IMG/VR virus record: IMGVR_UViG_3300008267_000914
Span: 1 to 30,739 of that record
Origin: a virus
Length of the DNA: 30,739 nt
Strand: one strand, 5' to 3'
Notes under the pieces: model-generated
What the model was told of the DNA's origin: nothing
What the model saw: only the letters and a program-made list of their open reading frames with translations
Database searches by the model: none
Translations under genes and position numbers: made by a program
Part shown: piece by piece, positions 1-30,739 of the stretch
Numbering within the stretch: the stretch's first letter is position 1
Layout of the letters: each line of letters begins with the position of its first letter

Positions 1-71
1 CACCTGAACAAGCAGTTCCGCAGGGAACAACCGATGCTTTAGCTATGCAAGCAATGGCACAAGGAATGTAG
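1..71 (+). CDS. 3' end of upstream virion gene (probably portal), partial
   Basis: Frame 3 is open from the left edge and ends at a TAG at 69-71, giving a 22-residue C-terminal tail rich in Ala, Gln and Met that ends AMAQGM. Nothing in this tail identifies a family. Its position just before the small basic genes, scaffold and capsid genes is where short-tailed phages usually place the portal, so portal is an inference from gene order only. The next gene begins 11 bases downstream with a strong ribosome site (71-76) that overlaps the stop codon by one base. Confidence 0.45.
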   Translation, partial: PEQAVPQGTTDALAMQAMAQGM

Positions 72-82
72 GAGGGTTGAAC

Positions 83-346
83 ATGGCAAAAGCAAAAACG
101 GCGGCATGGCAACGTAAAGAAGGGCAAGACCCAAAAGGTGGACTTAATGCAAAGGGACGTGCTAGTTATAACAAGGAAACAGGCGGTAACTTGAAACCAC
201 CTGCTCCCAATCCGAAAACCAAAGAAGATGCAGCTCGAAGAAAAAGTTATTGCGCTCGTTCGGCAGGTCAAGCTAAAATGTTTCCAGAAGCGGCAAAAGA
301 CCCTAACAGCCGACTAAGCAAAGCGCGGAAAGCGTGGAACTGCTGA
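83..346 (+). CDS. Small basic conserved phage protein (AAWQRKEG family)
   Basis: An 87-residue, Lys/Arg/Gly/Pro-rich protein. It begins [14 protein letters not shown], continues with [10 protein letters not shown], and ends with a [15 protein letters not shown] block. I recognise this layout (WQRKEG...[13 protein letters not shown]...CARSAG...DPNSR..KA...W) from small conserved phage proteins, possibly the family called DUF6321, whose function is not established. I chose ATG 83 over an in-frame TTG at 77 because GGAGGG at 71-76 lies six bases before the ATG but touches the TTG. The stop overlaps the next start as TGATG. Strong positive charge and a location beside portal/capsid genes suggest nucleic-acid or head association; this is inference. 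Confidence 0.8.
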
Positions 347-486
347 TGCCACTTAAAAAAGGAAGTTCAAACAAAACCATTTCGCAGAACATCCGCACAG
401 AAATGAAACACGGAAAACCACAAAAGCAAGCTATCGCTATCGCATTATCGGTAGCTGGAAAATCAAAAGGAGGTAAGAAGAAATGA
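346..486 (+). CDS. 46-residue basic protein ([16 protein letters not shown] type)
   Basis: The ATG at 346 shares its A with the preceding TGA. The product begins [20 protein letters not shown] and carries [20 protein letters not shown] near its end. The [13 protein letters not shown] block is common in very small phage-encoded basic proteins (similar to those grouped as DUF6496); no role is known. The 3' end encodes a GGAGGTAAG stretch that is also the ribosome site of the next gene, so the two look translationally coupled; the next ATG overlaps the TGA here as ATGA. Real-gene support comes from family resemblance and tight packing. Confidence 0.72.
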
Positions 487-668
487 AAAAAGGTACAGGT
501 ATGGGCATGGGCAAAGGTTACGAGAAGATGGAAAAAATGATGGGCAAGAAAGATGTTGAGAAAAAGGGCATGAAAGAAGGCTCGAAAGGCGACATGAAAA
601 AAGACATTACAATTATGATGGGCGTTAAGATGGGTAAAGCACCTGCAAAAGGCGGTAAAAAGAAATGA
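483..668 (+). CDS. 61-residue Met/Lys/Gly-rich protein
   Basis: Begins at ATG 483 (overlap ATGA), seven bases after GGAGG at 471-475. Eleven of its 61 residues are Met, and Lys and Gly dominate the rest, with motifs such as GMGMGKG, EKMMGKK and a terminal KGGKKK. No domain or membrane segment is visible. The composition resembles intrinsically disordered nucleic-acid-binding tails. It is the third of four successive overlapping basic ORFs between the portal-side gene and the terminator at 760-789. Function unknown; a role in head assembly or DNA packaging is a guess from position and charge. Confidence 0.7.
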
Positions 669-703
669 AGAAAAAAGGCGGCAAAGGTGGACGTAAGTGC
701 TAA
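665..703 (+). CDS. Possible 12-residue basic micro-ORF
   Basis: ATG 665 overlaps the stop of the preceding gene as ATGA and is followed by 12 codons ([12 protein letters not shown]) and TAA. A GGCGG sequence at 652-656 could act as a ribosome site. The start overlap matches the style of the three genes before it, and the composition is the same Lys/Gly type, but an ORF this short can arise by chance. It could instead be an eroded 3' part of a longer ancestor. Confidence 0.3.
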   Translation: MKKKGGKGGRKC

Positions 704-759
704 TGTCTGCTAAGATGTAAGTACCTTTTGTTTTTGGTAGTTTCCTGTTCTCTTTTATA

Positions 760-789
760 GACACTATGCCTACGGCATGGTGTCTTTTT
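760..789 (+). terminator. Rho-independent terminator after small basic genes
   Basis: Inverted repeat GACACTATGCC (760-770) and GGCATGGTGTC (774-784): an 11-bp stem with one T-G pair, a three-base loop, then TTTTT (785-789). It ends the portal-side transcript just before a new promoter. Confidence 0.85.
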
Positions 790-792
790 ATG

Positions 793-821
793 TTGACAGA
801 AAATTGTGTATGCGGTATCTT
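793..821 (+). promoter_or_regulatory. Sigma-A-like promoter for the capsid operon
   Basis: TTGACA at 793-798 is a perfect -35 box. TATCTT at 816-821 follows after a 17-base spacer and matches four of six bases of TATAAT. The site starts four bases after the upstream terminator and lies 81 bases ahead of the scaffold-like gene. An alternative TATTAT at 821-826 has a poor 22-base spacer. This implies host RNA polymerase transcribes the capsid genes. Confidence 0.65.
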
Positions 822-902
822 ATTATGGACGGGTGACTCCGCAAAAAGTCGTGTACGGAAAACTTCGCTACCCAAGCGCAAAAAGGGAAAGGTGGAAATT
901 AC

Positions 903-1736
903 ATGAGCATCGAAAAATGGTTAGAACAGTACGGTTCAGATGATACTTTAGATTCCGAAGGCAATCTTGTAGACGAACAAGAAGCGGAGGAAATCGAAGA
1001 AGAAGTTGAGCCAGAAGTTGAAGTCGAAGCCGATGAAGATGATGCTGACTATGTTGATGAAGATGAAGTTGTTGAAGAACAGCCGAAACCGAAACAGAGT
1101 CGTGAAGAAAATGCTCGCTTTGCTGAAATGCGCAGACAGCAACAGATTGAGCAACAACTTCAAGAGAAACTAAAACAATCGAAGGAATACCAAACAACTC
1201 AGCTTTTATCTGAAATGTACGGTGTTCCGCAAGAAGAATTGTACGATAAATTGTATGAAGCAAAGCTAGAAAAAGAAGCGCAAGCGAAGAATGTTCCAGT
1301 CGAGTATCTTCGTGAGCGTGAAGAACTTCGAAAGCAACAGCAAACACTTCAAGATCAATTGCACACACTGATGTTTACGCAATGGCAAGCGCGTGTGGAG
1401 CAAGAAAAATCTAGTTTGAAAGCGCAGTTCGGAATGCTTTCAGATGATGATCTTAATTCAGCCGCTTACTATATGTTAAACGAATTAAAGCGCACCGACC
1501 TTCCTTTAGAGAATGCTGTGTTTGCGCTTCATGGTGCAAAGATTCTTGGAGGTTTGAAAAATACAGCAAAGAACGAGGCTCTTGCTGAAGTGTCTGGACG
1601 GAAGAAAGCTCCACTCCCCACGAAAAGCGGAAGTAGACCTGGTGAATCTGTATTGTTGTCTGACGAAGAACGATACATTGCGAAGAAATTTGGACTGACA
1701 GATAAAGAATACTCTAAATGGAAAGAAGGGAATTAA
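903..1736 (+). CDS. Scaffold-like capsid assembly protein
   Basis: 277 residues. Residues 1-60 are extremely acidic (long Glu/Asp runs around 28-58). Residues 63-170 are Gln/Glu/Lys-rich and strongly predicted coiled coil. A compact C-terminal part ends with ERYIAKKFGLTDKEYSKW. An acidic, coiled-coil, charged protein directly upstream of the decoration and capsid genes is the usual form and place of phage scaffolding proteins, which guide shell assembly and leave before packaging; the C-terminal basic/helical segment often contacts the coat protein. The family itself shows little sequence conservation, so the call rests on composition and synteny. AAAGGTGG seven bases before ATG 903 supports the start. 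First gene after the promoter at 793-821. Confidence 0.7.
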   Translation: MSIEKWLEQYGSDDTLDSEGNLVDEQEAEEIEEEVEPEVEVEADEDDADYVDEDEVVEEQPKPKQSREENARFAEMRRQQQIEQQLQEKLKQSKEYQTTQLLSEMYGVPQEELYDKLYEAKLEKEAQAKNVPVEYLREREELRKQQQTLQDQLHTLMFTQWQARVEQEKSSLKAQFGMLSDDDLNSAAYYMLNELKRTDLPLENAVFALHGAKILGGLKNTAKNEALAEVSGRKKAPLPTKSGSRPGESVLLSDEERYIAKKFGLTDKEYSKWKEGN

Positions 1737-1737
1737 A

Positions 1738-2235
1738 ATGGCATTTTCTTATGCTTATAGCTTAGGTAACTCCGACGCTCCTGTAACGCAAGATTTCGCA
1801 ATTACTTCGGGAACTCCTGCACTAGGCGATTGCGTAGTTATTGCATCTGGCGGTACTGGCGCAAAAGTAAACAACACAACTGTTGTTGCTTCAAAAGTTG
1901 GTGTATGTGTTGGTCAAAACTTCTTGGGTCTTGCAACAAGTGGTGTGAATGCGGCAACAACTACTTCAACTTACAACCCATCTGCACTTGCTTACATCAT
2001 CGTTGATCCAAGTGCGGTTTACCGTATTCCGTGGGCGGCTAGTGCAACTGCGGCAGTTATCGGAAACACATACTTGTTGAGTTCCGCAACTGACCAAACT
2101 TTGTCTTTGACTGCTGGTGGTTCAACTTATGTTCCATTCGTTTTAGTTGATTCCGATACAGAAGCATATCCAGGCGCGGCTTTTGGCTACGCATACGTAA
2201 CGATTCCAAGTGCAAACCGCGTGGTTCCTGCATAA
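1738..2235 (+). CDS. Capsid decoration-like protein
   Basis: 165 residues, low in charge and rich in Ala, Thr, Ser, Val and Gly, beginning MAFSYAYSLGNSDAPVTQDF and ending with a PGAAFGYAYVTIPSA strand pattern. The whole protein reads as alternating beta strands, with phrases such as GDCVVIASGGTGAKV and GVCVGQNFLGLA that resemble small beta-rich capsid decoration proteins. It lies between scaffold and major capsid genes, the usual place for head decoration or stabilising proteins. The start lies one base after the scaffold gene stop, with GAAAGAAGGGAA as the ribosome site. No specific family assignment is possible by eye. Confidence 0.6.
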   Translation: MAFSYAYSLGNSDAPVTQDFAITSGTPALGDCVVIASGGTGAKVNNTTVVASKVGVCVGQNFLGLATSGVNAATTTSTYNPSALAYIIVDPSAVYRIPWAASATAAVIGNTYLLSSATDQTLSLTAGGSTYVPFVLVDSDTEAYPGAAFGYAYVTIPSANRVVPA

Positions 2236-2255
2236 TAAAAGGGAGGGAATAAACA

Positions 2256-3203
2256 ATGGCTATTCAACAAGGTAACTATGGTCGTTTGCTCGAACCAGGT
2301 TTACGTAAGATTTTCTTCGAAACATACCAAGAGAAACCAGAACAATTTTCACAAGTGTTCAAGGTGCAAGCATCTGATAAAGCAATTGAAACTGATTTCC
2401 GTATGGGCGGTTTCGGATTGTTTGAACCAAAAGATACAATGGGTTCTGTAAAATACCAAGACCCAGCAGGTACAAAAGCATTGCAATACATCCATGAAGA
2501 ATTTGCTTCTGGTTATATTGTTGAGCGTAAAATGATTGATGATGAGCAATACAACACAATCAACAAAATGTCCGCATCCCTTGCTCGTGCGGCTCGCGCG
2601 ACTGTTGAAACAAAAGCGGCTGAAGTTTTGAACAACGCTTTTACAGTAAACGGTTTTGACGGTGTTCCTTTGATTTCAACTTCCCACGTTCGTTTAGATG
2701 GCGGTTCGCTTTCCAACCGTTTGGCAACTGCTTACGGTGCGGCGGCGGCTGACGGTGCTTTATCTGACCGTAACTTGAAAGCGGCTTTAATCCAAGCTCG
2801 CGCACAAGTGGATGATCGCGGTATCTTGATTCAATGCCAACCTTCCGTATTGGTTGTTCCTCCTGCATTGGAGTACACAGCTCGTACATTAGTTGGTGGA
2901 ACAAACTTGTCCGTACTTGGTACAGGTCAATTGTCTGGCGGTACAACTGATGCAACAACTGCTAAAAACACATTGCCTGGTTTGAAAATCATTGTTATGG
3001 ACTACCTTACTTCCGCAACGAACTGGTTCATCATGGATCCAACAATTGCACAATTGAACTTCTTCTGGCGTAAAAAGTTAGAGTTCAAAAACATGGAAGA
3101 TTTCGACACAATGCAAGCGAAGTACCGTGCATACATGCGCTTTAGCGCAGGATACTCAGACTTCCGTGGAATTGTTGGAAGTTTAGGAACTGGTACTGCT
3201 TAA
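2256..3203 (+). CDS. Major capsid protein (HK97-fold type)
   Basis: 315 residues, the usual size of a capsid subunit without a cleaved delta domain. Landmarks I recognise from HK97-fold/Mu gpT-like coat proteins: a long helix-rich stretch with AARATVETKAAEVLNNAF (spine helix), then GVPLISTSHVRLDGG, a helix after ALSDRNLKAALIQARAQVDDRG, and the P/A-domain signature VLVVPPALEYTARTLVG followed by LPGLKIIVMDYL and NWFIMDP. AAGGGAGGG seven bases before ATG 2256 is one of the strongest ribosome sites in the window, as expected for the most abundant virion protein. A hairpin (3223-3258) follows the gene. Confidence 0.88.
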   Translation: MAIQQGNYGRLLEPGLRKIFFETYQEKPEQFSQVFKVQASDKAIETDFRMGGFGLFEPKDTMGSVKYQDPAGTKALQYIHEEFASGYIVERKMIDDEQYNTINKMSASLARAARATVETKAAEVLNNAFTVNGFDGVPLISTSHVRLDGGSLSNRLATAYGAAAADGALSDRNLKAALIQARAQVDDRGILIQCQPSVLVVPPALEYTARTLVGGTNLSVLGTGQLSGGTTDATTAKNTLPGLKIIVMDYLTSATNWFIMDPTIAQLNFFWRKKLEFKNMEDFDTMQAKYRAYMRFSAGYSDFRGIVGSLGTGTA

Positions 3204-3222
3204 TTAGAATAATTTTAATATG

Positions 3223-3258
3223 TAGACCCCTCCCTCTATATTGGTGAGGGGTCTATTT
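3223..3258 (+). terminator. Hairpin/partial terminator after capsid gene
   Basis: Ten-base arms TAGACCCCTC (3223-3232) and GAGGGGTCTA (3246-3255) with a 13-base loop, followed only by TTT (3256-3258). The weak T run suggests an attenuator or mRNA-stabilising stem rather than a full stop; downstream virion genes have no obvious promoter of their own. Confidence 0.65.
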
Positions 3259-3273
3259 GATAAGAGGGATACT

Positions 3274-3450
3274 ATGCAAAAACCAGAAATCCTTACTCGT
3301 GAAGATTCATTATTTCATTACTACTTCACACAGTTAATTGAAGAACAGAAAAAGACCAACAAACTCTTATCAGAGTTGTTAGGTAAGGAGGTTACAGAAG
3401 ATGTCACACTCGGTATTTCTAAAACCAGACGAGAACGGAAATTGGGGTAA
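3274..3450 (+). CDS. 58-residue small protein of the head region
   Basis: I place the start at ATG 3274 because AGAGGGA (3263-3269) precedes it; the open frame extends upstream through the hairpin. The product (MQKPEILTREDSLFHYYF...) is helical with an EEQKKTNKLLSELLGKE segment that resembles a short amphipathic coiled coil. The last 50 bases overlap the next gene in a different frame, and they carry the next gene's ribosome site (AAGGAGG at 3386-3392). Function unknown; position suggests a minor head component or assembly factor. Confidence 0.6.
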   Translation: MQKPEILTREDSLFHYYFTQLIEEQKKTNKLLSELLGKEVTEDVTLGISKTRRERKLG

Positions 3451-4342
3451 AGTCGGCTCTGATGCAACAGGTAATATGTCCGAAGAATTGGTTTTTCAAA
3501 ACGGTGCAACCGCTTTAGGTAACGGAACGGTTCAAGATGTAGGTGGATATAGTGTTTTAATGATTCGCGTTACAATTAGTGCAACAGCAACAGTAAGTTT
3601 TGAGACTTCCGTTGATGGAACAAACTATAATGCAATTACAGGTATGGTAGGAAGCACAGCAACAGGATCAAACACATCTGTAACTAACGACTATCGCTTT
3701 AACATTGGTGGCGTAAAGTGGTTTCGTGCACGAATTTCGTCATACACGAGCGGAACTGTTGACGTTGTTGGTTATGCTTCGTCGAGTGGATTAATTGTTA
3801 CAAGCGGTTCAATTCAGTCTTATGGTAGTGGGGACACAAACAGCACAACACTAAATTTACAAGGCGTCGGCGCATACAACCTTTTATTTGACGGTACGAA
3901 CTGGACAAGACAACGTGCGGCTAATAACGCGCCGGATGGAAATAACGGAGGTTTTGTATCAGCTAATGGATTGTTTGCATTCAACGGAACATCTTGGGAT
4001 CGTGTTCGTGCTGGCAAAGTGTATAAATACATCGAGTATTTATCACTCGCGAATGCAACAGCAACAACCGTCTGGACACCAGCAAGTACAAAGAAGTTTC
4101 GATTGATGGGTGTTTCAATATCTTGTGGTTCTACAGGAAATAAATTTCATTTAAGAGCTGGAACAGCAGGAAGTGGAACTGCGTTTTACACGTTCAGATC
4201 AACAGGTTCGGCTGGGGACACACAGTCTTTTTATTTTGGTAACGGATACTTGGCAACAAATGTAAATGATGTTTTAGAAATCTACAATGCAACTGGCGTA
4301 ACTGCTGATGTTTGGGTAACAGCTTGGGGAACGGAGGAATAG
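3401..4342 (+). CDS. Beta-rich virion protein, probable head fibre or decoration
   Basis: 313 residues with three visible parts. Residues about 45-135 form a beta domain (VSFETSVDGTNYNAITGM ... VKWFRARISSYTSGTVDVVGY) of the type seen in phage structural proteins that bind surfaces or each other. Residues about 158-203 hold two aromatic mini-repeats, LLFDGTNWTRQRA and FAFNGTSWDRVRA, separated by an NNAPDGN linker. Residues about 207-313 form a second beta sandwich (FRLMGVSISCGSTGNKFHLRAG...). No catalytic motif is seen. The ATG has AAGGAGG eight bases upstream. The gene lies between the capsid and head-tail adaptor genes; host-surface contact or capsid decoration is the likely role (inference). 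Confidence 0.6.
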   Translation: MSHSVFLKPDENGNWGKVGSDATGNMSEELVFQNGATALGNGTVQDVGGYSVLMIRVTISATATVSFETSVDGTNYNAITGMVGSTATGSNTSVTNDYRFNIGGVKWFRARISSYTSGTVDVVGYASSSGLIVTSGSIQSYGSGDTNSTTLNLQGVGAYNLLFDGTNWTRQRAANNAPDGNNGGFVSANGLFAFNGTSWDRVRAGKVYKYIEYLSLANATATTVWTPASTKKFRLMGVSISCGSTGNKFHLRAGTAGSGTAFYTFRSTGSAGDTQSFYFGNGYLATNVNDVLEIYNATGVTADVWVTAWGTEE

Positions 4343-4345
4343 AAC

Positions 4346-4693
4346 ATGGCGACAGCAACTTTTGTAAAAACAAGTTTTGTAGACACAACTGACCAGACGC
4401 ATTCAGTTGCAATCATTGATGTAGACGGAACAGAAGTCGAAGTTCGTTTTTGGATTTCTTTAATCGATAAATTTGGTAAAGATGGTACAAAACAATGCCT
4501 TTGTGCAGAAGGTTTGTGGCAAACTGGGAACTATACTGATTCTCATGCTTTACTAGAATCAGATGCAACAGGTAAAATCACATTAGATGTTGATGGAAAA
4601 GTAGAGTCGGACACACGCTCTTGGCAAAAGAAATGGATCGATGAGCATTCACTTCCAATTCCTGCTGATGTGTGGGAAGACCCATTAGCATAA
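4346..4693 (+). CDS. Unknown 115-residue virion-region protein
   Basis: Starts three bases after the preceding stop, with CGGAGGAA as the ribosome site. The product is acidic with a beta-rich first half (HSVAIIDVDGTEVEVRFW) and ends in a Trp-rich segment (SWQKKWIDEHSLPIPADVW). I recognise no family. It is followed by a strong terminator, so it closes the head module. Its close spacing to the fibre-like gene suggests the two are made and perhaps assembled together; it could be a chaperone or a minor structural protein. Confidence 0.6.
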   Translation: MATATFVKTSFVDTTDQTHSVAIIDVDGTEVEVRFWISLIDKFGKDGTKQCLCAEGLWQTGNYTDSHALLESDATGKITLDVDGKVESDTRSWQKKWIDEHSLPIPADVWEDPLA

Positions 4694-4701
4694 TAGAACA
4701 T

Positions 4702-4733
4702 AAGGCTATGTGGGAAACTGCATAGCCTTTTTT
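4702..4733 (+). terminator. Rho-independent terminator between head and tail genes
   Basis: AAGGCTATG (4702-4710) pairs with CATAGCCTT (4721-4729), loop of ten bases, followed by an uninterrupted T run to 4733. No promoter fits into the 18 bases before the next gene, so tail genes probably depend on read-through. Confidence 0.8.
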
Positions 4734-4751
4734 CAAGAAAGGGGTGCAAGT

Positions 4752-5387
4752 ATGACGTTACAAGAAATGATTGACGCAATTAATCGGCGTATTGATGATA
4801 CCATCTTACCTACTGACGCGGTTGAATTTTTGAACGCTGGTCAGAATGTTTTAGCGATGGAGGTTGGTGCAGTTTTTGCACAGCTAACAACAAGCAACTT
4901 AAATGGAACATTCGACTTTGACGCAAAGTACCATGAGATTCCTGTTATTTATGCGTGTATGCGTTTTAAGGAATTGGACTCTGTACTTACCGAAGCGAAT
5001 AACTATCGCGCACAATTCTACGATATGAAAAAGTTCTTTATTCAAAACTATCAAATGCCATCTTACAATCGTGATGATCGCTTGTCCCAACAATTCACCG
5101 CTTTAGGCGGTCAAACTGCTTTTGTGATTACGAAAGATAACTATGATCCATCGCAAGGTGTTCTTGAAGTGTATAAGAACGGAACGCGCATGGTTAGTTG
5201 GTCAAAAGTGATTTCGTCCATTCTTGATGAAGCTGAAATTGTAACAACGACCACAACAACGAATGACCCTCGCGGATTCATTCTAACAAATGCGTGTGTT
5301 TTAGGTGATCGCATTACAGCAGTTTGGCAAGAACATGAGGATATTGTTGAACCTCCTTATCAATGGTGGGCAGGACAGGGGTGGTAA
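4752..5387 (+). CDS. Head-tail adaptor / tail tubular protein A-like, with C-terminal beta domain
   Basis: 211 residues. I chose ATG 4752 because GAAAGGGGTG (4737-4746) precedes it; the upstream extension runs through the terminator. Residues 1-115 are mostly helical (MTLQEMIDAINRRIDD...VEFLNAGQNVLAMEVG...YHEIPVIYACMRFKEL), consistent with adaptors that dock on the portal and seat the tail. Residues about 118-211 form a separate beta domain (QTAFVITKDNYDPSQGVLEVY...GDRITAVWQEHED) of a kind common at the ends of phage collar and fibre proteins. Immediately followed by the nozzle gene, the standard podovirus order. The adaptor call rests on size, fold pattern and synteny. Confidence 0.62.
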   Translation: MTLQEMIDAINRRIDDTILPTDAVEFLNAGQNVLAMEVGAVFAQLTTSNLNGTFDFDAKYHEIPVIYACMRFKELDSVLTEANNYRAQFYDMKKFFIQNYQMPSYNRDDRLSQQFTALGGQTAFVITKDNYDPSQGVLEVYKNGTRMVSWSKVISSILDEAEIVTTTTTTNDPRGFILTNACVLGDRITAVWQEHEDIVEPPYQWWAGQGW

Positions 5388-5390
5388 ACT

Positions 5391-7529
5391 GTGCGTGATA
5401 ATATCAATGTAAACAGTTCCCTCAAACTATTTGAATCCTACCGCGATTTTAGCGGTGGACTCAATACACAGCAATCCAACGAAATGATGAAAGATAATCA
5501 ATCCACCATTGCGGAGAATGTGGACTTGTCCATTACTTCATCGATTAAAAAACGTACAGGACGAACACAACTAACTGGAACACACGCAGGGTGGGCAGTT
5601 ACTTCTCCGATTCAAGGATTGTTTAAGTTTGTGAATAATGCAGAAACGTTATTGATTGCGGCGGTTGAAGGGAAGTTGTTCTACGCTAGACCTTCTGGAA
5701 CAAGCTACGGTAACTGGACGCAAATCAGTATCACGGATGCAGGTTCAGCGTTTACGTTTCAAACAACGGATTCAGTTGAAGCGGTGCAATACGGTGAATG
5801 GCTTTATGTTGCTACTGGAACAAAGTTGGTTCGTGCGAAAGTGTACTTGTCTGCTGGATCGCCAGTTGCAACTGCGGAAACGGTGGTCGATCAATACAAG
5901 CCAACATCACAAGAAGCGTTGTATATCGGAACAAATGCACTCAACACGACACCGTCAAATTATTTAACCGACAATACAACAGGTGCTTTAGGTACACTCG
6001 AAGCTCTTGGGATTTCCATTACAAATCCGTACTTCACAATCAATGTTTCGAATACACTAACATCGTATGTAAAAACATCAACTACCGATTTACCGAATGT
6101 ACAGTATTCGTGGGCATACCGCTTATCAACGGACACAACGTGGACAGACTTACCAGGCTACCATCCGCACAACACCGCATACAAGTCGGCGGCGTTTCAA
6201 TTAAGCGCACCTGGAACATATGACATTAGATGCGAAATGAAACTTAGTGCAGGAACAACGGATGAATGGATTTTGTACGGTGTGGTGATTGACGCAACCG
6301 CACAAGCGACTGTTCTTCCATCATCAAATATTCAAAAGTGTCGTAAGATTTTACTGCATTGGGATCGGTTGATTATTTATGATCCAAAGCCAAGTACAAC
6401 AGATGGATCAACGAATCAGCAAGATCAGATTTTCATTTCACAAGTAGGAGAACCGCGATATTTCCCTACTACGAACGTGATTAGCTTCGCGGCTGACACA
6501 CAACAACGCGTTCGGAAAGTGGTACGCTATCGTAACATTCTTCTGATCTTTACACCAGACACGATTCAAAGTCTTGCAGGAAAATCACCTGCGGATTATG
6601 TCCGTTCTTTAGTTAATAACCAACTTGGAGCAATCTGGGGCAACTCGGTTCAAGTGGTGGAGAATGACGTGTACTTTGTGTCGAAGCAAGGCATCTATGC
6701 AGTTAGACCAAACGTCTATACGCAAGACAACTTCAACGTCGCTTCATTAGATACATTTGTTATGGATGAGTTCGCAACGGAGTTTGTTGTTTCAGATAGT
6801 GTTGCAGGTTCTGGTTTAGCAACTTCACAAGTAACAAGCGTTGTGTTTGATAATCAATACATCTTGTACGGTACAAACAACAAAATCTATCGTCATTATT
6901 ATGATCGTAGAGCTTGGGTTGTGGATGAGATGTCGCATTTAACCACATCGAATGTTACACTTCGCTTTGCAACACCTGTGATTGCATCATTTAATGGGGA
7001 GCAGACAATCCTTGAACCTGTGATGAAGTACAACTCTGTAACACCTGCGGTGACTTTCGGTGAGTTCGGAGCATGGGATAAATCGTTGTATACAGATTTT
7101 ACTGTAGCATATACAATGACATTAAGGACGAAATATTTTGACTTATCACAAGCATTTAACTATAAGAAACTCCGTCAGATTTTTATTATCACACGATTAG
7201 AAAATGAAGATGTGCATTTAGCAGTAACGATTCAAGCAGATAGTGCGGTGATCCTTGATCCAACAAGTGGAACGGCGGTTATTGATCCATTGACCCATGC
7301 GGTTACATGGACAACAACCACAACACCGAACTTTGATTTTTATGCAGGGACATATCCGCTTACGAACTGGGTACTGAACACCAACCCTTTAGGTGAGCAG
7401 ACATTATCCGTTCTTAGTTCAAATATCCGTGCAAAGTGTAGGCGTGTTCGTGTAACTTTTCAGCATTTTGATGGAACGCCTTGTGAAGTTTATGGATTCG
7501 GTTTGGAGTTTAGAAGTAAGAAACCGTAA
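5391..7529 (+). CDS. Tail nozzle / tail tubular protein B-like
   Basis: 712 residues, starting at a GTG (5391) with ACAGGGGTGG upstream and three bases after the adaptor stop. The N-terminus has the pattern typical of podovirus nozzle proteins: FESYRDFSGGLNTQQSN, then ENVDLSITSSIKKRTGR. The centre is beta-rich and propeller-like with KVVRYRNILLIFTPDTIQSL, VVENDVYFVSKQGIYAVRPN and NQYILYGTNNKIYRHYYD strands; the end has AKCRRVRVTFQHFDGTPCEVYGFGLEF. Size and order (adaptor, nozzle, spike) agree with the tube protein that channels DNA through the short tail. High confidence in tail role, moderate in the exact homologue. Confidence 0.78.
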   Translation: MRDNINVNSSLKLFESYRDFSGGLNTQQSNEMMKDNQSTIAENVDLSITSSIKKRTGRTQLTGTHAGWAVTSPIQGLFKFVNNAETLLIAAVEGKLFYARPSGTSYGNWTQISITDAGSAFTFQTTDSVEAVQYGEWLYVATGTKLVRAKVYLSAGSPVATAETVVDQYKPTSQEALYIGTNALNTTPSNYLTDNTTGALGTLEALGISITNPYFTINVSNTLTSYVKTSTTDLPNVQYSWAYRLSTDTTWTDLPGYHPHNTAYKSAAFQLSAPGTYDIRCEMKLSAGTTDEWILYGVVIDATAQATVLPSSNIQKCRKILLHWDRLIIYDPKPSTTDGSTNQQDQIFISQVGEPRYFPTTNVISFAADTQQRVRKVVRYRNILLIFTPDTIQSLAGKSPADYVRSLVNNQLGAIWGNSVQVVENDVYFVSKQGIYAVRPNVYTQDNFNVASLDTFVMDEFATEFVVSDSVAGSGLATSQVTSVVFDNQYILYGTNNKIYRHYYDRRAWVVDEMSHLTTSNVTLRFATPVIASFNGEQTILEPVMKYNSVTPAVTFGEFGAWDKSLYTDFTVAYTMTLRTKYFDLSQAFNYKKLRQIFIITRLENEDVHLAVTIQADSAVILDPTSGTAVIDPLTHAVTWTTTTTPNFDFYAGTYPLTNWVLNTNPLGEQTLSVLSSNIRAKCRRVRVTFQHFDGTPCEVYGFGLEFRSKKP

Positions 7530-7547
7530 GATAGGGAGGGAAAATGT

Positions 7548-9176
7548 ATGGGTAATATTGCAGATGGTGTGCTAAACACATTTGCTGATGGTCAGATCGT
7601 TTCAGCAAATGACGCAACGTTCGGATTAAATCCAAAAATGAATGTTATACGCACAGCAATTAATGATAATGATGCGAGAATAAATGTTTTAGAAGGAGCT
7701 GTTTCTGGATTAGGCGGTACATTTTATGATGTAAAAGACTTTGGAGCAGTAGGTGATGGGATCGCTGACGATACTGCGGCGATTCAAGCGGCAATTAATG
7801 CGGCGGTCACGAATAAAGGAACGGTAACATTCACTAACGGACTTTATAAAATCACAGCAACACTATCTGTATCTGGATCTTGCTACTTCCGTGCAACAGG
7901 AACATTGGACGGAGTTGAAGTTCGACAAACTGTGCCAACACTTCCATTTTTCTCAGTAACGTCAAGCTATGTAATATTTTCAGATTTACAATTTGTGTAT
8001 ACGGCAGAGTCTATCGCATCTGCCACAAATAAAGTTATTGATATTGTAGGAACATCTGGAGCTAGATTATCAAACATATCTGTGACAAGATGTTCGTTTT
8101 TTGGAACATCCACAAATCGCGTAAGAACTGGAATTTCTGCGCAGTATGTGGATACTTTATTTATTACTGATTGTTCGTTTACGAATTGTTACAGATATGC
8201 AGTAAATACCGCTAGTTGCACAGCAGTTTTATTGTCTGAAAATACATTTACATCATGCTCTGGAGATACTAATGGTTCAGTATATCAAGATGATACCGAA
8301 GCAACTTATACGGTATCTAAAAATGTCACAATTGATAACAATTCATTTATCGGATGCCGTAGATGTGTTTACTTAAATGCAACGGTAAATACGCGAATTT
8401 CAAACAATATCGTAAAAAGTCCAGTTGGTGGAACTTTCTTTACTTGTTTAGGAGCTGTTCCGTTTATAGGTGGATATTTGTATGTACAAGATTTAATTAT
8501 TTCAAAAAATAGCATTGATGGAAATTCTGGATTACTTGGCTTTGGGAACATTAACTCAACCATCGGTCTTTCTGTTGTTTCTAATTATTTTAATTACTTA
8601 GCTGGTGGAATTATTATGAGTGAAAGCTATGGATCAATTATTGGAAATATTTTTAATGGGGCTACTTTTGGAATTTCATTAAGTGCAGGTGCCTATACAA
8701 CAACATCATTAACGATTTCCGATAATTCTTTTATAGATATTTATAGTGCTTCTGGAACACCTGCTTTAATAGGCATCAGTACGTCTAATCCAGGTGTTGT
8801 GGCTCGAATTGTGATTTCTGGAAATACGTCAGCAACAACAAGTCAAATTACTGCGGCAGTAAAAAATTATTATGGGATTAACGCAGGAGGCGCAGGAACG
8901 CAATCTATTTCTATTTCAAATAATGACTTCTCTGCGGTTACAAATACACAATTAAGACCTAGCACAACTGCAAATTCTTATACATTTTATACTACAGATA
9001 ATCTCGGCTATAGAACTTATACAGCAATTGGTGGAGCCGCACCGACAACAGGGACGTGGACAGTCGGCACTAAAGTTTTAGTACAAACACCAACTGCTGG
9101 CGGTTATATTGGATATGTTTGCACAACAGCAGGAACTCCTGGCACTTGGAAAGGTTATGGAGCAATTCAAGTATAA
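7548..9176 (+). CDS. Tailspike with pectate-lyase-type beta helix
   Basis: 542 residues. After an N-terminal virion-attachment segment (1-60), the signature YDVKDFGAVGDGIADDTAAI followed by QAAINAA marks the start of a pectate-lyase-superfamily beta helix, at about residues 61-90. Successive rungs follow (for example VTRCSFFGTS, ITDCSFTNCYRYAVNTAS, ISNNIVKSPVGGTFF, ISDNSFIDIYS). The C-terminus has a PTTGTWTVGTKV...PTAGGYIGYVCTTAGTPGTW segment, common at the ends of phage tail and fibre proteins. Such spikes bind and often depolymerise cell-surface polysaccharide; the actual substrate and catalytic residues cannot be read here. AGGGAGGG seven bases before ATG 7548 sets the start. A terminator follows. 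Confidence 0.85.
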   Translation: MGNIADGVLNTFADGQIVSANDATFGLNPKMNVIRTAINDNDARINVLEGAVSGLGGTFYDVKDFGAVGDGIADDTAAIQAAINAAVTNKGTVTFTNGLYKITATLSVSGSCYFRATGTLDGVEVRQTVPTLPFFSVTSSYVIFSDLQFVYTAESIASATNKVIDIVGTSGARLSNISVTRCSFFGTSTNRVRTGISAQYVDTLFITDCSFTNCYRYAVNTASCTAVLLSENTFTSCSGDTNGSVYQDDTEATYTVSKNVTIDNNSFIGCRRCVYLNATVNTRISNNIVKSPVGGTFFTCLGAVPFIGGYLYVQDLIISKNSIDGNSGLLGFGNINSTIGLSVVSNYFNYLAGGIIMSESYGSIIGNIFNGATFGISLSAGAYTTTSLTISDNSFIDIYSASGTPALIGISTSNPGVVARIVISGNTSATTSQITAAVKNYYGINAGGAGTQSISISNNDFSAVTNTQLRPSTTANSYTFYTTDNLGYRTYTAIGGAAPTTGTWTVGTKVLVQTPTAGGYIGYVCTTAGTPGTWKGYGAIQV

Positions 9177-9180
9177 TAGT

Positions 9181-9205
9181 AAGGCAGGGCAACCTGCCTT
9201 TCTTT
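9181..9205 (+). terminator. Terminator with GCAA tetraloop after tailspike
   Basis: AAGGCAGG (9181-9188) and CCTGCCTT (9193-9200) form a perfect 8-bp stem closed by GCAA (a GNRA loop), followed by TCTTT. It lies between the tailspike stop and the ribosome site of the internal-protein gene. Confidence 0.75.
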
Positions 9206-9224
9206 AATGAAAGGGTGATTATGA

Positions 9225-9638
9225 ATGGCAGTAAAAACGCCAAAAGCTCTAGGCGCATCTTTAGCTGATGTAGCGAAATCAGCGATAGCATCTACTGTAG
9301 ATAAATTAAAAACAGACGCAGCAACTGCAAACGCAAAGTTAGCGACACCATCACCAACTTTAAGTGACTTCACAGGTGCTATTAACTGCTACAACGCAGG
9401 TTACAACACCTGCACCAACTCGTCCATCGTTAGAAAAAGAAGTAGGACAATTACCATACACACCAACTTTAGATGTATTCAAACAAGCGGCAACACCGAA
9501 ATATACAACAGATGTATTGACCACACCGCAAACAGAATTAGAAAAACAAGTAGGATTAACACCATATGTACCATCACCTGTTGCTCCAATTGCACAGCCA
9601 ACACAAACGCCGTTAGAGCAAGAAGCAAAATTATTTGA
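9225..9638 (+). CDS. 5' segment of the internal-protein gene, in a different frame
   Basis: ATG 9225 is preceded by GAAAGGGTGA and encodes an ordinary Ala/Lys/Thr-rich helix (MAVKTPKALGASLADVAKSA...ATANAKLATPSPTLSDFT) to about base 9378. From there to its stop at 9638 the same frame becomes rich in Cys, Asn, Arg and Ile, unlike any neighbour, while the +1 frame carries clear protein sequence. So only about the first 50 codons are likely to be meaningful here, and they probably form the N-terminus of the 766-residue protein that follows. Either there is a one-base indel (real or sequencing error) or a +1 frameshift between about 9364 and 9425. A stop (TAA 9361-9363) closes the downstream frame just upstream. 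Confidence 0.55.
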   Translation: MAVKTPKALGASLADVAKSAIASTVDKLKTDAATANAKLATPSPTLSDFTGAINCYNAGYNTCTNSSIVRKRSRTITIHTNFRCIQTSGNTEIYNRCIDHTANRIRKTSRINTICTITCCSNCTANTNAVRARSKII

Positions 9639-11664
9639 AACTTACACACCACCTGCAACAGTACCACAAGCACCAACGTTTAAAGATTTTGTTGAAGCAA
9701 ATAAGCAATCTGTTGTTGTACCTACGGATCGTGTTGAAACGCCAACACTTCCAGCTACTTTTGCAGAAACAGTAAAGATTGCTCCTACGCCTACACCTAC
9801 GCCTGTTGTGGAAGATAAAGCACCTGTGCAGACTGTTGAAACGTCAGCTTTACCGAACGACACAAGAAAACGCGTTATGGGCGAAACGTTCACGTTTGAT
9901 AACTACAAGAATTTCTTAGATAGTTTCCAAAATGCTTCGGAGTTATCACCAGAAGAACGCGCTTGGCTTGACGGTGCAAGACAACAAATCTTTAGTAACT
10001 ACGATTTCTTAACGCAGGAAATGGCACGGACACAAAACGTTATCATGGATCGCTTAAATAAAGGTTTGGACATCACTGACCAAGAGAATTATTACAACAC
10101 GCTAACAAACGAAGAAATGAAATTTGTAAAACCGATGCAAGCATCTATAACTCCTGGAATGCAAGCAGGGCAAGATTTAGCGCAAGGTGCGATGGGCGGT
10201 GTTATGCAAGGAATTGACGAAGCGACAGGGGTTGACCAAACAGGAAGTGCTTTAGATCGTTACGCACAAGGCATTCCAAAATTGCAACCTGGAACACCGT
10301 TAGAAACAGCACAACAACGAATGGCAGATTATCAAAAAGCATTTATGGACGCACAGCAGAAACAACAGCAACAGCAACAACCAAGTATGTTCCGAACAGC
10401 TGCGGAGAAACAAGTTCAAGAAGATATTGCAAGACAAAATGCACAGCTTGATCTTCAGATCAAACAAGCAGAACAACTTCGTGACTTCAATACTTCGGAG
10501 CAACTTCGTGCGTTCCAAAACGCTCTGAATGAAATGAATACACAAAACTTCTTAAACCAACAAGCACAGTCACAACAGTTTGCAAATCGTGGTTTATTGC
10601 AAAGCGGATTGTTGTCGGATGCCATGACTCGTTTGGGCATTGGAGCGCAACAACAGTTGCGTGGATTAGAAGAAGGGCGACAAGCTAACATTGCAAAAGC
10701 ATCGTTAGATTATCAGCAGACCCTTGATCGCATCAACCAAACAAAAGCCGACCTTGAATCAGGGCGCGCTAAAAATGTTGACCAACTAACGAAACAATTG
10801 ATTCAAGATCAACAATCCGCAGACAAGTATCAAGCAGATATTTTGAAAGCGCAGTATGAACAAAGACAAGGCGATGCAAAACAAGCATTTGATTATGTAA
10901 AATTGATTGGTGACCAAACAGGTTATGATGTTTCTGGATTACTTGGTTACGTTGCGAACGGCGATGTTCAAGGAATTATTCAAGCGTTAAAGGATACAAA
11001 AAACCCTGCACTTTCTTTAGCCGGTAGACAAATTCAACAAGAACTTGCACAAAAAGAAGCAACATCCACTGCACAAATTCTTGCAGATCAAGCAAGAGCG
11101 GCGCAAACTTGGTCTGAGATTAATGGTTATATCTCCGATCCAACAGGTAAAGCCATTTTGAAAAACGGTAAAGTTCAACCAACTTACCAAGCGCAAGAAG
11201 ATGCACGACAAGCGGCTGCTAAAAAAGCGGCGGCAGCAACAAGTTCGTCAACAACATCTACAACAAGTACATCAAAAGCACAACAAAAGACAATGACACT
11301 TCCACAACAATTGAAGTTTATTAATGATACTGTTGATCCGTTGTTGTCGCAGATCATGACACCAGATCAACTTAATAACTTCCAAAAAACAGGTAGAGTT
11401 AAGATTGAGAAAGAGCAAGAAGCAAACTTCAATGCGATTATGAAATCGCTTTATGATCGTGGCGACTTTGATGAAACCATTCTTCGAAACGCATATCGTG
11501 GATATGGTTTACCTGTTCCATCATTCTTAGCAAGAGTATCTGATACACCTTCTCAACTTCCAAGAAATCCTGCGGAACAATCTTTAGTAAACCAAGTCAC
11601 ACAATTTATGAATCCAGGTCAGCCTTTAAGCAGCACAATTATGAATCTAACTCCTAATAAATAG
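9364..11664 (+). CDS. Gln/Ala-rich internal virion (ejection-type) protein
   Basis: The frame is open from GTG 9364 for 766 codons, but that GTG has no ribosome site, so translation probably enters from the ATG at 9225 (see that entry). Residues 20-100 hold three imperfect repeats (LEKEVGQLPYTP, LEKQVGLTPYVP, LEQEAKLFETYTP). Residues 100-160 are Pro/Thr-rich linker (PTPTPTPVVE). The rest is long helix and coiled coil with a poly-Gln run near residue 338, Gln/Ala-rich repeats, and a Ser/Thr/Ala-rich hinge around residues 620-640. No enzyme motif is visible. Large helical proteins between tailspike and lysis genes in short-tailed phages are internal core proteins ejected with DNA; that role is inferred from size, composition and place. 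The stop is 12 bases before the next giant gene. Confidence 0.65.
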   Translation: MTSQVLLTATTQVTTPAPTRPSLEKEVGQLPYTPTLDVFKQAATPKYTTDVLTTPQTELEKQVGLTPYVPSPVAPIAQPTQTPLEQEAKLFETYTPPATVPQAPTFKDFVEANKQSVVVPTDRVETPTLPATFAETVKIAPTPTPTPVVEDKAPVQTVETSALPNDTRKRVMGETFTFDNYKNFLDSFQNASELSPEERAWLDGARQQIFSNYDFLTQEMARTQNVIMDRLNKGLDITDQENYYNTLTNEEMKFVKPMQASITPGMQAGQDLAQGAMGGVMQGIDEATGVDQTGSALDRYAQGIPKLQPGTPLETAQQRMADYQKAFMDAQQKQQQQQQPSMFRTAAEKQVQEDIARQNAQLDLQIKQAEQLRDFNTSEQLRAFQNALNEMNTQNFLNQQAQSQQFANRGLLQSGLLSDAMTRLGIGAQQQLRGLEEGRQANIAKASLDYQQTLDRINQTKADLESGRAKNVDQLTKQLIQDQQSADKYQADILKAQYEQRQGDAKQAFDYVKLIGDQTGYDVSGLLGYVANGDVQGIIQALKDTKNPALSLAGRQIQQELAQKEATSTAQILADQARAAQTWSEINGYISDPTGKAILKNGKVQPTYQAQEDARQAAAKKAAAATSSSTTSTTSTSKAQQKTMTLPQQLKFINDTVDPLLSQIMTPDQLNNFQKTGRVKIEKEQEANFNAIMKSLYDRGDFDETILRNAYRGYGLPVPSFLARVSDTPSQLPRNPAEQSLVNQVTQFMNPGQPLSSTIMNLTPNK

Positions 11665-11676
11665 GACGGTGAAAAT

Positions 11677-14600
11677 ATGGCAAAGAAAATTGATGCACCT
11701 GTGTTATATGAACAGCTTCGCGTAGGGAAACGTTTTACATCTGATCTATCAAATGATGAGATTGTAGCACTACAAGACTACGTAAGAACTAAAACTGTAC
11801 CATCGCTTGCATCACAAAAGCCAATAACTTTTGGGAGAACAACACCACCTGCTCAGGCAGGTGGGATGTTTGCACCGCCGAACTTTAAGCAAACTTATGA
11901 ACCTGAAAAACGGAAACAGCTCACGCAACCTTTAGTTCCTGCGCAAGATATGCAGAAACTTTTCAAAGAAGCTGACCGTGCAATTCCGCAACGAGTTCCT
12001 AGTCAAGATGCAACACTTTTTGAAAAACAAAAGTATTATGAGCAAGAAGCAAAGCGAATTGGTAGAACACTTCAAGAAACTCCGATCTATACAGGAACGC
12101 CGCCAGAACAAGCGAAAGCAGGAAAGATTGTTCGTGGAACGGTAGATGATGTAAAGAACAGACAGCAAGCACTGAAAATTAAAGAGCAAGCAGAAAGTAT
12201 TGCAGGTCAATTAAAAGAACAGGTAACAGAGCAAAACAAAGGGATCATCGAAAAAATTGGAGATACGCTACAAAGTGCAAAGTCACTAGCGAAGTCCAAT
12301 CCAAGTCTTGCTTATGAGCAACTTGCTCGTGGTTTAGTTAATGCAGCGTCATTCGGTTTGATTGATCGTTTAGTAATGGAAGAACGAGCAAAAGAGCTCG
12401 ATGAACTCACAGGAAAAGAAGGCGCAGCAGTAAAAGGAATTGGCGAGTTATTAGGTATGACTGCACCATATGCAGGTGCTACTGCTTTAACAGGTAAGAT
12501 TGGAAAAGCAATTGCTCCTTACACGCCTGGACTTGCGCAAACACTTCGCACATCGCCGATTGCTTACGAAGGTTTACGTGAAGCAGCAGCAGGTGCATTA
12601 ACAAACGTTGCTAAACAAACCGCAGAAGCACCGTTTGTAGACCGTCCGTTTGGTGAGCGTGTAAAAGAATTTGCAACTGAAACCGCTTTAGCTGGAGGAC
12701 TTGGTGCTGTAGGTGGTGCAATCGGAAAAGGAATTTCAAAAATAACGAATCGATCTAAAAAAGTTTCACAAGATGCAGAAATTTCTGCTAGATCAGAGCA
12801 ACAACCTCTTGAAGTACAGGCTAGACAAGATGTTATTGGTGAACGTGTAGAGCCACAACAAGCTCAAATTAATCCACGACAAACAGATGCTGTCATAAGA
12901 CCGCAAGAAGATATTTTTGAAAATATTACTCCTCAAACACCAAGCCGATCTACAAAACCTGTTAAACCGATTTCAAATGAAGAAGTTTTAGCAGCGTTGC
13001 GAAATAATTTAAATGTGGTAGTTCGGACTGGTCGAATGAATAGGTCAAAGAACGTTTTAGGATTTTTCAAAATTAAACCAGAAGTATCACGATCACAAAA
13101 ACACGCTGACATTGATACGATTGCACATGAAGTTGGACATAATTTAGATAAGCGCTATAACTTAGTGAGCAAAGCGGATGCACAAGAATTGATAAACTTT
13201 ACAAATAAATTTGCTCCAAACCATTTACGTAACTACCCTTCAAATCTTCATGTAATCGAGTCAATTGCAGAATATTTTAGATCGTATATGATTAATCCTA
13301 CTAAAACAGCACAAGAAGCTCCTAACTTCACAAATTTAGTTATGCAATCTTTATCGAAAGCCGATCGAAAAGGACTAGATAAAGTTGTGAATTTAACACA
13401 AAGATGGTTTGCGCAAAGTGATTTACAAATGCTACAGGCACGTATTAAAAAAGGTGAAGATGTTACACCTAAAGAATGGCTATCTACTGTAACAAAAGGA
13501 CATGAGCAAATCATTGACAAAAATATTCCTCTTGCAATTGCAGAAGCTGAGATGAGACACCCTGAAATGAAGGGAAAGATAAATATACGAAATGTAGAAA
13601 ATTATCTCCCAGAAGCTAGTGTATCAGCTTACAAAACAGCAAGAGTGTATGAAGCAACACCTGCAAAAATTGATTTATTTATACAACAATATCTTGAACC
13701 AGTTAAAAAATCATTAGCCAGTTCTGGAATTAGAGTAGAAAATTTAAGAGATTATGCAGTAGCACGTCACGCGGCCGATCTATATAATCGCAATATTGAA
13801 ACAGGACTTTCTCGTGATGAAATTCGCGCAGGATTGGCTCTTGGAACTCCTGAAATGATACAAGCTCATAAGTTGCTTATTAGATATAATCGTCAATTAT
13901 TAAAGTACGCGTATGATGGTGGTTTGATTTCTGCCAAAATGTTTCGTAGTTTGATAAAAAAATATCCTAACTATGTTCCTTTCGAACGTTTCTTTTCAGA
14001 ATCTGATGAAGGATTAAACTTCACAGCGATACCTTCAGATAAGTCTTACGCAAATGTCGCACTTCCGTTTAAGAAATTAGTAGGAAGTACGCGAACAATT
14101 ATAGACCCTTTAGAAACGATGATGAAAAATACTTTAGGAATTATTGATTCCGTTGAAAGAAATAAAGTAGGTCAAGCTGTTGCAAATTTATCAAAGCTAG
14201 AAGGTTCTGGATTTTATATAGAAAAACTAGAACTGCCAAAAGGAAAAGCAGCAAAACAAGTGTATAAAGAAAATATTCTTACGGTATGGGAAAACGGTAA
14301 AAAAACTATGTACCAACTCCAACCAGACTTGTACCGTGTTATGAAGAACCTAAATCCTTCGACAGCAAATTTTGTTGAAAAGTACATTGGATCAGCAGCT
14401 CAGTTTATGCGTAATTTAATCGTCACAACTCCAAAATTTATACTAAAACAGTTGTTAGTTGAAGATTTCAGTATGTTCTTAAATAGCAATAAAGTATTAT
14501 TCATTCCGTATGTTGATACAGTTATCGGAATGCTGTCACGATTCGGTGATCCTGCTTTAGTTCAAAGATGGATTAAAAATGGCGGCGCGCATTCAACACT

Positions 14601-15879
14601 TACAAGTCAAGATAGCCGATATTTTCAACAGATTTTAGACGAACTACAAGTTAATCAAACAGCAAAAGAAGCTGCTGGAAGGTTTATGCGACTCGCTCCA
14701 CATAGATTCAAACAATTGCTTCAAGCACCGTTAAAATACCCTGATGAAGCAAGACGACTTCGTATATTTGAAAAACTTGCTAAAAAAGGATACTCTGACA
14801 AAGAAGCAGCTTACCTATCTCGCGATATTTTAGATTTTCAACGTAGAGGATCGGCAATGAAATCTATTGCGAATACATCAGCCTTCTTAAATGCAACCTT
14901 ACAAAGCAAAGAAAAAGTTTTTCGAACAGCGCTTAATAGTAAAGAAGATTTCGGACTTTTTGCATTAAAAGGTATGGGCATTATTACATTACCTACAGTT
15001 GGAATGTATTATTGGAATAAGAAATATGGCTCTCCTGAACAACAACAGCAGATTAATTCCGCACCTAGATGGTTACGAGATACTAATTATTTAGTTGCCA
15101 TTCCAGGTACTGATATTGTCGCTCGTTATCCAAAACCATTCGACGTTTCTTGGGCATTCAGCAATGCTGTAGATGATTATTTACACTATATGAATAATGA
15201 GAATCCACGACAGCTTGATAAATTTTTTACAGAAACCATGAGTGGATCATTTCCTCAATTATTTACACCAATTTGGCCAGCAATCAGTTTAGGATCAGAA
15301 AGGGATTGGTTTACAGAATCCCCAATTGTTTCAGAAACTCTGCAAGGAAGATTGCCTAAAGACCAATACGATGCTAAGACAAGTCTAGTTGCAAAAGAAG
15401 TTGGTCAATTGTTAAACATTTCTCCTAAAAAAATTGACTATGCAATTAGAGGATATCTTGGCGATTACGGTGTTGTTGGAACAGAAATGGTTGATAAGTT
15501 GTCAGAAACACTTGGAGGAAAAGAACCGTCTACAGTTCCAAAAGAAAGTTGGACACAGCGATTATTGACGAATGTTGTTGTTTATCCAAAAGGAAAATAT
15601 CAACCACAAAATTTGTCTGATTTTTATAAGGATTATGAGAAAATTCGTCAAGCATATAACTCAGCAAAATTCACAAAAGAAGTTACAGAGGATGCTAAAA
15701 AATATCGCCAACTTTCTTCTGTTTACCAAGTCATTCAAGGACTTCAATCTAAAAGAAATGATATCGAAGAAAATCAAAGTTTAACAAAGGAACAAAAGAA
15801 AAAAGAAATTGATATTATTATCAAAGATTTAGATGAAATTGCATCAAAAGCAAATAAATTTATTAAAGGCGGTGATTAA
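11677..15879 (+). CDS. Giant polyvalent internal virion protein with zincin (HEVGH) domain
   Basis: 1400 residues; ATG preceded by AGGACGGTGA. Residues 1-230 are helical and linker-like; 250-350 hold Gly/Ala-rich amphipathic segments (GIGELLGMTAPYAGATALTG, GLGAVGGAIGKGI). Around 430-545 is a metallopeptidase-like domain: H484-E-V-G-H488 with a downstream E528-S-I-A-E532-Y-F block, the pattern of zincins found in large DarB-type polyvalent phage proteins. Residues about 600-790 are helical. The region 890-1130 has the RNLIVTTPKFILKQLL and DFQRRGSAMKSIANTSAFLNA motifs that I recognise from LPD38-type polyvalent proteins. The C-terminus is charged coiled coil. By position it is the second ejection protein, probably acting in the cell envelope during DNA entry. 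The peptidase activity is inferred, not shown. Confidence 0.72.
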   Translation: MAKKIDAPVLYEQLRVGKRFTSDLSNDEIVALQDYVRTKTVPSLASQKPITFGRTTPPAQAGGMFAPPNFKQTYEPEKRKQLTQPLVPAQDMQKLFKEADRAIPQRVPSQDATLFEKQKYYEQEAKRIGRTLQETPIYTGTPPEQAKAGKIVRGTVDDVKNRQQALKIKEQAESIAGQLKEQVTEQNKGIIEKIGDTLQSAKSLAKSNPSLAYEQLARGLVNAASFGLIDRLVMEERAKELDELTGKEGAAVKGIGELLGMTAPYAGATALTGKIGKAIAPYTPGLAQTLRTSPIAYEGLREAAAGALTNVAKQTAEAPFVDRPFGERVKEFATETALAGGLGAVGGAIGKGISKITNRSKKVSQDAEISARSEQQPLEVQARQDVIGERVEPQQAQINPRQTDAVIRPQEDIFENITPQTPSRSTKPVKPISNEEVLAALRNNLNVVVRTGRMNRSKNVLGFFKIKPEVSRSQKHADIDTIAHEVGHNLDKRYNLVSKADAQELINFTNKFAPNHLRNYPSNLHVIESIAEYFRSYMINPTKTAQEAPNFTNLVMQSLSKADRKGLDKVVNLTQRWFAQSDLQMLQARIKKGEDVTPKEWLSTVTKGHEQIIDKNIPLAIAEAEMRHPEMKGKINIRNVENYLPEASVSAYKTARVYEATPAKIDLFIQQYLEPVKKSLASSGIRVENLRDYAVARHAADLYNRNIETGLSRDEIRAGLALGTPEMIQAHKLLIRYNRQLLKYAYDGGLISAKMFRSLIKKYPNYVPFERFFSESDEGLNFTAIPSDKSYANVALPFKKLVGSTRTIIDPLETMMKNTLGIIDSVERNKVGQAVANLSKLEGSGFYIEKLELPKGKAAKQVYKENILTVWENGKKTMYQLQPDLYRVMKNLNPSTANFVEKYIGSAAQFMRNLIVTTPKFILKQLLVEDFSMFLNSNKVLFIPYVDTVIGMLSRFGDPALVQRWIKNGGAHSTLTSQDSRYFQQILDELQVNQTAKEAAGRFMRLAPHRFKQLLQAPLKYPDEARRLRIFEKLAKKGYSDKEAAYLSRDILDFQRRGSAMKSIANTSAFLNATLQSKEKVFRTALNSKEDFGLFALKGMGIITLPTVGMYYWNKKYGSPEQQQQINSAPRWLRDTNYLVAIPGTDIVARYPKPFDVSWAFSNAVDDYLHYMNNENPRQLDKFFTETMSGSFPQLFTPIWPAISLGSERDWFTESPIVSETLQGRLPKDQYDAKTSLVAKEVGQLLNISPKKIDYAIRGYLGDYGVVGTEMVDKLSETLGGKEPSTVPKESWTQRLLTNVVVYPKGKYQPQNLSDFYKDYEKIRQAYNSAKFTKEVTEDAKKYRQLSSVYQVIQGLQSKRNDIEENQSLTKEQKKKEIDIIIKDLDEIASKANKFIKGGD

Positions 15880-15881
15880 TC

Positions 15882-16112
15882 GTGGGATTAGAAGTACTAG
15901 GACAATACGGAATTGGTGCGCTTGCCTTAGGTCTTTTAGCTTACGCGCTTAAAATGTTCCATGACTCCTATCGTGAAAACACAAAAGCAATTCACCGTTT
16001 ATCAAATGTGATCGATAAACAGACGCAAAAAGAACAAATGTTTATGGACGCGATTTATCCAATTGCGAAAGATACAAACGAACGTATCCGCAGAATGGAG
16101 GAAAAACTGTGA
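15882..16112 (+). CDS. Holin, BhlA/UviB-like
   Basis: 76 residues from GTG 15882 (AAAGGCGGTGA seven bases upstream). One N-terminal membrane segment (about residues 8-25, YGIGALALGLLAYALKMF) is followed by a charged helix (HDSYRENTKAIHRLSNVIDK...ERIRRMEEKL). This single-span plus charged-tail layout, size and position before an amidase match BhlA-type holins of Bacillus phages, which permeabilise the membrane so the endolysin can act. The stop overlaps the amidase start (GTGA). Confidence 0.8.
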   Translation: MGLEVLGQYGIGALALGLLAYALKMFHDSYRENTKAIHRLSNVIDKQTQKEQMFMDAIYPIAKDTNERIRRMEEKL

Positions 16113-16774
16113 CCTATGAAATCAGAACCCAGATCATCACAGACCTACCTCAAAAAGCGTATCGAAACGGTGTGGGCGACTACGAAGGCGTAGTTGCTCA
16201 CGCAACTGCTGTCATGAACGACAGTGATGAAAACCAATTAAAATATTTTATCAAGAACTGGAAAACACGTAAGGCTTTTGCACACTTCTTTAATGACCAT
16301 GACTCGATCACACAGATGGCAGATATTAAATACATCGCATGGGCGGCAGGAACAACAGCAAACCAACGTTATGTCCATGCGGAGTTATGCCAATCAACAG
16401 ATAAAGCACGATTCGAAGAAGCGTATAAGCGTTGGACGTGGTTAATGGCTAAACTGCTATTCGATAAGAAACTCGGTGTAAAAGATGGCGTTACGTTAGT
16501 TAGTCATAAGTTTTGCTCTGATACTTGGAAAGACACCACGCACCAAGACCCTATCGAGTACTTAAAGTTTCACGGAAAGAAATGGTCTGATGTGGTGTAC
16601 GATGTTACGTTATGGTATCAGAAGATGGAGGGACTTAAAATGGATAAGAACGATGCGCAGGTGATTATCAAATACCTAAAACGTGCATGGGCAGATGCAA
16701 TCACGAAACAGGAGAAAGATGAAATTCATCGCGTAGCTGAACAATTACGTAAGGCGGTGGGCATTAATGAGTAA
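16109..16774 (+). CDS. Endolysin: N-acetylmuramoyl-L-alanine amidase (Amidase_2 type)
   Basis: 221 residues from GTG 16109, with GGAGG (16097-16101) upstream. Cleaves the amide bond between muramic acid and the stem peptide. Residues 25-170 carry Amidase_2 landmarks: VVAHATA (H31, zinc ligand candidate), AFAHFFNDHDSITQMAD, IAWAAGTTANQRYVHAELCQ (Glu likely catalytic), LVSHKFCSD (H133) and TTHQDPIEYL (H145, D147), consistent with a zinc site of two His plus a third ligand. The C-terminal 43 residues (DAQVIIKYLKRAW...EIHRVAEQLRKA) form a separate helical module common on Bacillus-group phage endolysins, perhaps for wall binding. Sits between two holin-like genes. Confidence 0.9.
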   Translation: MTYEIRTQIITDLPQKAYRNGVGDYEGVVAHATAVMNDSDENQLKYFIKNWKTRKAFAHFFNDHDSITQMADIKYIAWAAGTTANQRYVHAELCQSTDKARFEEAYKRWTWLMAKLLFDKKLGVKDGVTLVSHKFCSDTWKDTTHQDPIEYLKFHGKKWSDVVYDVTLWYQKMEGLKMDKNDAQVIIKYLKRAWADAITKQEKDEIHRVAEQLRKAVGINE

Positions 16775-16934
16775 AGTTGTATTCGTACCAATCTTTGCTT
16801 TAGTTCTTTTGTTTGTACAAAAGGTCATGGGATTTCAATTCAGTAGCGAAGAACTTCAAATTCTAAACGATGGAATGCTTTCGTTAGCTGTGCTGATTGG
16901 TATTCTCATTGATCCGAAAAAGAAAGATAAGTAA
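16767..16934 (+). CDS. Second holin-like membrane protein, 55 residues
   Basis: ATG 16767 overlaps the end of the amidase gene by eight bases; AAGGCGGTGGG upstream is a good ribosome site. Two hydrophobic segments (about residues 4-21, VVFVPIFALVLLFVQKVM, and 36-48, GMLSLAVLIGILI) end in a basic tail (DPKKKDK). The GILIDP plus Lys-rich end resembles phi-LC3/SPP1-type small holins. It could be the true holin, an antiholin or a partner of the BhlA-like protein. Last gene of the + strand late region, directly before a bidirectional terminator. Confidence 0.7.
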   Translation: MSKVVFVPIFALVLLFVQKVMGFQFSSEELQILNDGMLSLAVLIGILIDPKKKDK

Positions 16935-16935
16935 T

Positions 16936-16966
16936 AAAAAAGACCCCAGCTCTGAGGGGTCTTTTC
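16936..16966. terminator. Bidirectional terminator between convergent gene arms
   Basis: AGACCCC (16941-16947) pairs with GGGGTCT (16956-16962); flanking A run (16936-16941) and T run (16962-16965) extend the stem and give a U tract on either strand. It can end both the lysis transcript (+) and the replication transcript (-). Bases 16967-17009 hold nothing beyond a small GCGA-GAA-TCGC hairpin. Confidence 0.85.
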
Positions 16967-17009
16967 AATCGCGAGAATCGCTGAATGAATTGTGTACCTT
17001 TAATATATC

Positions 17010-17222
17010 TTACTTATCTGAATCTTGCAATAGTCTTTGTTTCAAACATTCAAGATAAACTAACGTATCGACCAATTCTTCTTGTGCGTGTTCAAGCCAA
17101 GCCATTGTTGTAAGTTTTGCAGGTGTAACGGATTGACCGTATTTCTGCACACCTTTTTCCGTTTGCTTAATAAGTAAAGCACTCACTGCGTTCAGAACAG
17201 TATTTGTTTTAATCTCCTGCAT
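17010..17222 (-). CDS. MazG-like nucleotide pyrophosphohydrolase family protein
   Basis: 70 residues. The pattern LIKQTEKGVQKYG ... MAWLEHAQEELVDTLVYLECLK fits short phage MazG-like proteins: an all-alpha fold whose EExxD residues (QEELVD) bind Mg and the triphosphate. Family members hydrolyse (d)NTPs; some phage versions lower ppGpp or clear non-canonical dNTPs. At 70 residues it is a minimal version, lacking the second acidic motif of longer members. ATG 17222 has GGAGG nine bases upstream, inside the end of thyX, and the two genes overlap by 14 bases. Last gene of the - strand operon. Confidence 0.65.
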   Translation of the reverse strand: MQEIKTNTVLNAVSALLIKQTEKGVQKYGQSVTPAKLTTMAWLEHAQEELVDTLVYLECLKQRLLQDSDK

Positions 17223-17907
17223 TGATTAGTTCCTCCAAACTCACAGGGAAATGTTCTCTTGTTAAGAGATAAACTGCTTTTGCATACTCTTGGAACTCAA
17301 ACTGCGCATCTGGTTTTAATCGCTGATTGATTAGGTGTGCAACGGATTGAAGCGATCCTGTCCAGTACCAACGAACGTACATTGCGTAAGCTGGTAAGAA
17401 TAATCGTGCTTGTTCCGCACAGATGCCCTTGTCCATTGCCCACTTATAAAGTGCTTCACCATCTTGAATATGGCGATCAAGCGTTGCCATCATTTCAAAT
17501 CCAAGTTCATCAGATACAATGCTACCAGAACCTTGCTTTGAGTTTGCAGGAGCAGAACGCCATTCAGTTTGGGTCGGAAGATAAAACTCTGGTTCTTCCG
17601 TCACATACCTGCGAGAGCTTTCGTTCCACGCGTCCATAACGTGATCTGATCCAATGCAGTATTTCCACCATTGACGTGCAATCATAAGTGGTGCATAAAT
17701 CTCAAACTGCAAGGTTGCATGACGGAACGGAGAAGTATGTCCATGCTGTGCAAGGAAACGGATCAATCGATGGTCACGATCATCTAATTCTGTTTTCTTT
17801 CTGTTGTAGCTAACACGTGCCGCATTAACAACGGTTAGATCGGAACCCATTACATCATGTAGTTTTACATAACCAGTATCAAATACATGGATCATGTCTT
17901 TGCTCAT
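17209..17907 (-). CDS. thyX: Flavin-dependent thymidylate synthase ThyX
   Basis: 232 residues. Converts dUMP to dTMP with methylene-tetrahydrofolate and FAD/NADPH. Seen: LTVVNAARVSYN, AQHGHTSPFRHATLQFEI, APLMIARQWWKYCIG, then DAWNESSRRYV and YLPTQTEWR, and the C-terminal LFLPAYAMYVRWYWTGSLQSVAHLINQRL with the R-x4-LP and QSVAHL...R patterns of ThyX. The classic RHRxxSxNExSxRY signature is altered: RHR is replaced by KYC and about six extra residues (around DHVMDA) precede NESSRRY, a variant I associate with phage ThyX. I chose ATG 17907 over the in-frame TTG 17913 because GGGG at -14 spaces better to the ATG. Works with dUTPase (dUMP supply) encoded at the other end of the operon. Confidence 0.92.
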   Translation of the reverse strand: MSKDMIHVFDTGYVKLHDVMGSDLTVVNAARVSYNRKKTELDDRDHRLIRFLAQHGHTSPFRHATLQFEIYAPLMIARQWWKYCIGSDHVMDAWNESSRRYVTEEPEFYLPTQTEWRSAPANSKQGSGSIVSDELGFEMMATLDRHIQDGEALYKWAMDKGICAEQARLFLPAYAMYVRWYWTGSLQSVAHLINQRLKPDAQFEFQEYAKAVYLLTREHFPVSLEELINAGD

Positions 17908-18085
17908 TATCAAGAAACCCCACTTCTGTTAGATAGTCTATTACATGGTAAATTAAAACCTCAACTTCATCACGGTGTGGTACATAACCGTCTTGGACAA
18001 GCCCTTCAAATACATAATCTACTGCATCTGCAATGTCTAAGTTGGCAACGAATCGGAGTGGGTTGTTGCAGTTTGGGCAACGCAT
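17879..18085 (-). CDS. Small CxxC protein overlapping both neighbours
   Basis: 68 residues. Begins MRCPNCNNPLRFV: a single CPxC knuckle of zinc-ribbon type. A helical, acidic remainder follows (IADAVDYVFEGLVQDGYVPHRDEVEVLIYHVIDYLTEVGFL). There is no second Cys pair, so a complete ribbon would need a partner or dimer. GGAAGGTGAG seven bases before ATG 18085 supports the start. The gene overlaps the resolvase gene by 49 bases and thyX by 29 bases, dense even for this operon. Function unknown; possibly a regulator or protein-binding adaptor. Confidence 0.6.
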   Translation of the reverse strand: MRCPNCNNPLRFVANLDIADAVDYVFEGLVQDGYVPHRDEVEVLIYHVIDYLTEVGFLDNEQRHDPCI

Positions 18086-18570
18086 ATGTCGCTCACCTTC
18101 CCATACTTTAAGAAATAAATTCCGTGACGAATGGCATCACGCATATGCAAGTTCGTTGAACGACCTAAGCAATAGTGCTTTCTTCCCTTTAGTTCAAACA
18201 CACCCTGCCTTACAAGGATTGGATCAGTGACACGTGCTTTATCCTTAGGGTCTTGGAATACAATTGGAATGTTCCACTTGTAGCAGTGCATCCGTAGGTA
18301 TCCAATGAGTTGCGGTGTTTCCATCATGGAGTTAGATTGTGCACTAGCTTTTCCTGCAAATAAACGATAAGACTCACATACGACAATATCAATACTGAGA
18401 TCAATAAGGTCTGAAATAGCTTGCCAATACATTTCAATACGTGCAAAACTAGACGATTCAATGTCACCAAACTCCTTTAGTTCACCGTCCTCAAAGATCG
18501 CCCATCCTGTCGTTCCATCCCCTTCATTTTTCGAGAAGTTTCCAGACGGATCAAGCGTTAGAATTTTCAT
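18037..18570 (-). CDS. RuvC-like Holliday-junction resolvase
   Basis: 177 residues. RNase H/RuvC fold signatures: MKILTLDPSGN (D7), GTTGWAIFEDGEL, IVVCESYRL (E66), and LHMRDAIRHGIYF (H142, D145). These match the acidic triad that binds two metals in RuvC-type junction endonucleases. Such phage enzymes cut branched replication and recombination intermediates before packaging, which fits the Sak4-like ATPase and DUF669 protein in the same operon. The start is the second of two tandem ATGs (18573, 18570); GGCGG is six bases before 18570. The reading frame begins inside the 3' end of the transporter gene. Confidence 0.78.
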   Translation of the reverse strand: MKILTLDPSGNFSKNEGDGTTGWAIFEDGELKEFGDIESSSFARIEMYWQAISDLIDLSIDIVVCESYRLFAGKASAQSNSMMETPQLIGYLRMHCYKWNIPIVFQDPKDKARVTDPILVRQGVFELKGRKHYCLGRSTNLHMRDAIRHGIYFLKYGKVSDICVAQTATTHSDSLPT

Positions 18571-19108
18571 CATCCACCGCCAATCGCAGTTTAAGCGCAA
18601 ACCACACGACAGTTGCTCCGATGAATTGAATAACTGACTTTACGAAAATTTGACCTAAAATCGCCATTCCAACAAACTCCCACGGAATAAATCCTGCTCC
18701 TAACGGTGATAAACCAATAATAACAAACAGTACACTATCTAAAATTCCTCCGACTAATCCCGAATATAACACGCGAAAACTCTGCGGCATTTTTAATCTG
18801 CTATATACTTCTGTATCGGCAGTTTCACTAAAAAGGAATGTGATAGCTGACGCAAAAACAATCCATAGTGTATCGTCTAAAATAGTTGATGTGGCCGCAG
18901 ATAAAGTCATAGCCAAAAAAATTGTTGCATACGTGTATTTTCTACCGATAATATTCTGAACCGCATCCCTTAAAATAAATGTAATTCCGATTAAAAAAGT
19001 TCCTAGCGGAATTAAAAAATCACCAAAGTGTATTGGAGCAAAAGATGCTGTCAATACGTTTGCTAATACAATAACTGATAAGTACGCTAAAATAATTATC
19101 CATTTCAT
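18551..19108 (-). CDS. yhhQ: Queuosine-precursor transporter, YhhQ/VUT family
   Basis: 185 residues with about six membrane spans (near 4-24, 28-48, 58-78, 80-95, 111-133, 145-170). Family phrases: YLSVIVLANVLTASFAP, GTFLIGITFILRDAVQ, RKYTYATIFLA, SAATSTILDDT, FLFSETADTEVYS, and ILDSVLFVIIGLSPLG. YhhQ-family proteins import preQ0/preQ1 (7-deazaguanine bases); phage copies have been reported beside 7-deazaguanine DNA-modification genes. Here it follows the dpdA-like gene with four bases between, so it probably supplies that enzyme's base substrate by salvage. No queC/D/E/folE biosynthesis gene is in the window. Acts in the host cell membrane. Confidence 0.87.
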   Translation of the reverse strand: MKWIIILAYLSVIVLANVLTASFAPIHFGDFLIPLGTFLIGITFILRDAVQNIIGRKYTYATIFLAMTLSAATSTILDDTLWIVFASAITFLFSETADTEVYSRLKMPQSFRVLYSGLVGGILDSVLFVIIGLSPLGAGFIPWEFVGMAILGQIFVKSVIQFIGATVVWFALKLRLAVDDENSNA

Positions 19109-19113
19109 TTTGT

Positions 19114-19713
19114 TTATTCGCTCCCTGTTAGTTTTTCTAAAAATTCTAATGCTTGCGGTATTTTCTTATCTGGAAACATTGAGTACCCACTACCATCAAC
19201 CGAATCGCACCCAATTTCATACGCGTACAAAAGTCTTTTATTAGAATTTACTCTGCCCATATGGACCCACTTGCCAAATTCTTTAGCTTTTTTAACAATT
19301 TGTCTAGCATCTTCACCCAGTTTAAACTCATTACTACCGCCGATAAAAACGGCATCAAGCATACTGTACGGAATTGAATCTACTGTTGCGCCATCTTGCA
19401 AAACCAATGCTACAGGCAAATTATATTTTTTTATGATTGGTTGCCAAATGTGAAATAGATTTAATGTAACAGTACTATCTCCAACTTTATCTGGACACGC
19501 AACAAATTTACAATCTGAACCCTGTATTTTTTCAAGCATTTTCACGAAACGTTCCTCATTAAAATTACTAAACGCCGCATTGTCAGCCGCCCATATAAAA
19601 CCATCTAAAGTTTTCTGAGCATTCCCAGTTCTTGGCGTTAAGAATGCGCCTAAATTAGAATGCCCCTTATGTTTTTGCATCGTCTTAGTCGCGCCAGAAA
19701 CTAATAATAGCAC
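19114..19713 (-). CDS. dpdA: DpdA-like tRNA-guanine-transglycosylase homologue for DNA 7-deazaguanine insertion
   Basis: 199 residues from GTG 19713, which shares its G with the stop of the gene upstream; AAAGGAGG lies 12 bases before it. TGT-type TIM-barrel pieces: LLLVSGATKT, SNLGAFLTPRTGN, WAADNAAFS (D44), VACPDKVGDS (D75, D79), LVLQDG (D107), AVFIGGSNEFKLG, KWVHMGRVNS and GCDSVDGSGYS (D170, D173). D173 is the best candidate for the nucleophile and D44 for base contact. The tRNA-recognition zinc motif (CxCxxC) of bacterial Tgt is absent. This fits phage DpdA enzymes that exchange guanine in DNA for a 7-deazaguanine. The yhhQ neighbour and a methyltransferase nearby support a DNA-modification role. 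Which base is inserted cannot be read from sequence. Confidence 0.83.
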   Translation of the reverse strand: MLLLVSGATKTMQKHKGHSNLGAFLTPRTGNAQKTLDGFIWAADNAAFSNFNEERFVKMLEKIQGSDCKFVACPDKVGDSTVTLNLFHIWQPIIKKYNLPVALVLQDGATVDSIPYSMLDAVFIGGSNEFKLGEDARQIVKKAKEFGKWVHMGRVNSNKRLLYAYEIGCDSVDGSGYSMFPDKKIPQALEFLEKLTGSE

Positions 19714-19928
19714 TATTCTTTGATACCTCCTTTCTTGCGATCTTGCCACACGTCGTCGTACTCCAATAGTTCAATAAACTTTTTATCAATTCGGTCTAGG
19801 CGTTTTTCACCTAGACCTAAAACGTAACTAACGGCTTTTCGATAGACGTTCAAAGCATATTTTGCACCTTGTATCTGCAACTGTTCTTCATATTTTTTCT
19901 GTTTCTTTTTCTGGTGCGCTTTGTTCAC
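19713..19928 (-). CDS. Unknown 71-residue basic protein between methyltransferase and dpdA
   Basis: Starts at GTG 19928 with GGCGG nine bases upstream; overlaps the methyltransferase end by 41 bases and the dpdA start by one base. The N-terminus is a run of Lys/Gln (HQKKKQKKYEEQLQ) followed by a helical segment (GAKYALNVYRKAVSYVLGLGEKRLDRIDKKFIELLEYDDVW). No motif recognised. Being locked between two DNA-modifying enzymes, it may be a DNA-binding accessory or partner to one of them; this is only positional inference. A partner protein for DpdA is not expected for the small phage type as far as I know. Confidence 0.6.
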   Translation of the reverse strand: MNKAHQKKKQKKYEEQLQIQGAKYALNVYRKAVSYVLGLGEKRLDRIDKKFIELLEYDDVWQDRKKGGIKE

Positions 19929-20832
19929 TTAATAACACCGCCTTAATTGCCATTGCAATTTCTTTTACTAAGGGTACGGTAACTGAATTACCAAACTGTT
20001 TATATGCTTGTGTGTCGCTAATCACAATCTCGTAACTATCTGGGAATCCTTGCAACCTAGCGTATTCTCTAGGTGTAAGTCTGCGAACAGATAGATTATC
20101 AATAATCTTTACATGATGATGGCCGCCCTGTACTGCTGTCGCTGTTGGTGAAATTCCTTCTGGGTCATGCACTCTACGAATCTGATCTTTACCCAACATA
20201 TCAAGCATTCCTGCAACGATAATATCTTTTGACGAAGTAATTGTTTGCGTAATTATCCTATCTATAAAGTATTTTTTAGGCACACCATCTTCTAAAATAT
20301 CTTTCAACTTAGTTAGTGCAACTTTATTTTCTAAAGGAAGATCAATTTTATTTTTGTATCCAACAATATAGTATCGTTCACGGTTTTGTGGTACACTCCA
20401 ATATTTTGAGTTATAAAGTTGAATGGACATTTCATAACCCCTAGCATTGAACTCTCTCTCTAGTGTAGGGATATACTTTTTTAATCCTTTTACGTTTTCA
20501 GCTAACAATACAGAAGGTTTCTCATCAGTTTCATCTAACAATCGCATCACTTCGTAAAACAATCCAGAGCGTGTACCAACTTCCATTCCTGCTTGCTTAC
20601 CTGCGACAGACAAGTCTTGGCATGGAAATCCAAACGTCCATACATCTGCTTTAGGTAACTCCGCAGCAGTTAATTTTGTTATATCCGCAACTACACCGTG
20701 CTTACCGACATTATGTTGATAGGACTGAACTGCATACTTATCAATGTCACAAGCATAAACGATTTCGAGCCCTGCTTGTTGAAACCCTAAACCCATACCG
20801 CCGCAACCACAAAACAGATCAACAACTTTCAT
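19888..20832 (-). CDS. DNA (cytosine-5) methyltransferase
   Basis: 314 residues; all main motifs present in order: I DLFCGCGGMGLGF (5-17), IV GFPCQDLSVAGK with catalytic C71, VI ENVKGL (E112), VIII QNRERYYIVGY, IX RRLTPREYARLQGFP and X QFGNSVTVPL. Transfers methyl from S-adenosylmethionine to cytosine C5. The target-recognition region between VIII and IX (about residues 175-265, with GMLDMLG, GISPTATAVQGGHHHVKI) decides the site, which I cannot read. I place the start at ATG 20832, one base after the polymerase stop, with AAGGGGAAG upstream. No endonuclease partner is seen, so it is probably protective (anti-restriction) rather than part of an R-M pair. Confidence 0.92.
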   Translation of the reverse strand: MKVVDLFCGCGGMGLGFQQAGLEIVYACDIDKYAVQSYQHNVGKHGVVADITKLTAAELPKADVWTFGFPCQDLSVAGKQAGMEVGTRSGLFYEVMRLLDETDEKPSVLLAENVKGLKKYIPTLEREFNARGYEMSIQLYNSKYWSVPQNRERYYIVGYKNKIDLPLENKVALTKLKDILEDGVPKKYFIDRIITQTITSSKDIIVAGMLDMLGKDQIRRVHDPEGISPTATAVQGGHHHVKIIDNLSVRRLTPREYARLQGFPDSYEIVISDTQAYKQFGNSVTVPLVKEIAMAIKAVLLSEQSAPEKETEKI

Positions 20833-20833
20833 T

Positions 20834-22897
20834 TTACTTCCCCTTATCTGCCCATGTTGTTGTAGTTCTCTCCACTTCTGCAACAATTGGAACGTGAATG
20901 TTCGGTGCATCTTCCATCATTTGACGAATGGATATGATGTGTTTTTCTTCACCAATAGGAACGTCGAAGATTAATTCATCGTGAACGCATAAGACCATTC
21001 GCATCTTTAGTTTTTTGTCTTTGATATATCGATCAATCAGAATCATTTTTTCTTTCAACATATCTGCGCATGAGCCTTGAATCATATAGTTCGCACACTT
21101 ATAGAAACGGTTTGGATTGTTGATGTAGTACCTACGTCCATATAAATTCTGAATGTACCCTTGCTTTTCCATTACGGAGTCCACCCATTTCTGATATTGA
21201 ACAACCATCGGAAAGGCTTCGGTGTAACCACGGTTCATTGCTTTCGCTTGCTCCAGTTCAATCTCCAACACTTGCGCAGCTTTTGTATCGCCGCCGCCGT
21301 AGTTGCGCATGAAATTGAATGACTTGCCGATGGAACGCCATTTCTTAAACTGCTTTTCGTCTAACGATTCTGGATCAATGTCCATTGCTTGTAATGCTTT
21401 GATTGCTGTCGCACTATGAACGTCTGTCGGTGTCCACGCTTTACCGTTTTCCATGATCCATGCAGACGATCCATCAGCTTGCTTTTCGTTCCAATCATTT
21501 ATGTCCTTGAACTCAAAACCACCGATGTAATGTTTGCACTTGAACGGCATATACGCACGGCATAGGTTCACATCACCGCCAAATGGTAAAGTGTAATGTG
21601 CTTGTGCGCGAAGTTCAATCTGTGAAAAGTCGATGAAGTACATATAATCTTGTGTTGTGGTGAATGCTTTACGAGGATGAAAGATTTCTTCCCCATCTTC
21701 ATTTACAATACGGTCTTTAGGAGACTGTTGCATATCACCGCTAAAGCGTCCTGAGATCGGATTGAATTGATTCATACTTGTGTAAATGCGTCCATCGTAT
21801 TCTGAAGCATCTAAGATACGTTCAATGTAGGTTTCTTTCCACTTTTCAAGTCGGCGTAGCTTAGAGATAACCTGCGCTAGTTCATCACCTTCTCGACCTT
21901 GTTTCGTAAGAAACTGTTTATCCGTCGATTTCGGTTCGATCCCTAAACGTTCGGTGTAAATCTGCTTAATTAGTTTGTGCTGTCCGACATTAAACTCAAC
22001 ACCTGCAAGCTGATGTGATAGGACTTTCAAATCTTGTATGTATTGCTCCAGTTTGTAGTTGGCTTGCTTTAGATATTCACGGTCTACTTTAATTCCTTGT
22101 CGTTCCATCTTAAATACGACAGGTAATAGATCAAATTCGCGGGTCATGGTCGTCTGTTGCTGACGCTCCGCAACGACAGGAAGTGCTTTCTTTACAAGGA
22201 TGTTTGTTAGGATTACGTCTACAGCTAGATACGGAATCATTATCTCCTGCGGTACGTCTTTGTAAGTTGGCTTCGGATAGTTCTTGTTCCAGTTGTTTAG
22301 AATTTCCACAACCTCCGCAGGTAAATCCTCCGCACCGTCTAGCGCATTTTGCATTCGTTTCAGTGACCAACCGACGCTTTTCAACATCGCTATGAGAATC
22401 TTCTTGTCTGATGCTTCTTTCGCTTTGAGCCATGACTTAACCCCTTTCTCATATTTATCTGCTTGTGGGTCAATGTATTTCTTTGCAATGTGTTTCAAAG
22501 CTAATGAATCACCACCATCGCGAATGGACACTGCTTCAAAAGATAGACGAGCAAGGCACATACTGTCGCCCCATTTGATATAACTAACAAAATCGTCATT
22601 GATTATGTTAGCTACCATGTGGGCATCATACACGGCATTATGTGCGAACACACGTCGAACCAACTTAGACCAATTCGACAATTGATACAGGTTATCCTTC
22701 GTTGCGTTGAATACAAACACTTTTGTTCCCCACGCAACCGCAGCTAGAAACGGACGAGATTTCTTAATGTGAAGCCCATCCGTTTCTGTATCGAAAGTAA
22801 TGTACGCAGGGTTATCTTTCTTTAGTAAATCGGTAATGATTTTTGTATCGTCTAAAAACTCAACCGTGTATTTCTCGCTTGCCATTTCAATAATCAT
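20834..22897 (-). CDS. polA: Family A DNA polymerase with 3'-5' exonuclease
   Basis: 687 residues. Exonuclease: ExoI FDTETDGL (D36, E38), ExoII FAHNAVYDAHM, ExoIII YLAVDVILTN. Polymerase: motif A FIDFSQIELR (D423), motif B/O-helix RSIGKSFNFMRNYGGG (K525, F529, Y533), and motif C CVHDELIFD (H639, D640, E641). F529 at the position of Taq F667 predicts normal discrimination against dideoxynucleotides. There is no 5' nuclease domain, as in T7-type replicative polymerases. The ATG overlaps the primase-helicase stop (ATGA). This is the phage replicase, working with the primase-helicase and DUF669 protein. Confidence 0.95.
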   Translation of the reverse strand: MIIEMASEKYTVEFLDDTKIITDLLKKDNPAYITFDTETDGLHIKKSRPFLAAVAWGTKVFVFNATKDNLYQLSNWSKLVRRVFAHNAVYDAHMVANIINDDFVSYIKWGDSMCLARLSFEAVSIRDGGDSLALKHIAKKYIDPQADKYEKGVKSWLKAKEASDKKILIAMLKSVGWSLKRMQNALDGAEDLPAEVVEILNNWNKNYPKPTYKDVPQEIMIPYLAVDVILTNILVKKALPVVAERQQQTTMTREFDLLPVVFKMERQGIKVDREYLKQANYKLEQYIQDLKVLSHQLAGVEFNVGQHKLIKQIYTERLGIEPKSTDKQFLTKQGREGDELAQVISKLRRLEKWKETYIERILDASEYDGRIYTSMNQFNPISGRFSGDMQQSPKDRIVNEDGEEIFHPRKAFTTTQDYMYFIDFSQIELRAQAHYTLPFGGDVNLCRAYMPFKCKHYIGGFEFKDINDWNEKQADGSSAWIMENGKAWTPTDVHSATAIKALQAMDIDPESLDEKQFKKWRSIGKSFNFMRNYGGGDTKAAQVLEIELEQAKAMNRGYTEAFPMVVQYQKWVDSVMEKQGYIQNLYGRRYYINNPNRFYKCANYMIQGSCADMLKEKMILIDRYIKDKKLKMRMVLCVHDELIFDVPIGEEKHIISIRQMMEDAPNIHVPIVAEVERTTTTWADKGK

Positions 22898-25368
22898 TTT
22901 CCACCATCCTGCGTTAGCGGTGTCATATACAACCGTTGTTCGTTTTTCTTAATTGCATCAATCGCTTGTCTGAATCGGCGTGTTGCTTCAACGCCATCTT
23001 TCGTTACTCGGACAAGCCCATTCGTACATAGGTTATTAATCACTTCACTAAACTTGTCACGATCTAAACCTGACATGGTTTGTAGATTGTAAACAGGGAT
23101 TGGCATAATACTCTGCTGTACAGACGAAATCAGAATCTTATAGTTACGAAGCAGACCTGCCATCAATTGATTCACTGCTTCATTTGTTTCGTCAAGCATC
23201 CGTCGCTCACGGACATATTCACGAAGTCGGAACAGGTCGTTGTCATAGCATCTACGTAAGAACTCAGCAGACCAATCGATGTGTTCACGCCTAACAATTA
23301 AATGCTCACCGTCATCCGTTGAGAACGTAGCACCTGCACAAGCTACTGCAACACGAGCGAGTTTCTTCCACGCTTCTGCACCAAAAAATTTAATTCGAGA
23401 ATCGAACATTTGGTTTAGTTGATTCGCAATCTGGATACAATAATCTGCAACGGACTCTGCAAAGATAATTTGATCTTCTGTCCGTGACCATGACCAGTAA
23501 ATGAGATTGCGATACACCTCGCTAGGTAACGCAGAATGTTTTGGCTGTAGTAGCGGTGACGATCCTGAACCTTCTTCACGGACAACTAACATACAGAAAT
23601 CAAACCGTGCAATATCTTCATCCGATCCAACTAAATCAAGAACAACGTCCACCCCAGACGGATACTCACGAATGTCTTTCGATGTTCCGTTAGATAATAC
23701 GCGAGGATTCGACAGCCATAACATCCGTGTATGCGCAGGAGCTTTACCATGTGAAATCTTTTGAACCGTTGCATAACCTGATGAACGCATATCCGTAAGC
23801 ATTGCCATCACATCACGGTTCATCCCAGACATTTCATCAAGAATGAGAATCCCTTTGTTATTACGTGGGATTGTTCCCCATGCAATACGGAAACCGCCGT
23901 TAGACATTTTCTCTGCACCGCCTAAAAGACCAGCAGTTGTTGCACCTTTGACAGCTAACATATTCCCAACTTTGTAATGATCCTGCATTCGTTTTGCAGT
24001 TTCGGATTTCCCTGTACGAGATTCACCAACAATCAATCCCTCAGGATATCCTTTTAGATCAACGTGATTCATTTTAAAGCGTAATGGTGAATGATACATG
24101 ATATTTACCGCATGAACAATCATTTCTGGTGGTTGGAACGTTCGTGTAAGTGCATGAGCTTGATTCACTCGTTCACGCATCTTCTCAAATGGATCACCTT
24201 GAAACACCTTTAGTTCTTCGTAAATCACGCTAAGTAAGTTTTCTTCATCAAGTGCCCAATGCCCTGAACGGTTTGCAAGTGGACAAGTTTCACAGACCTT
24301 GTTACCTTGCACCGCACCGCGACAATTCCATTCAATTGCTGATGGTGTTCTCATCGATGCGTCATAATCACCTGCCATCACCACACGGCATGATAGATCG
24401 CGCCCATGATAACGTCCTTGCGGTATGTTCCATAAGTGGACAAGCGGATAGGCTTTATTCTTTTCTTCCTTCATCATTTCTTCATTGAACAAAACCGCAT
24501 CATCAATACATTTCTGTAGATAATCTGAACCATGTCCAAGTTTAACTAGTGCATCCGTAATATCTTTCTCTGACTTTTCACCACTTAACCCTGAAAGAAG
24601 AACGATACGAACCGTTGCACCAATTTGCTGTAGCTTGTAAGCAACCAGTTTACTTGCCGAAATCCCAGCTGCATCCATGTCGTAGCAGATGTTGACGGTA
24701 CGTCCTTTGAATAAGTGAAGGAATACGTCTGGGAACGTTCCTTCTCCTCCTGTAACGCAGAGTGCATTGAATCCAAACTGTCTAGCGAGAAGGGTATCAT
24801 TTTCTCCTGCGCATAAAAGAGTATCAATTCTATCATCTGCAATCCAATGGTCGAACGGAAAGAGTAATGGGCTAGAACCTTTTCGAGAGCGCATCTTTGG
24901 CTGTCCGTTAGGTTCGTAGGTTCGTACATCACAAAGCTGTCCGTATACCAGAATGGGGTATCGGATACCGTCACCTGTGTAACCGAGTTGGTATTTTCGG
25001 ATTGTGTCATCATTCAGTCCACGCTCATTCCTTAGATAATCTGCGTATTCCGTAACCATCAACGCATCAGTAGTTGTTTCCCAAACGTCAGGTAATTCTT
25101 CAAAATCAGAAAATTTACCAAGAAATGCAATGGCTTTCTCATAACTGATCTGATAGACCGATGAGATAAAGCCAATTTCAGATAGTCCACTTTCTCTACC
25201 TTCTGCAAAGCAGGTTTTACAATGGAACAATCCCTTATTCAAATTGATGTGTGCTGATGGTCTAGTGTCGTAGCCTTTGTCATGCTCAAATGGACAGCAG
25301 ACGTTGGCTTCACCATTTGTTTTTAAGGTCGGATTGTTAAAGTACCAACTAAAAAATTCTCCTGCCAT
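22894..25368 (-). CDS. Primase-helicase: zinc finger + TOPRIM + MCM-like AAA+
   Basis: 824 residues. Start: ATG 25368, because GGAGG lies five bases upstream (inside an alternative ATG at 25380 that has no ribosome site). Residues 20-60: CHC2-like zinc finger (C24/C25, H29, C50, C53). Residues 100-180: T7-type primase core (YLRNERGLNDDTIRKYQLGY, KMRSRKG). Residues 180-270: TOPRIM (GENDTL with E189; YDMDAAG with D230, D232). Residues 330-400: linker with a Cys cluster. Residues 430-620: AAA+ with Walker A GESRTGKSET (K454), Walker B LILDEMSG (D511, E512), a pre-sensor hairpin (ATVQKISHGKAPAHTRML), sensor 1 WLSNPR and an IARFDFCML block matching the MCM SRFD motif. The end looks like a winged helix. 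Normally TOPRIM primase is fused to a RecA-fold helicase; here the motor is MCM-like. Confidence 0.85.
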   Translation of the reverse strand: MAGEFFSWYFNNPTLKTNGEANVCCPFEHDKGYDTRPSAHINLNKGLFHCKTCFAEGRESGLSEIGFISSVYQISYEKAIAFLGKFSDFEELPDVWETTTDALMVTEYADYLRNERGLNDDTIRKYQLGYTGDGIRYPILVYGQLCDVRTYEPNGQPKMRSRKGSSPLLFPFDHWIADDRIDTLLCAGENDTLLARQFGFNALCVTGGEGTFPDVFLHLFKGRTVNICYDMDAAGISASKLVAYKLQQIGATVRIVLLSGLSGEKSEKDITDALVKLGHGSDYLQKCIDDAVLFNEEMMKEEKNKAYPLVHLWNIPQGRYHGRDLSCRVVMAGDYDASMRTPSAIEWNCRGAVQGNKVCETCPLANRSGHWALDEENLLSVIYEELKVFQGDPFEKMRERVNQAHALTRTFQPPEMIVHAVNIMYHSPLRFKMNHVDLKGYPEGLIVGESRTGKSETAKRMQDHYKVGNMLAVKGATTAGLLGGAEKMSNGGFRIAWGTIPRNNKGILILDEMSGMNRDVMAMLTDMRSSGYATVQKISHGKAPAHTRMLWLSNPRVLSNGTSKDIREYPSGVDVVLDLVGSDEDIARFDFCMLVVREEGSGSSPLLQPKHSALPSEVYRNLIYWSWSRTEDQIIFAESVADYCIQIANQLNQMFDSRIKFFGAEAWKKLARVAVACAGATFSTDDGEHLIVRREHIDWSAEFLRRCYDNDLFRLREYVRERRMLDETNEAVNQLMAGLLRNYKILISSVQQSIMPIPVYNLQTMSGLDRDKFSEVINNLCTNGLVRVTKDGVEATRRFRQAIDAIKKNEQRLYMTPLTQDGGK

Positions 25369-25383
25369 AAATTCCTCCATATG

Positions 25384-25413
25384 AAAAGCCGATCAACGCT
25401 ATGTCAATCGGCT
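25384..25413 (-). terminator. Leftward terminator/attenuator before primase-helicase gene
   Basis: Read on the - strand, AGCCGAT (25413-25407) pairs with ATCGGCT (25393-25387) around a 13-base loop, followed by TTT (25386-25384). It sits between the ssDNA-binding-protein gene and the primase gene and would reduce read-through, giving more binding protein than helicase. Confidence 0.6.
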
Positions 25414-25423
25414 CTCGGTGTTC

Positions 25424-25900
25424 TTACAGGAAGTCTACTTCATCTGCACCACTGTTTGTTGCAAATGGGTCTGCGCTTGCTGGCGTTGCATACTCAACAG
25501 TTGCTAGGCTGTACGATTTAATACGCGCTTGTTTCTTTGTTTCACCGTTGTAGGTGTTATCTTCTTGAATCACATTGATACGAACTGGCTTATATAAAAT
25601 CGCATTGCGGAAATCTTCAAGCGTTGCGAAGTCTTTACCGTTTGGAAGTCCAACTGCTTTTGCTACTTGTTGAAACTTGAACATCGCTTTCTCAGATACT
25701 ACGTAGTAGTCCCACAACTTCTGTTTGCCGTGCGGTTGTTTCACATCTTTACGAATGGTGATTGTCGCTTTAATCATCGGCGATCCTTTAGATGATTCTT
25801 TGATTTCACAATCCGAAATAATGCACTCGTACTCACCTTCAGCAACTAACTCATAGTCACCTGATCCTGCTTGGTTGTAATCGATTTTTAAGAAACTCAT
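25424..25900 (-). CDS. DUF669-like single-stranded-DNA-binding protein
   Basis: 158 residues. YELVAEGEYECIISDCEIKESSKGSPMIKATITIR is the recognisable start of DUF669-family phage proteins: an OB-fold-like beta barrel. It continues LWDYYVVSEKAMFKFQQVAKAVGLPNG...FRNAILYKPVRINVIQEDNTYNGETKKQARIKSY. The acidic, hydrophobic-ended tail (SGADEVDFL) looks like an SSB-type protein-interaction tail. Members accompany Sak4-type ATPases and family A polymerases, and probably coat single strands during replication and annealing. Its ATG overlaps the upstream gene's stop by four bases. Confidence 0.8.
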   Translation of the reverse strand: MSFLKIDYNQAGSGDYELVAEGEYECIISDCEIKESSKGSPMIKATITIRKDVKQPHGKQKLWDYYVVSEKAMFKFQQVAKAVGLPNGKDFATLEDFRNAILYKPVRINVIQEDNTYNGETKKQARIKSYSLATVEYATPASADPFATNSGADEVDFL

Positions 25901-26187
25901 TGTAATTCCACCTTTGTTTTAGTTTGTTTTTGTTCTTCTATTGGATTCATTAATATTTTAATGAACTTCAATATTTCATTTGGTAGTTCAAACTCATCTT
26001 CATCTAACTCATATTCTTTGAGCATACTGTAAAAAGACATTGCCACTACTAACAATTGTTTGTCCGGCAAAATGTTCATCGCTTCATAACTCATACCGTC
26101 TTTCTCCGATACAATTATGATTGCACTTTTTACATCCTCAATTAATCCATCACTATACACAATCTTTACCGCATGAGCTTGACGCAT
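25897..26187 (-). CDS. Unknown 96-residue protein between Sak4-like and SSB-like genes
   Basis: Begins MRQAHAVKIVYSDGLIEDVKSAIIIVSEKDGMSYEAM: a two-strand beta start. Then a helical acidic half follows (SFYSMLKEYELDEDEFELPNEILKFIKILMNP) with a Gln/Lys tail. GAGGTTAG before ATG 26187 supports the start. No family recognised. Its place between two single-strand-DNA-handling proteins suggests an accessory to replication or recombination (inference only). Confidence 0.6.
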   Translation of the reverse strand: MRQAHAVKIVYSDGLIEDVKSAIIIVSEKDGMSYEAMNILPDKQLLVVAMSFYSMLKEYELDEDEFELPNEILKFIKILMNPIEEQKQTKTKVELQ

Positions 26188-26227
26188 AATCTAACCTCGT
26201 TCATTCAGATGTTTTTGATTCTAACCT

Positions 26228-26242
26228 TGAAAACGATTTTCA
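26228..26242. repeat. Short inverted repeat between genes
   Basis: TGAAAA-CGA-TTTTCA, a perfect 6-base palindrome with a three-base centre, lies in the 62-base gap between the ATPase stop and the next gene. It could be an mRNA hairpin or operator; it lacks a T run and is AT-rich enough to be chance. Confidence 0.35.
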
Positions 26243-26249
26243 GCAATAA

Positions 26250-26822
26250 CTATTTTCGAACATAACCTAATTTCTCAAAAATCTCTGACCAGACAGGGTT
26301 CAATATTTGTGACTCTAAAGGCTTTGCGTGTTTGGACTGACGAATCCATAAGCAGTGAATCGAATCATCATTGCGTTTCGTTAGTTGATGCCAGGCTTTT
26401 GTTGTCCGTGTGATTAGATCACGCAGATCGCCCCAATCAGCCATTGCACCAAACTTCGAAGAAATTTCTCTACGACGCGACGGAGCATAGACCGTTGCAA
26501 CATATTCTTTAATCAGTTCTTGCAATGCTGAAATAGAGTCGATCACGTATAAATCGTAGTCACACTTTACTTTCTCATTTCCAATTTGGAAATAACCACG
26601 TTTCACGGAGTCCGTGATCTCAATAAAATCTTTGAAGTTATCTACAGCAATGCGGTCAACGTTTTTCGCTTGTGACAACACCGCAGACCCACCTTCCATG
26701 TCGATCAAAAGCGTTTTAAACTTCGGATCATCTGCTGTAGAAGTCTTTCCGACTTTTGGTTTACCGTATAGTATACCGTGAAACCCTTCCTTAACTTCTG
26801 CTGGCTTCGTTATTTTGAGCAT
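26250..26822 (-). CDS. RecA/Sak4-like ATPase (single-strand annealing/recombination)
   Basis: 190 residues. Walker A is GKPKVGKT (20-27); KTLLIDMEGG follows and YDLYVIDSISAL is the Walker B strand; SKFGAMADWGDLRDLITRTTKAWHQLTKR is a shared helix region of phage AAA proteins of the Sak4 type. These RecA-core proteins cooperate with SSB-like proteins (here the DUF669 gene downstream). I chose ATG 26822 because GGAGG is eight to nine bases upstream; the frame is open further but without a ribosome site. The C-terminal 35 residues lack the expected final core strands and Gln/Glu sensor, and the protein is shorter than the 220-250 usual for the family, so a divergent or trimmed C-terminus is possible. 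Confidence 0.72.
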   Translation of the reverse strand: MLKITKPAEVKEGFHGILYGKPKVGKTSTADDPKFKTLLIDMEGGSAVLSQAKNVDRIAVDNFKDFIEITDSVKRGYFQIGNEKVKCDYDLYVIDSISALQELIKEYVATVYAPSRRREISSKFGAMADWGDLRDLITRTTKAWHQLTKRNDDSIHCLWIRQSKHAKPLESQILNPVWSEIFEKLGYVRK

Positions 26823-27018
26823 CGTTAGCTCCTCCATCCCAGTTGATTCCGTCAATGTAAATACCTAACGTATTTAAAACAAATACAATGCCACCTGTTT
26901 TTCCAACTAAAAAATTAAATTCGTCGCGATCAACTTCTGCTTTCAATTCTTTTGCACAATCATCGTAAACCTTCATAATCTTTACCACATGATCTTGCGT
27001 AATCTCGATTTGTTGCAT
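26791..27018 (-). CDS. Unknown 75-residue small protein upstream of Sak4-like gene
   Basis: Starts at ATG 27018 with GAAGGTGATGTA upstream; overlaps the ATPase gene by 32 bases and shares its start with the stop of the zinc-finger gene (TAATG). Helical N-terminus (ITQDHVVKIMKVYDDCAKELKAEVDRDEFNFLV), then a hydrophobic KTGGIVFVLNTLGIYIDGINW stretch and a polar tail. No family recognised. Tight coupling to the ATPase suggests a shared process. Confidence 0.55.
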   Translation of the reverse strand: MQQIEITQDHVVKIMKVYDDCAKELKAEVDRDEFNFLVGKTGGIVFVLNTLGIYIDGINWDGGANDAQNNEASRS

Positions 27019-27143
27019 TACATCACCTTCTCTATAAATTTTCTCTTACAATGAAAGCTACAAAAGTATTTGAGCGATCCATCCACAATCTGATAAATCG
27101 CAACACGCGGTGATACCCCTCGATTACACTCTGCGCAGTTCAC
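27018..27143 (-). CDS. 41-residue zinc-finger protein (TRASH-like)
   Basis: GTG 27143 has a perfect AGGAGG seven bases upstream and the frame ends in TAA overlapping the next ATG. The product has C3-x2-C6 near the N-terminus and FCSFHCKRKF (C28, C32) near the C-terminus: a Cys4 treble-clef-like arrangement similar to TRASH/MYM small zinc knuckles. Too short for most gene callers. Function unknown; many phage proteins of this design bind nucleic acid or proteins. Confidence 0.68.
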   Translation of the reverse strand: MNCAECNRGVSPRVAIYQIVDGSLKYFCSFHCKRKFIEKVM

Positions 27144-27154
27144 TTTTCATCCTC

Positions 27155-27934
27155 CTATTGTTGTCTTTTTTCTTGTGAAGTCCATACCGTAAACGTTCCT
27201 GTATCAAAAACAATTTCAGCACGTAGACTTAAATTTGGACTTAGAATAATTCCTTTTAGTTCTTGTTGGTTTTGTAGGTAGCAACTGCTTAAAGCACACG
27301 TTGCCGCCATATCGCTATTTAGATTCTTAAATGGTTGTGTAATGTCAATTTTGTTTATACCGTATCCGCTTGTACTATGAATTAATCGCACACTTTTTAG
27401 TTTTGATTTTGACTTTTTGGCATTTACTACTTTTACTTCCGCATTAATTGAACTAAATACAGACAGCCCACTGTGCTTCATGATACCTACTCCTAAAATC
27501 TGTACACGATAACCGTTTGTAAGTTCTGATTGTGCCTTGTACCTAAAGTTATATTCGTTTGAATAATACGCGTCTGCTGATGGTGTAGCGATGTTCATTA
27601 ATCCAATCATTAATACAACTAATGCAAAAATTACAGCGAACTGTTTTAGATACGCATCTATAATTCCACCACGATATGTTCCATTATGAACTAATATAGG
27701 GTTTTGAAAGTATTCTTTAATCTGCTCCTCTGCTGACAATTCGGGTTCATATCCCAGTACCAATGCTCGCATGATTACATCAACATTTTGGCTATTTAGT
27801 ATTTGTAATTCTTTATTTTCCCATTTACCATGTCGCGTCATTTCTGCGATTGTGTAATCAAAATTTCGAGACAGAGTCATTGCATTATCCAACGCATCGC
27901 ACACTTCTTTAGGTAGTTTCACTTTTTCTGTCAT
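27155..27934 (-). CDS. Membrane-anchored fusion: duplicated cytoplasmic head plus exported beta domain
   Basis: 259 residues. Residues 1-85 are a paralogue of the next-upstream gene product: both begin MTEKVKLPK(E/D)VC(D/E)ALD and share IMRALVLGYEPEL(S/T)AE. Residues 98-116 form a membrane helix (FAVIFALVVLMIGLMN), followed by ATPSADA, a possible signal-peptidase site, and about 140 residues of beta-rich sequence with one close Cys pair (CALSSC). So the N-terminal 97 residues would stay inside and the rest outside the membrane. No family known to me joins these parts. Possible roles include superinfection exclusion or envelope modification (guess). Start overlaps the previous stop within a junction repeat. 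Confidence 0.65.
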   Translation of the reverse strand: MTEKVKLPKEVCDALDNAMTLSRNFDYTIAEMTRHGKWENKELQILNSQNVDVIMRALVLGYEPELSAEEQIKEYFQNPILVHNGTYRGGIIDAYLKQFAVIFALVVLMIGLMNIATPSADAYYSNEYNFRYKAQSELTNGYRVQILGVGIMKHSGLSVFSSINAEVKVVNAKKSKSKLKSVRLIHSTSGYGINKIDITQPFKNLNSDMAATCALSSCYLQNQQELKGIILSPNLSLRAEIVFDTGTFTVWTSQEKRQQ

Positions 27935-28263
27935 TCTGCATCATCCTCCAACCAGTCGTAATGGATTCCCTGTATCTCAAATACATCTCGAATTGCTTTT
28001 CTGTGGGCTTCTATTTCAAATTCTTCAACATCAACTGGATTCCAATACAATTCTTCCAATTTCTGCTCCGCTGTCAGCTCGGGTTCATAGCCAAGTACCA
28101 ATGCTCGCATGATTTTGTTTGCATCTTGTCTAACCAAAACTTTTTCTAATCGAGTAATGTTATTTGTTGCTACATCATGAATAATGTCTGTATCAAAAAA
28201 ATCTTTTTTAGCCCTATCCAACGCTTCGCAAACGTCTTTAGGGAGTTTCACTTTTTCTGTCAT
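27742..28263 (-). repeat. Tandem gene-segment duplication
   Basis: Two copies of a coding stretch, about 27742-27949 and about 28071-28278. Near-identical blocks include the stop/start junction with the first seven codons and, farther in, the segment encoding IMRALVLGYEPEL. Between these blocks the copies have diverged. The duplication includes the intergenic junction sequence itself and so copied a gene start together with its translation signal. Confidence 0.75.
27931..28263 (-). CDS. 110-residue protein, paralogue of adjacent gene's N-terminus
   Basis: MTEKVKLPKDVCEALDRAKKDF...IMRALVLGYEPELTAEQKLEELYW, ending GIHYDWLEDDAE. The layout (charged helical N-terminus, YEPELTAEQ, C-terminal GIHYDWLE) resembles early proteins of Bacillota phages of the DUF1642 sort; I am unsure of the family. 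Ends in the shared DDAE tail encoded by junction repeat 8, whose TGA overlaps the next gene's ATG. Function unknown; probably an early host-interaction protein given the small-gene cluster. Confidence 0.65.
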   Translation of the reverse strand: MTEKVKLPKDVCEALDRAKKDFFDTDIIHDVATNNITRLEKVLVRQDANKIMRALVLGYEPELTAEQKLEELYWNPVDVEEFEIEAHRKAIRDVFEIQGIHYDWLEDDAE

Positions 28264-28442
28264 TCTGCATCACCATCTTGTTCATCTTTAACTTTAATTA
28301 CTTCGTAGCGTGCGTAAGACATAAAAAAGTCTTTCAAACAACTGCAATCACAAAAATAACAACTTAAATCATCGTCATCATAGCTCAAAACTTCTTCTTC
28401 ATTTTCAAAAATATGATTGCATTCCATACAAACTAATCTCAT
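28260..28442 (-). CDS. 60-residue Cys-rich, zinc-binding-type protein
   Basis: MRLVCMECNHIFENEEEVLSYDDDD followed by CYFCDCSC. Two Cys groups (C5, C8 and C28, C31, C33, C35) could form one zinc site of the C2-C2 type, with Asp/Glu between. Ends DEQDGDAE within a junction repeat. Resembles other minimal zinc-ribbon early proteins; role unknown. Both ends overlap neighbours by four bases. Confidence 0.62.
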   Translation of the reverse strand: MRLVCMECNHIFENEEEVLSYDDDDLSCYFCDCSCLKDFFMSYARYEVIKVKDEQDGDAE

Positions 28443-28627
28443 TCCGCATCACCTTCCTTTAATAAATCAAAAAATTTTATAAAATACGTTCCGTTAGCGT
28501 ATAATTCTTTATGCTCTACACCAATTATTTTTAACACTTGGCATATTGCATCTGTCGCAATATCATCATCCAATACATAACCGTATAGATAATTGATTTC
28601 ATTCTTTTGCTCTTGCGTTAGCTTCAT
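28439..28627 (-). CDS. Unknown 62-residue small early protein
   Basis: MKLTQEQKNEINYLYGYVLDDDIATDAICQVLKIIG..., ending FFDLLKEGDAE: two amphipathic helices then a short strand pair. No family recognised. Four-base overlaps on both sides and a junction repeat (28439-28457) place it in the same translational chain as its neighbours. Confidence 0.6.
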   Translation of the reverse strand: MKLTQEQKNEINYLYGYVLDDDIATDAICQVLKIIGVEHKELYANGTYFIKFFDLLKEGDAE

Positions 28628-28917
28628 TCCGCATCATCCTCCACCCAGATGCTTTTGACAAAGAATATATTTCGCGCTTCCAAACTGCTTTCTTTGCAAA
28701 TTTCTTCGCGGATAAAGTTCACGAAGCTTAAAGCCACATCACCAAACTCTTTGATCTCCACATATACTGGATCGCCATCGTCGTCCTGCAATACTGTACG
28801 ATGCTGGTTCCTGGCTTCCATGTCATGATATAAGTCCAACACGGTGACATGATCCTGAAACCAATCCGCAGAAAAGTCGTTTTCACCGTAGACATACAGC
28901 CAGATCGTTCGTTTCAT
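28624..28917 (-). CDS. Unknown 97-residue acidic protein
   Basis: MKRTIWLYVYGENDFSADWF...VLDLYHDMEARNQHRTVLQDDDGDPVYVEIKEFGDVALSFVNFIREEI, ending FFVKSIWVEDDAE. Mixed alpha/beta and strongly acidic; no motif recognised. The largest simple member of the small-gene chain. Starts at 28917 in the shorter version of the junction repeat and ends in a full one. Confidence 0.6.
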   Translation of the reverse strand: MKRTIWLYVYGENDFSADWFQDHVTVLDLYHDMEARNQHRTVLQDDDGDPVYVEIKEFGDVALSFVNFIREEICKESSLEARNIFFVKSIWVEDDAE

Positions 28918-29078
28918 TCCGCATCCTCCGTCGTTTCTTCGATCATATTTTCCAGTTCATCGATTGCATATTGCATTCCAATTCGCCAATCAATATTCTG
29001 AACCTCCGACATCTGTATTCGTTCTATATTTTGAATCGCTTCCTGCAAAACTGCGATTTCTATTTCTGCTCTATTCAT
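28914..29078 (-). CDS. 54-residue helical acidic protein
   Basis: From ATG 29078: MNRAEIEIAVLQEAIQNIER...WRIGMQYAIDELENMIEETTEDAE. Almost wholly helical with heptad-like spacing (coiled-coil dimer likely). Preceded by an AAAGGATGATGCGG ribosome-site/junction repeat that here follows, rather than encodes, the upstream stop. Ends in the EDAE tail of the next repeat. No family recognised. Confidence 0.62.
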   Translation of the reverse strand: MNRAEIEIAVLQEAIQNIERIQMSEVQNIDWRIGMQYAIDELENMIEETTEDAE

Positions 29079-29084
29079 TCCGCA

Positions 29085-29174
29085 TCATCCTTTTTGCAAA
29101 AAGAATTGAAAAATTAATACCATTAAATTTACAAGTAATAGTGTTAATGCTACACCTTGCCAATATGGACTCAT
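29085..29174 (-). CDS. 29-residue single-span membrane microprotein
   Basis: ATG 29174 overlaps the preceding stop (ATGA) and has GGAGG ten bases upstream in a junction repeat. The peptide starts MSPYWQGVALTLLLVNLMVL and is a single hydrophobic helix to residue 26, ending LQKG. Its TGA (29087-29085) lies inside the next junction repeat, six bases before the following start. The good ribosome signal and place in the overlapping chain argue that it is translated. Such microproteins can act as membrane regulators, toxins or holin-like peptides; no function can be assigned. Confidence 0.55.
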   Translation of the reverse strand: MSPYWQGVALTLLLVNLMVLIFQFFLQKG

Positions 29175-29314
29175 TCCGCATCATCCTCCTTGAAGTATCT
29201 GCGTTTTATTTCTGCTTCGCTTAGTTCGTAACGGCTGAGTTGTGACTCAACCGCGTCCAGAACTAAAAACTCCACGTTATCGAAATGCTTAAAGAAATCG
29301 TGGTCATCGTTCAT
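29171..29314 (-). CDS. 47-residue acidic small protein
   Basis: From ATG 29314: MNDDHDFFKHFDNVEFLVLD...SRYELSEAEIKRRYFKEDDAE. Helical, acidic, no motif. Four-base overlaps with both neighbours; encodes the classical EDDAE end with the fullest repeat copy (AAGGAGGATGATGCGGAATGA region at 29171-29189), which serves the microprotein downstream. Confidence 0.6.
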   Translation of the reverse strand: MNDDHDFFKHFDNVEFLVLDAVESQLSRYELSEAEIKRRYFKEDDAE

Positions 29315-29460
29315 TCGGCATCATCCTTATCTAAACTGTAGTCATAATCTAAAAACGCATCATCTTTGATATTTTCAACATCTATCCCAAGAATATCAAA
29401 AATTTGACGCATACTTGCAACGCAACAGTTTCCATTGTAGGAGCTATTATAAGCTTTCAT
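29311..29460 (-). CDS. 49-residue small protein, first of the overlapping chain
   Basis: From ATG 29460, within the last codons of the nuclease gene (14-base overlap): MKAYNSSYNGNCCVASMRQIFDILGIDVENIKDD..., ending LDKDDAE. GAGGTT lies about 11 bases upstream, so re-initiation after the nuclease is likely. One CC pair, otherwise helical and acidic; no family recognised. Its 3' end is the first junction repeat. Confidence 0.58.
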   Translation of the reverse strand: MKAYNSSYNGNCCVASMRQIFDILGIDVENIKDDAFLDYDYSLDKDDAE

Positions 29461-30232
29461 CAATCGAAGCAAGAACCTCAGCAGGTGTACGCTCGACTTT
29501 TAGTCTGCGGAAAAACTCTTTCGGTTGTTCTTCTAGCAACTGAAGGAAGTCTGCATAGTCTGCTTTATTCAATCCGCGAAACTCAATCGCGTCACGATAC
29601 ATCTTTGCAGTTGTTTTCTGTGCTTTGTCTTTAGATAATGCACCGCTTTTAAGTACCTTAGGCTCTTGTGGTACATCTTTTAGAATGATGTTATAGATAA
29701 AGCCGTGAACGTTATAGCCAAGTTGCTGTAGTGCCCACCAATAGCGTGAAATCTGACGATCCATGTCTGAATTTTTATCAAATATATCAATACTAGCTGT
29801 TGTTTTATGATCCACGAACCAGATATGACCGTCCTCATCTTCAACAATTAGATCAATCGTACCTGTATAGTTTGTGTTATCGTCTAGTTGTACCGAAAAT
29901 GGAACTTCTACACCGCGAACTGTCCATGTATCATCAAATCCATATGTTGCGATGTAGTTTGTACATACACCTGTCGCAAGTTCAATCATATCTTGCAGTT
30001 GCATCTCGTCTAAACCTTCGGAATTGTCCATGATGTAAACGCGCATGGCTTCGATAGCATCTAATGCTCTGCGGTCACTGTACCAAAGCTCTAAAAACTT
30101 ATGGATCGCTGAACCAATCGTTAGTTTTTCATTACGTTGTTTTGGTTCTAAGTTTTGATTCCAAGCGTAGTCATAACGCTTGCGGCATCTAAGGAAATCC
30201 GTAATTTCTGTACCGCGAAAGTCTGTTTTCAT
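29447..30232 (-). CDS. PD-(D/E)XK nuclease, Cas4/RecB-like
   Basis: 261 residues from ATG 30232 (AAAGGGGCGA eight bases upstream; the frame extends to a GTG at 30280 without a ribosome site). Features: EITDFLRCRKRYDYAWNQNL (family N-terminal helix), GSAIHKFLELW, then core GTIDLIVEDEDGHIWFVDHKTT with D127, D141, K143 as the D...DxK catalytic set, and DRQISRYWWALQQLG (QxxxY motif). This is the RecB-like exonuclease fold; phage members process DNA ends in recombination or degrade host DNA. A single Cys (C16) near the N-terminus and no C-terminal Cys triplet, so the Fe-S cluster of Cas4 is probably absent. Heads the small-gene chain. Confidence 0.82.
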   Translation of the reverse strand: MKTDFRGTEITDFLRCRKRYDYAWNQNLEPKQRNEKLTIGSAIHKFLELWYSDRRALDAIEAMRVYIMDNSEGLDEMQLQDMIELATGVCTNYIATYGFDDTWTVRGVEVPFSVQLDDNTNYTGTIDLIVEDEDGHIWFVDHKTTASIDIFDKNSDMDRQISRYWWALQQLGYNVHGFIYNIILKDVPQEPKVLKSGALSKDKAQKTTAKMYRDAIEFRGLNKADYADFLQLLEEQPKEFFRRLKVERTPAEVLASIDESL

Positions 30233-30266
30233 ATTATCGCCCCTTTGTTTTTCCTGCTCGTTTAAC

Positions 30267-30280
30267 GTAACACGTAACAC
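30267..30280. repeat. Tandem GTAACAC x2
   Basis: Two head-to-tail copies of GTAACAC, 34-48 bases upstream of the nuclease start on the - strand, in an 86-base gap that also contains the hairpin at 30302-30319. A possible operator-like site; no clear promoter boxes flank it. Confidence 0.35.
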
Positions 30281-30301
30281 GGTTTAAATCAAGCATTTTT
30301 T

Positions 30302-30319
30302 AGACCGCCGAAGCGGTCT
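30302..30319 (-). terminator. Stem-loop at end of small gene (UUCG loop)
   Basis: AGACCGC (read leftward, 30319-30313) and GCGGTCT (30308-30302) form a perfect 7-bp stem closed by TTCG, a very stable loop, overlapping the stop codon of the gene at 30319. Downstream on the - strand are A residues rather than T, so it is more likely an mRNA-stabilising or attenuation hairpin than a full terminator. Confidence 0.5.
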
Positions 30320-30504
30320 TATTCCGTAAATTCTTTAGGTATTTTGTTCATTAATTCCTTAATACCTTCATACAGCTCTAAATAAATTTCTGCATTGTCT
30401 GCATCTTCTTCATCAATGTGTGCAATGAACTCATCTAATCGTACTTTCGATCTGCGCAGGTCGACGTATGTTTTTCTAAGTGGATGTATTCTAGGTAGTG
30501 CCAT
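30319..30504 (-). CDS. Unknown 61-residue protein after dUTPase
   Basis: I place the start at ATG 30504, where AGGAGGGA lies seven bases upstream; the frame extends further into the dUTPase gene without a ribosome site. MALPRIHPLRKTYVDLRRSKVRLDEFIAHIDEEDADNAEIYLELYEGIKELMNKIPKEF: basic start, then two acidic helices. Overlaps the dUTPase gene by 14 bases. No family recognised. Confidence 0.6.
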   Translation of the reverse strand: MALPRIHPLRKTYVDLRRSKVRLDEFIAHIDEEDADNAEIYLELYEGIKELMNKIPKEFTE

Positions 30505-30739
30505 GACTGATCCCTCCTGTCGATCCGAAACCATTTGCTCCGCGTGATGTGTCGTCCAAGTTATCCACAATTTCCCCATCGATCTGTGCATAAGGTAGAA
30601 CAACTAACTGTGCAATGCGATCACCTACAGCAACATGAAACGGTTCATCGCCGTAATTAAACAAGCGAACAACCATCTGACCTCTGTATCCATTATCAAT
30701 CGTGCCATGAAAGGCGTGAATGTCATGCTTAAACATCAA
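30491..30739 (-). CDS. dut: dUTPase, trimeric type, partial (5' end beyond window)
   Basis: The last 81-82 residues of a trimeric dUTPase: GTIDNGYRGQMVVRLFN (motif III, with the uracil-pocket hairpin and Tyr), VGDRIAQLVVLP (motif IV) and the C-terminal motif V RGANGFGSTGG that closes over the substrate. Converts dUTP to dUMP and PPi, preventing uracil in DNA and feeding dUMP to ThyX. Full members have about 140-150 residues, so some 60 N-terminal residues with motifs I and II lie outside the window. First visible gene of the leftward operon. Confidence 0.92.
   Translation of the reverse strand: MMFKHDIHAFHGTIDNGYRGQMVVRLFNYGDEPFHVAVGDRIAQLVVLPYAQIDGEIVDNLDDTSRGANGFGSTGGISHGTT

Follow-up and report, generated by a model that had tools for sequence, protein, structure and literature searches.

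We found that a gene in the replication block of a tailed bacteriophage very probably encodes a one-chain replicative primase-helicase, in which a DnaG/TOPRIM primase is joined to an MCM helicase. MCM is the type of DNA-unwinding ring used by archaea and eukaryotes, and the gene brings such an unwinding enzyme together with a bacterial priming enzyme in a single chain, across a large phage family. The window, by which we mean the whole stretch of DNA analyzed (30,739 nt), has been classified as viral; its plus strand carries genes for head, tail and lysis functions, and the replication block is on the minus strand. The fusion coding sequence occupies 22894–25380 on the minus strand, as do all of the domains and motifs described below, and encodes 828 aa, with a second possible start at 25368. 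The sequence-only reading had given the gene as 22894–25368. Its upper end is a genuine in-frame ATG (MAGEFF...), and the closest full-length relative, L002, has the same start, but the open reading frame itself runs to 25380.

By its sequence, the N-terminal half belongs to the DnaG/TOPRIM primases, and it is predicted to synthesize primers. Pfam matches above the cut-offs were obtained for a DnaG-type zinc ribbon (Zn_ribbon_DnaG, residues 25–91, 25108–25308; 26.6 bits, cut-off 24.9) and for Toprim_2 (residues 192–274; 23.7 bits, cut-off 22.1), the latter lying within a primase catalytic core and TOPRIM region at residues ~100–300 (24481–25083) that also matches PHROG primase families. Residue conservation was scored in an alignment of 45 family members, 39 of which match Zn_ribbon_DnaG at E ≤ 0.01. 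The zinc-ribbon cysteines are kept in the window protein and widely in the family (C29 and C54 in 44/45 each, C57 in 34/45). Among the acidic TOPRIM residues, D195, D234, D236 and D273 are invariant and E193 is present in all members but one (44/45); in the basic RNAP-like subdomain K162 is invariant, and R153 and Y155 are nearly so. The CHC2-type zinc ribbon, the TOPRIM Glu and DxD, and the basic RNAP-like subdomain are thus all present, in agreement with the earlier assignment of a zinc finger and TOPRIM to this half.

Pfam, a profile search of PDB sequences, profile-profile alignment and structural comparison all identify the C-terminal half as an MCM helicase. Its AAA+ ATPase core lies at residues ~418–600 (23581–24129), and Pfam MCM matches residues 418–560 at 31.3 bits (cut-off 23.3) and 42 of the 45 family members. 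The Pfam match was rejected as sole evidence, since all 14 bacterial control genomes, E. coli among them, also give PF00493 matches above the cut-off. Stronger discrimination comes from the other comparisons. When PDB sequences were compared with a profile of 55 C-terminal halves, the best 60 of 69 matches were to MCM only (best match 3f9v, E = 7e-11). An AlphaFold2 model of the L002 C-terminal half (pLDDT 89.5) gave 50 MCM proteins among its best 50 Foldseek matches, with E values down to 7e-25 and alignments of 530–686 columns, a span that includes the N-terminal tier (N-tier) in the structural match. A model of the whole window protein (mean pLDDT 87.7) likewise gave 50/50 MCM among its best 50 matches, with E values down to 1e-16; here the alignments mostly span 360–500 columns, and the window protein is without half of its N-tier. 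In hhalign, a profile of nine MCMs from archaeal viruses and plasmids was matched with a probability of 99.9% over 533 columns, reaching from the N-tier across the linker, the lid and the winged helix to the MCM C-terminus.

The motifs that had first suggested an MCM-like AAA+ motor are all present, and the AlphaFold2 model contains the pre-sensor hairpin. In the family alignment, Walker A (GESRTGKS, residues 452–459, 24004–24027, within GESRTGKSE at 452–460) has G452, R455 and K458 invariant, and Walker B (511–516, 23833–23850, within ILILDEMSG) has E516 invariant. Invariant N558 belongs to the sensor 1 strand ending in WLSNPR (23701–23727). The ARFDF motif contributes the arginine finger R592 (23605–23607) and D594, both invariant, and aligns with MCM SRFDL in the PDB-sequence and hhalign comparisons. 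Two hairpins are modeled by AlphaFold2: the helix-2 insert, a short hairpin with invariant G487 (487–501, 23878–23922), and the pre-sensor-1 β hairpin (536–548, 23737–23775), in which position 541 is basic (K or R) in 42/45 members. Model and alignment further place an AAA+ lid with a sensor-2-like helix at 23245–23451, with K673 invariant and R676 in 43/45. At the position aligned to the sensor 2 arginine of MCM, most members have E or N, and K673 lies one helical turn beyond it; as read from the profile alignment, this departure is variation in one motif. A C-terminal winged-helix domain (residues ~748–800, 22981–23139) is present according to AlphaFold2 secondary structure and the alignment into the MCM C-terminus, and this region also has a weak Pfam match to TrmB.

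We considered whether the motor might instead be another helix-2-insert AAA+ ATPase (ComM/YifB, magnesium chelatase or a sigma54 activator) or a superfamily 3 (SF3) helicase whose likeness to MCM goes no further than membership of the wider clade. In favor of such an assignment, Mg_chelatase and Sigma54_activat gave weak matches, and PF00493 matches occur in bacteria that lack MCM. However, MCM alone appears among the best 60 PDB sequence matches and the best 50 Foldseek matches of both models, and the 533-column MCM alignment compares with 149 AAA-core columns, in local mode, for the best non-MCM control, E. coli YifB (91.6%). Neither SF3, sigma54 nor RecA/DnaB ATPases occurred among the matches listed for PDB sequences or Foldseek, and SF3 was also absent from those listed for Pfam. 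Structural comparison against these classes had been set in advance as the refuting test, and in two models it returned MCM throughout the best 50 matches. A different AAA+ identity is thus very improbable.

Between the primase and the motor, full-length relatives carry an OB/zinc N-tier that is MCM-like by fold and moderately so by sequence; for the N-tier alone, hhalign gave probabilities of 61–87% against MCM. Its zinc cysteines are kept in 34/45 members. Complete relatives would therefore consist of TOPRIM plus nearly the whole of an MCM. The window copy retains a remnant of this domain (residues ~315–385, with C353, C363 and C366; 24226–24438) and, relative to L002 (76–77% identical) and other relatives, lacks 109 residues, an in-frame loss of 327 nt at 24225/24226 that corresponds to the second half of the N-tier. 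The loss may have arisen naturally or through faulty assembly. All examined relatives that span the region, including the closest two (L002 and L012), have 99–117 aa between the mapped borders, and AlphaFold2 predicts the remnant to be poorly folded (N-tier pLDDT of 57–69, vs 72–93 per block for the L002 domain). These observations suit an assembly chimera of the metagenomic contig or a non-functional copy, with the real virus being full-length, and we give such an explanation, which concerns the window alone, slightly less than even weight. Against it, the deletion is exactly in frame, which would occur by chance in one case out of three, the remaining frame is intact, and in a clade of relatives the gene is interrupted close to this border, which suggests that this spot tolerates change. 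A search of the junction flanks for repeats that could have mediated a deletion returned only matches of chance length.

In that clade (L062, L064, L065, L067 and L069), the primase plus N-tier and the AAA+ motor are encoded by separate overlapping genes, and the split lies at approximately the border of the window deletion. At the split (L062:7470–7545, L064:7482–7524, L065:7509–7545, L067:2253–2304 and L069:7527–7569), the second gene lies in relative frame -1 in all five cases. Programmed -1 frameshifting was not favored, as a slippery heptamer occurs in one of the five and none is shared. Instead, the motor gene starts at an ATG that is kept within conserved TTTCAATG, in keeping with fission of the gene into two overlapping ones, and this is what the arrangement looks like.

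The combination of primase and motor recurs across a large family. Although a single-protein search of viral contigs returned one relative only, an alignment-based scan of IMG/VR gave at least 214 matching stretches, 80 of which were kept. A tblastn search of GenBank phages returned 65 records, 43 of them with full-length matches at below 60% identity, including Paenibacillus larvae API480/SV21 (33%), Bacillus subtilis BSP7/BSTP, Weizmannia Youna2 and Microbacterium Krampus-type phages; the motor half alone as query added Arthrobacter Wollypog, Bacillus vB_BboS-125 and Caudoviricetes sp. MW202864. A scan of ~85,000 prokaryote genomes gave six matches, all on MAG or draft contigs, suggesting that the family is mainly viral. 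The distance matrices of the primase and motor halves are correlated (r = 0.83, with 0/500 permutations as high), which suggests that the two halves have travelled together.

These results also correct existing annotation. In GenBank the proteins are labeled DNA primase, DNA primase/helicase, “DNA primase small subunit” and once “DNA directed DNA polymerase”, although a note for phage vB_BboS-125 mentions similarity to “MCM family protein”. The motor half corresponds to phrog_18685, listed as “unknown function”, which was matched by all 55 C-terminal halves searched (best E = 6e-107) and spans the entire MCM half in L002; this PHROG family thus gains a functional description. No description of a TOPRIM-MCM fusion was found in the searchable literature, a scope outside which Kazlauskas 2016, the likeliest place, falls. 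The family includes phages isolated on hosts that are tractable in the laboratory, Bacillus subtilis and Microbacterium foliorum.

The genomic setting is that of a replication operon. Directly downstream of the fusion gene lies a family A DNA polymerase with a 3′-5′ exonuclease (PolA; 20834–22897, minus strand; PF00476, 200.4 bits; PF01612, 32.5 bits), and directly upstream a single-stranded DNA-binding protein (SSB; DUF669; 25424–25900, minus strand; phrog_378, PF05037). The same strand carries genes for a Sak4-like ssDNA annealing ATPase (26250–26855; phrog_124), a RuvC-like Holliday junction resolvase (18037–18600; phrog_159) and an exonuclease (29447–30280; phrog_1218). The order SSB, fusion, PolA recurs in Paenibacillus phage API480, whose fusion protein has been detected by mass spectrometry and is listed at 105 kDa (PMC6937236).

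Other features of these neighborhoods are recorded here as separate observations. The replication block of the window ends with a thymidylate synthase gene (phrog_85; 17209–17913), and Microbacterium phage Krampus also has one near its fusion gene. If the listed starts are right, a DNA methyltransferase ORF (19888–20910) and the PolA ORF overlap by 77 nt (20834–20910) on the same strand in different frames. Two adjacent ORFs, 27155–27934 and 27931–28263, both match phrog_15527 (unknown function) and either arose by tandem duplication or are parts of one split gene. Elsewhere, PolA is divided into two separated open frames in BSP7 (MH707430, 45996–47342), Youna2 (OM293949, 50062–51780) and the L031 record (24325–26233), either because an intron or homing gene may have interrupted it or because it may be split naturally. 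A QueC/QueD/QueE/FolE set, which belongs to the 7-deazaguanine pathway and likely serves DNA modification, adjoins the fusion gene in Bacillus BSP7 (L004:8060–11709) and Weizmannia Youna2 (L006:6066–8844).

Across 54 relatives' genomes or contigs, no DnaB_C domain was found, and 51 of these records encode their own replicative polymerase (PolA in 35, PolIII-α in 16 others). Some of the records are fragments, so that the absences are lower-grade evidence; eight, however, represent phage genomes in full, either of isolates or assembled. The earlier description of a family A polymerase paired with this protein as an unusual replisome stands relative to T7 and E. coli; within the family, PolA is common and most of the remaining records have PolIII-α. 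The fusion is probably the sole replicative helicase that viruses of this family carry.

An alternative role for the MCM-like half would be that of an origin-melting initiator or a loader of host DnaB, with the primase half acting alone. Phages that encode only a loader or initiator and borrow the host DnaB exist, the AAA+ class includes both loaders and initiators, and a C-terminal winged helix is present. Furthermore, the split clade suggests that primase plus N-tier and motor can work as two chains. Against this role, the entire MCM architecture is kept, including both DNA-gripping hairpins and, in complete relatives, the MCM-like N-tier, the viruses nearly always bring their own polymerase and no detected DnaB, and the primase is fused to the motor in most members, as in T7-type replicative primase-helicases. 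We therefore consider an initiator or loader unlikely and favor a travelling helicase.

As a travelling helicase, the protein would act as follows. The MCM half, which in complete relatives comprises the OB/zinc N-tier, the AAA+ C-tier and the winged helix, would most likely assemble as a ring, by analogy with MCM a hexamer, with ATP held at the interface of adjacent subunits, between the Walker A and B motifs on one side and R592 on the other. The ring would travel 3′-5′ on the leading-strand template, gripping it through the helix-2-insert and pre-sensor-1 hairpins. If MCM polarity is kept, the leading strand would be encircled and the primase would face the fork; attached to the MCM N-terminus, the primase would sit at the leading face of the ring, near the excluded lagging strand, opposite to its place in T7 gp4. 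The TOPRIM domain could then prime that strand, and the primers would feed the neighboring family A polymerase, aided by the neighboring SSB. Eukaryotic Pol α on CMG also primes the excluded strand. Taken together, these considerations raise a tentative model, which we hold to be possible but favor less than its contrary, of a primosome reversed relative to T7 and E. coli in hundreds of phages, with a bacterial primase on the N-tier of a fork-leading MCM ring priming the excluded strand as Pol α does, and with the window lineage able to spare half of the N-tier. The family could provide a minimal model for a primase acting on the leading side of an MCM ring, a problem that is difficult to address in the eukaryotic replisome with its many subunits, and it bears on the exchange of replication modules between the two systems among viruses.

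Finally, the fusion can be placed among known primase-helicase systems. In T7 gp4, a TOPRIM primase is joined to a DnaB-like helicase of the RecA fold. The fusion resembles gp4 in having an N-terminal zinc ribbon and TOPRIM primase, a ring helicase in the same chain and a nearby family A polymerase. However, the DnaB_C-type motor of gp4 was not found here, where the motor is AAA+/MCM, and gp4 has no counterpart to the OB N-tier of the complete relatives. The expected polarity of 3′-5′, as opposed to 5′-3′ for gp4, would mean that the opposite strand is encircled and that the primase takes the opposite position at the fork. MCMs of bacterial phages, prophages and plasmids that occur with an archaeo-eukaryotic primase (AEP) were reportedly described by McGeoch and Bell in 2005 and by Samuels in 2009. 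The sequence-only reading had held that known phage MCMs carry a different primase type, which agrees with the AEP primases of the PrimQH family (Kazlauskas 2018, PMC5862659). As in those elements, an MCM helicase of a bacterial mobile element is linked to a primase; unlike in them, the primase is of the TOPRIM/DnaG type rather than AEP, and Prim-Pol (PF09250), the AEP family scanned for genome-wide, occurred in 0/54 relatives' records. D5-like (SF3) helicases, too, occur as fusions with primases of the DnaG or AEP type (PMC2579912). Where that primase is of the DnaG type, it is joined to a hexameric AAA+ helicase, which is also the arrangement predicted here, but the present motor belongs to MCM and is accompanied, in complete relatives, by an MCM-like N-tier. 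In the SCCmec system, Cch and Cch2 are 3′-5′ AAA+ helicases (Cch being MCM-like), Cch2 is paired with the A-family polymerase CCPol, and priming in the Cch2 operon is done by CCPol-MP (PMC7581432). The fusion shares with it an AAA+ helicase of presumed 3′-5′ polarity, a bacterial mobile element and, with Cch2, an A-family polymerase partner, whereas Cch and Cch2 have no TOPRIM primase and the fusion carries one in its own chain.
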